From positions 372,001 to 436,000 of the forward strand of contig VUYT01000007.1 in assembly GCA_008802785.1 (NCBI GenBank): 64,000 bases of DNA, given 5' to 3'. Shown piece after piece: positions 1-64,000 of this stretch. How positions within the stretch are numbered: position 1 is the first letter of the stretch; each line of letters opens with the position of its first letter. The position numbers were made by a program, and so were the translations under genes. Source of the stretch: Symmetrospora coprosmae (Eukaryota > Basidiomycota > Cystobasidiomycetes > Symmetrosporaceae). A model generated the notes under the pieces. It saw only the letters and a program-made list of their open reading frames with translations, did no database searches and was not told where the DNA came from.

Positions 1-1007
1 CAGCCCACATCTTTGGGTTGTCCGACAACGGCGCGGGCGTGAACAGCTGCGCTTGAGGCTCCCGAGATGACATGGTGACGGCACGAATCGTCAACAAACG
101 TCTTCTGGACGGGATCAAAGGAGTGGCCACGGCACGTCGCGTCTACGCTGGTCTGCCGCACGTGCGACGGTCTGCAGCCTTGACTCCCAAACGATCTGTA
201 TGCATTTGAGGGGTACTAGTAGCTTCGGCAGCCCTCCCATGCATCTCCGCCGACCTCCGAATGCTCCTAGCCGCCCTGTTCTCGCTTCACGCGGCCAGGG
301 CGACATGACCCAGTTCGCCCGGACCAGCGGGACGACCTGATCCGTTGACTACCTGTGCCCGAGACGGACACCCAGATGCAGCTTACATCCTTTACCTCTC
401 TCTCTCTCTCTCCTCGGCTGTCGTCTGCACAGGGCACTGGGTCACCCGTAGTTCGCGGATTTCACCGAAGCACTATTACGCGCTGTACACGGGCAACCAA
501 TATGCCCGTCCGGCGCGCACGGATACATTGTGTGGCAGCTGACATCCGGATCAGATGCGCGTCCGCAGCCAATCGCTACAGCTGACCTCATTTGTTCGGG
601 CGTCTGCCGGAGGTGCCTGACAGATCAAAGGGGACCCCCACATTATCGGCAGTGGCCTGACCCTCAATATGGAGGTCAAGGGGAAGCTTCAGCATCGCTG
701 ACGAAAGGATAGGGAGGGGGAGAGTATAAGGGCACGCGGCACTGCCGCTTGAGCCATCCGCCACTACTCCTCGAGCGGGCAGCCGCTCTCGCTGCAGCCT
801 GCAGTACGCATAAAGCGCCGATAGCCAGCTCTCTCCCTCTACTCTCCAATTTCATCCTCGCACATCGACCGCTCAACTCCCAAAAGAAGTAGCCTGCGGC
901 TTCACTTCACCTCTCAGTCTCGCGCTTCTGCCCGTCTGCCCATTGCCTTCTAGTCACCCTCCGCTCAACTCGCCAACCAGCAGCTCGTTGAAACGAGCTG
1001 ACCCAAC
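1..1007. other. 5' flank without a recognised gene
   Basis: I see no coding region I can support here. The short open frames in this stretch have no recognisable domain and overlap each other on both strands. A CT dinucleotide tract lies at about 396-413. The last 300 bases before the first gene are pyrimidine-rich in places and probably hold its promoter and 5' leader. Confidence 0.5.
396..413. repeat. CT dinucleotide repeat
   Basis: About nine CT units in the 5' flank of the window, outside supported coding sequence. It is a simple microsatellite. Confidence 0.8.
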
Positions 1008-2073
1008 ATGCCTGTTCTCAACCAAGCTCGTGCCTGGCTCGAGACCTCGACGACGCTCAAGGTCCCCGAATTCAACCCCACCGTCGACGCAGAAACCAAT
1101 ACTGCGTCCTCGTACATTGCTGCTCGACCCTCTGAGAACTTCAGCTTGCGATATGACCACACGCCCGTTGAGGGCTACGACCTTGCTTGGAAGCTCACAA
1201 TCACAGATGAGGAGGGCAAGAATGCTGTCGAGCAGTGGGGAGGGTGAGCACAGGCTCCTCCTGTCCTCCTTACGCCAGTTGACTAAGAGGATAGGCACCA
1301 ACCTACAGACCTCCAATGGAGATGCGCAAGACGAAAGGCGTCGTAAAGGTTCGCGCGATGCGAGTCAGCGAAGATGGCACCCGCTTCCGGGAGTTCGCCT
1401 GGTCCGACGATCCCAGCAACGCCCTGAAAGGCACCATCACGCTCTCCTTGCATCTGTGCCATTTCGCCGAGGCGACTGTCGACGTCACTCCGCCTGCCAA
1501 GGCTGCCGCTGCACCCGCAGGTACTGGCGGGAACATGATGAACCCAGCTGGCAGCAAGGACGGCATTAATCACCCAGAGGCTGAGCATCCCGTCCTCGCT
1601 CCCTCGGTGGTCAGGCCGCAGAAGAGCAAGCTTTGGACGTGGTACTGGCGGTCCGAGGAACCGAAGGATGTCTTCCAGTTCAAGTTCGCGCGAAAGGAGG
1701 ACCTTCAAGCCGAGGGCATCATTCCTGTTGCTGGTGCGCTGTCTCCGGACGCTCCACTCATAAGACCTGATCTAACGTACTTCATTCATGATCGGCAGTC
1801 GCGTCGGTCGAGCCGTCCCTCACGTACAAGAGCTCGGTCATGTCGGCAAGTACAGGCGCACCGACGCAGCCCAAATCAGCCGTGTACACGCACAAGGCAA
1901 AGAACTCGACCGGCTCCCTCTTCGCCTCTTCCCCTCGCGACCTCATCAAGCGCAAGCAGAGCCTGTCCATCGCAAACGGCTTTACTGCTGGCTTCGGGCG
2001 CAATCGCGGGATGAGTACAAGCTCGACCGAGAGTAGCCTCTCAAGCAGTAGCGAGGAGGATGGGGACGAGTGA
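1008..2073 (+). CDS. DUF7918-like protein of unknown function
   Basis: Three exons are supported: 1008-1243, 1309-1733 and 1799-2073, giving 311 residues. The first intron is phase 2 with acceptor CCTACAG. The second is phase 1 and joins ...IPVA to VASVEPSL. The N-terminal two thirds looks like a compact beta-rich domain (FNPTVDAETNTASSYIAARP, then YDLAWKLTITDEEGK, then GVVKVRAMRVSEDGTRFREF). This is the style of the DUF7918 family common in basidiomycetes, whose function is unknown. The last 80 residues are low-complexity and basic, then Ser-rich, ending in a Ser/Glu/Asp cluster (SSSSEEDGDE), as in many nuclear proteins. The family call rests on pattern memory only. The gene structure is more secure than the family name. 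Confidence 0.6.
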
Positions 2074-2316
2074 GCGCTGCCAAATCACCCCTCCTTACTC
2101 GGCTCGACACAAGCCAATGTACCGCACACTACTGCGTGGTTGTGCCACTCGCCTGTAGACCTCCAATGACAGCCTTCGCATATTGTGAAATCGCTCTCCG
2201 CATCGTGTCCCTTGGACTTGCTCTGTTGGCGCCACTCTCTCTCGAGACGCGCCGGCTCGCCTGGGGCGTGACCTCTTCTGTCCGCACCGATACTTCACAA
2301 CGACCGCCTTGGCATC

Positions 2317-3019
2317 ATGTCCTACAGCAAAGAGGTCGTATCGACCGAGAATTGTGCGCAGTCCGCTGAGCAGTGCAAAGTGTGCACGCTCAGCACTAGC
2401 TGGATTGACGAGTCTATCGGCCATCACAGCCCCGCAACCTCTGAAGGGCATCTACTCGCAAGCGATAAAAGCAGGGCCATTCGTATTCTGCTCTGGCTCC
2501 ATTGCAGGTGATCCAAAGACTGGAAAGCTCATTGACGGCGATATTACCGCGCACACAGTACATTTGTCCCCTGGTTGCCCCGCTTTAAATTGCTCCGATG
2601 CGCTGAGCCTTCATGCCGCAGCACCAATGCATCAAGAACCTGCAAGCCGTTCTAGAAGCGGCAGGGACGACTATCGACAAGGTCGTCAAGGTCAATGTCT
2701 TCCTTGCTTCCATGGATGACTTCCAGGCTGTGCGTGTAGCTCGATGTGCGGGGTCTGCTGGCCGGCAGCAAATTGTGCTGAAGAGCCATTGCCGCTGTCG
2801 TGTCTATAGATGAACGAAGTCTACACGCAGTACTGGGGAGATGTCAAGCCTGCCAGGACGTGAGCCTATGCCATCTGTGACTGCACGGCAACGTCGAGCG
2901 GGCGTGCTGACCTGGCCTGCCTGTCGGACGCCCTGCCGCTCATGGCCGCTAGCTGCGTTGCGGTCAAGACGCTGCCTCTGAACACGGATGTGGAGATCGA
3001 GTGCACAGCACTGTTGTAG
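2317..3019 (+). CDS. RidA/YjgF/YER057c family enamine/imine deaminase
   Basis: Five exons: 2317-2353, 2430-2557, 2622-2729, 2810-2859 and 2953-3019. The spliced protein is about 129 residues, the usual length for the family. It begins [19 protein letters not shown] and contains the family blocks [39 protein letters not shown] and [18 protein letters not shown]. The Arg and Cys of PARTC correspond to the substrate-binding Arg105 and the Cys107 of E. coli RidA. RidA proteins hydrolyse reactive 2-aminoacrylate and related imines made by PLP enzymes, and in yeasts they act in mitochondria and cytosol. The gene lies about 60 bp upstream of mitochondrial IF-2 on the same strand, which fits tight gene packing rather than shared control. 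Confidence 0.9.
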
Positions 3020-3080
3020 CCGTGCAGCCGCGCCGCTCACGAGCGTCCGCGTGGATGAGAAGCACCGACGAGACGAGAGC

Positions 3081-6000
3081 ATGTCTTCACGTGTCACGGC
3101 CCTTTCGCACCTTCCGTTTCTGCACCAGATCATCGGGATGAGTCTTGCACTTCAGCAGAGCGGGAGCCGCGCCGTCTTGCACTGCGCCGAGTGTGTGCGG
3201 AACCTTGCGCTCATTGAGGCTCGTCGGGCTGCGTCGACGTTCGAGCATCGAGCGCGCGGCAGTGGCGATGATGGCGCCCGAGCGAGAAGAAGCGAAGGCG
3301 GGAGCAGCAGAGAAGGAGGAGGAGGGGGAGGAGCAGGGCACTCCAGCAGGTTCGCAGAGCAGACTCGAGGTGGAGCAGGTCGCGCACCAGCTCCCTCGTC
3401 GCTCAAGAAGGATTGGGGAGCTCGTCCTGGACCTTCCTTGACGTCGCGCCCTGCAGCAGGAGGAGCTGGACGACCGGGGCCACCACCTGCAGCAGCAACA
3501 GCAGGAAAGCAGTTTGCGAAAGCTGTCGATACCAAGACCAAGTACAAGGAGAAGGACTCGGACAAGAGCAAGGCAGCCGAGTCTGTCAACGTCAACTTTG
3601 GCCAGGGAACAGCCCTCGCTGCGTTTTTGAGCAAGACAAAAAGCAAGGCGGCGCCTTCTCCTCCGCCAGTCGCGAATGCCGGAGGAAGCGCACGGACCAC
3701 GCTGCAGTCGCAGCATGGCAGAGCCGTGAGAGCGCCACTCGGTTCTGCTCGGTCACCGGCAGCCGCTGCGAAAGCCCGCTCGCCTCCATCGCGTTTCAGG
3801 GGCAGACCGCGCAGGACCGTAGAAATATCGGCCACAACGTCCGTCAATGCCCTGGCGCGAATTCTGGGGATGAAGCTCCGTGGGTGGAGGTATACCTGCT
3901 TATGTGTATGCGCTCGGTGCTGACTTGTGTCTTCTTGACGGCACAGGCCGCCTTCAACACTTGATGGAGCGAATGGGCATGGAAGACATCCGGCCGGACC
4001 GCTGTACGCTGCGCCTGTATTCTCTCATGCTTCTACGAACAGGGGCTTACTCGGTCCCTCTGCTTGCCTTATTCAAAAGTGCTGAGCCAAGAGGACGCGT
4101 CTCTGATTGCTGTCGAGCTAGGCTTTGACACTACTGTCGTCGATGACGCCCAGCTGTTCGACATCTACCCGAGGTACGTTTCAGCTTTGCATTTGATGGC
4201 TTACATCTCGAGCTAAAGCGGGCCCCGGCTCTTGTGCGTAACAGCCCCCCGCCGGAAAACCAGACAACTCTGCCCCTTCGTCCGCCCATCATTACCGTTA
4301 TGGGACACGTCGACCATGGCAAGACCTCGCTACTTGACGCATTGCGCTCCACCAGCGTGGCAGCAGGAGAAGCTGGAGGCATCACTCAGCATATCGGCGC
4401 CTTCAGCGTACCACTGTCCGCCATTCTAGCAGACGGCCAAGGCGCAACGCCGATAGAATCGTCGTTATCATCGACCGGTTCGCTCACATTTCTGGACACG
4501 CCCGGCCACGCTGCCTTCACGGCAATGCGGTCGCGTGGAGCATCTGTGACGGATGTCGTCGTGCTCGTCGTGGCGGCAGACGACGGCGTTAAGCCACAGA
4601 CGGAGGAGGTCATCAACCTCATCAAGAACGAAGATGTCGGCATCGTTGTTGCAATCACAAAGTGCGACAAAGCCGACATCGACATCACGCGCGTGCACAA
4701 CGAGCTGCTCAGCCGCGGTCTCGAGGTCGAAGCGCTCGGTGGCGACATTCCTTGTGTCGAGGTGTCAGCTCATACGCGAGCCGGACTGCCAGAACTCGTC
4801 GAAACCATCAACGCGATCGCGGAAGTCCGGGACTTGCGGGCGGAGACAACAGGTATTGCAAGTGAAGGACGCATCATCGAGTCGCACGTCGATAAAGGCA
4901 GGGGGAATGTCGCCACTGTCATCGTCACGCGCGGTACTTTGGAGATTGGTGCCACTATCGTCGCGGGTACGGCTTTTGCCAAGGTACGACAGCTCGCCAG
5001 CGGCGATGGCCAGATCTTGACTTCCGCTGGTCCGGGCACGCCAATCGAGGTAACAGGTTGGAAGGACTTGCCAGAAGCAGGGGATGAAGTGCTCGAGGCG
5101 CAGAACGAGGAGGATGCCAAGCGAGCTGTCGAGAACCGCCGTCGCCGCCGGGAAAAGGCGCGCACGATGGACGACCTGGAGATCATCAACGAGAAGCGCA
5201 GAATCGAGGCCGAAGCCGAGACACTGCTCAAAAACATGCAAGACGAGGCCAAGAGGGCCGGTGCCGACCGTGCAGCGACCGCGGCCATCGCTGCTGACAT
5301 GTTGGCCAGGTCCAGCAAGAATGGCATGAAGGAGCTTGTGCTTATCGTCAAGTCGGACTTCAACGGGACTCTCGAAGCAGTCTGCAACTCGCTCTCGGGC
5401 ATTGGCAATAACGAGGCTAGAGTGAAGATCGTCTCGCAAGGTGTCGGCGATGTCTCGGATGGCGATCTGGCCATGGCGAAGGCGACAGAAGGTGAGACCC
5501 TCCTTTGTAGATGCAATTGGACTGCTAGCAGCGACTAACGCGCAATCATCCTAGGCCTCATTGTCGGCTTCAACGTCAAAGCCCATCGGCAAACCATGGC
5601 CACAGCCGAGGCTCTGCGGGTGCCTATCCTCATCAATAACGTCATCTACCGTCTCATCGATGACATCAAAGGTCGCGTCGTCGATCTGCTGCCAAAGCTG
5701 TATGACCAGCGAGTCGTCGGCGAAGCTACAGTTCAGCAAGTCTTCAAATACACTGTGAAGGGGCAGGCACCAAAGACGATTGCCGGTTGCCGAGTTGGCA
5801 ATGGAGCGATGCAGAAGAAGGTCAAGATTCGCGTCTTGCGAGACAGGGAGACTATCTTCGAGGGTGAGCGAGTTCGGTGGAGAGCAAGTCGAGTATAGGA
5901 GAGCTGAACGGGAGGCTGACCCGGGCGGCCGCTTCTCCGCCTTGAATAGGCGACATGGAATCCCTCAAGCATCTCAAGTCGGACGTCGATGAAGCGAAGA

Positions 6001-6101
6001 AAGGCTTGGAATGCGGCATCGCTATCCAGGGCTTTACAGCGTTCGAAGAAGGCGATGTCTTGCAGTCCTACGAGGAAAGCCTGCGGGTCAGGACACTATG
6101 A
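3081..6101 (+). CDS. IFM1: Mitochondrial translation initiation factor IF-2
   Basis: This GTPase brings initiator tRNA to the mitochondrial small ribosomal subunit. All G motifs are visible: GHVDHGKT (G1), GGITQHIGAF (switch), DTPGHAAF (G3), TKCDKAD (G4) and SAHTRAGL (G5). They are followed by the beta-barrel domain and the C-terminal IF-2 domains (LIVGFNVKAHRQT; VFKYTVKGQAPKTIAGCRV; ECGIAIQGF). Before the G domain lies the IF-2 N-domain (SVNALARILGMKLR then RLQHLMERMGMEDI). Five introns are supported, starting near 3880, 4007, 4172, 5492 and 5863, and all keep phase. The first 190 residues are Arg/Ser/Gly-rich, as expected of a mitochondrial presequence plus linker. The start is uncertain: ATG 3081 is the first in-frame codon after the RidA gene, and ATG 3138 is also plausible. 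Confidence 0.92.
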
Positions 6102-6224
6102 TCACCCATTAGCATTTAGCACCATGACAACAAGATTAGGTACAGTATATCCCCTATCTGCAACACCCGTGCTCTCTTAAGCGACCTTCAATCCCTCTGG
6201 CCCGAATCTCCTAAGTCTCACCTG

Positions 6225-7344
6225 TTACACGTAGCAGACTCTCTTGTAGGTTTCCTCCTCTTCCTCCTCGTCATCATCATCCTCCTCACACGAAATGACG
6301 ATGTCATGCTGGCCAGCATTGAAACCGTGATGGCGACTGTGATTCCCGACGGGGCCACCCTTGGTCTCCTCGCTGGGCTGACCTGCCAAACCGACCAAAT
6401 TCCAGAAGCTGCTCCTTGCAATCTCCAGATGACCCAGCTTGCCCCTGGAAGCCAGCAGGCCTCCTGCTTTCGAGCTCTTGACGGTTTTGGCGCCTTCTGC
6501 CTCGTCTCGCGATGCCAAAGTGCTCGCCGAGGGTGCTGACGTGCCGAGTCGGAGCATGGTCGGCGTTGCCGGCAGGCTGTCGAAGAAGGGACCCGAGCTC
6601 GGAGATGCCGACGTGCTGAGATATGGGGTATCGAGAGGTGACGGCGTGAGGAGCGGCGTACGAGATTCGTAGCCGGCACTCGCGGGCACGCTGCACGACA
6701 GCGGCGACAGCGATCGCTGCGAGGGCTTGGAGGCCACAGCTCGGGCTGCTGCGATGTCGATCGGTTGGAGGGTAGGACGGCGACGGCGCTGGCTCGCAAT
6801 GCTAGCAAAGTCTTCCGAAGTGAGATGGGCGGGGAACGATGTAGACCGAGGTGGTTGTGATGAGGCCGGTCCGTCTGCGGCGAGAAATGGATCAGTCCGT
6901 ATAGGCGAATATGGCTCGGGAGGACCCGGACTCACCCGTCCTCTGAGGCATAACCATTCTTCCATTCTGCGAGGCTACACTGCCGCGCCTGGCTTTCCCT
7001 CTCACCTCCTCCTCCCTCTGCTGCAGCGAGTCTCTGCGTCCCTCAAGAGTACGCTTCGAGCTGGTGTCTGACATGGTCCAAGCCCTCTTACGAGAGGAGA
7101 GGCTCTCGACCATGCTCGACCATGGCCGTTCCGGGTACGAGATCTGCGGAGCGAAGTAGGCCTTTGTGGTGTTCTGGACCAGCGAGTTGAGTGGCTCGAT
7201 GGTGAGTTCCGACGCTGCTGCCGCCGTGTGGTGCATTAAGCGCAGTGTCCCCGCAGTCGCGGCGGACACGCCGATGTAGACGACATTAGAGAGGACGGTC
7301 AGGTACGCAGCGACGGGGTTCTGACGACGGGAGGAATGTCCCAT
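6225..7344 (-). CDS. Hypothetical protein with one N-terminal membrane segment
   Basis: Two exons joined by a phase-1 intron at about 6878-6931 (donor GTGAGT, acceptor CGCCGCAG) give roughly 350 residues. The chosen start, ATG 7344, gives MGHSSRRQNPVAAYLTVL followed by one hydrophobic stretch (AYLTVLSNVVYIGVSAATAG), so the protein is likely anchored in a membrane close to its N-terminus. A longer frame opens at 7506. The rest is disordered: a charged segment (KRTLEGRRDSLQQREEEVRGK), Ser/Pro-rich repeats (SLSPLS, TPLLTPSPLDTPYLS) typical of phosphorylated regions, and a final acidic run of about 15 Asp/Glu before YKRVCYV. I do not recognise the family. The reading frame stays open across the splice, which is the main evidence that it is real. 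Confidence 0.55.
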
Positions 7345-7854
7345 CGCTGGCCCGGGCAAGCGGAAGTGGTTCCGGCCGCTGGGAACGTGGTGATTGTGTG
7401 TGTCTCGGGGTCTGCTTGAGATATGAAGATTGGGCCAGATTCGGTAGAGATGAACAAACAGCTCGAGAGCTGAGCGTTGACCGTGGGAGTTGCATGCATG
7501 TGCCATAGGGTGCTCATTTCCATTGACGTTTCAGACCGGACTGGCTGGCGAGTAATACATCGGAGCTTGGCCGACTTGACTTCCGGCAACACTGGCAGCA
7601 GTTGGAGCAGGCTCGGACGAAGCGGCGAGTGAGCGCCAGTCCAGATAAGAATTGTCTTCGGCAGCCTTGTGCCTCAACGAGGTGATGTCGGAAGTGAGGC
7701 TGGAGGCCGTCGCGCTAGGAACAGCGAGATGGAAGGCTGCGTACTGGTAACTGAGTGCAGTCTGATAGAGCCATGTGCATTCAAGAAGTTCTGGGCCACA
7801 GCCATGCTACATTGATGTACAGGAGCGGTTTCGGACGCCAGGTCTGCCTGCCAG
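7345..7854. other. Intergenic: 5' region of the upstream minus gene and 3' region of the dioxygenase gene
   Basis: About 500 bases between two minus-strand genes. It should hold the promoter of the 6225-7344 gene and the 3' end of the dioxygenase transcript. I saw no supported coding exon, although the minus-strand frame stays open to 7506, so an alternative first exon is possible. Confidence 0.4.
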
Positions 7855-9095
7855 TCAGTCGAAGAGCCTCGAGAAGGGTCGGCCTGGCGTTTGCAGCCAG
7901 TTTCGCTCGTCATATTTCGCTTGACTGTCGATCATGTGGAACTGATGGCGAGGGATGGCGTTAGTTGAGCGTCAGTTGAAGGGTGAGCGTGATGCTGCAA
8001 GACAGAGGCGCGGTCTGCTTACCGTGTAGATGAATCGGGACTTATCGCTCAGGTTCTGCTCCGAGCGGTGGATGACCGCTCCATCAATGAGGACAAGCGC
8101 TCCAGCATCGCACTCCTCGACCCTCCACTGATCCTTGTATTGCTCTGAATCCCAGTCGCGCTTGCCGCTCTTCGCTTCTTCGTCGGAAATGAGAGGCTCG
8201 AATGTTGTCCCTTTCCCGTTGGGCTTCCGGACAAAGCGCTTTGCAATGGGAGAGTTGAGCTTGTGTGAGCCGGGCAGGAAGGACAGGCAGCCATTGGAGC
8301 GGCGGCAGTCTTCTAGCGCGAACCAGAAGCCGAGAGCTGTAGGAGGGTCGGTGTACAGGAAGGTGCTGTCATCGTGGACCGGGACCTTGCCGCCTGTGCA
8401 ACGGACAAGCGATGTGGCATGAGCAATATAAGCGTGTAAGCTGATCAATACTGACTGACCTATCTGCGGCTGCTTGCAAATGATCATGCTCTGGAGCACG
8501 AGCGGGTCTTTGTGGTATTCGAGCTCCCGAGCCAGCTGCTTGAGGCGTGGGTTCTCGAGAGTGAATCTGCGGAACTGCTCGTCTTCGGCATGGAGGTAGT
8601 GTCCAACCTTGTTGATGGCTCGCTCCTTTGGACGTGTGAGCCTCCCCTCGGAGTCGAATGCGCCCTCCTCGAAGAAGAAGCGGACCTTATCTCCGGAGGA
8701 GAGGAAGTAGTCGTCCCCGACGTGGTCGCTGTCGCCCGTTGCGAAGCGGGTCATGGGATGGGTCGAGAGGTCAAAGTGAGAGATGAGGTCCTTCGAGCGC
8801 TGGAGCAGCGAGGCACCCGTGTCTGCATCAAAGAAGTGTGGAAGGACGAGGTATCTGCGGGGTCAGATGAAGGCGATAGGGCGTTCGGCAGCGATAAACC
8901 GGCACGGGCGAGGGAGGAGTTGGCGGGCAGTGGCAGGAGGCGCAGATCAGTAGAGGAGACACAGGCAGCAGTAGGCACGTCAGGGATGCTCCGCCTCAAT
9001 CGCCGCCGCTTCCAAGCGCGCGCCCGCACCCACCCGTCGTCGTAGAAGCGGCGAATCTGATCGGGTGTCAGAATGGGCTGGTGAGTGTCCGCCAT
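7855..9095 (-). CDS. Phytanoyl-CoA dioxygenase (PhyH) family protein
   Basis: A non-haem Fe(II)/2-oxoglutarate dioxygenase with four exons. Exon 1 starts at ATG 9095 (MADTHQPILTPDQIRRFYDD). Exon 2 begins YLVLPHFFDADTG. Exon 3 starts GGKVPVHDDSTF. The last exon reads FHMIDSQAKYDERNWLQTP and ends SRLFD. The metal-binding triad is visible: HDD in VPVHDDSTFLYTDP gives His-x-Asp, and the distal His is in DGAVIHRSEQNLS. The Arg just after it (SDKSR) is in the place that binds 2-oxoglutarate. Length (about 305 residues) and the motif LGFWFALEDC resemble the PHYHD1-like branch rather than peroxisomal PHYH. No PTS1 is present at the C-terminus. The true substrate cannot be read from sequence. Confidence 0.9.
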
Positions 9096-9376
9096 TTAAG
9101 GATGTGAAATTGCGATCCCTAGAGTGGCAGTCTCGATGTGCCTGCTGTGCTGTGGCCTTGTGTTGCGTATCTGATGTGACTACTGGGATGCTGCGGGCCA
9201 TCGGAGGGCGGAGTCCCGGGGCAGCGGGCTCAGCCTCGACCGGAGACGATCGACTGACGGGCGAATCAAGTTTTTGCGCGCTGACTTGTGCATTGCGCTT
9301 CGACGCACATACGCATACATACACCACTCTGCACATCTCTGCTCTGCTTTCACACTTCTCTGCTATATCTTCAACA

Positions 9377-11204
9377 ATGTGCCCACAGAGCTCAGAGGGC
9401 GTCCAGCACGCCAACGGCGACGGCCAGGTCGACCACTCGCAGTTCACCAAGATTGACGAGCACGCCCATGGAGCTGCCAATGGCGCCCGGGCGCAGCGAG
9501 GAGCTCAGCAGGCAACGGCCAGCGTGCCCAACGCGCAGAAGGGTGGCTTCCCGCGCTACGCCGACTTCCTCTCCAACACATCCAACTTCAAGGTCAGTCT
9601 GGCTGGGAGCGTGCGAGCACATCTCCCTACCCGAGTCACTGCCTCAAAAGCGGAGATTTAGCAGGAAGGCGCGCCGGGACCTCCGAAGCGAGGCAGCTAC
9701 ACAGGAGCCAGCAGACACAGTTTCGTCCGTATGAGGGCTGTTTGCTGATCCGCCCGCGTCGTTCACTCTTCCAGATCATCGAGTCGACGCTGAGAGAGGG
9801 AGAGCAGGTGAGTCTTGGCTGTTCTATGCAGGCTGAAGCCAAATGCAAAGGATAACGCAGCTGACGCCTGGGCACCTACTGTTCCAGTTCGCCAATGCCT
9901 TCTTCGACACCGAGACCAAGATCAAGATTGCCAAGGCGCTCTCCGACTTTGGCGTCGAGTACATTGAGCTCACGTCGCCGGCCGCATCTGAGCAGTCAAG
10001 GAGGGATTGCGAGGCCATCTGCAAGCTTGGTCTCAAGTGCAAGGTTCTCACCCACATCCGGTGTCACATGGACGACGCCCGTATCGCTGTAGAGACGGGT
10101 GTCGACGGTGTCGATGTCGTCATCGGCACTTCGTCCTTCCTGAGGGAGCACTCGCACGGCAAGGACATGACGTACATTCTCAAGGTACGTTCGCGAAGTC
10201 CATTCGTTCGCTGCGCCTCGTGCTTACTGTCGACGCCCCCGCAGACCGCCATCGAGGTCATTGAGTTCGTCAAGTCCAAGAACATTGAGATCCGCTTCTC
10301 ATCCGAGGACTCTTTCCGTTCGGACCTCGTGGACCTCCTCACCATCTACCAGGCCGTTGACAAGATCGGCGTCAACCGTGTCGGTATCGCAGACACTGTC
10401 GGCTGCGCCAACCCGCGCCAGGTCTACGACCTCGTCAGGACGCTGCGAGGTGTCGTGTCCTGCGACATTGAGACGCACTTCCACGACGACTCTGGTTGTG
10501 CTATCGCCAACGCCTTCTGTGCACTCGAGGCAGGCGCCACCCACATCGACACGTCTGTTCTCGGTATTGGAGAGAGGAACGGTATCACCCCGCTCGGAGG
10601 CCTCATCGCCCGAATGTACGTCACGGACCCAGAATACGTCAAGTCCAAGTACGATCTGGCAGCGTTGCGAGAGGTCGAGAACTTGGTCGCAGATGCCGTG
10701 CAGATCTCTGTGCCATTCAACAACGTGCGTCTGGATATCATCTGATTGCAACTCTTCGAGCCTCTGCTGACAAAGCTTGTTTGACAGCCCATCACTGGAT
10801 TCTGTGCCTTCACGCACAAGGCTGGCATCCACGCCAAGGCCATTCTCGCCAACCCTTCGACATACGAGGCCATCAAGCCAGAAGACTTTGGCATGTCCCG
10901 ATACATCCACATCGGCTCGCGCATCACTGGCTGGCACGCAGTCAAGTCGCGTGTGGAGCAGCTCCAGCTCGAGATGACGGACAGCCAGGTCAAGGATGTA
11001 ACAGCCAAGATCAAGGAGCTCGCAGATGTCAAGACGCAGAGCATGGAGGATGTCGACGCGGTGCTGCGCGTGTACCACCGGGGTATTAGCACGGGTCAGC
11101 TCGAGGTCGGTCAGACGCAGGTCCTCGACAAGCTCCTTGCAGAGCACGCAACTTCCGCCGTCACGCCAAACAAGGCCAAGGCCAACGGCGTCAATGGGCA
11201 CTAG
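9377..11204 (+). CDS. Homocitrate synthase
   Basis: First step of the fungal alpha-aminoadipate lysine pathway, condensing acetyl-CoA with 2-oxoglutarate. There are five exons. The catalytic barrel starts with [11 protein letters not shown] (a 33-nt exon), then [20 protein letters not shown]. The metal-binding THFHDDSG (HxH) motif and the CCS-type domain ([34 protein letters not shown]) follow. The N-terminal 70 residues before the barrel are low-complexity and may be a localisation or regulatory extension. ATG 9377 is preferred because its leader is CT-rich and the dioxygenase gene starts divergently at 9095, leaving a shared promoter of about 280 bp. The protein is of LYS20/LYS21 type. I leave the symbol blank because the paralogue cannot be told. 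Confidence 0.95.
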
Positions 11205-11441
11205 GACGTATCTATCTCGCGTGCTTGCGCTTCTACCAACTGCAGTCCTTCTCCGTATTGCCTAGTCCTCTCGCTGTAGCTGTATCTGATAGAGTGAGTG
11301 CATGGCTCGCGTGAAAATTGCAGCAATCTTGCGTGCGCTCATCTAGTTAGGAAGCATGACTGCTATGGATGAACCTTGACATGCTTCGCTACAAAGCCGG
11401 TCAGGGAATGGCTCGAGCCCACACTACGCTGTAGCGCCAGC

Positions 11442-11969
11442 TCAGAACGTGTGTGACTTCTGTAGCAGACGAATATTGTAGGCGGTACGGAGATCGGTCT
11501 GGGACAGGTTTTTACTGTGACGGAGCGCTGGCTTAGCTGCACGGCGCGGCTGCCATGTCACCATCTGGGACAGCCCGGTCGCAGCGACGACAGGGCGTGC
11601 TGTCGGTGGTACTGGACGATTGGACGAGTAGGAGGAGCTAGAGCTTGACGTCACGGTACGACTGACAGAGGCTGTCGAGGACGCCGAGGAACCCACGGAC
11701 GGCGAGGACGTAATCTTGGGCTGCTGCGCATAGACGTGTTTGACTATGGGTCCGTTTGTACCGAGCATCAGCGTGAACCGCACAGAGCAGCCTGAAACAA
11801 CGGCAGTTCCGCCTTTTACGTCGTCAACGCGAAAGGATAAGCCAGCTCGGGGCACGTTGCGTGGCCAGTCTTCAGAACCTCTGAAAGGTTGGAGGAAGCC
11901 GGTGACGTGCGGACCCTTGCGCGTTGATGACGGTACTTGAGTGACCACTGCTTGATAGTAAGTGGACAT
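11442..11969 (-). CDS. Hypothetical Ser-rich protein
   Basis: A single open frame. From ATG 11969 it encodes 176 residues (MSTYYQAVVTQVPSSTRKGP...), and the same frame stays open to an ATG at 12272 (276 residues). A globular first half contains AGLSFRVDDVKGGTAVVSG and CSVRFTLMLGTNGP. It is followed by a Ser/Thr-rich stretch and a basic tail. I recognise no family. The layout of a short beta-type domain ending in an R-F/L-T strand followed by a low-complexity tail loosely recalls the PPxY family at 46-50 kb, but no PPxY is present. An acceptor-like CTTCAG just before the inner ATG suggests the upstream part could be an untranslated, spliced leader. Confidence 0.45.
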   Translation of the reverse strand: MSTYYQAVVTQVPSSTRKGPHVTGFLQPFRGSEDWPRNVPRAGLSFRVDDVKGGTAVVSGCSVRFTLMLGTNGPIVKHVYAQQPKITSSPSVGSSASSTASVSRTVTSSSSSSYSSNRPVPPTARPVVAATGLSQMVTWQPRRAAKPALRHSKNLSQTDLRTAYNIRLLQKSHTF

Positions 11970-12272
11970 GGCTCGGAAACTTGTCTCGAACTGAAGAAAG
12001 GCTGTCGTTCCGGATTGCGACTGTAATGCGATCAGAGGAAAGGTAGGTGACAGCTCCCGAGCATGCGTATCGCCAGCTGCACAACCCCTTTCACTGCGTT
12101 GGAGTCGCGTCACGGCGGTGAAGCCCAGACTTGGCGATTGAAGTGGCTCCAGACTCGGCAATTGAAGGATGGCACACGCTTCTGATCTGAGCAGGACCGA
12201 GTCAGACCGACTTCTACTATCCTGGTGCCATGACTGCGATGGCCGACGATTCGACAGCCGGATGTAATCCAC

Positions 12273-12914
12273 AAGGTCTCCCTTCTACCGGCCAGCTCAT
12301 CGCCAGACTTGTTTCAGTGGTGGATCCCGTACGGCAGGCGAGACACTTGCGACGACAAGCAGTGCAAGGTCACACTGGCAGTCTCGAACGAGCGCAGTCG
12401 ATGTCGATGTCGTGCAGACTCATCCCGGAGCCGCAAGATGTTGAGTTGGGCGAAGACGGCCGTTGACTCAGAATGGTAGAACGCGCACTTTGAGGTACCG
12501 AGAACCGCATACTCTACATGGCCCCAAGGCGCATCCGATATGCAAGTTGTTTCAACCTGGAAGATCCGTCAGTCCGCGTCTTCGAATTCGATGCCTTCGA
12601 GGGGCACCCCGGCGGGTTCTGCGGAGCTCCGGAGGGGCGGCTCCCTAGCCTCGGAGCTGCGGGGACAATCATGCCGCCCCAAAATACTCGCGCGCAGGCC
12701 ACCACATGCTCGACGGGGAAGACTACTGACGCACGTCGCGCAAAAGACGCTAGCAGATGACCGACCTGCGGACTTGCTAATAGCCGTACCTTCCTCTCTC
12801 CTTCTCTTCTCTTCTCTCTTTTCCCTTTCCTCCCTCCTCTCCCTGTATCTCTTGCCTCTCTTGACGATAGCTACACCGCCAGCGCCTGCATCATCGCTCT
12901 CGAGGGACATCAAC
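12273..12914. promoter_or_regulatory. Divergent intergenic region and pyrimidine-rich leader of the GH3 gene
   Basis: No coding exon is supported here. Bases 12790-12864 form a nearly pure pyrimidine tract (CTCTCTCCTTCTCTTCTC and so on), placed 50-125 nt before the GH3 start codon. CT-rich tracts just upstream of the transcription start are common in strongly expressed fungal genes, so this is probably the core promoter or 5' leader. The inference rests on position and composition only. Confidence 0.45.
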
Positions 12915-15900
12915 ATGAAGGCCGTCTTCGCTGGAGCGCTCGGCGCCGCAGCCCTCTCCGCAGCCGTCACTGCTTCCCCATTCCCTGATCCATTTGAAAG
13001 GAATTATGCGGACCTCCACACGATCCCTCATGTGGAGAAGCGTCAAGGTCAAGGACCTGTCGCACCAGCGCCCCCAGCCGACCTGCCAGATGCCAACGGC
13101 CTCGCTTGTGAGTTGGCGCAGCCTTCAATATCGTCGTATGTGTGCGTATGCAAGAGAAGCTGAGGAAGCATCATACTGCTTTCACGTCGGCGCACAGACG
13201 TCGTCCCCGGCCCCATCGCCGACGGTGGCAAAGCCTGGAAAGGTGCGAACAGACGCGCTCGCGACCTGGTCGACCAGATGACACTAGAGGAGAAGGTCGG
13301 CATCGTCACCGGACAACCGGGAAGGTGCGCCGGGAACACCAAGGCCGTACCACGACTTGATCTGCCGACCCTCTGCTTCCAAGATGGAGTACGCTTCTCA
13401 GGACATCTCGCGTAGAGTGATCTCGTATCTTGCTGACTCCATGCTGCATCTCGCAGCCGGCTGGAGTGCGACCTGCGCTTGGCAAGACGCAATTGTACGT
13501 ATACTTCCGCTGTTGCTCCAGGGTGACCATTGCATTTAGCTGACTGAGGCATCTGCCCCGCACCACAGCCCCGCAGGAGTCAACGGCGCCGCGACTTGGG
13601 ACAGGGACCTCATCTACCAGCGCTCTTTGGCTATGGGACAGGAGTTCTACGATCTCGGCATTGTGCGTTTGCCCCACTCGTTCCCCTAAGCGTGGCTGAC
13701 GTTAATATTCTGCCAGCACACGGCCCTCGCTCCCGTCACCGGCGGTCCTCTCGGAAGGGCGCCACGAGAAGGCAGGAACTGGGAGGGGGCGTATGCCGAC
13801 CCTTACGCTACAGGCGTCCACGCCTATCTAAGCGTCAAAGGCTTGCAGGATTCTGGAGTGGCCGCTACTGCGTAAGGAGCGAGCTTGACCCCAATCCTTG
13901 GATCAGACCAGAGCTGACTGCTGGCTTTCTACACACAGCAAAGTGAGTGTGTCTCGGAATCGCTATATGCCTGGTTCGAAGCACGAGAAGCGTCAATGGC
14001 TTGCTTGACGAGTCCTGGGCATCCGTAACAAGGCTGATGCTCTGACATAACAGCACTTCATAGGCTACGAGCAGGTATGCTTCTCGAAAAAAAGCATATG
14101 CTAGGGTTCCCTGATGTTGACAGAACCCTTCATCCGGAAACAGGAGACATTCCGCAACCTCTTCGGCCAAACGGCCAGTTATTCGAAATTCCCTGCATCA
14201 GCCCAACTTCCCATCTCGTCAGTTATCGATGACAAGACCACCCACGAGCTCTATGCCTGGCCTTTTGCAGAGGCAGTACGTGCAGGGACAGCTCACTTCA
14301 TGAGCGCATACAACAGGTGGATCATGCCGCTTCGGCCTGTCCCCTTCTCTCACTGCCTGCTAATCATCCCACCTTGATCTGAGTCAGGGTCAATGGCACG
14401 CACGCCAGTAGCAATAGCGAGCTTCTGAATGGTCTCCTGAAGGGAGAATTTGGCTTTCAGGGGAGCGTTATGTCCGACTGGGTATGTACCAGCTCATCGG
14501 AGAGACGCACCACGTCAGCAGAGCGACATAGCTGATCTCACGGCACATACGCAGGGTGGAGTGTGGAGTACTCAAGCTACGATCGTCGCAGGTCAGTCGC
14601 TTGCTGTTTCGGCGTCTGGTAGACCAAGAGCTCATGCCATTTGACCGTGTCTGCCTTCGCAAACCCCGATCGCACGCATCTTCTGAACCTATTTAGGCAA
14701 CGACCTTGACTTTCCCGTGCGCTCTTTAATGCCTCGAGTATTCTTCGCATATCAGCCCTGACGAGCTAATGTCTCCTTACATAGGGTCTCAACTACGGAG
14801 GATCCCTAGGAATATTCTTCGACACGGAACTGTCCGCTCTCGTGGATAATGGCACAGTGCCCGTGTCTCGCCTCGACGATGCTGTCACCCGAGTTCTTAC
14901 TCCCTACTTCGCTCTTGGCCAAGTGCGTGCTTCTGGACCCGCTTGAATCCGTCTACTCGCTGACCGACCTCGTTCCTCAGGCCGACAAGCCTCTCCCGTC
15001 CACGGTCATCAATGCTCTGAGTGTTCCAACCATCGAGACTATCTACCGCAATGTCCAGAAGCAGTCCACCATCGACCTCATCAAGAAGATCGGAGAGGAC
15101 AGCGCGGTCTTGCTCAAGAACACGGGTGGTCTGCCTCTGCAGAACCCGCAGAGGATCACCATCATCGGGCAGGATGCAGGACCTAACGTACTTGGTTTCG
15201 CTGCCTGCGGTGCTTTTGGAGATGCATGCCCTATCTACGTACATTTTCTTGTCTTTTTCTCCCTCCCTTCTCTGTCTCCTTTCCTTATATTTGCGCTGGC
15301 TGATCCCCGCACTCTGCCACAGAACAATAACGGCACGAATGCCCTTGCACTCGGCAGCGGCTACTCGCAGCCACAGAATCTCATCACTCCGCTGTGTGCC
15401 ATTCAGGACCGAGCCCTTCGCAGCCGTGCCCTCGTCCAGCAAGTGCTCAACAACACCGCCATCGAGGACATTCAGGCCGCCGCTACTGGCGCGGACGTCG
15501 CTCTGGTGTTCGCGGATGCGTTTGCACAGGAAGGACAGGACAGGGAGGATCTTGAGCTGAATGCAAAGTGAGCAGCTTGGCTTGCACGTCTGCCCACGAC
15601 CAAGGCTGACATGCGATAATGCGCCAGCGGCCGTGCCATCATCGAGGCCACCGCGGCTGTAAATAACAACACCATTGTCATCCTGCATATTCCTGTACGT
15701 TCTTCTTTCGGCATAGGCCTTGTACTAAGCTGACTTGCCTTGCCGTCGTAGGGCACCACCAACATCGACTTTGTCAAGAACAACCCCAACATCACGGCAG
15801 TTCTGGCACCCCTGCTTCCTGGAGAGCAGTCTGGACCTTCGCTCGTCTCCGTTCTATGGGGAGATGTCTCTCCGTCCGGCAAGCTGCGTGCGTGGCTCCT

Positions 15901-16605
15901 ATAGCATCGGCGTGTCTCGCTCAACCGCTCACACAGCTCCTTTTCGCAGCCTTCACCATCGGCAAGTCCGAGGATGACTTCCCACCCAATACCATCGTCA
16001 GCACCCCAGTCGTCGATCCGGTCTCCAATTTCACTGAAAAGCTCCTCATCGATTACCGTTGGTTCGATGCGAAGGACATCGAACCCACTTATGAATTCGG
16101 ATTCGGACTGTCGTATTCGACGTTCGCATACTCGAACGTCAACCTCAAGAAGCAGTACAAGGCGGACGATAAGGCCATCCAGGAGACGAATGAGCGATAC
16201 GCAGGACAGGTAGAGGGCGAGTCCCTCTACGATCAGATTGCGGTTGTCTCGGTCGACGTCAAAAACACGGGTGACGTGACCGCCTGCGAGGTGGCCCAGC
16301 TTGTGCGTACGATCCGCTTCCTGCGCATATACACGTGTCAGGCTGAGCATATGGCGCGCACACTGCAGTACATCGAGTTCCCCGCCAGCGAGGATCAGCC
16401 GCCGAAGCAGCTCAGGGGCTTCAGCAAGCTGCGGCAGCTCAAGGCTGGCGCCACTGGAACAGCCTACTTCCCGCTCAGGAGGAAGGATGTCATGGTCTGG
16501 GACACTGTCCTTCAGGAATGGCGGATGCCGAAGGACAGCTACGTCAACTTCCATGTCGGGGCCTCCTCACGAAAGCTGCCGCTCAAGGTCTCTTACAAAT
16601 GGTAG
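12915..16605 (+). CDS. Secreted GH3 family beta-glucosidase
   Basis: Extracellular glycoside hydrolase family 3 enzyme releasing glucose from beta-glucosides. Residues 1-20 are a signal peptide ([20 protein letters not shown]). A Lys-Arg Kex2 site (VEKR) follows near residue 44. Family blocks in order are [55 protein letters not shown] (the Asp is the catalytic nucleophile), [35 protein letters not shown] and the C-terminal fibronectin-III-like domain. A dozen or so short introns cut the gene, including very short exons at 13939-13942 (4 nt) and 14697-14716 (20 nt). Near 16300-16370 a small intron is likely but not precisely placed. The catalytic domain appears complete, and I saw no sign of decay. 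Confidence 0.93.
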
Positions 16606-16879
16606 GTCTGCGACTGTGAGGCTGAAAGATGCAAGAAGGAGGGGATCTGCGAGTGCGATATGTCAGATAGGAATGTAACCGAGACGACTCGCATGCAATG
16701 AGCTTCCCGTCTCTGCTATTTCTTTCTCTTTCTTTCATTGCTGTGTGCATACTCGAGGAAGAGCTCAACTTGCGGTGGCGCACCAGAGGGGTGTGGACGC
16801 GTGACGGCCTGACGAAAGCAGGTCCACTTCTTAGCTTGCCTGCCATCGGCCCGGAGACAGAGCATCACAATTTAACAGC

Positions 16880-17720
16880 ATGGGCAAGCGCAAAGTAAGG
16901 AACGCTATCCAGCCCAATGCGCGCAGTGCGCCGCTGACTTGCAGGAGGTCTCCAGTCGAGCAAGAAAGCGCCTTCGAGAGTTAAGGCCGCCCCACTGGAC
17001 AAGGTGCGCTACGGCGGGCCTCAGTGGATGGACATACCTGTACCATATGCTCACGCTTCAGCCATGCCCTTCTCCCGCAGATCTTCCGCTGCCTCTTCTG
17101 CCAGCACCACGGCTCTGTCCTCTGCAAGCTAGACCGCCCCAACCGGATCGGCCGACTAGACTGCAAGGACTGCATGCAGTCGTTCCAGGCAGCCATCACG
17201 CGTGCGTCGCTTCCCTTTCTCAGCTCTGCTGAGTCACATCGCTGAGGCGCTGTGGTGTCGCCCAGCCCTCGACGAGCCGGTCGACCTGTATTCAATGTGG
17301 ATTGACGCATGCGAGGCAGTCAACCGGAATCCATCCTCGTCCACCGCGGCAGCGCGCGCAGGAGGGCGTTCAGTGGGTGTCACGCCGAAGCAGGGCGGGG
17401 CGCTGGGCGCACGGCACCAGGAGGAGGACGATGACGGAGACCTGCCTGAGGCGCCAGGCGCGCGGACGGCAGCACAGCGGAGTGCAGCGTCGTCAAGCTC
17501 GCGCAAGCAGAGAAAGCCAGCTAGCGATGACGAGGAGGAGGACGAGGAGGAAGATGAAGAAGACGAAGAGCCAGAAGCGGAGGAGTCTGATCCACGGTCG
17601 GCGCCGCCTGCACCTGCGGATGGCGTGGACCGAGGATACGAGCGGCCCTCAAACAGCAAAATGCAGGAACTGATGCGCAAGAAGGCTGCCGCGCGTAACG
17701 ATGACGATGACGACGAGTAG
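16880..17720 (+). CDS. ELF1: Transcription elongation factor Elf1 (ELOF1)
   Basis: A small zinc protein that travels with RNA polymerase II and helps transcription through nucleosomes. Exon 1 is only 15 nt (MGKRK). The best join is to AAAGCGCCT at 16965, giving MGKRKKAPSRVKAAPLDK. Later exons give IFRCLFCQHHGSVLCKLD, IGRLDCKDCMQSFQ and ITPLDEPVDLYSMWIDACEAV. The four zinc ligands are the paired CxxC motifs FRCLFC and LDCKDC. All three introns keep phase. The core is about 80 residues. It is followed by a tail of about 140 residues that is Ser/Ala-rich and then strongly acidic (a long Glu/Asp run near 17528-17590). Acidic ELOF1 tails are known in fungi and plants. The gene is convergent with eRF1, whose stop lies 296 bp away. 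Confidence 0.92.
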
Positions 17721-18016
17721 GCGAGTCCTGGGTCGCTGTGTCACGCTCGGGCGGACGAGGGTTCTCCGTGCATGAACTGTACAACCGAGAGCGGATGCAC
17801 CGCATGCACGATATCATGCATTAGTCTTCTGCATTGCAGTACAAAGGACCGATGAGGCGTCAACGACAACAATTTGGCGGAACGACGCCCATCCCTGACT
17901 TTGCTACAGATCGGAGGTGAAAGCGTCTCAAATGGCTCGTGCGGCCAGCCATGGTAAGGCCACAGCAAGTGAGAAGGGGCAGGCCAGAGAAGGGGCCGCC
18001 TTTTGCGAAAGGCTGC

Positions 18017-20178
18017 TTAGACTGTTGGATGCAAACGCAGTTCAGCACAGCCGCCCCAAGCTCCCAGAGCAAGCCGTGCAGACATACTGAAGTCGTCGTC
18101 CGAGTCAAAGAACTCGTCGTCCTCTCCATCCAGCGCATCGGCAATGACGCCAAAGTCGACCTTGTACCGCAGCAGCCCTCCGATCCCTCCGAAGCCCTTG
18201 ACGAACTGGTTGCCTTCTTGAGAGCGGTCTGTGCAGCGGCGCCAAGGGGTGAACACTGCGTCAGTGCCAGAGCATGCCCTGCCTCTGGCTGAGCAATAGT
18301 TCAGAACTCACTGGTGACAAATTCCAAACTGGCACCGAAGGATTGGTAGTTCTCAGCAATCCACTCCAGGAGCGGCTGTGGCTCCTGTGACTGCTCCATC
18401 TCCATGCCCGTGGAAGCGTCCATGAACTTGGCCCGGTCGACTTCGCTGAGCATAGCAATGCCCGCAGACGTGCCCGTCGCCGCCGCCGCTGCCTTTGCGT
18501 CCTGCGCTGCCGCTGCAGTCGCGTTGCTCGCTGTTGGCGGCGGCGCCTGCGTGTGGATGACGACGTCCTTCCCGCTCGAGTCGCGCAGGACGTGCCGCGT
18601 CACGTCTAGTGCATCCCACACAATGAGCGTCTCGACTGCGCCGAGCTCGAGACCGCGCAGCGTGTCGTCGACACCGAAACAGATCTTGCCGGTGTCGAGC
18701 GAGATCTCGTCAAAGTACTTTTGGATGAGCCTGCGTCGACAGCGAGGTCAGTGCACCGGCGCAACGACGGTCCAAGGGGCCGAGGTGGACGCACTTCTTC
18801 TCCTGGACGAACTTGACGTTCGCCAAGGCTTCTCCTGCCAACTCGATAGCCTGGTTGAAGCCGTTCTCCCCTCCATACGATACGTCGACAATCTTGAGCA
18901 CCTTTGTCTGCAGCCGCGGGTCGAAGAGGTCGGATCCATCGAGGACGTTCTTGAAGTCGGCCGAACCCGCCAGCACCAGACCCTGCACGTTGACCTTATC
19001 GTTTGTGATGAAGTGCTGCACAGCCAGCTCGGCGACTTTGCGCACATAGTTGTGCCGCTTCTCCTCTCGCAGACGCGCGAAACGCAGCGCCGACTGTCCT
19101 CCTCGTCCGTGCTTCTTTGGCAGGTCGACCGTGAACTGCAAAGGCGGGGAAGCCGTCTCAGCCGGCGTTCCGCGAGTCGAGCCTCGGTTCGATCAGCTGC
19201 AGGTAGCTCACCTTGTAGATGATCTCGCGCGTGTTCCCTGCTAGACTTCCAAAGAGCGTCCCGTTGCCGTCCATGATGATGAAGCCAAACTTGGCGTCGC
19301 TGTCCAGCAGCTCGGAGAGGGCTTCTGTGTGGAATTTATTGTCGCACAGGTAGAGGGACTGGCAGGGTGGCATATGTCAGGCGAGCGTGTCATGAGTGTG
19401 ATCTGCGACTGCACAGCAGGCTTACGGTGTTGATGGGCTTGAACGGCTCAAAGTCGAAGTTGACCTTCTTCTCCTTGCCCTCGTCCTGTAGAATCGCACG
19501 CGTCAGAATGCAGGTGATCACACGTACACGAGGAGCGCTCCAGCCCACCGTGAGGATGGTACCGCAGTAGACAATCAGACCGTTTGGCGGCACGCGGCTG
19601 TAGAGCTTCAAGCGTTGCTGCGTCGAGGTGATGGCGGACAGGACGGAAAGACGGTTGACGCGGGATTTGATGTTCGATGCTGTACCGTACTCTGTGCTCA
19701 ACATGTTGGTCGCTTGCGAGATCTGGGACCGTGGGGGTCTACGCGGCGGGGATGCATCACGTCAGGTCTGGCCAGAGTGTAGCTCCGGCGCGGGCGAGGA
19801 ACGCACAGGATGAGCGAGATCATGCTCGTTCCGGCTCCTCGGGCGCTCGTGAGCATTTTGATCATGCGCTTCATCTTCCCTGTTCGCCATGTCGCGGGAA
19901 GCCGAGTGGGCAGGCGGAGGGATGCAACGCAACACAAGCGAGCCGTCAGTGCCTGTGGGCGGGCTATACACAAGCAAACGTCTCGAGGCCGCGCCGAGCA
20001 CGAGTACGGATCCAACGCACACACTTGGATGCTGCAGAGTGACCACAGTCGTGCGTCAGCCCCTGCCTGCATCGTCCACCACGCCTAACCCGTGCGCTTC
20101 TCAAATTCGTCGGCACTGCCGCATTGCCTTCTCGCAGACTCACGCCTGCTCGGCCGTCTCCTGCGAGTTGGCCGACAT
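18017..20178 (-). CDS. SUP45: Peptide chain release factor eRF1
   Basis: Recognises all three stop codons in the ribosomal A site and triggers peptide release with eRF3. Diagnostic motifs are all present: GTS in [22 protein letters not shown] (NIKS), YLCDNKF (YxCxxxF), and [11 protein letters not shown] with the catalytic GGQ. Domain 3 has [20 protein letters not shown] and an acidic end. The predicted start is [12 protein letters not shown] at 20178, followed by two small exons leading to [13 protein letters not shown]. The second donor (GTTAGG) is weak, so the extreme N-terminus is less certain. Two oddities stand out: an Ala-rich insertion in domain 3 (about 18465-18550), and a final in-frame 66-nt intron (18022-18087) that leaves only TCTAA as the last coding exon. 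Confidence 0.95.
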
Positions 20179-21154
20179 GTCTGCAGCGGTGCTCTAGATG
20201 CGTCTGTGCTGCTCTCTGGATGTGCCGGTATGCGCCTGTCGTTGTGCGAAGCTGACCGGTGCGGCCTCGCCCCTCTGTCGCTGGTGCTGCCTGACCGCCC
20301 ACTGCACTGGCCGGCTGGCTGGTCGCCCCTTGGCCGCTCTCACAGACGCCAATCCGGTCGCAATATACTGGTGACTGCTGACCCTGCTCGAGTCAGGAGC
20401 GGGCATGTGCAAGGACTTGGACAGCAATGGACATGTACGATACGTGACTCGTAATCGCCGGGCGGTGGGCAGCAGCCGTCGCACTGCGGAGTTCCACATA
20501 GCCAGCCAGCGGCCTGCGCATCTCCAGTCCGACGCAGCGAACAGCCTCGTCAGCACCAGGCGGCGTGTCGCATGTCGGAGCTACACAAACCAAGCTTCTT
20601 CATTCCATGGAAGCACGTATCTGTCTGCACTACAGTATACTGCCCATGCGGCGCACCCGCACAATGAGCGGCCGCCCTTGAGCAGCCGTCGAGGCAAAGA
20701 CCGCCAGGTCTGCCTGATCCATGCGTGCACGCCCTCCGCCTACCGGTACCGGTACCTCCTCGCGTGTCTTCTGTACGGTACTGTCATCTGCAAGAAGCCG
20801 CCCTTTTGTTGTGGTACAGATGCTATTCCCGGTGACAGTCGCGCCTCTCTGGCCGTGCGACGTCTGATGGCGCCTTCAACTGGACGAGATCTCAAACTCC
20901 GAAGATGGATCTTTCGGCATTCTTCTGCGCCTCACCGTAGCTCGCCATGTTGCGGGAACCGCAGCACAGCGCATGCTGACACTGCCGGAGCAGTCTTCGA
21001 AAGCCCTGCTCATTGCGCCTTCGGAACGGTCAATCGCGGCCGCAACTTCTTCACCTCGTCTCAGCCTAACATTGTCTCATCCTCCTTCCTTCTTCCCTCA
21101 TCTCGTATCGTGCTGTCACAGTCCGCCCGTCACGTCACACTCCCTCTTGATAGC
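20179..21154. promoter_or_regulatory. Divergent promoter region between eRF1 and an MFS transporter
   Basis: Nearly 1 kb between two divergently transcribed genes. The plus frame of the MFS gene stays open upstream to 20405, but that part has no hydrophobic segments and no recognisable domain, so it is probably untranslated. A small inverted repeat, ACCGGTACCGGTACC, lies at about 20740-20755, and the last 100 bases before the MFS start are pyrimidine-rich. I cannot assign a regulator. Confidence 0.4.
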
Positions 21155-22925
21155 ATGGCCGCCATGATGATGTCCCTCGAGAAGCAGGGCGTGACGCTTC
21201 CAGGCGAGATGCCGCCGCCTTCGCCCGCCTTATCGACCAAGTCTGGCAAAGAGGGCATCGACTTGTCCACCTACGCCTCTGGCCCCCTTGGCGAAGAACC
21301 CGCTCGACAGAAATGGTACCAGTGGTACTCGCCAACGGACACTCCCGCTGAACGACGCCTCATACGCAAGCTGGACGCCCTCATCGTTGTCTTCTGCTTC
21401 CTCGCATACTGGGTCAAGGTCCTCGACTCTTCTGCTCTCAGGTGCGTGTATTGCGAGGTTTGGTCGGTGAGTGCCGTGCTGAAAACGCATGGAACGTGCA
21501 GCACTGCATACGTTTCTGGCATGAAGGAGTCGCTCGGCCTGTATGGTAACGAGCTCAATTACTTGGGCACGGTCTACATGTACGAAGCGCGTCTATAAGC
21601 TTCTTTGTACCGAGACTCCCACTGACAATGACTTGACGCGCAGGGTCGGCTTCATCACGCTACAGATCCCTCTCACCCTCTTGATGACAAAGGTCCCTGC
21701 GCAATATGTCTTGCCAGGTGCTGATCTCATCTGGGGCGTCTTCACTCTGGTCCAGTACAAGGCTACTAGCGTTAACCAGCTGTACGCGTTCCGCTTCTTC
21801 ATCGGGGCAACGGGAGGGTTCTTCTTCCCCGCAGTCCACTACCTACTCGGCAGCTGGTACAAGAGGAGCGAGCTCAGTCGTCGTGGTGCCATCTTCTTCG
21901 TCGCCTCGCAGGTGGGCTCCATGTCGTCTGGCTACATCCAAGCCGGAGCGCACACCCACCTGAACGGCAAGAACGGCCTTGAAGGGTGGCGCTGGCTCTT
22001 CATCATCTGCTTCGCCTGCACCATTCCAATCGCCATCCTTGGCTTTGTTTTCCTCCCCGGCACGCCGGACAAGCCTTCACACTTCCGCTTCCTGACCGAG
22101 GAGGAGGTCGAGCTCGCCAGAGCGCGTATGGCAGCAGAGCATCGCGAGCCCTCCAAGCCGTGGACCTTGCCGCTCTTCAAGCGCATTCTCAGCGGTTGGC
22201 ACTTCTGGGTCCTCGTCATCTTCGCTTTCTTCTTCTCGCAGGCCGACGGCATCTCAAGCCAGAACGGACTGCCTTTGTGGCTCAAGGAGATGGGCAAATC
22301 CGTCGAAGACATCAACACGATCACGACTGTTCTGCCTGCCGTCACCATCGTCTTCTCCATCGCGTACGGCGTGCTCAACGATGCCTACGACATCAAATTC
22401 TTGCTCATCGCCCTCACGGCGGTCCTCAATATCTTCGCCGGCATCGTCCTTGCCATCTGGAATGTACCTATCGGCCTCAAGTACTTCGCCTTCTTCCTCT
22501 CGGGGACAGCGAACGCCATTGCCTCCCTCATCTATGCTTGGGCCAATGAAATTTGTGCAGGTGGGCTGGCTGTGAGCGGGGTCTTGGACTACCTTTGGCT
22601 AAATTATCCTCCCGTGACCAGGCTCCGCCGAAGAGCGTGCCCTCGTCCTGAGCAGCATGAATACACTAGGTAACACCATGTATGCATGGCTGCCAATCTT
22701 CCTGTGGCCGGTGAGTCCTACTGCCATGTCCCATAATCGTACGTCGCGCCCGCTGATCCCCTCTGGCCGATACGGCAGACTGTGGAAGCACCGCGGTACC
22801 TCAAGGGATATACCTGGACGATCGCTCTTGACGTCTGCATGATCGCTATGCTATTTGTCCTCCGCTTTTACGTCAAGCGAGAAAAGAAGGAGAAGGCAGC
22901 TGCCAGGGTGGAAGGAGAGTTGTGA
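21155..22925 (+). CDS. MFS anion:cation symporter (Dal5/Tna1/Liz1-type permease)
   Basis: A 12-helix major facilitator of the fungal ACS group that imports organic acids and vitamins such as allantoate, nicotinate or pantothenate. The family start is clear: RRLIRKLDALIVVFCFLAYW, then SGMKESLGLYGNELNYLGTV. Further blocks are RFFIGATGGFFFPAVHYLL, GWRWLFIICFACTIPIAI (helix 6), then FLPGTPDKPSHFRFLTEEE and ILSGWHFWVLVIFAFFF. Last come SMNTLGNTMYAWLPIFLWP and a charged tail (KREKKEKAAARVEGEL). Four introns are supported, near 21440, 21580, 22560 and 22710. The start at 21155 (MAAMMMSLEKQG) gives a normal 50-residue cytoplasmic N-terminus. The substrate cannot be told from sequence. Confidence 0.9.
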
Positions 22926-23089
22926 TAGGCGAGATCTGCTTTAGGAAGGGTCATATTGAAAGTGCATCAGCATATAGAGGGTCTTGCGTCGCAAATGGAG
23001 TGCAATCGGAGCCATCGTTACCGAAGTCATGCGAGGTGCGCCAGCATTGCGTTCGCTATCACACAACAAGCACACTCGGACGCGCTCGG

Positions 23090-26000
23090 CTAGGATCGCC
23101 TCTTCTTGGAACCACCACCGCCACGGCCGCCGCCCGAAGCCTCGGACTCTGCCTTTCGCTTCTGCTCCTTGCCAAACTCTCTGTAGCCCGCCTTTTTCTC
23201 CTCCTTCTGTCGCTCGGTCCTACGATCCGTCTCCTTCGCAATCTTCTTTGCCCTGTCGACCTTGGCCTCCTTCTTCTTGTCCTGGCGCTTGGCTTGCTTG
23301 ACCTTGTTGACGGCCTGGATCTGCTGCATGAGGCCAATGGCGCGCTTCTCCTCCGGGTCGAGGACGACAGCGCGCTTCTGCAGGTATGTGGGCCTGCTCT
23401 GCGCCTTGTGCAGCTTGGGCTTGCTCGCGAACGGCAGAGCAGCTTGAAGCTTGCGCGGGACCTTGAGCGTGTTGAATTTGCGCTCTGGGCGGTCGATGGG
23501 CCGGTACAGCGAGTTGACGTCCTTGGGCGTCTTGACACCCTGCGCGAGGCGCACCTCCCCGGTGAGGCGCATACCGCGCCAGCTCGACTTGTCGGCCAGG
23601 AGCAGGCCTGCCACGGGGGAGTAGTAGCTCCTCGGGTTGATCTGATACCACGCTCGCAGGAAAATGATGTCGCTCATCAGGATCTTGTCCTCGAAGGCCG
23701 CGCGGAAGTAGCCCTCGGGCTTGGCGAGAGCCTTCTTGATCTGCCCTCGGATGCCAGAGACTGTTCGGATGTGTGCACCCTCGAACTTGGCAACCTCGAG
23801 CGACGAGGTAAACATGTCGCGAATGTACGCTGTGTTCTTGAAGATCTTGTCTGCGGGATCCCGGGAGCAATATCAGTCAGACTGGATTGATGTGGCTATT
23901 GTGGCAGACTACCGAGCAGCACTCACGAGGAACACCGGTAAGCTTGAGCTTCTTGGTGATCCTGCTCGATCCGTCAATATCCGTGACGACACCTGTCGCG
24001 GATATTCTGAACGACGGCTTGTCGTTTGTCAGGGTGTTGAAGGCACAGAATCCAGTATTAGGCGCCGAGATGGGTCCGTAGAAGGTGGCCAAGCAGTGCA
24101 TGTGCTCCGGCGTATACTTGAGCATTCTGTTCCGCGTCCCGTCGTCGATAGAATAGATTGGGAGTGTCTGGAACCGCCTCCATCCGATCGACATGATCAA
24201 GGGATCGTTGTTCTTGAGGATCTTGGGATGCCAGCGGTGCTTTTTTATGCGCACCTGGACAAAGCCAAAGTTCTCCTCATGCGGAAGCAGCGCACCGACG
24301 ACGAGCGGGAAGCGCGGGTTGAAGTTCTCCAGCAGCTCGCAAGGGACGTTGGAGAACTCGAGCCGAATGTACGCGCCCGGCCTGTACCCCTCGACCAGCG
24401 CGCGTGTCTCGGCGTCGTCATCTGCAAATTCGGCTTGAGTAGCCTCGAGCCGCTTGCGCAATTCCTCCTTCTGCTCCGAGTAAAAGTCTTTCCCTCCCCC
24501 TTCCTCATCGGAAGAATCGTCGTACTCTGCGTCAAAGCGCCGCTTCAGGCGCTCCTTCTTCGCTGCAAGCTCTTCCTCGGTCGTGGGTGCGGGCGCTGCT
24601 TCCATGACCTCGTCGTTTCCATCGTCCTCCTCAGACCCAGCCGCATCTTCGTTCTCGTCGCCCTCGAGGTCCTCGAAGCCTGCATCCCCGCCCGCCCCTC
24701 CGTCTTCAGCATCGTCGGCGTAATCCTGCCCAGAAACGAAGAACCTTCGGAACGACTCGCGGACATCGTCGTTTTCCCAGTCCGGCTGTTGGGCCGTTGC
24801 GTACGCGGGTCTGAAGCGGTCCTCGTCATCGTCACCGTCGCCCAGGCCAGCATTGGCATTGGCGAGCTGGAACAGATCGTCCTCCGCATCATCCTTGCCT
24901 CCGTCCTGCTCATCAACGTCTATACTAGAGCCGCTGCCTACTTGCTCGCGATAGATCTCGGACGGCGTTTTGTCGGTATTGTAGATGAGCGTCATAAGGT
25001 TTGGCCTGTTGCGTGAGGCAGAGTCGAGGAAGTTCTGTCTGGCTCGCAAACCGAGGTTCTTCTTCCATTCAGGTCCGGCTTCGTCTGCCTCTGACTCGTC
25101 GTCCAGCAAGTTGTCGGCCTCTAGATCCTCGATATCTCCAGCGCGGCCCCCCTTTTCGACCTGCTCAAAGCCGACGCCGACGCCGTCTTCGGCGAGATCT
25201 CCGTCTGAATCGCTGACATCATCGTACTGCAGGTCTCCCTGCGTTAGATCATCCTCGTCCTGGCGCAAGCGGTCGCCATTCTCCCGGTCGTCTGGGTCCA
25301 CGTCGCTGCCCTCTTCATCATCGCTGACATCCGAGACATCGTCGTCCTCATGGTCGCCCTCTCGCAACTCGTCCTCCCCGAATGCCAGCCGGCGCTTCCT
25401 GCCACCCGTTGAGCTGCCCTCCTCCGGGAGGGTTAGTGCAGCCTCGTCGCCTGCAAAGAGCCTGAGCTGACTTTTGCTCATGTTTTCGCCGAGCGTGTAG
25501 TCGATGTCCTGCATGTCCATGACCATCTTCTCCCCCTCGCCGACGAGCAAGTCGTTGCCATCGTCGTCCTTCCTGCGGGTGAAGTTGCCCGCCGTGTTGA
25601 CCCAGACCCGCTCGCCGTCGAAGCTGACGGCGCCCCCCGCGCCGCCCAACAAGCCCGCCGCTCCACCGCTGAAGGGCGCATGGACCAAGCGGTTCTTGTC
25701 GCTGAGCTTGCGCCGCTTCTCGCTCTCCATCGTAGGGAGCGGGCACGGATCTGCGAGCTGCGCGAGCTTGTTGACGTAGAAGGCGTCCGTCCCGCTTCCC
25801 GGAATGTGCACTTTGAGGCTCGAGGTGAGCGATGGCGCGCGCATAGGTATGCCGCGAAGGTAGCCCCACATGGCGACGGTCCTGTCGGCTTTCGGGTTGG
25901 TGCGCAGCGTCTCTCGCGGCGTGAGGTCCTCCAATCGGTCCGCGAGCAGGTACGAGTGCGTGTTGCGGAAGACCAGAGGGCGGAACTTGGCCACGCTGAT

Positions 26001-26944
26001 GAAGCGCGACAGATTTAGAATTTCCCGGTCTGGGTATCGCCCATTGATGACGCCGCTCAGGTAGAACATCTTGGCCCCATCGTACACTTCGGTCCAGAAT
26101 CGCTTCTTCAACCGCTTCTTCTGAGCCCGCAGGGCTGCAGGCGACTTGATGAGATCCAGGTGGGTGAGGACGGCAATGATTTTGGGCAGACCGTGCGAGG
26201 ACATGGTCGAGAGGGCCTCGAAGGTTTCCTGTCGGGTAAGAATGACAAGAGGGTAACATCAGCACGGTCAACTAGACGTGCCTCTCCCCATGCGCGGGCG
26301 AACTGCTCACCATTTCCAGCCCGAAACTTCCGTCGACCATGAGGAGGACGAGATCTGCGACTTTGCCAATGTCAATCATGGCGCCGAGGTCGTTCGGGCA
26401 CTCGATGACGGTCAGCCGGCGAGCTTTGCCGGTGACGACCGTGACGGGACCCTGTATGTCGGTCATTGTCGTCTTTGTGTATCTCCTGATGAGACTCCGG
26501 ACGAGGGTCGTCTTTCCGACCTGTGGCGGCGGCGGCACCGACAAAAAAGCGCGACAAGCGACGTGCAAGCCTGTCAGTTTTCAAGAAGCACATGGAAAAG
26601 ACGATGGTTCACAGAACTCGAGAACTCACCCCTGGAGGACCGATGACGGCCACAATGACTGGAGGCGGCCCTTCATCCTTGCTGCCAACGGAAGCGCTGC
26701 CGAGTGTCGATGACTTTGACCCAGACGGTCCTGCGCCGTAGCCCCCAAAAGTCCTGTCGATGGCGGGGACATGGAGCCTCTTCTGATCTTTCTCTACCTT
26801 GATCCTCGCCAGCCGCGACGCCTTTGCGCCCGACTGCGAGGTGAAGGCCTTTGGGTTGTGGCCTTTCTCATGCCTGCTGGCCTTCTTGTCCTTGTCCGGC
26901 TTTCCCGTTTTGCGATGCGGCTTGTTGGACTGGGACTCGTCCAT
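23090..26944 (-). CDS. BMS1: Ribosome biogenesis GTPase Bms1
   Basis: A nucleolar GTPase that works with Rcl1 in early 40S assembly within the SSU processome. It starts MDESQSNKPHRKTGK. The P-loop is split by an intron (VIVAVIGPPG / VGKTTLVRSLIRR), and the G4-type motif is THLDLI. Then come the domain shared with Tsr1 (FYLSGVINGRYPDREI), a long acidic middle (about residues 400-650, rich in Asp/Glu), and the C-terminal AARP2CN/Bms1-type blocks PGAYIRLEFSNVP, KKHRWHPKILKNNDPLI and FKNTAYIRDMFTSSLE. The Lys-rich end finishes SKKRRS. Four exons are supported, with introns near 23850-23930, 26240-26310 and 26530-26630. The total is about 1,190 residues, as in other fungi. Long open frames on the opposite strand are shadows. 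Confidence 0.95.
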
Positions 26945-27155
26945 TGTGTGCGACCTCTTGCACAACGATAGTGCCGGTCAGGTTCTATATCGCCTCAATG
27001 CGATGCGATGCTGTTGGAGTCCCGACGACGTGGTGAAAGCCCTGCAGCTGCAAGACCGTACCGTACGCACAAAATCTCGTGACTTGCGACCGCAGGAGCC
27101 GGAAATTTGGCAGAGCTGTCCTCTGCCTTGCTTCTATTCGGTACAGAGCAAGAAA

Positions 27156-27665
27156 ATGGCCAGGTCTGGCAAGGTGACGCGTACGTCTGCATCTGGCGCG
27201 CAGATTGCCCGCCCGGCCTAGCTGACCCCTCGCGACCAAACGTTAGGCGCACAGCGCCGAGAGGATCCGCCGGCCAAGCCGGTGGTGCTGCCCAGCGACG
27301 CGACTGCCGAGGACGGAGCTGCACAGACTGAGAAGCGTGAGCTTGTTAGCGCCGTGCTGCACGCACGTCCTCGCACAGTCTGATCCTGTGCCAAACCAGC
27401 CATCGCAGAGGCTCGAGTGACGGCTGGCGCGCTACCCAAGCAGAAGAAGCACGCCACAGTCAAGAACAAGAAGCAACGGGAGAAGGCAATCAAGGCGGCG
27501 GGTCAGTCCAGAGTTGCCCTGCAGAGACTACTGTCGCGTTCGCTTGCCTGGCTGACGTATGCAGCGTTCGTTATCCCAGAATTCGCCGGGAAGCTTGACA
27601 ACAAGAAGGCGAGCCGCGAGGCGCGCAAGGTCAAGAAGGACACTGCAAAGCGATTGTGGGAGTAG
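27156..27665 (+). CDS. Small basic protein, probably nuclear or nucleolar
   Basis: Four exons are supported by matching phases. Exon 1 gives MARSGKVTR. The next gives AQRREDPPAKPVVLPSD and ends QTEK. The third gives PIAEARVTAGALPKQKK, then VKNKKQREKAIKAA. The last gives FVIPEFAGKLDNKKASREA and ends KRLWE. The total is about 110 residues, with a high Lys/Arg content in the second half that looks like a coiled, basic nucleolar tail. The gene is divergent from BMS1, with about 210 bp between the two start codons, so they may share a promoter. I do not recognise the family. Small Lys-rich ribosome-assembly factors look like this, but that is only a guess. Confidence 0.6.
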
Positions 27666-27923
27666 ACCCCCAGTCCTCGCGCATACGTACTCCGCCGTAT
27701 CTGTTCCGTGTCGTTGTCACTATCGATCTCCGTACCCCCGATACCTGGTCAAGGGACGTGCCCTCGTCAATCATACCGGACTGACTGCTCTCGGCACGAC
27801 CCCAGAGGCCTGACGCAGCTAACGTCTCCTCGATCCTGCAGCTCGCGGCTCACATTGACGTATGGCCCTCGCACTGCTTCGCTCTGCATCATCCTGGCGC
27901 TGGTCTACCTGCTCATTCTCGCC

Positions 27924-29253
27924 ATGTCTGAGCGAACACGCCTCCTTGATCTCGGAGCAGACATCCTCTCTCTTGTCGTCGACATCCTCGATCGCGCTTC
28001 TGGATCTGCGGTATGCGAACGCAAAGACTTTGGTAAGTCAGAGACTTGCTAACCAGATAGCGCGCTTCCCGTTTGCCTATAGCTGACGCTCTCACACAGC
28101 ATCCTACACGTTGGTCTCTCGGACATTCCACCAGTACTCGCGGCATGCGCTCTGTCGGCGCATTTGCCTTGCGGAGATGACTCAAGTCAGAGGGGCCAGC
28201 CTGCTGGAAACGCTCATGGGTCCTTCAGAGCTGAACGCGGCAGTCCAGCATGTCTGCGTCGAGAGTACAGACCTGAATCGCCATCACCCCTTCGGCAGCA
28301 TGCTTGCTGCGTGCCCACGCCTTCATTCACTACACCTGGCAGTGGAACCCACTCGATTGCCGGATGCGCTGACTTCCGATAGCGATACGATCAGCTTCGG
28401 CGGGTTACGGCAGCTCAGCTTCGACCCGTGCTTGCCCTGGCATCCACCACTCGTACCGGCCCCTTCGCTGCCTGTCGCGGTGCTTGCGGTCTTTCCGCCC
28501 AGCCTGCGACGCCTTGAGCTTCACCTAGGCTCATGCTCTGGTGCGCTGGAGACGCATTCGCTCCTCTTCGATCACGACAAGTCTCCTCGCGTTCAACTGC
28601 CTTGCCTGCGAGAGCTCCGCATCGTCATGCGCCCAGACAGGCTGTCCTTCGACCTGGTTGCCAGCATCGTCGTCGCAATGTCAGGAAAGCGGAATCACAC
28701 GCTCGATCTCGCCTTTGTTCCCCTGCACCCGCATGAAATACCTCTGGAGTCTCTAGCAGCAATCCCTGGTGTCCTTGTGTCATTTCAGCACATCAAGCAC
28801 CTTCGGCTCACTTGTGCTTTGCGACATGTCCCAGCCTCGCGCTCGCGCTCCGAGACCCTGTCATTCCTGGCCGATCTCACAGATGCCTGTCCGTCCCTCA
28901 TCACCCTCGCTCTCGACCGCTCAACGTATCGGCTGGCATTCTCGACGCCACCCAGTGTCCAAGTGCTTCAGCTCGAGTATCTCGCAGCTGGGCAGCTGAG
29001 AGCGCAGGAGGACTGCCCTGATCGGGCGGTGATCAACTCAGGGCAGCTCATGCGCGCATGTCAGGGCATCCTATCGTCCAGCAACGGGTCACTCGCAGGC
29101 GTCCACACCCTGTCATGCGAGACAGGACGCCTTATCCGGAGCTCGCTGCGCGATACGTGCTGGACACCTGCGAGCGGCGGGGAATGGCGGCGATATTTGT
29201 ATCAGATAGCTGATGACTGTTGTTGTCCGGGGAACGGTGTGATGCACGGCTGA
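27924..29253 (+). CDS. F-box-like protein with a leucine-rich C-terminal region
   Basis: Two exons separated by a phase-1 intron (28032-28099) that joins ...CERKDF to ASYTLVSRTFHQYS. The first 60 residues match a fungal F-box: LGADILSLVVDIL, then LVSRTFHQYSRHALCRRICL. The remaining 370 residues show repeated Leu-spaced segments (CPRLHSLHLAVEP, LRRLELHLGSC, LPCLRELRIVM, IKHLRLTCAL, CPSLITLAL, VQVLQLEYL) like divergent leucine-rich repeats. F-box proteins bind Skp1 and select substrates for SCF ubiquitin ligases. The target here is unknown. Start ATG 27924 (MSERTRLLDLGAD) is the only reasonable one before the F-box. Confidence 0.8.
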
Positions 29254-29878
29254 CCAGCTAGCAGATGTCCAGGACTGATGACGGCATTAGTGACGGTCCC
29301 GGCAGCACACAGGACGTCGAAGGTCCTGCACACACGCTCTCCATCGCGATGTTGACTGGCAATCATGCAACGCAGTATCCTCCCTTGCTTCGCTCGCGCA
29401 CGGCGCGTGACACGGCCGCACGATTCGGAGACTCTATCATCGGAGCCGCGTCAGAGCCTAAGTGCGGCTTACGGCCGACTTGCTAAATTGACAGTCTTGA
29501 TCGACCCGGACGAGGATGGTCGCGACCGGTTGGGGGATCTCCTAGATGTCATCTATCAGGATGAGGCGCCCTGCCCGTTAGAGGTCGAGCGCTGCAGAGC
29601 GTAGACCCTTGAAATGCCGAGATATCAGAAAACCCAAACCCTGCAAGGTGCGCGAATGCCGGGGCCCTTCCTTAGCAGAGGGAGATAATACACTGGTGCT
29701 ACGGGGCGTGTATGTGCAGGAGACAGAGAATTAGGCAGACTAGGATCTGCAGGCCGCACAGGATTGCAAAGGAAAGCTGTGGGTGAGCTTGTGCGTATGA
29801 TGCATCGATCGATGGAGGAGGGCCCTCACCTATCGTAGAGAACACCGACACGAGAAGGCATGTGAGCCGTCCAACACG
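29254..29878. other. Intergenic, nothing recognised
   Basis: Between the F-box gene and a candidate very small minus-strand gene. A plus frame at 29265-29486 lacks any recognisable feature and lies in the probable 3' region of the F-box transcript. Confidence 0.4.
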
Positions 29879-30219
29879 CTATCTGCGGTACTCGACTCGG
29901 TCATGGCTTCCAAAGCTGGAGGACGAGCGACAAGGATCATCAGCTCTTGATTAATTGTGCCTCCTTTGCAACTGGATGCGGGCCCACCTCAAGCTCCAGC
30001 GTGCGGGATTCCAGCCCTGTGGTGATGTCCGCAGCCCGTCAGCGCCGACTCTGGCGGAGGAATATGGAAAGTGAGCATCTCACCCAAGTAACGAGGTAGA
30101 CGCATTTGGGGATGATGGTGTGCTTTTTGCGCGTGTGTCTGTGCGCAGCGCGAGGAGCGGGTCAGCGTCGACCTGGCCTGCTGCAGGTGGCGAGGCGCTT
30201 ACCGGACGGTGAAAGGCAT
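29879..30219 (-). CDS. Candidate 45-residue protein encoded by four tiny exons
   Basis: Four exons on the minus strand fit together in phase: 30203-30219, 30084-30138, 29988-30016 and 29879-29915. Donors are GTAAGC, GTGAGA and GTGGGC. All acceptors end in AG, and CTGAC- or CTGAT-type branch sites lie upstream. The product begins MPFTVRHTRKKHTIIPK, continues CVYLVTWGWNPARWSL and ends DRVEYRR. It is basic, with a short hydrophobic middle. A CT-containing leader precedes the ATG. I do not know the family, and no statistic was computed. The case rests only on consecutive matching splice phases and a protein-like composition. It could instead be non-coding RNA or intergenic sequence. Confidence 0.35.
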
Positions 30220-30635
30220 GGCGACGGGGCGAAGAGCTGAGCGCTGAAGGGTCTGGAGGATGCAGATGTGTTACTATATCGCTGTGCTGGTTGGTAAGGT
30301 CGAGCGAGGTCAGGAGGAGAGAAGAGCTGCAGAAGCGGGAAGGGCGGCCTGTAGGCTGTGTCACTCTGACCCGATCGCTGCATCGATGATGTCAGCCAGA
30401 CGTTGCCGTCGACAGGGGTGGCATGGACACCCTCGTCACGTATGCTTCCCCTACTCCTCTGCTGCAAGTCTGTGCTGCAACAGTTGCGCTTTGCAAGCCA
30501 AATCTTCGTTCGCAGCGGGCACGTCAGCCTAACACGGCCTCATTCGTCGCAAACTCCATGCAGGCCATGTCGGAACAACAAGCAAACATCCGCGCACAAG
30601 ACAAGCTGGAACCCCCGCTCTGCTCATCGCATGCA

Positions 30636-33350
30636 CTACCGCCGGATAGACAAGAACGTCATGCCTTCGCGGACTTTCGCCACCTCGCTCGCCAGGTTCC
30701 TGTCATCCTCCTCCGTCCAGAGCTCGGCTTTGTCCATCTGCGAGAGCGGCTTGCCTGTGCGGTAGAGCACGTCAAACTTGCTCCTCTTCTGCGAAAGAGC
30801 GAGCACAGCGCGCGGGTCGTTGTGCCCGGACATGACGACGAAAGCGGTATTGAGCGGGAGAGACGCGTGGATGGCGCCCAGGTGCTCGTTCAGCCGCGCG
30901 TACGCTTGTGCAATGTCCGCATCCGTGGCTTCTGCTTTGGGAGCCTCGACGTCTGCAGCGGGCACGACTGATGTGCCCTTCTGGGCGGCCGTCGTCTTGC
31001 CCAGGACTGAGTTCGACGGTTGTGACCCTGCGGAATAGCCAAGTCTCGTCAGCGTGCTTCCGCAGATATGGATGAGAGAGGAGTCATGTTGCTCACATCC
31101 AAGCGTATGCGACAGGTCCATCAGCCGCGCAAAGACGAAATCGTGCCCTTCTGCGTTCTCTGCAACGCCCTTCGCCACCTGCGAAGGCGACCAACCGCAG
31201 GTCACGGATCGTCAGCTTGCGGTGCCACTCGAATGAAAGCCCAAAGGCGGCGACCCACCTCATCATCCGTTCTGCACGCCACCGCAGTATTAGCCTTGGC
31301 ACCATGCCATTGTCCCGGGTTGCCGTGGTCGACAATACAGCTGCGCTTGCGGCCATTGCTGCTCGACTCCGGAAAGTTGGCATTTCCGTCCCGGGCGAGG
31401 CGCTCAAAGATGCTCTCCTGATCGTTGGCAAACTCGCCAAAGTGCGGGCCTTTCTGCATCTTGAGATTGACGAGCTCGACGGCGGCGCGGGCGTCTTCCT
31501 CCGAGTTGTGCCCGATGATCTCCGTCGTCTCGCCTTTCCCGGATGATGCGGTCGAGATCTTTGTGGGCTTTTGTATCTCCTTGTTCAGCCACTTCTGGGC
31601 CAGCCACTTCAGCGACGCCTTGAATGGCGGACCGCGCGTGTGCTGGTATATGACGGACGTGTCGATAACCCAAGGATGCGCGAGCTACGGATGTGAGGCA
31701 TGCGTCAGATCTACATGTTGACCTTAGCTACCGCCGAAGAGGGTCTAGCCCACCTTCAGAACCACCAGATCGCAGTTGAGTGAGTGCCCGACAAGCGCAG
31801 TGTCGTAGTCGATCAGCTCGCTCAACCGTCTCTGCACGTCCTCTAACCGCGTTGTAACCGGCGCAAGGAGCTCTTCTGTGATGCCAGAATAGACGGTCGC
31901 ATAGTCCGTGACGGTATTTGTCGGCTTGACGAGCGTATTGTAGATGCACTTTCCGATGCCGTCCACGACCGAGATGCGGCAGACTTCTGAACCAGCCGTC
32001 GTCACGCACTACGAGAGTACATGGAACATGAACAAGATCAGCCTCCCGATGGCCCGGGTCCAGTGAGCATCGCGCGCCAGCTTTCTAACGCACCATCTCG
32101 CAGTCAATGCCGAGTATCCGCAGCAGAGGTCGATCTGCGTCCGCATCTTCATGTTCGAGCTGCGGCGTCTCGATGCAGCCATCGTCCCTCTGCCACTCCT
32201 CGAACGGCCTGACAGTGACTCGGTCGAGCTTCGCCGGACTCTTGCCCTTCGGATCCCTAATCCGCCTCTCGGCAATGTCGAAGCCGTAGGAAGGCACAAT
32301 GTACCCGTTCTCAGAGAAGCTCTCTGGGTCTAGGAGGTACTGCGCCGGGTCTGGCGCAACAGCAGCCTCGCCGCCGCTGGCCCCGCCGCTCTTGAACGCC
32401 GAGTTGGCCTTCTGCCGGCTCTGGTCGCGCTTCTGCTTGTCGCCAGCGGGGATGGGCGCATTCAGGAGCGCCTGCACGACCGAGTGGAGCTTGATGCGGT
32501 CCCCCGGCGCGCGTGTGGGGCAGTAGTGCGAGAAGAGCTTCTGGAAGAGCGGGAGGGACGACTTTGGCAGGCCGGGGAGGAGCGACTGCGGCAGGTTGTC
32601 CGAGAGCGTCGACGTGCTCGGTAGACCGAGAGTGGGCGGCTCAATGCCCTGAATGAGGACGCAGACGACCCCGCGGATGGCGTTCTTGTTCTGCAGAGAA
32701 GTGGCGAGCATACATGTCAGCCGGTGCATACCAGTCGAAAAGCTGGGTCCGCGTAAACGGATCTCCTTGCATTCATTCACCTTGATGTTGAGCCACTTCG
32801 GATGCGAGTTCTTTGCGAGCAGGTTCAGGATGAGGTCTCGCACGTCCTGCAGACCCAGTCCCAAACTCGCTCCTCAGCATCGGTGCTCCGTCTGCGCGCT
32901 CCATAGGCGAAATTTCACGCTGAAGCTCCCTGGACGCACATTGACCTGGATGGAGCTCTTGTTGCGGAACCCAGCAGGGTCGAACTGGAAGAGCGGAGCG
33001 GCGAGCTGTATGGGGAGGCATGTTGCATGCTCGGCGGGATGCAGCGATTGCAGAATAGATGGCACGCTCACGTCGACGGAGGCGCCCGCTGCTGGCCGCA
33101 CTTTCTCCTTCTTTGGCTTTTTGCGCCCAGAGGCACCGAGCGCGCTGCCGCCTCCACCCGTTACGGTGGTCCACTCGTCCTTGCTGTCGCTGTCGGTACC
33201 ATTGACGTTGCTGCTGCCTTCGCCGTTGCCGTTGCTTGTCCCATTCGCGCTCCCCACGTCTGCGACCGTCTTCTGGAGGCCACCGCGCAGCTCGACGCTG
33301 TCATCGCGCGCCAGATCCTGCTGCTTGCGCTTCCTTCCTGCAAGTGCCAT
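30636..33350 (-). CDS. REX1: RNA exonuclease Rex1 (Rnh70/REXO1 type)
   Basis: A DEDDh 3'-5' exonuclease that trims 5S rRNA, tRNA and other small RNAs in the nucleus. The start MALAGRKRKQQDLARDD at 33350 is basic. The catalytic domain shows LGIDCEMV (DxE), YSGITEELLAP, LVGHSLNCDLVVLK (second Asp), HPWVIDTSVIYQHTRG and GHNSEEDARAAVEL (His and last Asp). Before it lies a family segment (FEEWQRDD and the Cys/His-poor region with LFSHYCPTRAPG). After it is a region of about 170 residues (VAKGVAENAEGHDFVF; FVVMSGHNDPRAVLALSQ) ending MTFLSIRR, which looks conserved rather than random. Seven or more exons are supported. The join at about 32890-32930 is the least certain (best phase-1 donor GTCCAG). 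Confidence 0.92.
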
Positions 33351-33678
33351 TGATGCGGAGGATAAAGGACGATAGGTGCGACGGTGGGTGAGAGCAATAC
33401 AAGGAGACGAGATGTCGTCCTCTCCATGCAGACTCGTCGCGCGCGAAGACAGAGCAGGATCGCAGGCTGGACAGCCCAAGATGCAAGAACAGCGACAGCA
33501 GGACACGGCACGAGATGGAGACGTGTTGTCGACTGTCACAGCGCCTTCCACTAGAGGGTACAACGAGGTAGGAACTGCCCAGGAACGCATGACACAGAGA
33601 GGCCTCCCCGGCGCCTGCTAGGCGGCAAAGACACGTGAGGGCTGCAGCAAGTCGCAGCAGCGGCATCGCCGTCCAAGC

Positions 33679-34739
33679 CTAGATAAGCAGAGCAGTAGCA
33701 GCGGTCGAGACGGCAGTCAGGCCAAGCACGACGTAGCCGGCCGTCCAGGACGCCTTCAGGTCGAGCACTGCCAGTGCGCAAGAGAGTCAGCACGCTGGTC
33801 AGGCGTTGTTGCCCCGCGCCAGACGCGAGCGGAGGACACCCACGGTATCCCATGTCCCACGACAGGTGGCGCATCCCGTTCCAGGTGTGGAACCAGAAGG
33901 GAGCTCCTACGATCGTCTTTGCCGAGATCTTTGCCCTGTGGAGCAGGTACGGCCGCCACGGTCCAGCGGAGGTCAGAGACTGACACCGGACGGTCCGAGC
34001 GCGAAGAGAGCGAGAGCACCCACCACATTGGCAGACTGCCAAAGAGAGAGATGAGGGACGCGGCGTCGAAGCCTCCAGAGGTGAAGGCTGGGGCGAGGAC
34101 GTACGAGATGGCGCCTGCGTAGATGCCTGTGAGCGCAGCGGGGCACATGGACCTCCCTGTCAGCTGCCTTCGGCCTAGCACATTGCACCTCAGCAGAATG
34201 CACGCGCGCACCGATGGAGAGGCCGTTGCCCGTCACTCGGTTGGCAATGGATGAGAGCCAGCTGAGCTGCGGCTCGTAGATGGTAAAATGCGGGCTCGAC
34301 GGCCGGCGCATCCGCTGCGCATTGAGGATGCTGAGTGCCTCCTGAGGCGAGGTGGACTGCGTCGAGAGGGAGCTGTGTGCGCGTGGATGAATACGATGCG
34401 CGATGGCGGTCAGCTCGGTGGCTGCGATCCCTTCCCATCCCATCCCTGCTCCGTTCGCCTGGCGGGCGCTCGATCTCACCGAGACTGCGAAGGTGCAGCA
34501 GAGGTTGAAGGCGCGGAACCAGACGCTGCGGCTGCGCGGATGAGAGCACCGCTGCCGTTCCTGCTGGCAGCTGCGTCTGCAGGGCGATCCACGGCAGGCG
34601 GGCGATAGCCAGAGCAATCCAATCAGCACGGGCGGAAAGCGGCATCGGACGAGCTGCGAAATGCGAGCGGCAGACGCATGGACGCACTCTTTGCGAGCTG
34701 CGAGAAGGCACGCTGCTGGAGAGTGCGTGTGGCCTGCAT
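33679..34739 (-). CDS. SDH3: Succinate dehydrogenase cytochrome b560 subunit (SDHC)
   Basis: Membrane anchor subunit of respiratory complex II. Exon 1 from ATG 34739 gives a classic mitochondrial presequence, MQATRTLQQRAFSQLAKNAA, when the GTGCGT donor is used. Then follow SGALIRAAAASGSAPSTSAA, RPSSPHFTIYEPQLSWLSSI and ANRVTGNGLSIG (the family signature and first helix). The next block is ALTGIYAGAISYVLAPAF. The haem-binding signature is FHTWNGMRHLSWDMGY. The last helix (GYVVLGLTAVSTAATALLI) ends the protein. Six exons join with consistent phases, giving about 190 residues. The gene is next to and codirectional with REX1, about 330 bp apart. Confidence 0.92.
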
Positions 34740-35156
34740 TGTCTGCGTGTGGGCGATGTGTCTGTGCTTGCAGGTGACAGGTTGCTCATCTAGAAAGCAA
34801 GGACGCCCTCACTTGCGGCGGACCCACCTCGGAGCTTGCCGGAACACCAGCGACGGGACGGTCCGGACTTGTCGCGCTCGACATAACGACATGGCTACAC
34901 TTGTACTATTAGATCAATTGAGCATATGGACAAGAGCACTAGTACTCGAAACATCAACATGGTGTGGACAGAAGCAGGAAGCGATACACCTGGCGACTGG
35001 GATAATGGCAACGGACAGCCGGTGCCATACGGGGAAATCAGAATGAGACGCGCGGCAGAAGAGCATACTGACTGCAGAAACGCAAAAGGATTCGGTCAAG
35101 GATTGGGGGAAATCAGCTGAACTGCTTGGGAACGAGATGGGCTCGCCGCACGCCGC
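34740..35156. other. Intergenic, promoter of SDH3 and 3' flank of the next gene
   Basis: About 400 bases with no supported exon. The SDH3 promoter must lie here. Short open frames on both strands have no recognisable content. Confidence 0.4.
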
Positions 35157-37216
35157 TCACCTCCGGCGCAAGGTTGGCTTCTTGAGGACGCCAACCCCGA
35201 TGGCGACGACAAGGCCAAAGCCGAGCATGCCAAATCCGATGGAGATGGCCCGAACATGCCGGCCAATCCAGTCCCACCAGGACTGCGGACCTCCGCCTAG
35301 CCCACCTTCATGATCGTCCTTGCGGCCTCGGCTAGAGGAGGCTGCCAATTCGGTCGAGGCCGTGCTCTCCTGCAGTGACTGCGCCTGAGCACTCGTCGTG
35401 CTCGGGCGTTGCAGAGTGAGGGTGTCATCTCTCTGCATACTCGCTCCTTGCGCCCGCTCGCCCTCCGCGACCTGAGCGGTAGAGTGCGACTCGCCCCGAG
35501 GAGAGCTGAGGTCTGGCGATGGAGCATTGGTCGAAAGCTCCTGCGACGAGAGCAGACCTTGAGAAGGCGGACTATCGCTCGAGTACAAGGCAAAGTTCGT
35601 CGAACTCGACATGGACGGCGGCACTTCCTGATCTTGGTGCGGCGATTGACGCGGCGAGAGTGCCGGCATCCCGTCGCGTGCGCCAATGTGCGATACTGTG
35701 TTCGAGACGGTATCGTCCGCCGTCGCAGCACGTTGCAGCTCGACCGGGATCTCCGACGGACGCATGCTGATGAACGTCCTCGCGGCCTCGAGCAGCTCGA
35801 GGAAAGCGTCATCCGCCCGGGTCGCAGCCGTATGCACGCCGCCTTCGGGCTCGGACCGGACACCGTGCTGCTCTTCCGCCCGCAGTGACGAGTGCGGTCG
35901 CTGCATGAGACCCGAGGCGACAAGACGCTCTGTACTGTCTGCAGGTCTAGGATCGGCCCGACTCCCTCTTCGGCTCTGTCGCGACCCGCTCTTCTTCGCG
36001 CTTGCGCGCGGTCTCCGGCGCAAGGGCAGGACCGACTGCTGTCTGGACGGGACACCGTCTCCATCTGCCTCACTGCTCTCGAGCATATCAAAGCCGAGAT
36101 CCTCGAACGACGAGGCCGAGGAGAGGTTCAGGTCCACCCAAGGCTGCTCTTCGTCTCTTGGGAGGCCACTCGCCACACGCCTGCGGTTATCGCGAGAGCT
36201 CGAGGCTCTGGCTGCTCCAGGGTCCGGTAGAGGTGGCAGCAGTGACGCGACTGTGCGCCTACGAGGAATGGGAGGTCTTGCTCTCGATTCAGACAGGGGC
36301 GGGTGACGATTCACATGGTAGGGTGACACAGACTGTGACAGAAAAGGGTTCACTCTGTGCCGTTCGGCTCTGGTCTGCCGGACCGTCAGTATCGAGGAGG
36401 GGGAGGTGGAGAGCGAGCCCGCTTCGTCCGACGCTTGCAATGGCTGATTTGCAGCCTCGGCGAGCAGAGGTGGCAGATCCAGCGCTTGCGCTTGCGACGG
36501 CTGGATGCCGGGCCTCAGCGACAGTAGTGTCGATAGACTGGCAATTGCGCGGGATCATCACGAGCGTTAACGCCGATACCTCCTTCAGTTCGCCCTTCAC
36601 GGATCACGCACCTGCTTCTAATGGCATCCTCAACGATGGACGTTTCCCTCCGCAGTAATTCCTCGCGTGTGGCAGCCTCCACCCCTCCTATCTGAGCGTT
36701 TGCGACCCGCTCGGCTCGCAGGTAGCCATCGCTGCCTGCAGCGGGTTCATCCTCGTCGTCCTCGTCTGCCTCCAGGGCGTCGGATGCGCGACCGTCGCGA
36801 GGGTTGGATGACGGCCGACGTGCTGTCAGGAGAGATGCACCACCGTGGATTGAGCGACGCCTTGGGGGTGCTGCGTCTTCCAGTGGCGTAAAGGGGTGGT
36901 TACGCCACTTTGTCACTGCTCCACCTGGAATGGGCAGTGCAGATGCAAAATACCTGCCCTGATGCGAGATGCGCTGGTTGGACGATGTCTTTGTGTCCCG
37001 CGTTGCTCCATCCCCCTTGCCCTGCGTGCCCTGCCTGTTGTTAGCAGCTACAGCGATGTCGGTCCACTCCGTCTCGCCGTCGCGACGCTCCTGCTGCTCC
37101 TGCTCCTGCTCCTGCAGCTGGCGCCGGTATCTCGCTCTGGCGCCGGACGCAGTTGCGTCACCGTGTCGAGTCCTGCTGCTGCTGCTACTCTCCTCTGCAA
37201 GAAAGAACGACGCCAT
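35157..37216 (-). CDS. Disordered tail-anchored membrane protein with AIM/LIR-like motifs
   Basis: Two exons (ATG 37216 down to about 36627, then about 36528 to 35157) joined in phase 2 (SR / PGIQPSQAQALDL), giving about 650 residues. Almost all of it is Ser/Arg/Glu-rich and predicted disordered. A single hydrophobic segment near the C-terminus (ISIGFGMLGFGLVVAIGVGV) is followed by the basic tail LKKPTLRRR. This is the layout of tail-anchored proteins of the mitochondrial outer membrane or peroxisomes. Two Atg8-binding-type motifs sit together in the middle: an acidic-preceded WVDL (36129-36140, context DEEQPWVDLNL) and FEDL (36096-36107). I do not recognise the family. The autophagy role is inference. 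The start codon is well placed, 109 bp from the divergent SLC45 gene. Confidence 0.65.
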
Positions 37217-37325
37217 CTGATGGGGTGCGATGATATGGGATGAAACCTGCGAGCTGCCGTTCCGTCCGGGTTGACCTCTTGACGCCGCGGTCGACGCTCT
37301 ATCCGCCCTAGTACAGCAGAAGAGC
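37217..37325. promoter_or_regulatory. Very short bidirectional promoter
   Basis: Only 109 bp separate the start codons of the tail-anchored protein gene (minus) and the SLC45-type transporter gene (plus). Both promoters and leaders must overlap here or extend into the coding regions. No specific operator is visible. Confidence 0.5.
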
Positions 37326-40300
37326 ATGGTCGGGGGCGTCGTCATCCCCAGTGCTGCCGCCAATGCAAACCTGCAGTTCATCGGGTGCGTTGCATTCCTC
37401 TCCACTGCTCTCTGTGGATATGGACGCGCGAAGCGTGACCTGCGACTGCTGCCTCGCCCTGTCCCTGAAGAGCTGACAGCAGGAGCCTCCATCATATCAC
37501 ACACAGCCGCTCACACGTACGAGGCAAGCAGAAATGGATACGCCATGTCCTCGTCTCGGTGCGCTTCTCCGGACCAAGGACGATGCACAGGGAGCCCTCG
37601 CTGAAGCTCGCAACTCGCCTGCCTGCCTGCACGCGCATGAGCAGATCAGCATGCTCGGGTTGCAGCTCGTGTGGAGCACAGAGATGGCCTACGCCTCTCC
37701 TTACCTGCTCTCACTCGGTGCGCGCAGCTACCAACCAGCACCGCAGGCCACCAACAGGCTGACCTGTTGTCCCATCATCCTCGTGCTCCCCCGTCGCGTG
37801 ACTTGCACCCCAACAGGCCTCTCGAAAGCTGGGATGAGCGCCGTCTTCCTTGCTGGTCCACTGTCTGGTAAGATAGATCTGCTCGTATGCGTCAGATCAA
37901 CCCGGACGTGGCTCACCGCGGCCTACTGCGACTCTCTCGACCCTACTTCGCGATGCGACGCATAACCTACCTAGGTCTAGTCGTCCAGCCGATAATAGGT
38001 ACTCGAATGGAACCGCAGCCACTCTCGCTGTTGGAAAGGAGAGCTGAAATTCCTCACCGTGTGTCATAGGCACATACGCGGACCGCTCGACATCCAGATT
38101 CGGGCGCCGGCGGCCCATCATTGCTGTCGGATGCGCGCTGTGCGTCGTCTCGCTGCTCATCTTCGGGTACACGCGAGAGGTAGCCTCGGTATTTACAAAG
38201 TGGGGGAGCAGTGCTGTGGGTCGCGCTCTTATGCATCCTTCGCATGCAAAGGTCCAGCCGCCGTAATGCTGACCGGCCGGTATGCTCGTGGACGGGATCC
38301 GCGCAGCACACCACTCTCACTATATGGCTGGCCGTCTTGGCCGTCTATGCCTTGGACTTTGCCATTAACGGAGTGCAGGCGACGGACCGAGCGCTCATTG
38401 TAGATCTCCTGCCCGTCTCGCAGCAGGAAGAGGCGAATGCTTGGGTAGCTCGACTGTGAGGCAGTATGCGCTTCAGCTTCCCTATCCAATCCAGCTGATA
38501 TTGCCAGCCTGCACTAGCTCAGGCATAGGATGTACGCCGCCGTCTTCTCCTCCCGGATCCATCCATCTCACAGCTGACGTCCGCCCCTTCCCTCTCATCG
38601 AACAGCTATTCTGGGATTCTGGATCGGCAATGTAGACCTCGTGTCCAAGTTCGGCTTCCTGGGCGACTCGCAGGTCAAGATACTCTCCGTCTTTGCGAGC
38701 CTGTTCCTCGTGGTTTCGCACTCCATCACCATATTCTCGGTCGAGGAGCGTGTCCTGCTCGACGACGGTAGAGATACCGACGCACGTGGCCCAATGACGC
38801 TTACGAACAACCCGCTCGTGACGAGCCTCGCCGAGATCTGGAGCACGTTCCGCACGCTGCCCGAGCCGATCTGGTACATCTGCAAGGTACAGGCTTTTGC
38901 CTGGGGCGGGTGGTTCCCAATCCTGTGAGCGCGTGCGGGCTCCCCTGCTTCAGCGGTCTGACAAGCAAGCCAGACTGATCAGCACTCGCGCTACGCATAG
39001 CTTCTTCTCGACGACGTGGGTCTCGGAGATTTACGACACGTCTTACGGGCCTGCGGGTGTTCCGGGGAACAGCCAGGCGGCCAGCCCCAACGCAATACAC
39101 AACGCCGATCCGGGCACACGCGCTGGGAGCCGCGCCATGTTCCTCCAAGCGTGCTTCTCCTTCTTCTGCGCCATCGTCCTGCCCTTCCTCGTGTCGTCCT
39201 TTGTGCCCGTCGCCAGCGCAGACGGTACGACCACAAGCCTCGGGCCTTCTTGGCAGCAGCGATATCGTACCCGCCACGCGGGCGCGAACGGGACGTATGC
39301 CATCTCCTGGACAGAGTCGACCATCGAGCGCCTCCTGAGACGCCTTCCCACCATTCCGTTCCAGTGGCTCGACCTCAACCTCCTCTGGGCATTCGCTCAC
39401 GTCGCTTTCGCGGTCCTCATGTTCAGCACCTGGTTTGTGGGCTCTGTATGGAGCGCCACGCTTCTATTGACGTTGGTCGGCTTCAGCTGTGAGTGACTGG
39501 AAGCGGACCTCAGATGAGCACCCGGGATAGTGCTGATAGCCGGTGAATCTCTGCGGTGTACGCGCAGGGGCAGTGACGGCTTGGGCTCCCACGTCTCTGC
39601 TGGGACAGGAGATCCTGCACGACAACTCGCACTTAGTCAAGGCAGGAAGAAGAAGCGCAAGCGGTGGCGAAGCTGCCTATTCGCCGAGGCTACAACAGCA
39701 TGGAGACCAGAGCATGCCCGAGTCTGTCGCACTTATGGAGCGCAGCAGGACGGAGGGTGGGAAGGCAGGAAGACCGGACATCATCCGCACATCGTCCAGC
39801 GGGATTGGGCGGAGTGTCTGGCTGGAGGATGGCAGCCCAGACGACCGGCATGAGGCGACGAGCGGGCTGTCGGCAAGCAGGAGCGGCTCTTCGGGTACGT
39901 CGACGCCCCGGCGCGCCCGGTCGCCGTCGCAGAACTCGGACGGCGGGCTAAGCCCATCGATCAAAGCCCCGCTGGGCGGCAAGAGCAACACTCCCAGCCC
40001 GCGCTCGGAGCGGAGCGGAGGCCGGCACGTCCCGAACGACCACAGCAGCGGGCGCGCAGCGCACCCCTCGCCGCTCAACATTGGAAAAAAGCTCGCCGCC
40101 CTGCAGAATGCCGCTGCAGACTCTCTGCCAGGCGGGAGTGCGGCGGGGATGCCAGTGCAGAATCCGAGTCAAAGCCGGACGACGCTCAAAGTGCGGCATT
40201 CGGACTCCTTCGATGGCAGCAGCTATGTGTCGAGCAGCGACGGCTCGGACGCGGAACCCGATGACGCGCTAGACCCGCGCACGGGGGACCCAGATGCGAC

Positions 40301-41095
40301 GCCGAGACTGCTCAGTTCCATTGTGATGTCGTCGCGAACGCGGACGCGGTCGCAGGACACTGTAACGGATGCGAGCGGGAGAGGAGTGGCCGGTCGACAC
40401 GGTGGTGCAGGGCAAGGGGCGGAATGGGACGAGACGGTAGATCTCGATGACGAAGAGAGGGGCTTGGCCATGGAGTCCGACTACTTTGCAAGCAACGGCA
40501 TCGTAGGTCCAGGAGAGAAGGGGAGAGTGGCGGATCAGGCAGGCGCCATTCTGGGCATCGCAAATATGTGGGTGTGCGCAAGCTCGGATACGGCTGTGGA
40601 TCGTCCCAGGCGGCTGACTTGCGTCTCTTGCGTGCATCGACAGCTTCGTTGTGTTGCCGCAATGTAAGTGTAATGGCGGGACCGGTTTTCAGCAGATCGG
40701 TACTGACGGGCCTGTTCATGCCATCTGGGCCTCTCAGTCGTGACATCGTTCATTTCATCGATAGTAGTAAGCTTCTACACCCAGCCACCTCGATGCGCCA
40801 CCCTGGGCTGACCACATGTGTGCTCGTGTAGTTCGCCTTTATGGCCGCCCCTCCTCCAGCGGACCCGCCAACACCAGAAGAGCTCGCCGCCGCTGCCATT
40901 GCCGGCTCCAGCGATGACCTGCTCCTGCTGCGCCGCATCGTGCGGAGAGCGGCTGGTCTGCATGTCCCAGCAGGCGGCAACGATGCCATCGGGACAATCT
41001 TCAGAGTAGGCGGCGTGTCGGCGCTGATCGCTGCGTACATGTGCTGGCAAATGCGGAAAAAGAAGAGGGCGGCAATGGCAGGCTTGCATGCTTGA
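37326..41095 (+). CDS. SLC45/Sut1-type sugar:proton symporter
   Basis: A member of the glycoside-pentoside-hexuronide cation symporter group that includes S. pombe Sut1 and human SLC45 proteins, which import sucrose or maltose with protons. The N-terminus joins three exons as ANANLQFIG / RSHVRGKQKWIRHVLVS / ISMLGLQLVWSTEMAYASPY. Then come LSKAGMSAVFLAGPLSG, a 24-nt exon giving LVVQPIIG, TYADRSTSRFGRRRPIIAVG (the conserved loop) and DFAINGVQATDRALIVDLLP. Next are FWIGNVDLVSKFGFLG, QAFAWGGWFPIL and FSTTWVSEIYDTSYG. A long disordered loop (about 350 residues, Ser/Arg/Asp-rich, 39600-40540) precedes IFVVLPQ, FVTSFISSIV and FAFMAAPPPADPP. It ends with helix TIFRVGGVSALIAAYMCW. About eleven introns. 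The join near 38455-38605 is unresolved. Confidence 0.88.
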
Positions 41096-41245
41096 TTGTA
41101 TGGTAACGCAGCTGCTGCAAGACTGCGTGACAGAACAAGGTCTAGGCGGCCTGCTTACGGGCGATGCCGCCTTCCTCCTGCTGATCCTCTGGTAAATATG
41201 GGATCACCGTTTTCGGCATGGGCGTCTGACGGCTAGTGCTGCCCC

Positions 41246-43082
41246 TCAGAATACGGTGCCATCCAGCAGGACGTTGATGGGCGGCCCTCCGTCGGCCCGC
41301 TTCTTCTTTGCAAGCTCTCTGCCGCCCTTCCAAGTAGCGGACTCGAGGACCTGAGCAAGCGTCAGCTCGACGCCGAGCTTCTTGTTGATGCCCGCAGCGA
41401 TTCGGTCGAGCATGATGACGGTGACCGCGCGGAACTCGACGACGGCCGAGTGTGAGGCCGGCAAAGGTGGCAGGGCAAGCGGGTCTGTCGTCTTGTCGGC
41501 GGGAAGTCCCATCGAGGCGAGGATGGCGGCGGGACGGATAGTCAGCAGACCCGAGTCGATGAGGAGACCTCCGTTCCTGATGAGCCGAAGGGCATCGCCG
41601 CTCAGCAGTAAACCAGGACCGATGTGGTACAGGAGGGAAGCCTGGGCTCGCGTGCGCACCTGTACTCGGGCAGACCTGTCGTGAACTGCGTGTTGGTGAA
41701 CTTCCAGCCGAGGATCTTGTCGAAGATCTCCATGAGCGAGTAGCTGGGAGCGATAGCGTAGCAGAGAAGGAGTCGTTGGGGAGAGAGCGCAGATAGGTAA
41801 GCCAGAGTCAGCCACATCCTCCCACCGAATCACTCAGGCCCGCAGGTCAAGACGCACTTCATCCACTGCGACAGCTTGTGAAACGCCACGAGGCCCTCGC
41901 TATCCTTCTCGACCGTCTTGCGAAGGCTGTCGCAGGCCCAGACGTCGCCCAGTGCGGTCCCGTCGAGCTTGGTTCGTGACGGTGGCCACACGCCCCCAAG
42001 TCCCTGCACGATGACCTCCCACAGCGCCTCCAGGGGCACAGAGATGGGCAGGCTGCTGGGCGAGGGCGTCTGCTGAGCGGACGGGTGGGCGCGCAGGTAG
42101 TCGACCATGTTTCCTGGCCGCGCACTGCCCGCGTCGGCGTTTGCACCGTCGCGCCCGCCAAAGTTCGCGGCATTCGCTGGGTCGGACAGCACCTTGCCGA
42201 GGTTCACCAGCAGCTGGGCGCGCCCTTCGATGCCGACCATGGGGTTGGTGGAGGGGTCCGCCTGCATGGCGGCAGCGATGGCGGCGACCGAGGTCTGGGA
42301 CAGGCCCTTGGCTGCGAGCATGGTAGAAGAGGCGGATAGACAAGTCAACGAATTGGCACCTCCATGCGAGACATGGTAGGCGTCTCCGAAAGGGTGCCAT
42401 CTCCAAGCAATCTAACTGAGGCACGCCGCGCACTTACCGTCTACGCGGAATTTGTCGGAGGTGCCGCTGAACATGCCCGAGGCGACCATGTCGAGGGAAG
42501 CGACGGCGAGTCCTTCGCTGCGACCAATCTGTGCGCCATCGTGTCCGACGATAGATCATCGAGGCGATAAGGGTCCGTGGGCACGTGCAGGCGGGGATGG
42601 TCAGCGAGCGAGCGGACGTATGAATGCAGTCAGGACAGCAAGGGAACTGCTGGATGTGATTGGCGCACCGGCTCTCCCTTTGCTGTACCATCCTGCCTCT
42701 TCTCTGTGTACTTCCAGTCCGGTCCAGCGCCCGCGTCGAGCAGGACCGACACGACAAACAGGTCGACGAGGCGCCTGGCGACCTCGATGGGCTCTGTGCC
42801 TTGCTGCGTCCATGCGTCGAGGTAGCTCTGGACGCGGTCATTGCCAGGCGAGACAAAGTGGCGCCAGCGGCCGTGCGGGGGTATGCTGTCGTACGCTGTG
42901 CCGTAGTCGCGCGCAATGAGCGAGCAGCAGAAGTCGACAATCCCAGCTTCGGCAGACAGGTCGACGTCCCAGAACTCGAGCGCGTCCTGCTCGGCCAGCG
43001 CGAAGACCGACGTGCAGCGCTCGCGGACAGCGTTGAGCGACTGCAGGTACTGCACCTCGGGCGTCTTTGTCGTCGTCGTCAT
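41246..43082 (-). CDS. URC4: Uracil catabolism protein 4 (DUF1688)
   Basis: A DUF1688 protein. Urc4/Urg3 is needed for the fungal URC route that degrades uracil, though its exact chemistry is not settled. The start at 43082 gives MTTTTKTPEVQYLQSLNAV, then RERCTSVFALAEQDALEFWD and HGRWRHFVSPGNDRVQSYLD, typical of the family opening. Later blocks are VARRLVDLFVVSVLLDAGAG, GPDWKYTE, GMFSGTSDKFRVDG, GIEGRAQLLVNLGKVLSDP, LWEVIVQGLGGVWP, FHKLSQW, YSLMEIFDKILGWKF, LLIDSGLLTIRP and AVTVIMLDRIAAGINKKLGV. The end is NVLLDGTVF. Five exons. It is convergent with the SLC45 gene (150 bp between stops). Other URC genes are not visible in the window. Confidence 0.92.
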
Positions 43083-43599
43083 TGTCGAGGAGGGGCTCAC
43101 TCTTGCGTTCTGGCTTTTGCGGTATCGGTTGGACGATAAGGCACGTCCGCCAGGTTGGCGGCAATGGCGGAAAGGGCTCGCTGCACCTCGGAAGACGATT
43201 CAGGCAGCCAGGACAACGTCTAACGTATGCTACATATGCGATCTACGACTACGAGACAAGAGTGATAGGGGGGTTGGGCTACATGTTGGATGGACGCGAG
43301 CTTTGGACGAGTCGAGATAGGCGGACAGCGACGAGACATTCATAAGTGTAGGCTGGAGCCGAGATGCGTGCAGAAAGCCGTGAGCGTTGCGAGTCGCTGA
43401 TGGGGTATCGAGACCACTGTGAAGACGGTATCGAGGCGAGCTGAGGCTGCAATGAGAGGGCAGGCGGGGAAGCTTTGCGATAATCAGCACTTGCGCTCTG
43501 CGAGCCCAACGCGAGCTGTCAAGGGGATGTCTTACCACTGATTGGGTACGTGTGGTGATGACGACGATGGACAAGACGTCGACATGTCGTTCACTTTGC
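43083..43599. other. Intergenic, nothing recognised
   Basis: About 500 bases upstream of URC4. It should contain the URC4 promoter. Open frames here have no recognisable domain. Confidence 0.4.
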
Positions 43600-44185
43600 C
43601 TATTGATCCTCATGGCTGTTGCCATCGGCGTCGCCAGCGCTGCTCGCGCTCTCAACCGAGGCAGTGTCGCTGTCCGGCAGCGACGGCATGGCAGCCACAA
43701 CGGTGCGGAAAGCAAAGCCAGCCATGAATTGCTGTCGCTCGCTGAGCGCCGCGGCCCGGTCTGTTTTCGCCCAGCACCTGCCGGAGGTGGTTGCGTCGAT
43801 GCCCAGGCGGCGCCGTTGCTCTATGACGATCCAGACGGCGTGCCACATCTTGGTGGTCCATGCAGTGATGGAGGCTGTGGGTGGTATATTCAGCGCGCGG
43901 CAAGTGAGGTGCATCAGCTGCGGGCTTGGTTCCTCCTGACGTGAACGCCTAAAAACGGCTGGCGTTCTATGCGTACTCACCATGGTACTTTCGCTGAGCG
44001 GCCGTTAGACGATACGGTTGCGCAGTGTTGTCCAAGGCGTCGATCATGTCCTCGTCGCTGCCGTCGTCCATCTCGCCATAGTACTGGTTGTACGGGGCAT
44101 TGAGGGGTTGGAAGGCGGCAACCGAGCTGCCCTTCCTATGTGAGAACGTATCTGGGGCGGTGCTGTGGCAAAGTGCGGCAGACAT
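43600..44185 (-). CDS. Hypothetical small protein, exon join unresolved
   Basis: Two open segments look protein-like. The upstream one (from ATG 44185, MSAALCHSTAPDTFSHRK) includes NAPYNQYYGEMDDGSDEDM and RLTAAQRKYHG. The downstream one runs EEPSPQLMHLTCRALNIPP, TAWTTKMWHAVWIVIEQRRR, LSERQQFMAGFAFRTVVAA and ends GDADGNSHEDQ. The obvious GTGAGT donor at about 43980 is out of phase with the downstream segment. A GTACCA donor 5 nt upstream would join in phase, either with a 39-nt intron or with an acceptor at CCAAG. The downstream frame could also start by itself at ATG 43983. About 190 residues if joined. No family recognised. A further upstream exon (SSAWLLHPDTNALDD) is possible. Confidence 0.4.
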
Positions 44186-46189
44186 ATCGTCTAGAGCATT
44201 GGTGTCAGGATGCAAGAGCCAAGCTGAGGACGGTGTGCAGGTCAGGATGGATGGATCTTCCGCGATATGCGTGGGCCGGACTGACTGCTCACCTGCAACT
44301 CGATGACACAACAGAGACCGACTCTGCTTATGCTTATGAGCGCAGTCGCAGCTGTCGGGGATGTTGAATGCCGCTTCTCTTGCGGGCACGGTGTGGGCCG
44401 GGCTGGGAGGTGAGGGGATGCGCAATGGGGCTGTGGAGAAGACGATATCTCGACCTGAGGCAGAGCGGAAGAAGAGGAAGAAGGATGAGAGACGGAAGTG
44501 AGGAGCAGTGAGTGCAGTGAGCGCATCCTCTTGCAGATCCGAGGCTGTGGGAGGCGTGCTCTCTCGCGCTAACTGTGTAGCTCGCAACCCAGAATGCCGG
44601 GGGTTTCTCCACGGACCCCGGAAGCCAGCAACCGACCAACATCAGCAATATCAGCAGCAGCAGCAGCAGCAGCAGCCGCCGCCGCCGTCAGAGCAAAGCC
44701 TATGGGCTCTCAGATCAGTCTCGCTCTCTTGCCTGCGTGCATGGAACAGCCCGCAGGGTCTTGGGTTGCATAATCTCGTCAGCGATCTCGCGGGCCTTCC
44801 CACGGCGACGAGGGCCACGACCAAGTTGACCGGGGTGGGTCGCACGGTTATCACGGGAGGGGAGCAGTGTGGGTCTGCACATCCGCACATACAGACCGAC
44901 ACAGGCCACGCGAGTGTATGCCGCAGGTCTCGTTGTATCTCTCGGTATCGGTGAATCCCAAAGAGCTGGGAAGAAGGGACGCTGTGAGGCTGCCATAGCC
45001 CGAGGGCCTCGCCGTGTCCCGAGCCTGAGCCACGGTCTCGGGACACGGCTTGCCTCTCGACCGCGACAACAGCATCGCCAACACCAGAAAGATACAGTAT
45101 GGCTGCGCGTTCAAGCAAGCCAGTGCAAGAGATAGTCTACCCATGACCGGCACAGGATGTGCTCTATCGCTCGTATGAAGCAGTCGCGACCACCTGGACT
45201 TGCTCAGGCGTCTAGGCAAATTTCGAGATGTCGATGTTGGCATGAGCCAGTCTGCAGCTTCAGCAACGGCAAAGGGCACATGACAGAGGCTCAGCTACAT
45301 CTCAACCATAGCGCATACTAACGTGTTCAGGTGAGTCCCAAGATTCAGCGCCCGTGTCGCCGGCGCGCCGCTGAAAACGCGAGATCGGCCTCGCTCACAT
45401 CGCTCTCCTTACGCCCCCGTCATCACTTTCTGGGCCATCACATCCAGATGCTCGCAATCCTCACAGTACTCAACGACCCTGCTCCACTCGCTTTTGCCTA
45501 GACTCCTGCTGCGAGCCGCTTGCCTCCGGGCAATGCATCGCTCAATACACAAGCGACAGCAGCGGGTCTAACAAGCGAAGGTCTTATCGTGGAAGAACGA
45601 ATCCTCGCTGCTTTCTTCTCGCAAGAGACAGAAAGCCCGAGGCGGAAGTCAGACGCCGGTGGATACCCTATTCACTTCACGCTCCTCGCTGCGACTGGAC
45701 TTTCATCGTTCATCAAAATCTACGCGATGCGAGGAGCACTAAGGGTGTTGCATATCTCTCTCCTCTATCCATCTATTTCCCCTGTTGTGTACCCTGCAGT
45801 AAGCCAATATGACTACCTCCCGACCGTCCTGCCCGCAGAACTCATCGCATCGCCCCGATGGCCATCATTCGAGTCACGCCAGGCATGCAGCACGTCAGCT
45901 GATCCCGAGCGGCGGTGAGCCCCACTCCACCCCTGCTTGCTCACCTGACCTGACTGCTTCCTTGCGTCAGACGCAGAGCGGGCGCCGTCTGCTGACATGG
46001 CGGTGTTGGCTCGGCAAACTTGCCCAGTGCTGGGTCCAGGCGGTCGCTCCCTTTGAACCGCGCCGTGAGGCAAGCGCACAGTGGCCAGCAAGCTGCACTG
46101 GCAATCTACAAAAGCCGCCTATGCTCCCTCCCTGTCAGCTTGTCTCTCCCCAAACCACTTGCACACGTTTTACAGCTCCCCACCGTGAC
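44186..46189. other. Gene-sparse stretch of 2 kb before the PPxY array
   Basis: No gene I can support. A minus frame at 44851-45279 contains a possible signal-like start (MGRLSLALACLNAQPYCIF) but no recognisable domain and no clear splice pattern. A trinucleotide repeat lies at 44652-44687. The last part (about 45700-46189) probably holds the promoter and leader of the first PPxY gene. Confidence 0.4.
44652..44687. repeat. CAG/CCG trinucleotide repeat
   Basis: Eight to nine consecutive CAG units followed by four CCG units. It lies outside any supported coding region. It is a simple microsatellite. Confidence 0.85.
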
Positions 46190-47327
46190 ATGGCCTTCAT
46201 CGATGCACTCATGGGCACGCCCGCCGGCCCTCGCCCCAGTGGGCCGTCGCCTATCACCTACAAATACTTCACCGCCAGGATAGTGAAATACAGAGAGCCT
46301 CAGACTCGCCGTGTCGGTCTGGTAAGCAGAATCAAAGTTCACTACGACGTCATGTGGAGTGAATCGGGCAAGGATTACATCCACGAGGTCACGAAGGAAG
46401 ACTCGTTGTTCAACACTCTGAACAATATGCGAGGTTTCGTCAACGGAGGAGAATACCCGTGCTATCACGTTGATCAACCCATTCCCGAGAGTTCCAATCA
46501 GTCCGGTCCAATCAAGGTCCGACTGACTGTCTGGGTAAGTGGGACAGCCCTATCACATCACATTCAATGACAGCGTCTGATTCCGCCTCGTGTGTCGGCA
46601 CAGCTTCGCCCGCCGCCTGCACCACCCCAGCCCGTCGGTGTTAACAGGCGTCCTTCCAGCACAATGACTGGACCGCCCGCCTACTTTGCCCGCCCTCAGA
46701 CGTCGGCAGAGATCGCAGCCGAGCGGGCCACCGGAGCACAGACAGGTCCCGTTCAACGCCGTCTGTCCCAAGCGACTCCGCCGCGCACTGCCCCACCTTC
46801 GTACCGCAGCAACAGCAGAAGCCCCGAACGCCCTGGATCTGGCTCCGGCTCAGGGTCCGGTCCTTCCGGGCCCAGAGCTAGCGTTGACAGTTTCAGGGAA
46901 CTAGGCTCCAGGAACTCGTCGCCCTTCGGCCGCTCGTGAGAGTCTTCTACGCGCTGTTTCATCCACGTTCCCATCTTGTCCCTCTCGTCGAACGATGCAA
47001 TCAGTGAATACGTCTGCTGCTATTTGTCTGCTGCTAGGCCGGTCTACAAAGCTTTCCGCACTAAGTGAGCAGCGCTACAGGGCGCCGCCCACATATCGAC
47101 CTGGTTCAAGCTCGAGCAATGGGTTCGTATCGAGACCTCCAGGGTACGCTCCAGGGCAAAGAAGAACGAGCTCGGAAGTGCGGGCATACGATGCAATGCT
47201 GGCAGAGTACGACCGAGTTGTGCTGGGCATTGGTACACCGCCGCGCTACACTAGCCCTGTACCTCGCCAATCGTCTGCCGAGCGGAGCAGCCGTTCGCGT
47301 TCCCTCAACCGACAAGCTCCGGCCTGA
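46190..47327 (+). CDS. PPxY-tailed protein A (first of a tandem family)
   Basis: Exon 1 (46190-46534, 115 codons) encodes a compact domain: PITYKYFTARIVKYREPQTR, then LVSRIKVHYDVMWSESGKDY and GPIKVRLTVW. A phase-0 intron (46535-46603) follows. Exon 2 encodes a Pro/Ser-rich tail with PPAY (46673-46684) and PPSY (46793-46804), and a stop is reached at 46939. A further open segment in another frame (about 47063-47327) carries PPTY (47085-47096), PPGY (47136-47147) and PPRY (47238-47249). It can be joined in phase by an intron from GTGAGA at 46936 to CACTAAG at about 47062. I therefore give the longer span. If that intron is not used, the gene ends at 46939. The domain family is not recognised. 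PPxY is the core ligand of WW domains. Confidence 0.6.
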
Positions 47328-47867
47328 CTCCCATTATACGATATGCTGCAGGATGCCAATGACGACTTCAGGTCTGCAGTCAGCACACCCTCATCCTTTG
47401 CTGCATCTCTCGTCCCCGAAATCCTGCCACGATGCACGCCCTGCCCGAAGACACACGACTCAGCCAGCACGATGCGCACAGAGATTGTCGGATCGCCCGA
47501 CCCAGGTTGGACGGAGATCAGACCCCGCTCCTTGTATTGGCTATGCACATTTGCGTAGTACGATCTATATCTGGACCCTTATGCCGAGTCCTGGCGAGTT
47601 CCCCTTCATTGAGGACGAGTGGAAATGCAGGCCAATTCCCATGCGTCCTGTCCTTTGTCTCCACATCGAATTGAGGCTATGCCGAGGAGCATGCACGAAA
47701 GCCTCCTGACTTTGCTCTCTCCTGGCTTGCCTCCGTTCCATCACCATCGATCCAAGAGCCTGAAGCTTGCAAAGGCGCTTACCCATCCTCCAGTATTCGT
47801 TGCATCCCATAAGCCCTTCCTCTCCTCGTTCCACCTGATTCTACCCCTTCACATCTGATCATCTGGC
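47328..47867. other. Intergenic within the PPxY array
   Basis: Between genes A and C of the array. A plus frame runs through 47065-47709 but has no recognisable feature. The last 150 bases are pyrimidine-rich and probably form the leader of the next gene. Confidence 0.4.
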
Positions 47868-48424
47868 ATGGCACTATATGCTCCCGAAACCGCCATTAAG
47901 GCCACCGGCAGAGTGATCAGTTTCGACCCACCCGTGAAACGAACCAGCCTCCTCGGACGCACCAGATGGATGCGCTTCGAGGTGCATTGGCATGCAACAC
48001 CTCCCGGCCGTGACTTTTTCAAGGAGTTCGGGCCACAGCATCCGTATTCTGCTGCTCTGTCGACACTGGGCCGAATTTCGGTGGAGGTCAATTGTACCTT
48101 AGGCGACTTGTCAACCAATCACCCACACAGATCAGACGGCGGGACGAGATACAGGGTGACGGGTGACATATCTGTGAGCAAGTTTCATACTGGTGTCGGA
48201 CGCCAGCGAATCGCGAAGGGGGCCGAATCATTGGAACGTCCGATGAGCGGTGGACCATGCGAGCTGACAAACTCATTACTTCGTAGCTCAATGGCAGTAG
48301 ACCAGCTCTTCCCCCATACGAGGATCGAGGGCGTACGCCACCGGCCTACAGCCCTCGCGACTCTGAAGAGCGCGAAAGAAGTGCCGATCGTAGAAGGGGC
48401 ACGTCGGGCACACGCGGGCGCTAA
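47868..48424 (+). CDS. PPxY-tailed protein C (second clear member of the tandem family)
   Basis: Two exons, 47868-48173 (102 codons) and 48287-48424, with a phase-0 intron whose branch site is GCTGACAAAC. The product is 147 residues. The domain runs ETAIKATGRVISFDPPVKRT, then RTRWMRFEVHWHATPPGRDF, ending GGTRYRVTGDIS. This matches protein A in the order of features: an R-V/I strand, an F-x-V-x-W strand and a final strand just before the intron. The tail is short and basic with LPPY (48308-48319) and PPAY (48338-48349), context GRTPPAYSPRD. It lies 540 bp downstream of A on the same strand. The function is unknown. Confidence 0.65.
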
Positions 48425-48994
48425 AAAGTGATCTGGTGAGTATTGCCAGATCTTCAGGCCGCTTTTGTCGAAGAGCCCGCTTTGGCCCCCTTGCGTGATA
48501 CCTCCCGAGCATACGTTCGTCCCGCCGCCTGTATTGGCCAACGCAATTTAGACTGCATATGCATCCCCGAGCCGTGATCCGCTGTCAGCTTCCCTTCTCT
48601 ACGCGCACCGACAGACTACCTTTTGATTTGAGGGGCTAGTTGCGGAGAGGACTCCTCTACTGCCACTGGGGTTGCTGCCGTGCGTGTCTAGCCAGCAACC
48701 ACAAGGCGGACTGATCTGGCATTCCCCTTTCCTGTCAGCTGGCTTCGAGTACAAGTGCGGTTGCTGCTCTCTTCCCGCGCTCTTACATACCTTTTAAACT
48801 ACATGCCAAGGCAGGACCCCTTACATGGGCACAGCCTGGGATGATTCCTGCGATTGGCGTCAGCCTCGCCTGGCCCTTGCCTCCTCGACGACCTCCTTCA
48901 TCAGTATTCGATCTGCGCTGAGCCTGAGCCCCGAGCCATCGCCAATATCGCCAGACTCCTGGCGCAGCGCAGCCAGTGTACATTTGCTACAGGG
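48425..48994. other. Intergenic within the PPxY array
   Basis: About 570 bases with no supported exon. It must contain the promoter of the third array gene. The in-frame sequence upstream of 48995 is open but lacks a better start. Confidence 0.4.
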
Positions 48995-49659
48995 ATGTCA
49001 TCAGCGATGTCAGACAGCTACGAACGGAAGTGGTACATCTTCGAAGCTAGAGTCCACCAGCTGGCGAAACCAAAGAAACGCTGGCACATCAACGACCCGC
49101 CAAGTCAGGTTCTGTTCCAGCTGAAGTGGACGGAGAAGAGTGGATGGCGCGAGTACAGATATGTCAAGGATGTCGAAAGCAAGGATTTGCCAGGCTTGCC
49201 AGATCTGAATGCACTCACGGGACTTGTGGTAGAACTGAAGCGCTTCGTCAAAGATACTCCGGTTCGGCGTCTGAATCCTCTGCAGACCAAGTACGACGGA
49301 AACGTCTTTGTGAGTCGAGGCGGAGGGCGAACATACTGTTGTAGCGCCCTGCACAGTGGCGATTTTGGCAGGGGAGGGAGCGGCTAACATGCTGATGCGC
49401 ATATGGTCTTGAGCAGAAGCTGACGTATGACGATTGGTCAAGACGAAACAGACAAGTGGCCGAGAAGAGGGAAGCACCGCCCGCGTACTCCAGCATCAAA
49501 GCTTCACCGCCGGCCTATTCTGAGCGATGCTCAGTTGAGCAGAACCAAGGCTCAAGCTTCCAACACGCTTCCGGAGCGCCATTTCGCACTCGCAGAGTCC
49601 GGACGGGAGCAGGGTCAGGCAGACCCATCGCAAGCCTGGGCAGCGGCCCGATGCGCTAG
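48995..49659 (+). CDS. PPxY-tailed protein D (third clear member of the tandem family)
   Basis: Two exons, 48995-49309 (105 codons) and 49417-49659, again with one phase-0 intron at the domain/tail boundary. The product is 185 residues. A second ATG at 49007 gives MSDSYERKWYIFEARVHQLA and may be the true start. The domain continues PPSQVLFQLKWTEKSGWREY, then DLNALTGLVVELKRF and KYDGNVF. The tail begins KLTYDDWSRRNRQ and carries two PPAY motifs (49477-49488 and 49507-49518, context EAPPAYSSIKASPPAYSE). Compared with A (YFTARIVKYREP ... VHYDVMW) and C (TGRVISFDPP ... FEVHWH) the strand pattern is the same. The function is unknown. Confidence 0.65.
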
Positions 49660-50652
49660 ATAGCAGGTTCGTAAGATTCTTCGGTCCATGGCCTCCAACG
49701 ATCTCTCCTCTAGCCTATGATTCGCTTTGTAGGCGGCTCGGTCGAGAGTCGGGTTCGCTTCGAACATGTCTTCGATGACGACTGACTCGACTGCTGCCAG
49801 ACAGGTTGCCTCGTCCGCCAGGTTGCAGCATTTCGAAAGAGCATGTCATTCATTCGTGATGCCGCACCCAGCGGGCCAATCCATATCGCGAACCCGGTCT
49901 TTTGTTATTGTTCTCGTCATCCTCTCTCATCAGCGTCGGGGCGGTTCCAGGGCGCCTCAGGCTCTTGAGGCCGTCGAGCCCTGGCCGTGCCGGTCCCTCT
50001 CTCACCAACTCGACCAGAAAGCGTCAGGCAGCACATACAGCGCCATCATCTCACACAGGAGATAGAGACAGAGAGAGAGCGAGAGAAATCCAAGGGAGGC
50101 GTGAGTATACACATCCTCGCCCGCTCTCACCTCAGCCCGCGGTGCACCTCGTTCCCGGTCTCGGAAGGACCCACGTTCCGCTGCAGACGCACGCGCACGG
50201 GCGTGGAGAACGAGGGACAGCCTCGCAGCACAGGACGAGATAGCCATAAAGGAAGCACACACGTTTGCTCAACCGTTGGCTCTCCTCCTCTCGCCCCAAC
50301 AGCTTCACTGGTCTTTCCTCCCAGCTACAACCAGCGAGACCCGCGCAGTCGTACGCGCCGGCCCTGGTTCACGACAGCGGGACACCACGGACTTCGCACC
50401 TTCTGACCTCGATAGACTGCAGCCAGCTGTCTGTTGAGAGAAGGTACATCCACAAATCGCTCGTCGACCTTCACCGTACGAAGCGTCCGAGTTTCTCTTT
50501 CGACCGAGTCAAGACCCGTCCCTCCCTCCGTATCGCCTGCCAAATCGGGTGATACCGAGCATCGACACGTTCGGAAGCGACATATAAGCAACAATCACCA
50601 CACGGTCAATCCCTGTAGCATTCACCACCATCACAACGACAACTGTGCTAAC
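49660..50652. promoter_or_regulatory. Long upstream region of MAF1
   Basis: Nearly 1 kb without a supported exon between the PPxY array and MAF1. It contains a GA-rich tract at about 50062-50086 and a CA/CAT-rich stretch just before the MAF1 start codon. Several short open frames could act as upstream ORFs if the leader is long, but none is compelling. Confidence 0.4.
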
Positions 50653-52794
50653 ATGAAGTGTGAGTGCTGATCCCCCCCCTTTGAATCGTCGTGATTGACC
50701 TCATCACGGAGACGGAGGCTTAGTCAGGTCAGCTGACTCATCTACCAACTCGACACTGCAGACCTCGACGGATACCCAGAGCTCGACCTACTCTCGCGGG
50801 CACTGTCATTTACCTCACCCTCTGTACGTGTATCAACGCGGATCGAGGCTTACTCGTGCAAAGCCATCAACCGGGAGAAGCGCCTCTTCAAAGCGCTCGA
50901 GCAGGACATCAAGTCGGATCTCGAGCTGTCGACCTCCATCTCGCCTCCGGATCAGCACAGCGCTGTGATCCAGTCGGCATTCGGCCCGCTCAACAATGCC
51001 TCGAGCCGCAAGACGCTCTGGCTCATCATCGCCACCTTGAACCTCGCCTTTCCCGACCACGATTTCTCCAGAGTCAGTGCAGACGAGTTCCACAAGGAGG
51101 ACAACTCGCGCTCCGTCCTGAGCACTCTGACCAGCGCGCTGAGCCAGCTCAGAGCTTCGTCAGTCTCCGCCAGCACTACCCAGCAGCAGAACATCCTGCT
51201 CTCGGGCAATCGCTACGCTAGCTATCCGCCCGCGCTGGCGACCCTAACCGGGTTCAACCCGCTCTCCGCTGGTGGTGGTTCCTCCTCGAGCTCGAGGAAG
51301 AGGAAAGCAGCGAGCGGAGCGTCGCCGAGCAGGAGCGCTACCAAAGCCTCTTCCTCCGCGGCTACCGCCAAGCCAGGCAAGGGGTCTGCGAAGAGCAAGA
51401 AGGCAGCCAAGAAGCGAGGTGTCAACCCAGAGGATGCAAAGACAGGTGCGTGCCGCCTCACCCTGCCTCCTCACACCACGGACATACAGCTGATGTGCAC
51501 ATCCGTTACAGCTTACTTTGCCCGCCTGACAAGCGACATCAATGACGGCCTGGGTAGCTCCGACATGCCCACTCACCCGTTTTTGCGCCAGGTTCTGGAG
51601 CCCATCATCGAGCTGAACGATTGCGAGGTTTTCACCTACATGCCAGATCTCGCTTCGGATCCGCACGCGTACCAGAGCGACGACGAGGACGAGGAGGAAT
51701 ACACGTCACACGACGACGAGGATGAGGAAATGTACGACATGGAGTTCGACTATCCATCGCACAGCTACAGGCGCGGAGGCAGAACGGGCGGATTCGACGA
51801 TGATGGAGACGATGGGTTTGGTTGGGACATGGACGGGATCGACTCACCGTACTCGTCTGACCCCTCCACTACGGTCCCACCGACGCCGACGTCCTACAAG
51901 GACCCGTCGCTCCGCAATCCCCGCCGCAAGCGTGCCGGCGCTCAAAGTGCGAGCAAGCGGGCCAACGGCCGAGCCTGGCCGTCAATGGGCGGAGAGGATG
52001 ATGACGATGCCTTTCTCACAAGCCCGCCAGGCTTCGTGGGAGGTGGAGTCGATGCGGGCGAGGACGACGACAACAGTACCGGAGGACTCCTCTGGTCCTC
52101 CAACTACTTCTTCTACAACAAGAACATGCGGCGCATCCTCTTTATTTCATGCTGGGGCCGCAAAGTTGGAGGTGCATACTCGTCGCCTGCGCCGGTCGCG
52201 CAGCCTCTGCCGCTCGTGCCGCTCTCGAGCAGCTTCAGCGGGATGAGCTCATCGCGCGCCCCACCGACCAAGACTCTCCCGAAAGCCGTCTCGACAGCAT
52301 CGGCACCGATGCTCGTATCGGGTGTTGGCAGCTCCAGGAGCCGTCCCATCGAGCTGGGCCTCGGCACGTCTGCGCCATCGATCCTGACTGCCGCTGCACC
52401 GCAGCTCAAGCCGTCGATTATCTTTGGTACCTTCGGCCGGCCGCCAGTCGAGGATAAGCAGGCGAGCCCAAACCTTGGGTCGTCGCCGGGCCTCGGACTC
52501 GATCATCCGTGCAGCCACCCGCATGCCCCGCATGCCCCGCTGCGCCCCTCGACACTCCACAATGTTAGTATCCCTTCATCTGCTGCTGAAGGCAAGGAGG
52601 CACGCCGAGCAGAGTTGAACAGCGAGACGTCTTCCCCTCCCTCCAGCCCCAGCAGCAGTAGCTCGTATAGTGCTGCAAGGCCGACGCCTTCCGCTGGTAG
52701 GAAGCGCAGAGCCTCGATGGCAGCCGACGATGAGGGACATTCTTCCTCGCGCAAAAGGCCAGTCATCTCGGCTTCGGAGGAGGATTCCTGCTGA
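50653..52794 (+). CDS. MAF1: RNA polymerase III repressor Maf1
   Basis: The TOR- and stress-controlled repressor of Pol III transcription. Exon 1 is only ATGAAGT. Its join to ACCTCGACGG gives MKYLDGYPELDLLSRALSFT, the conserved A-box. Then come RIEAYSCKAINREKRLFKAL, a phase-1 intron near 51445-51510 joining KTA / YFARLTSDINDGLG, and the B/C-box sequence CEVFTYMPDLASDPHAYQSD and GLLWSSNYFFYNKNMRRILF. The protein is much longer than the 256-residue human form: a Ser/Lys-rich insertion follows the A-box, an acidic insertion separates the B and C boxes, and a Ser/Pro-rich C-terminal extension of about 220 residues ends SASEEDSC. These added parts are low-complexity and may be phosphorylated. Confidence 0.93.
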
Positions 52795-53206
52795 GTTCCT
52801 TCTTTGGAGCCATTTCACGTGCTCCCATGCGTGCGATACCGCTGCTTTGCTTTTCGATACACACTTGTCCAGTATTGTCTGTACTTCTATTCCTCGCAGT
52901 GTCTGTAGCGTATTCACATAGCCTCCCCTCCACGCTCGCCTCCACCACCATACACCGTGTACAGCTCGCTCTCACTCCTCTTCGTTATTCTCCTCTTCTC
53001 ACACGCCGTACATACACTCTGCGTGGCTGCATTATGCAATACATGACAACTACGACAGGAACCTGATGCTATGCTCACACATGCAACTGAATACACCTGC
53101 TGACACATTGGCAGAATGATGGGTAAGATTGAGCAGAGCAAACTATCGTGTCTTGCGCTGATGACGTGCGTGAAGCTGAATGGAGGACGATGCATGTGGC
53201 ATTCTC
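52795..53206. other. Convergent 3' region between MAF1 and the MATE gene
   Basis: About 410 bases between two stop codons on opposite strands. It should hold both polyadenylation regions. No coding exon is supported. Confidence 0.5.
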
Positions 53207-55893
53207 TCATGCGACCTGACGCGGCTGATTGTTTCCCAAAACCTCCTCTTCGTCCTCTGCGACATCCTCGAGGCGCTCGTTGGGCGGCGAATGCGGTATC
53301 TTGGCATCGTAGTCGTTGACTGCGTTGCGGACCAAACGCGCGTTCAGGGTGGCTGCTCCACGGCGTAGCATCACTCCGAGGTGTACGATCTCACCTGCAA
53401 TGCGCGCAACAGCCTCTCCAGCTCGTGCATCCCAGTCGTTGCGCCAGATCATGCCCGTCATCCAGATACTGGCGAGTGCGAGCGCGACGGCCAAACCCGA
53501 GCTGCGGACGCAGTGGCATAAATAGCCTACATCAGTACACGCGAGTCCGCGACGTTGTGTAGGAAGCAAAGCGAGCTGTACGCAGCTCCACTCACTACAG
53601 GCCCGCAATGGAGCGCAGGCGCCAGGTGGCAAATGCGCCGAGCGGGAGCCCGAAGATCCAATAGCAGAAGAGGTTGATGCGCGCTGCCGCCTCGGGCAGC
53701 CCGGCGCCCCGCAGGACTCCGGCATTCAGCCCGAGCAATCCGTCGAGGATGATGATGGCAACGAGGAGGAGAACCTGGTTTGGCAGTGTGAGCCGAACAC
53801 GAGGTCAGTGGTGTGGGTAAAGTGAAAGAAGGAGCTGGCGGGGGAAAGCTGATACGCACATTGCTGTTGACAATGTCGAGGACTTCTGGGTCACTCGAGA
53901 AAGCGCTGAAGACTGATGGGCATGATACGTAAACGGGCGGCGTCCCAATGATAGACCGGGCTTGTGAGCAGGCACACTCACAGGTATGCCGCCAGACGAG
54001 GAGGAACATGCAGCTGAGCGAGACCAGGCACAGGGTGAGGACTTGACCTCTGCAGGTCCCGATGAAAGAGCGTTAGCTCATCGCGAACCAGCAGGGCGGA
54101 TGGTCAGTAACCCGGCAGCGAGGTAGACACTTCACGCACGCGGAAGACGACCTTGCCGCTTTGTGAGGCAGACCTCTCCCCAGCAAGTTACCGACGCGGA
54201 TCGCACCAGCTGCACCCAGGCCGAGGGGCACCTGGTAGAATATGCTCAGGGACGTCGAGTAGATGGCAGTGGCCGCCTGCGTCGCGGGCGAGAAGAGCGT
54301 CGCGCCGAACCCGATCGCCTCGAATGCGTACCACTCGGAACAGGTCGAGGCCACGCCCGCCAGGCCGAAGATGAGCACGACTTTCAGGTCCGAGAAGATG
54401 GCGCGGCTGAACCCGCACCAGCTGCCGCGGGGTCTGCGGGAAGAGATGCAGGGTCAGCCGATGCTCTCCGCGGATAGTGTGCATTTGACAATCAATCAGG
54501 CCTTATGACGGCGGAAAGGGCACTCACGCAGCGAATGCAGTGTACGCGGCGATGAGCACGAAGAGCTGGCATACCGCACAAGAGGTCAGAGAAAACGACG
54601 TGAGGGGAGCGAGAGAGCTCTACGCACCAAATTGTACGCGATGACGGATGCTACAGGCGCCCCGAGGAAGCCCATGCGCCATTTGTCCGGACCGTGGACG
54701 AGCAGCCAATTAAGGAAGATGCTGACGGGCGATGAGATGGCGAATGCTAGAGCTGGACCGTTCATGACTGTGCATTGTACAGTTCGGGATGAAAGGGCTG
54801 CTTATCAGAATGGAAAGACACGGTATAAGAGGGGCATAGGTGGACTCACGACCAAAGGACTGAAGATACCTCCGCAGGCACTCGTATGCAGCGACGGCGG
54901 GCATAGCGAGCGACATGATCTTGAGATAGTCTCCTGCCAAGTCTACGATCTCTGGATCGCGATCCCCGACGGGCAGGATGGCGTTGAAGATGGTGCGGCC
55001 GTTCCACATGAAGAGGAAGATGAAGGGCATGGCGGCCATGCAGACGACGAACGTCTTCATGGCGTACAGCGCCGACAGCTTGGGCGACGCCGACTTTCCA
55101 GCTTGATTAGCTAAAGTATCCATGGAGGACACAAGCCCGACAATGATGGCGTATCCGCCGACGTTCGAAGAGAGGAAACCCAGATTGCCCGCTGCGAGCT
55201 CGCGCGTTCCTGTTGTTGGTGAATGGAGTAAGGGCGGATCAGCGATGCGTCATGGCACGAGCTATGGCTGGACAGGCAAGCACTGCACCGACCCAGTCTG
55301 CCCAGAGAGATGAGGTTCGCGCCGACGATGGAGTAGCGGCAGAAGCCAATGAGTATCTGCGGTGTTGCCCACGCAGCGAGGATGCCAGCCTCTCGCAGAT
55401 CCCGGGTGGCGTCTTTGCGCTCTGGAGGGACGACGTAGCCGGCCTCCTCAGCGAGAACTCTGACCTGGTCCAGAATCTCCCCAGCTTCGGCAGGTCGGTC
55501 GTCTTCCTCGTCGTCGGTGTCGAGTGCATCACCGCTGCCGCCACTGGGAGGGTCGCGACTCCGGTCTCGACTGGCAGCGCCACTTGCCGACGTGCTCTGC
55601 CCGCCAAAGGTTGATTCGAGGAGCGTAGGGTGCTGTGGTGCCTGCGAGAGGGCCCATTCCTCTCTGAAGCGCGCGAGACCGGGTCGCTCCCCGCCGAACT
55701 CGCTCTCACCGCCTCGTGCGGCTAGTGCGGCCAGAGAGGCCCGGCGGGTGCGGGCACTGTGGAAGGCTTCACCATTGTGCGGTCCGAGGAAGCCTCCGCT
55801 TCTGCTGCTGACAGTCGACCGGACAGAGGTCGAGAGGAGTGGAGTGCGCTCGTTGCTATGGCTGACCCCGGGCAGGTCGAGAGGCTTTACCAT
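53207..55893 (-). CDS. MATE family efflux transporter
   Basis: A multidrug and toxin extrusion antiporter with 12 expected helices. The start at 55893 gives MVKPLDLPGVSHSNERTPLL followed by about 180 disordered cytoplasmic residues (TRRASLAALAARGG; DTDDEEDDRPAEAGEILD). Helices appear in order: AGILAAWATPQILIGFCRYS, GGYAIIVGLVSSMDTLANQA (the conserved M-D-T-L-A-N-Q MATE motif), MKTFVVCMAAMPFIFLFMW, AMPAVAAYECLRRYLQSFG, FLNWLLVHGPDKWRMGFLGA, STCSEWYAFEAIGFGATLF, IFYQVPLGLGAAGAIRVGNL, LLVAIIILDGLLGLNAGVLR and FCYWIFGLPLGAFATWR. There are about eight introns. The C-terminus (AEDEEEVLGNNQPRQVA) is soluble. The frame continues upstream of 55893 but is repetitive. It resembles fungal Erc1-type proteins. 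The substrate is unknown. Confidence 0.9.
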
Positions 55894-56369
55894 GGCGGAG
55901 GAGAGACGCGACGCTTTCCAGAAATTTGACGACTGAAGAAGCGGGGACGACGCCAGGCTGTACGGAGGAGGGCAACAGAGGGCGAGTGTTTGAGTATACT
56001 GCACAGAAGCGTCAGCAGTCGTGAGTGCACAGATACCAGGACGGTGAGGAGGCGAATGGAAGAGGGAGGAAGACGGCAGAAAGCAGAGGGAGAAGGGAGA
56101 GAACAGCCACACAAAAGCCCGCAAGTGGCGGGGCAACCGGCCTTGCCACCGTTCAGCGCAGGCGCAGGTGCAGATGCAGGCAGCCGAGCAGGCAGGCGTG
56201 TGTGTGTGTGTGTGACACTGTACGCTGTACGATATCGACGCTCCCTGTGCTCTGCTCTGGGTGAGCGGAAGAGGCCTCTCCTGCGAATCCAGGCACAGTG
56301 CACGTGCTTCCCCCAAAAAACCCCCCCCTCTTCCTCTGACGCACTGCATTAGCTGCACAGATAGCAGGC
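55894..56369. promoter_or_regulatory. Divergent promoter region with a GT microsatellite
   Basis: Separates the divergent MATE and CORVET-subunit genes. A GT dinucleotide tract lies at 56198-56214, and a run of A and C residues at about 56315-56328. No specific binding site can be named. Confidence 0.45.
56198..56214. repeat. GT dinucleotide repeat
   Basis: Eight to nine GT units in the intergenic region. It is a simple microsatellite, outside coding sequence. Confidence 0.85.
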
Positions 56370-59300
56370 ATGGCCAACAGGAGCAGCAATGGCAGCAATA
56401 GCGGCTACGAGCTACCTCCCTTCGAGCTCGTCCAGATCCTGCACGGCCCAGTATTTGGTGCAGGGACGTCCGCCGCCGCCGGACCCTCTCTCGGCGGCGC
56501 AGGATCCCCGTCAGCACCGGGTGGAGGAGGAGGTGGTGGTGCCCTGTCTCCGCCTGCAGCTGGCTCTGCAGCAGCAGCAGCAGCAGCAGCATCCCTGTCA
56601 CCGCCCACGCTCAGCGGTCGTCTCTCCCAGCTCGTCATAAAGCACCAGCAGCGGGGTCCAGCGACCGCCGCCGCCGCGTCGTCTCCCTCTCCCGCTGCAG
56701 CAGGCCTGTCGAGCGCAGCCGAGATAGCGACACCCGAGGTCAGCACATCGCTCTCGCCAGATGGGAGAGCTGCGCCTTCCTCGAGCAGCAGGAAGCCGCA
56801 AACTGCGAGATACGCAGAGAGCGGCGGGGATACAGTATGGGTCGCCGGCAACGAAGGGTCGGTTGCAGTGTGGAAGCTCGACCCGAGCAGGCGAACGCGC
56901 GCTCGCAGAGACAATGGCAAGGGCAAGGCGAGAGAGACAGGCGACGGCGTTTTCGATGCGGATGGTCCAGAAGAGGTGCGTCTATTCCAGCGCCCGGCGT
57001 CGTCCGAGTCTGCGACCTCATTGACCCCCTCGCGCGGCTGACGCTGCACACAGGCCGCCTACCTGCTCGACAAGTACGGCGTCGTTCCCAGCAAGCGACC
57101 GATTGAAAAGCTTGCAGTCCTGTCCACCGTTGGCAAGGCTGTCGTCCTGTCCGGTGGGCTGCCCTATCCTGCCCTTACGCTTCGTCACTGCCAGGCTGAC
57201 CCTTTCCTCCTCTTACAACATCGCTAGAGGGCATCCTCTCCATCCACTCGCTCCCCACATTCGCACCCCTCCCCGCGTTTGCGCCCATCCGCGGCGTGTC
57301 GACCTTCGCCGTTGACCTCTCGTCGCCGCATAGCAGCGCCGTCCCCATCTGCCTCATCAAGCGGCGCAGCATGCAGCTCTTCCACATCTCGCAGTTCACC
57401 ATCGAGCTCGTCACCGAGCTGCCTCTGCGCACGACGGCCATCCTCGGCGTGCTCAGGCGCAGCTTCCTCTGCATCGCCGACAGCGTCAACTACTCGATTG
57501 TCGACCTCAACGAGAAGACGCTCGTCCCTCTGCTGCCCATCTCGCAGGACCCGCCAGACGATGAGCCAGCCGATGGCGACGCGCCTAGAACGGAAGCAAA
57601 GCCAAAGAGCTATCAGAAACCGTCGATAATGCCCGTCGAGGAGGACGAGTTCTTGGTCGCCAGCCATACAGGGCATACCACGCTCGGCTTGTTCATCCGA
57701 GAGAATGGCGAGCCAACACGAGGGACGCTCGAGTGGGCGAGCAACGTGAAGTCAATAGGTGGGCCTGACGCCTGTCACCTTGGTATCGCACCGAATCGGC
57801 TGACGAAAGAAATTTCTGGCCGTCCCTCCGCCCTGCTGGCGTTCTTACAGTTGTTGACAAGCCGTACGTAATTGCGCTACTCCAGAACAACACGATCGAG
57901 ATTCACGACCTGTACACACAAGAGAGCGTGCAAGTGATATCACTAGCGAGCGTCGCGTCCACAGAGACCGCACAGCCAGCGACCCGCCTCGGCCCATCTG
58001 CCCTCTCGCCGCCCAGCACGCCCGCGACGCCTCTAGCACACAGCCGCGGCGTCTCCTCCTCTTCCTCTGCGACTCCATCCCGGTCCGCCCAGCTCAATTC
58101 CCCATTCTCACTTCCCCCTTCAACGCCGAAATCGCGCCTGGACACCTACCAGCCACGCGCCCTCGTGACCTGCGCAGCCGGGTTCCCAGACCGCGCCTAC
58201 GTCCCCGGAAACTCGACCAGCCCGGCCTTCTCGCCGCTGTTTGTGCCTCTCCCGCCTGGCGCGAGCAGCTCGGAGAAAGTCACTGTGCGCCTCTTTCCCC
58301 AGCAGAGCCTGCTCGATCTCCCAAATGAGGAGTTGTGGCGCGACATCGCCGAGGAGACGGAGACGGAAGGGTACAGGGTGGCGGCGCCCGAGCCGCCATC
58401 AACGCCTAGATCCGGCCAACCGAGAGCAGGGGAATCGCGCATCGCGCTTACCTCGGTGGGGGATCGTTCGACGAGGCAAAGCCACGATGGCGAAGCGCTG
58501 TCGCTCGCTGCACATTCTACAGCTCCCGCCGCTTCCAACCTGACTGCCACGCGCCCGAAGCACCTGCTTCCCGCGTCAGATGCCCGGACTGGATCTTCGC
58601 CCATCGTCGCAGCCAACACGCTGCTCCTCGGCCGCGATTCGGTGTTTGCGCTGTGCCCTGTGACGCTCGTTGTCCAAGCGGACGCGCTCATTGCGGGGAA
58701 CCGCATAGACGATGCCCTGCGTCTGCTGGAAGCTGTTGGCAAGCCGGACAGTGCGGAGAAGGTACGCGGTGCTCATGTATCTGCTCAAATTCTCAGGGTG
58801 CGAAAGCTGACTTGGGCGTTTGTGCGATGCAGCTTGCGGAGGTCTGCTACGTTAAGCAGAAAGCGGCGTGGGCGTACCTGTTTGAGACGCGCTTCAGAGA
58901 AGCAGGACCCCTCTTCTTTGACGGACAGACAGATCCCAGATTGCTCCTGCGGCTATTCCCGGATATCGTGGGCGGGATGATGCAGCAGGCTACTGCTGGA
59001 CCCGACAGCACTAGCCGGGGCTCTGCGGGGTCCGCTGGCCCGGGACAGAGCGTGGACATCTATCGCGGCCTGCAGGCCATGCTGGGCGAGCATACGCTGC
59101 ACCAGACGTCGATCGACGGCATCAGTGCGTCGTACCTCCCCTCTCGACCTGTCAGCAGGTGTGCACAGGCTGAGACCTGGCTTTTCCGCTGACGCGCTCT
59201 TCAAGTCTCTGCCAACCTAGTCCGCAACTACTCGCCCCATCTCCCACCCTCGTCTCCCTCGGTGACGGACCTGCAAGAGAAGCTCGAGGTACAGGCTCGC

Positions 59301-61402
59301 TCTATGTTGCAAGACTTCTTGCGCACCTGGCGGGAGCAACGACGGGGGCACGAGGAAGTGACCTTGCCGCAGTTTGGTCACTCGCAAGAGCGCTTCCTGT
59401 CGCCTGATTTTGACCGGGTGCGTGCCAGTCCGACGCACCTCGTTTACTTCGGGGTTGTCGACCCTGCCGCTGACAGAGTCCGTCTCCAGCTTGTCGACAC
59501 GAGCCTCGCAAAGCTGTACCTTACTGGCACGTCTTCTCGCTCCCACCACCAGCGCACCTCATCGGAAGGAGCTGCACCACCTCCGCAAGCGCTGCTCGAC
59601 ATGCTCGAGAAGGAGGCGCATGACTGCGACGTCGACGAACTGGCTCCTCTACTCGAGAAGAGCGGGCTGCACTGGTATCTCTCGCAGCTGCTTCTTTCGC
59701 AAGGGAGAGTCAAGGACATCTTGGTCATTTGGACAGAGTGAGGACAACCCAAGTCACGGACGTCCGGAGTTTATGGCTGATTCGTTGCGTGTGTGGCACG
59801 TCGCGAAGACTCATCGACGGCGAACGGACAGACGAACGCTTTGTCGACGGCCTGACCAAGATCTACAACCTGCTCGAGAATAGCTCCGATACCGAGCTCG
59901 TGACGCGGTATGGCCTCTGGCTCGTGCGGCGAGATCGGGAGCTGGGGCTGCGTCTGTTCACTCGGCCTGCAGCAGGTGTCCAGCTCGATGTAGGCTACAT
60001 CCTGTCCCAGCTCAAGTCGGCGGACGGCGGGAGTGCAGACCGGTATCTGGAGCACATAGTCTTCACCCGGAAGAATCTGGTACGTAGCCCCTTTCTTTCT
60101 CTTTGCGCCACCCTCAATTGTCAGGAGCGCCGACGGCTGACGACAGGCTGGATGTGGAAATGGGACAGCCTGCGAACTACCACGACGATCTGGTGTCGCG
60201 ATGCATTGACATGCTGGAGCAGCGACTCTCCGAACCAGAGACACGGTCGCGTATGATCAACGTCCGGGAAGAGTATGCCGAGCACGCGGACACAGCCGAG
60301 AATACCATCGTGTCGTTCGCGCTCAGGCGGGCTGCTGAGGCTGGCGCCGATGAAGAGGCAGCGGAGACCGACATGTCGGCGGACTTGACGAGACTTCGCG
60401 CCAAGCTCATGCTTGTACTCCATGGGAGCGGCAGCTATGATGTGGCGCGAGTGCGCGCGAGGCTGGAGGTGATGGATGAGCTGTTCATTGAGAAGGCCAT
60501 CGTCTACGGGAGGGTGAGCCGCCCGTCTCGGAATCGCTATGGTGCTCAAGCAAGTCGTGGCTAAGGCTCCCGATTTTCCCCTCCTTGCCCAGCTCGGAAT
60601 GCACGAAGAGGCGCTCAGCATACTTGCATCCACCTTGCGCGACATGGCGTCCGCGAATGCATACTGCTCGCATGCAGGGACCGGAGACGTGCTCACGCCC
60701 AAGACGGTGCGCGAGATCCTCGACAAGCTGCATCTCGCGTTCCCTACAGCGCTGTTCCGCAAGGACGGACGCCGGCGCCAGCAGCAGCAGCATTCGATTG
60801 CAGGGCAAGGAGCACTCTCGGCTGCGGCTAAGCAGGCGCAGCGCAAGACGCTTCTAAGCAAGCTCATCAAGATCTCGCTTGCGCAGGCCGACTCCGTCGC
60901 GACATTGCCGGTGCGATCATCCGAGAGTGGAGAAGGAGAAGCAGACGACGAGCTGGCGCGACAGCAGCTGCGGGAGCAGCAGCAGCGGCGCGCGGCGCGC
61001 ACGATCGAGACGCAGGCTGTCCGCTTGAATATTGCAGAGATTCTGCCCAGCATCCCGGACGAGTGGCCTATACCGCTCATGGAGAGCTTTGTCACGCGCA
61101 GCTTTCGCCGCGATTTGCATGCGCGGTACGAGCGCAAGCTGGTCAAGGGCATCCTGCAGGAGCAGGCTAGCGACGCGACGCTGCGCTGGTTGAAGATGGC
61201 GGATGCGTGGGGCGGCATACTGGCTGAGGAGGAACGGGCTGATGGTGAGGACGATCACGATCACGATGGTAGTGGTGACGAGAATAAATTGAACGAGAAG
61301 GGAGGGGACAGAGGAGACGAGGAGATGGTCTATCTACGTCGAGAAGGCAGTGAGGGTCAGGGCGGAACCCACGACGATGAGAAGACCGATATCCTGTTGT
61401 AG
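56370..61402 (+). CDS. VPS3: Vps3/TGFBRAP1-type subunit of the CORVET endosomal tether
   Basis: A CNH-domain protein binding Rab5-type GTPases on early endosomes. The N-terminus starts MANRSSNGSNSGYELPPFEL with a long Ala/Gly/Ser-rich insertion. CNH-domain blocks similar to TGFBRAP1 follow: AAYLLDKYGVVPSKRPIEKL, GVSTFAVDLSSPHSSAVPIC, IKRRSMQLFHISQFTIE, EDEFLVASHTGHTTLGLFIR, LEWASNVKSI and KPYVIALLQNNTIEIHDLYT. The helical-repeat half contains IDDALRLLEAVGKPDSAEK, ARSMLQDFLRTWREQRRG, SGLHWYLSQLLLSQGRVKDI, LWLVRRDRELGLRLFTRPAA and DRYLEHIVFTRKN. The Vps39-type C-terminal region is LGMHEEALSILASTLRDMAS and ILPSIPDEWPIPLMESFVTR. Eight or more introns. It is about 1,300 residues. Vps39 of HOPS is the alternative, but the CNH matches fit Vps3 better. 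Confidence 0.85.
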
Positions 61403-61515
61403 CGTTCAGATGAGGGCGTGTTACAATTCGCATTGCCCGCTCGGGCTTTCTGCGAATCGGATGTGCTAGTGCTACATGGTGCATGTGTGCATTGCGTTCC
61501 TGAAGTCTACCCCGC

Positions 61516-62343
61516 TCAGCCGATCCTTTCCGTCACGGGTTGAGGATCCACCCATCGGGCCTGGCGAGCGGACAAGGCACACTCAGTCCAACCATTGTCA
61601 AGCTCTCTGATCGGAGTCGAGCAGGCACTCACCAGATACGTGTCCTCCTTCTCCTGCTGCTCCGACCTGACGAGGCTCACGCTCGGGCTCGTCACGCGTC
61701 CTGCGAGTCTCTCCACCATCTCTACGTCGCAGTTGAAGTCGGCGCACAGCCGGCGCAGCTCTGCCGCCGACGTGATTTCCTTGCGCGCGTCGAGAAGCGT
61801 GGTGAGCGATGACGCGGTCAGGCGATTCCGCGGAGCTGGGGCCGTAGTTGCGGTAGCGGCCGATGACGATGACGAGGGGGAGAAAGGTGTGGCGGAGAGG
61901 GACGACTCTGCTTCTTCGAGCTCGGCGCGGCGCTGGAGAACGTTGGCAGCTTGCATGTTCTGGCGACATCATCACCAAGCAGAACGGTCAGCCGCAGCGC
62001 GAGTGCAATTAGATTCGCAGCGAGTCTCAGATGGCCGCACGGGTCGAAAGCGATTCGCGTTGATGCGCTGTGCGCTTCTGACGTCTGCCTGGCCCAGGCT
62101 GGCGAGGTTCTTGCTGAGCATGCTGGCTGAGGAGCTGGGATCGCTCGCATCTCTGAGGATGGCGCTGCTCTTTGTCTCGCTCGCAGGCGTCACATCCTCC
62201 CCTCGAAGGTTGATGTTCCTTGGTGGTGGTGCACGGGTATTGCGACTGGCTCCGGCTGCGGCCGCCTCGGTAGCCCGCGCGGTCCCGGATGTTGCGCTAC
62301 CTGCTGCTGCCGATGACACTGCCTTGCTTGCCCTGTTGCCCAT
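61516..62343 (-). CDS. Hypothetical small protein with an N-myristoylation signal
   Basis: Three exons. The first starts at 62343 with MGNRASKAVSSAA, a textbook N-myristoylation signal (Gly2, Ser6, basic Lys7). Exon 1 ends INANRFRP, joined in phase 0 to NMQAANVLQRRAELEEAESS. Exon 2 ends DTYL, joined to ARWVDPQPVTERIG and the stop. The total is about 245 residues. The N-terminal half is Ala/Ser-rich and disordered. The C-terminal half has a helical, conserved-looking block: RLTASSLTTLLDARKEITSA, then ELRRLCADFNCDVEMVERLA. I recall similar short proteins in fungi but cannot name the family. Convergent with the CORVET gene and divergent from PFS2 (131 bp between starts). Confidence 0.7.
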
Positions 62344-62474
62344 GTCTGTCTGTGTCTCTCTATGTGTGTATGTTGGATGAGGTCGTCAGGAGCCAGAGTA
62401 GACGAAGCAGGCTGTCACCTATTCCTCCTCTTCTCCTCGCTTCCCACTCACTGCGCATCAGACATAGCAGGGAA

Positions 62475-64000
62475 ATGTCATACAAGGGCAAGGAGAGGGA
62501 ATGGCAGTCATACGATGGAGGGAACAACGGAGAGGGGGACGACGACGGCGAGATCATCGAGCAGCAGCAGCAGCATCGCTATGGCAGTATCGAACAGGAA
62601 CGGTGGGATGAGGATGGACAACAGGAGGAGGAGGAGGAGGACGGCGAGGACGATAGGCAGGCTCATGTCAAGCATGAACAACATGAAGAGGGTCATGACC
62701 CCGAGGGACGGCCGCCGCCAAAGGATCCAATACCACGAGAGGCCTGGCTCCCGAAGCACGTCCTCGAACGGCCAAAACCGCCGACAAAGGAGGAGCGAGA
62801 GGCAGAGGCCGCTCTCCTGGAAGCGCAGGCTAGAGCTGGGCAGAACACGAACGACCCAAGAGCAAAGGCGAGAGGCAAGGTGGGCGTCCCCGAGTCCGCG
62901 TGCCGTTTGGCCAGAGCTGGCCAGAAGCAGCGGTGCGGAGAGCTGACGGTGCACCGATAATTGGACAGCCACGGCGAACGATAGACTACTTTGGACCGAT
63001 GACACGGTGGAAGCTGGTGGGTGGCATATCATGCACGAGCTTCTGCTGCGTACCCGGCTCATGCTGCTCTCTTCTGCGCTGGTCCGCCAGCTCCGCTCTC
63101 TCGCAAGCTGTCCTGGAGCACTGCCGCCAATACGACCGCAACCCAACTACATCGTGGATGTGAGTCCTGTGCGCCCTCTGATGACATGATCTTCGCCAGG
63201 CGAGCTCACCTCCTCCGTGCTCCCTTGGCCGACAGCTCATGCCGCCAAGCGCATATGAGTCCAACACTTCCATCGCCTTCTGCTCGAAATACGTGCACAC
63301 GTCGACCAACAAGGTCCGCACAGCCGTCAATACGGTGCGGTGGACTCCCGACGGGCGGCGTGTCCTCACAGGGAGCAACTCTGGCGAGATCACGCTGTGG
63401 AACGGCCTGACCTTCAATTTCGAGACCATCCTGCAAGCGCACGACCACCCCATCCGCGCGTTCGAGTGGTCTGCCAGTGGCACCTGGCTCGTATCGTGCG
63501 ACAACGGCGGGGTCATCAAGTACTTTCAGCCCAACATGAACAATGTCACGCTGTTCCAGGGGCACGTCGAGCCGATCCGCGACCTCAGCTTCGCGCCGGA
63601 CGACATGCGCTTCTGCACGGGCTCGGACGACGGCACCGTCAAGATCTGGGACTTCGAGCGGCGCGAGATGGAGAAGTCGCTCACGGGGCACGGGTACGAC
63701 GTGCGCTGTGTAAAGTGGCATCCGACAAAGAGCCTGCTCGTGAGCGGGTCCAAGAACAATCTGATCAAGTTCTGGGACCCGCGCACGGGCACGGACCTGC
63801 GCACCCTGCACGACCACAAGAACAGCGTGCAGGCGCTCAGCTGGTCGCCTAACGGGAACCTCGTTGCCAGCGCGAGCCGCGACCAGAGCGTGCGCATCTT
63901 CGATATCCGCATGATGAAGGAGCTGTACGACATGCGCGGGCATGCGAAGGATGTGTGCAGCTTGGCGTGGCACCCGGAGCACAGCACGTACCTCGTTTCG
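62475..64000 (+). CDS. PFS2: Polyadenylation factor subunit Pfs2 (WDR33 type), cut by the window end
   Basis: A WD40 scaffold of the cleavage and polyadenylation factor. WDR33/Pfs2 helps recognise the poly(A) signal. Exon 1 (62475-62879) encodes an acidic, Gln-rich N-terminus ([36 protein letters not shown]). A phase-0 intron (62880-62968) leads to [16 protein letters not shown], the family signature. Another exon gives [14 protein letters not shown], joined to [22 protein letters not shown] repeats follow: [99 protein letters not shown] and [20 protein letters not shown]. The reading frame is open at base 64000, so the rest of the propeller and the C-terminus lie outside. Confidence 0.95.

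Follow-up and report, generated by a model that had tools for sequence, protein, structure and literature searches.

Three tandem genes with PPxY-rich tails as candidate non-arrestin adaptors for an Rsp5-type ligase in Symmetrospora coprosmae

Three consecutive plus-strand genes in a 64,000-nucleotide stretch of the Symmetrospora coprosmae genome (the window) can be envisioned as a tandem family, by now diverged, of small, soluble, non-arrestin adaptors for a ubiquitin ligase of the Rsp5/Nedd4 type. From sequence, we put the probability of this reading at about 0.5. PPxY motifs bind WW domains of Rsp5/Nedd4 ligases, and fungal arrestin-related adaptors recruit Rsp5 through PPxY. The reading draws on open frames, splice signals, a moderate relatedness among the N-terminal domains, enrichment of PPxY in the tails, the scarcity of lysine in those tails, and a gene in the genome that combines three WW domains with a HECT region.

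Gene models across the array

The window belongs to a genome of 20.05 Mb in 77 contigs. Its array consists of three plus-strand genes in a row, with introns of spliceosomal type. All gene models are predictions, splicing itself included.

Gene 1, plus strand, 46190-46534, 46604-46935 and 47081-47327: predicted, 307 aa
46190..46534, plus strand: gene 1 exon 1, N-terminal domain of 115 aa; ORF with donor GTAAGT; relative P0006
46604..46935, plus strand: gene 1 exon 2, tail with PPAY at 46673 and PPSY at 46793
47081..47327, plus strand: gene 1 exon 3 (predicted), tail with PPTY at 47085, PPGY at 47136 and PPRY at 47238; follows in-frame intron 46936-47080
Gene 2, plus strand, 47868-48173 and 48287-48424: predicted, 147 aa
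47868..48173, plus strand: gene 2 exon 1, N-terminal domain of 102 aa; relative P0005; BLASTP match to gene 1
48287..48424, plus strand: gene 2 exon 2, tail with LPPY at 48308 and PPAY at 48338
Gene 3, plus strand, 48995-49309 and 49417-49659: predicted, 185 aa
48995..49309, plus strand: gene 3 exon 1, N-terminal domain of 105 aa; relative P0002; linked by leave-one-out profile
49417..49659, plus strand: gene 3 exon 2, tail with PPAY at 49477 and PPAY at 49507

The starts at 46190, 47868 and 48995, the first-exon lengths of 115, 102 and 105 aa, and the tail motifs PPAY, PPSY, LPPY with PPAY, and PPAY with PPAY were all proposed in a first-pass annotation and are present in the sequence. First exons measure 345, 306 and 315 nt in genes 1, 2 and 3, and the first intron is in phase 0 in all three, falling where the domain ends or close to it; KLTYDDW, encoded by gene 3 exon 2, is probably the last strand of the gene 3 domain. 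The same annotation had ended gene 1 at 46939, which is probably wrong. The stop there is the TGA of GTGAGA, itself within a good donor site, and an in-frame intron at 46936-47080 (donor GTGAGA, CACTAAG ahead of the acceptor, acceptor CTACAG) would lead into a third exon running to 47327. That exon adds PPTY, PPGY and PPRY, giving gene 1 five PPxY motifs. Many other donor and acceptor pairs at the exon 2/3 junction also keep the frame; 46936-47080 is preferred because of its GTGAGA donor and of CACTAAG, which we take to be a branch-like site. This splice would also explain an otherwise orphan PPxY-rich frame, and the model ending at 46939 was set aside in its favour; alternative splicing at the 3' end of gene 1 is possible.

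Further features lie around these models. The open gene 1 frame reaches further upstream (45809-46570) and has another in-frame ATG at 45809, a less likely start because P0006 begins at the same Met as 46190. A donor-like GTGAGTATT stands at 48437-48446, directly after the gene 2 stop codon, and could belong to a 3' UTR intron or to an alternative gene 2 C-terminus. ORFs at 42630-43100 (minus strand) and 50965-52794 (plus strand), with DUF1688 and Maf1 matches, flank the array and are usable as synteny anchors in other fungi. Rfam gave no match at gathering scores within 44000-51500.

Coding evidence differs between the two parts of the genes. By full codon scores, the claimed frame beats all five others in the first exons of genes 1 and 3 and is weakly favoured in that of gene 2; the frames of the tail exons are not favoured. 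The choice among synonymous codons is close to neutral in each of the seven exons (-0.13 to 0.03 bits per codon). Eight reference ORFs score 0.09-0.20 bits per codon, but the score was trained on these very ORFs, and only two of them have a Pfam match. The neutrality may reflect low expression or young sequence; for the tails it is a real weakness.

Kinship of the three N-terminal domains

The common strand signature that had been proposed for the three domains is real (TARIVKY...VHYDVMW, TGRVISF...MRFEVHW and EARVHQL...VLFQLKW), and its Trp is invariant in all eight rows of an alignment of the domains and their relatives. Direct comparison joins genes 1 and 2 (BLASTP E 2e-4); genes 1 and 3 reach E 0.21, which alone is not significant. 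Residue shuffling was applied to four pairings per gene pair, each side represented by the gene and by its relative, with 2000 shuffles per pairing. The observed score was reached in 3, 52, 18 and 12 shuffles for genes 1 and 2, in 378, 1100, 61 and 1 for genes 1 and 3, and in 421, 73, 270 and 65 for genes 2 and 3. Alignment of profiles with hhalign returned P values of 0.00098 (genes 1/2), 0.045 (1/3) and 0.014 (2/3) at low probabilities (22, 1 and 3%, respectively), each alignment covering the region of the first two strands.

Leave-one-out profiles carry most of the case for gene 3. A profile built from two families was run against 1463 targets, namely six-frame stretches of the window plus the three relatives; four of these served in training, leaving 1459, among which the omitted family ranked first every time. 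With the gene 1 family omitted, gene 1 scored E 0.009 and P0006 0.015, the next target 0.6; with gene 2 omitted, P0005 scored 0.33 and gene 2 1.0, the next target 2.0; with gene 3 omitted, P0002 scored 0.013 and gene 3 0.21, the next target 0.79. Single-family profiles do not separate the other families from background: the gene 1 profile places P0002, P0005 and gene 2 on top at E 0.18-0.35, the gene 2 profile places gene 1 on top at E 0.88, and under the gene 3 profile unrelated stretches (0.67 and 1.6) outrank P0006 (1.7). The moderate relatedness we assign rests on the consistent leave-one-out ranking and not on any single E-value. Kinship of genes 1 and 2 is detectable directly, that of gene 3 mainly through the ranking. 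Taken together with the intron's common place and phase and with adjacency, the three domains look like distant relatives, and we treat them as members of one old, fast-diverging family.

Public metagenomic sequences extend each branch. A search with the gene 3 protein found P0001 (99% identical) and P0002, and a five-row alignment found six proteins: these two, P0003 (the window's own gene 1 ORF), P0004 (a near-identical gene 2 ORF), P0005 and P0006. Over the domain, P0006 is 64% identical to gene 1, P0005 79% to gene 2 and P0002 73% to gene 3, so that there is one diverged relative per gene; these three come from contigs of 734-1119 bases. Because a separate diverged counterpart exists for every paralogue, the paralogue split would predate divergence from these relatives, with the domains maintained since. 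Past the domain, P0002 and P0005 continue with Val-Ser, as expected from read-through of a GTNAGY-type donor, and P0006 with Val-Gly. Viral contigs (queries P0002 and P0006) and bacterial and archaeal genomes (query gene 1) held no relative.

Duplication is taken as old, since no direct DNA repeat within 45000-51000 reaches 25 nt. A six-frame profile search of the window and 31 other loci found no domain copies beyond the three genes, and searches of the genome with genes 3, 1 and 2 found no convincing further paralogue. Three other genome matches (E 0.09, 2.1 and 0.5) were rejected; they hit tail parts or gene 2 residues 87-145, and two of the three contain internal stops.

The PPxY tails and a putative ligase partner

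The array carries eight PPxY motifs and one LPPY. Six-frame translation of the window yields 22 PPxY, eight of them in the 3.5 kb of the array and 14 in the other 60.5 kb; the array's eight are all on the plus strand and all in tail frames, and any 3470-nt stretch outside it has at most two on one strand. Elsewhere in the genome, six occur in 48.3 kb of non-overlapping loci (15 of 31). Within the tails, 317 aa in total, the eight PPxY compare with 0.23 on average, and never more than three, in 10,000 residue shuffles per tail, so the motifs lie outside the folded domain at a frequency above chance. By exon, the observed count was reached in 15 of 20,000 shuffles for gene 1 exon 2, in none of 20,000 for the three PPxY of gene 1 exon 3, and in 1 of 20,000 for gene 3 exon 2; gene 2 exon 2 has one strict PPxY (561 of 20,000), weak alone, together with its LPPY.

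Tail composition is skewed, with P, S, R, G, T, Q and A making up 74% of residues. A protein search with a tail query gave no matches and missed the window's own frames as well. The tails hold 49 Arg to 3 Lys, Lys being absent from those of genes 1 and 2. By comparison, the Arg:Lys ratio is 321:160 across a set of 12 long ORFs from the window (p 1e-5), 67:27 within the Pro/Ser-rich stretches of those ORFs (p 0.001) and 26:20 in the array genes' own domains (p 1e-5), p values that serve only as a guide, the contrast having been noticed after looking. Three of the 12 long ORFs show a similar bias (47:5, 34:8 and 33:8). Lysine-poor tails would fit recruitment of a ligase that leaves the tail itself unmodified.

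A plausible partner is encoded in the same genome. A WW family search gave 12 matches, 11 of them over the cut-off; three of the 12 share a single C7 reading frame and are closely followed, downstream, by HECT matches. All three C7 domains have a DHNT core that is absent from the other nine, and this core is presumably of the Rsp5/group-I type. The genome thus appears to hold a group-I WW ligase, the group being our own assignment, and the 3xWW-HECT frame is, on its domain content, putatively orthologous to Rsp5. In the yeast WW network report, the WW domains of Rsp5 belong to the PPxY-binding group I (PMC1557994). That report puts PY motifs in about 4% of yeast proteins and places nine PY proteins in its network without binding to Rsp5 WW domains (PMC1557994). 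Among basidiomycetes, Ustilago maydis is described as having four predicted alpha-arrestins, and as requiring both Rsp5 and an alpha-arrestin for one signalling effect (PMC9704768). In S. coprosmae, a search of the genome for the arrestin C-domain gave a single match, below the cut-off, a count that is a lower bound because the search went exon by exon.

The model that follows would assign distinct roles to the two parts of each protein. Target binding would fall to the N-terminal domain, which is probably beta-rich; the tail, presumably disordered, Arg-rich and Lys-poor, would dock its PPxY or LPPY motifs on the three group-I-type Rsp5 WW domains, several motifs per tail engaging them. The bound target would be presented to the HECT domain, and the paralogues may divide targets among themselves. 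Splicing, WW binding, target binding, ubiquitylation and this division of targets are the steps we infer.

Domain identity, rival readings and significance

Sequence libraries offer little kinship for the domain. No Pfam family reached its cut-off with the three proteins (gene 1 in its 226-aa form) or with the eight aligned domains, for which the best match stood at E 0.013; a THEG match (E 0.062), also below cut-off, was rejected. No arrestin family appeared in Pfam for the three proteins at E<=10 (gene 1 again as 226 aa) or for the eight domains at E<=1, limits to be read knowing that HMMER filters remove most matches above about 0.1. NCBIfam gave nothing at E<=1, nor did PDB sequences queried with gene 3. 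A profile gave three PDB matches at E<=10, the best being ErmC' (E 0.033), taken as chance. With no match above cut-off in the libraries searched, the domain would appear to be undescribed; the gene layout is undescribed in the titles and abstract openings of the open-licence literature searched.

Fold prediction gave one usable model, a weak one, for gene 2 (pLDDT 60.1); gene 1 reached 41.5. At that low confidence, the gene 2 strand order is b-b-b-a-b-b, unlike arrestin, and fits the OB-fold order b1-b2-b3-a-b4-b5 with no significant match. Proteins that we take to be OB-folds are abundant among the 50 matches listed for this model by each of Foldseek and VIA; no arrestin is named among the 50 listed per fold search, a result to which so weak a model lends little weight. 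The domain is probably beta-rich. What stands of the original proposal of an adaptor set is a group of adjacent, probably related genes with an undescribed domain, PPxY above chance and a group-I-type WW-HECT ligase in the genome; a relationship to arrestins finds no backing in sequence, Pfam listing no arrestin family, and the weak model shows another strand order.

The same motifs admit other roles, since PPxY serves substrates and regulators alike and small PPxY regulators occupy ligase WW domains. The three proteins might themselves be Rsp5 substrates or inhibitors, PPxY either drawing the ligase onto the protein that carries the motif or occupying the ligase's WW domains; the 3-11 lysines in each domain would allow this, while tails with 3 Lys in 317 aa fit recruitment better than self-modification, and we consider it unlikely, if the likeliest of the alternatives. 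Somewhat less probable is an OB-like module, possibly binding nucleic acid or ligand, whose PPxY motifs would connect it, through a WW protein, with RNA or transcription functions and not with ubiquitylation of membrane cargo. The strand order and frequent OB-folds among the listed matches of the gene 2 model would suit it, as would the basic character of domains and tails (pI 9.1-11.7), and Prp40-type WW domains are described as able to bind PY peptides too (PMC1557994).

Two deflationary accounts are harder to sustain. That the motifs are a partnerless by-product of Pro-rich low-complexity sequence would agree with the tails' composition and with tail exons that codon usage does not support; against eight motifs where shuffled tails never exceeded three, it is very improbable. 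That three unrelated small orphan genes lie together by chance draws on the weak direct comparisons of gene 3 with genes 1 and 2 and on single-family profiles that stay at background, and it has to face first rank among 1459 targets, a common motif register, intron place and phase, tail type, and adjacency; we regard it as the least credible of all. Within the adaptor reading, a more specific version can be offered as a doubtful extension: the proteins would form a new class of soluble adaptors, a fast-evolving OB-like barrel instead of an arrestin would pick the target, a Lys-poor multivalent PPxY tail would recruit Rsp5, and tandem duplication would have yielded several target specificities in one fungal lineage.

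In fungi, the specificity of Rsp5 is mostly attributed to adaptors of the arrestin type and to membrane adaptors. Alpha-arrestins (ARTs) are alike in placing a PPxY tail after a folded recognition part; the present proteins differ in having no Pfam arrestin domain and, at 102-115 aa, a domain too small for the double sandwich. Sna3, Bsd2 and Ear1/Ssh4 of yeast are non-arrestin membrane proteins that bind Rsp5 through PPxY, whereas the present proteins look soluble because they lack a long hydrophobic segment (highest 19-residue Kyte-Doolittle mean among the three, 0.75). Another parallel, by description, is CNAG_05520 of Cryptococcus, a basidiomycete-specific, Rsp5-ubiquitinated Rim8 analogue described in 2025, which is lineage-limited, has four PxY motifs and no identifiable arrestin domain in that account, and differs in having two predicted membrane-spanning regions where the present genes have none (PMC12345238). 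PY proteins that work with Rsp5 but are not arrestins thus form an established kind, of which the present proteins would be a further variant; their domain has no match above cut-off in the libraries searched. With three small proteins and three WW domains, the adaptor reading is simple to test. If it is true, lineage-specific soluble adaptors of this kind would show how fungi replace or extend their arrestin set.
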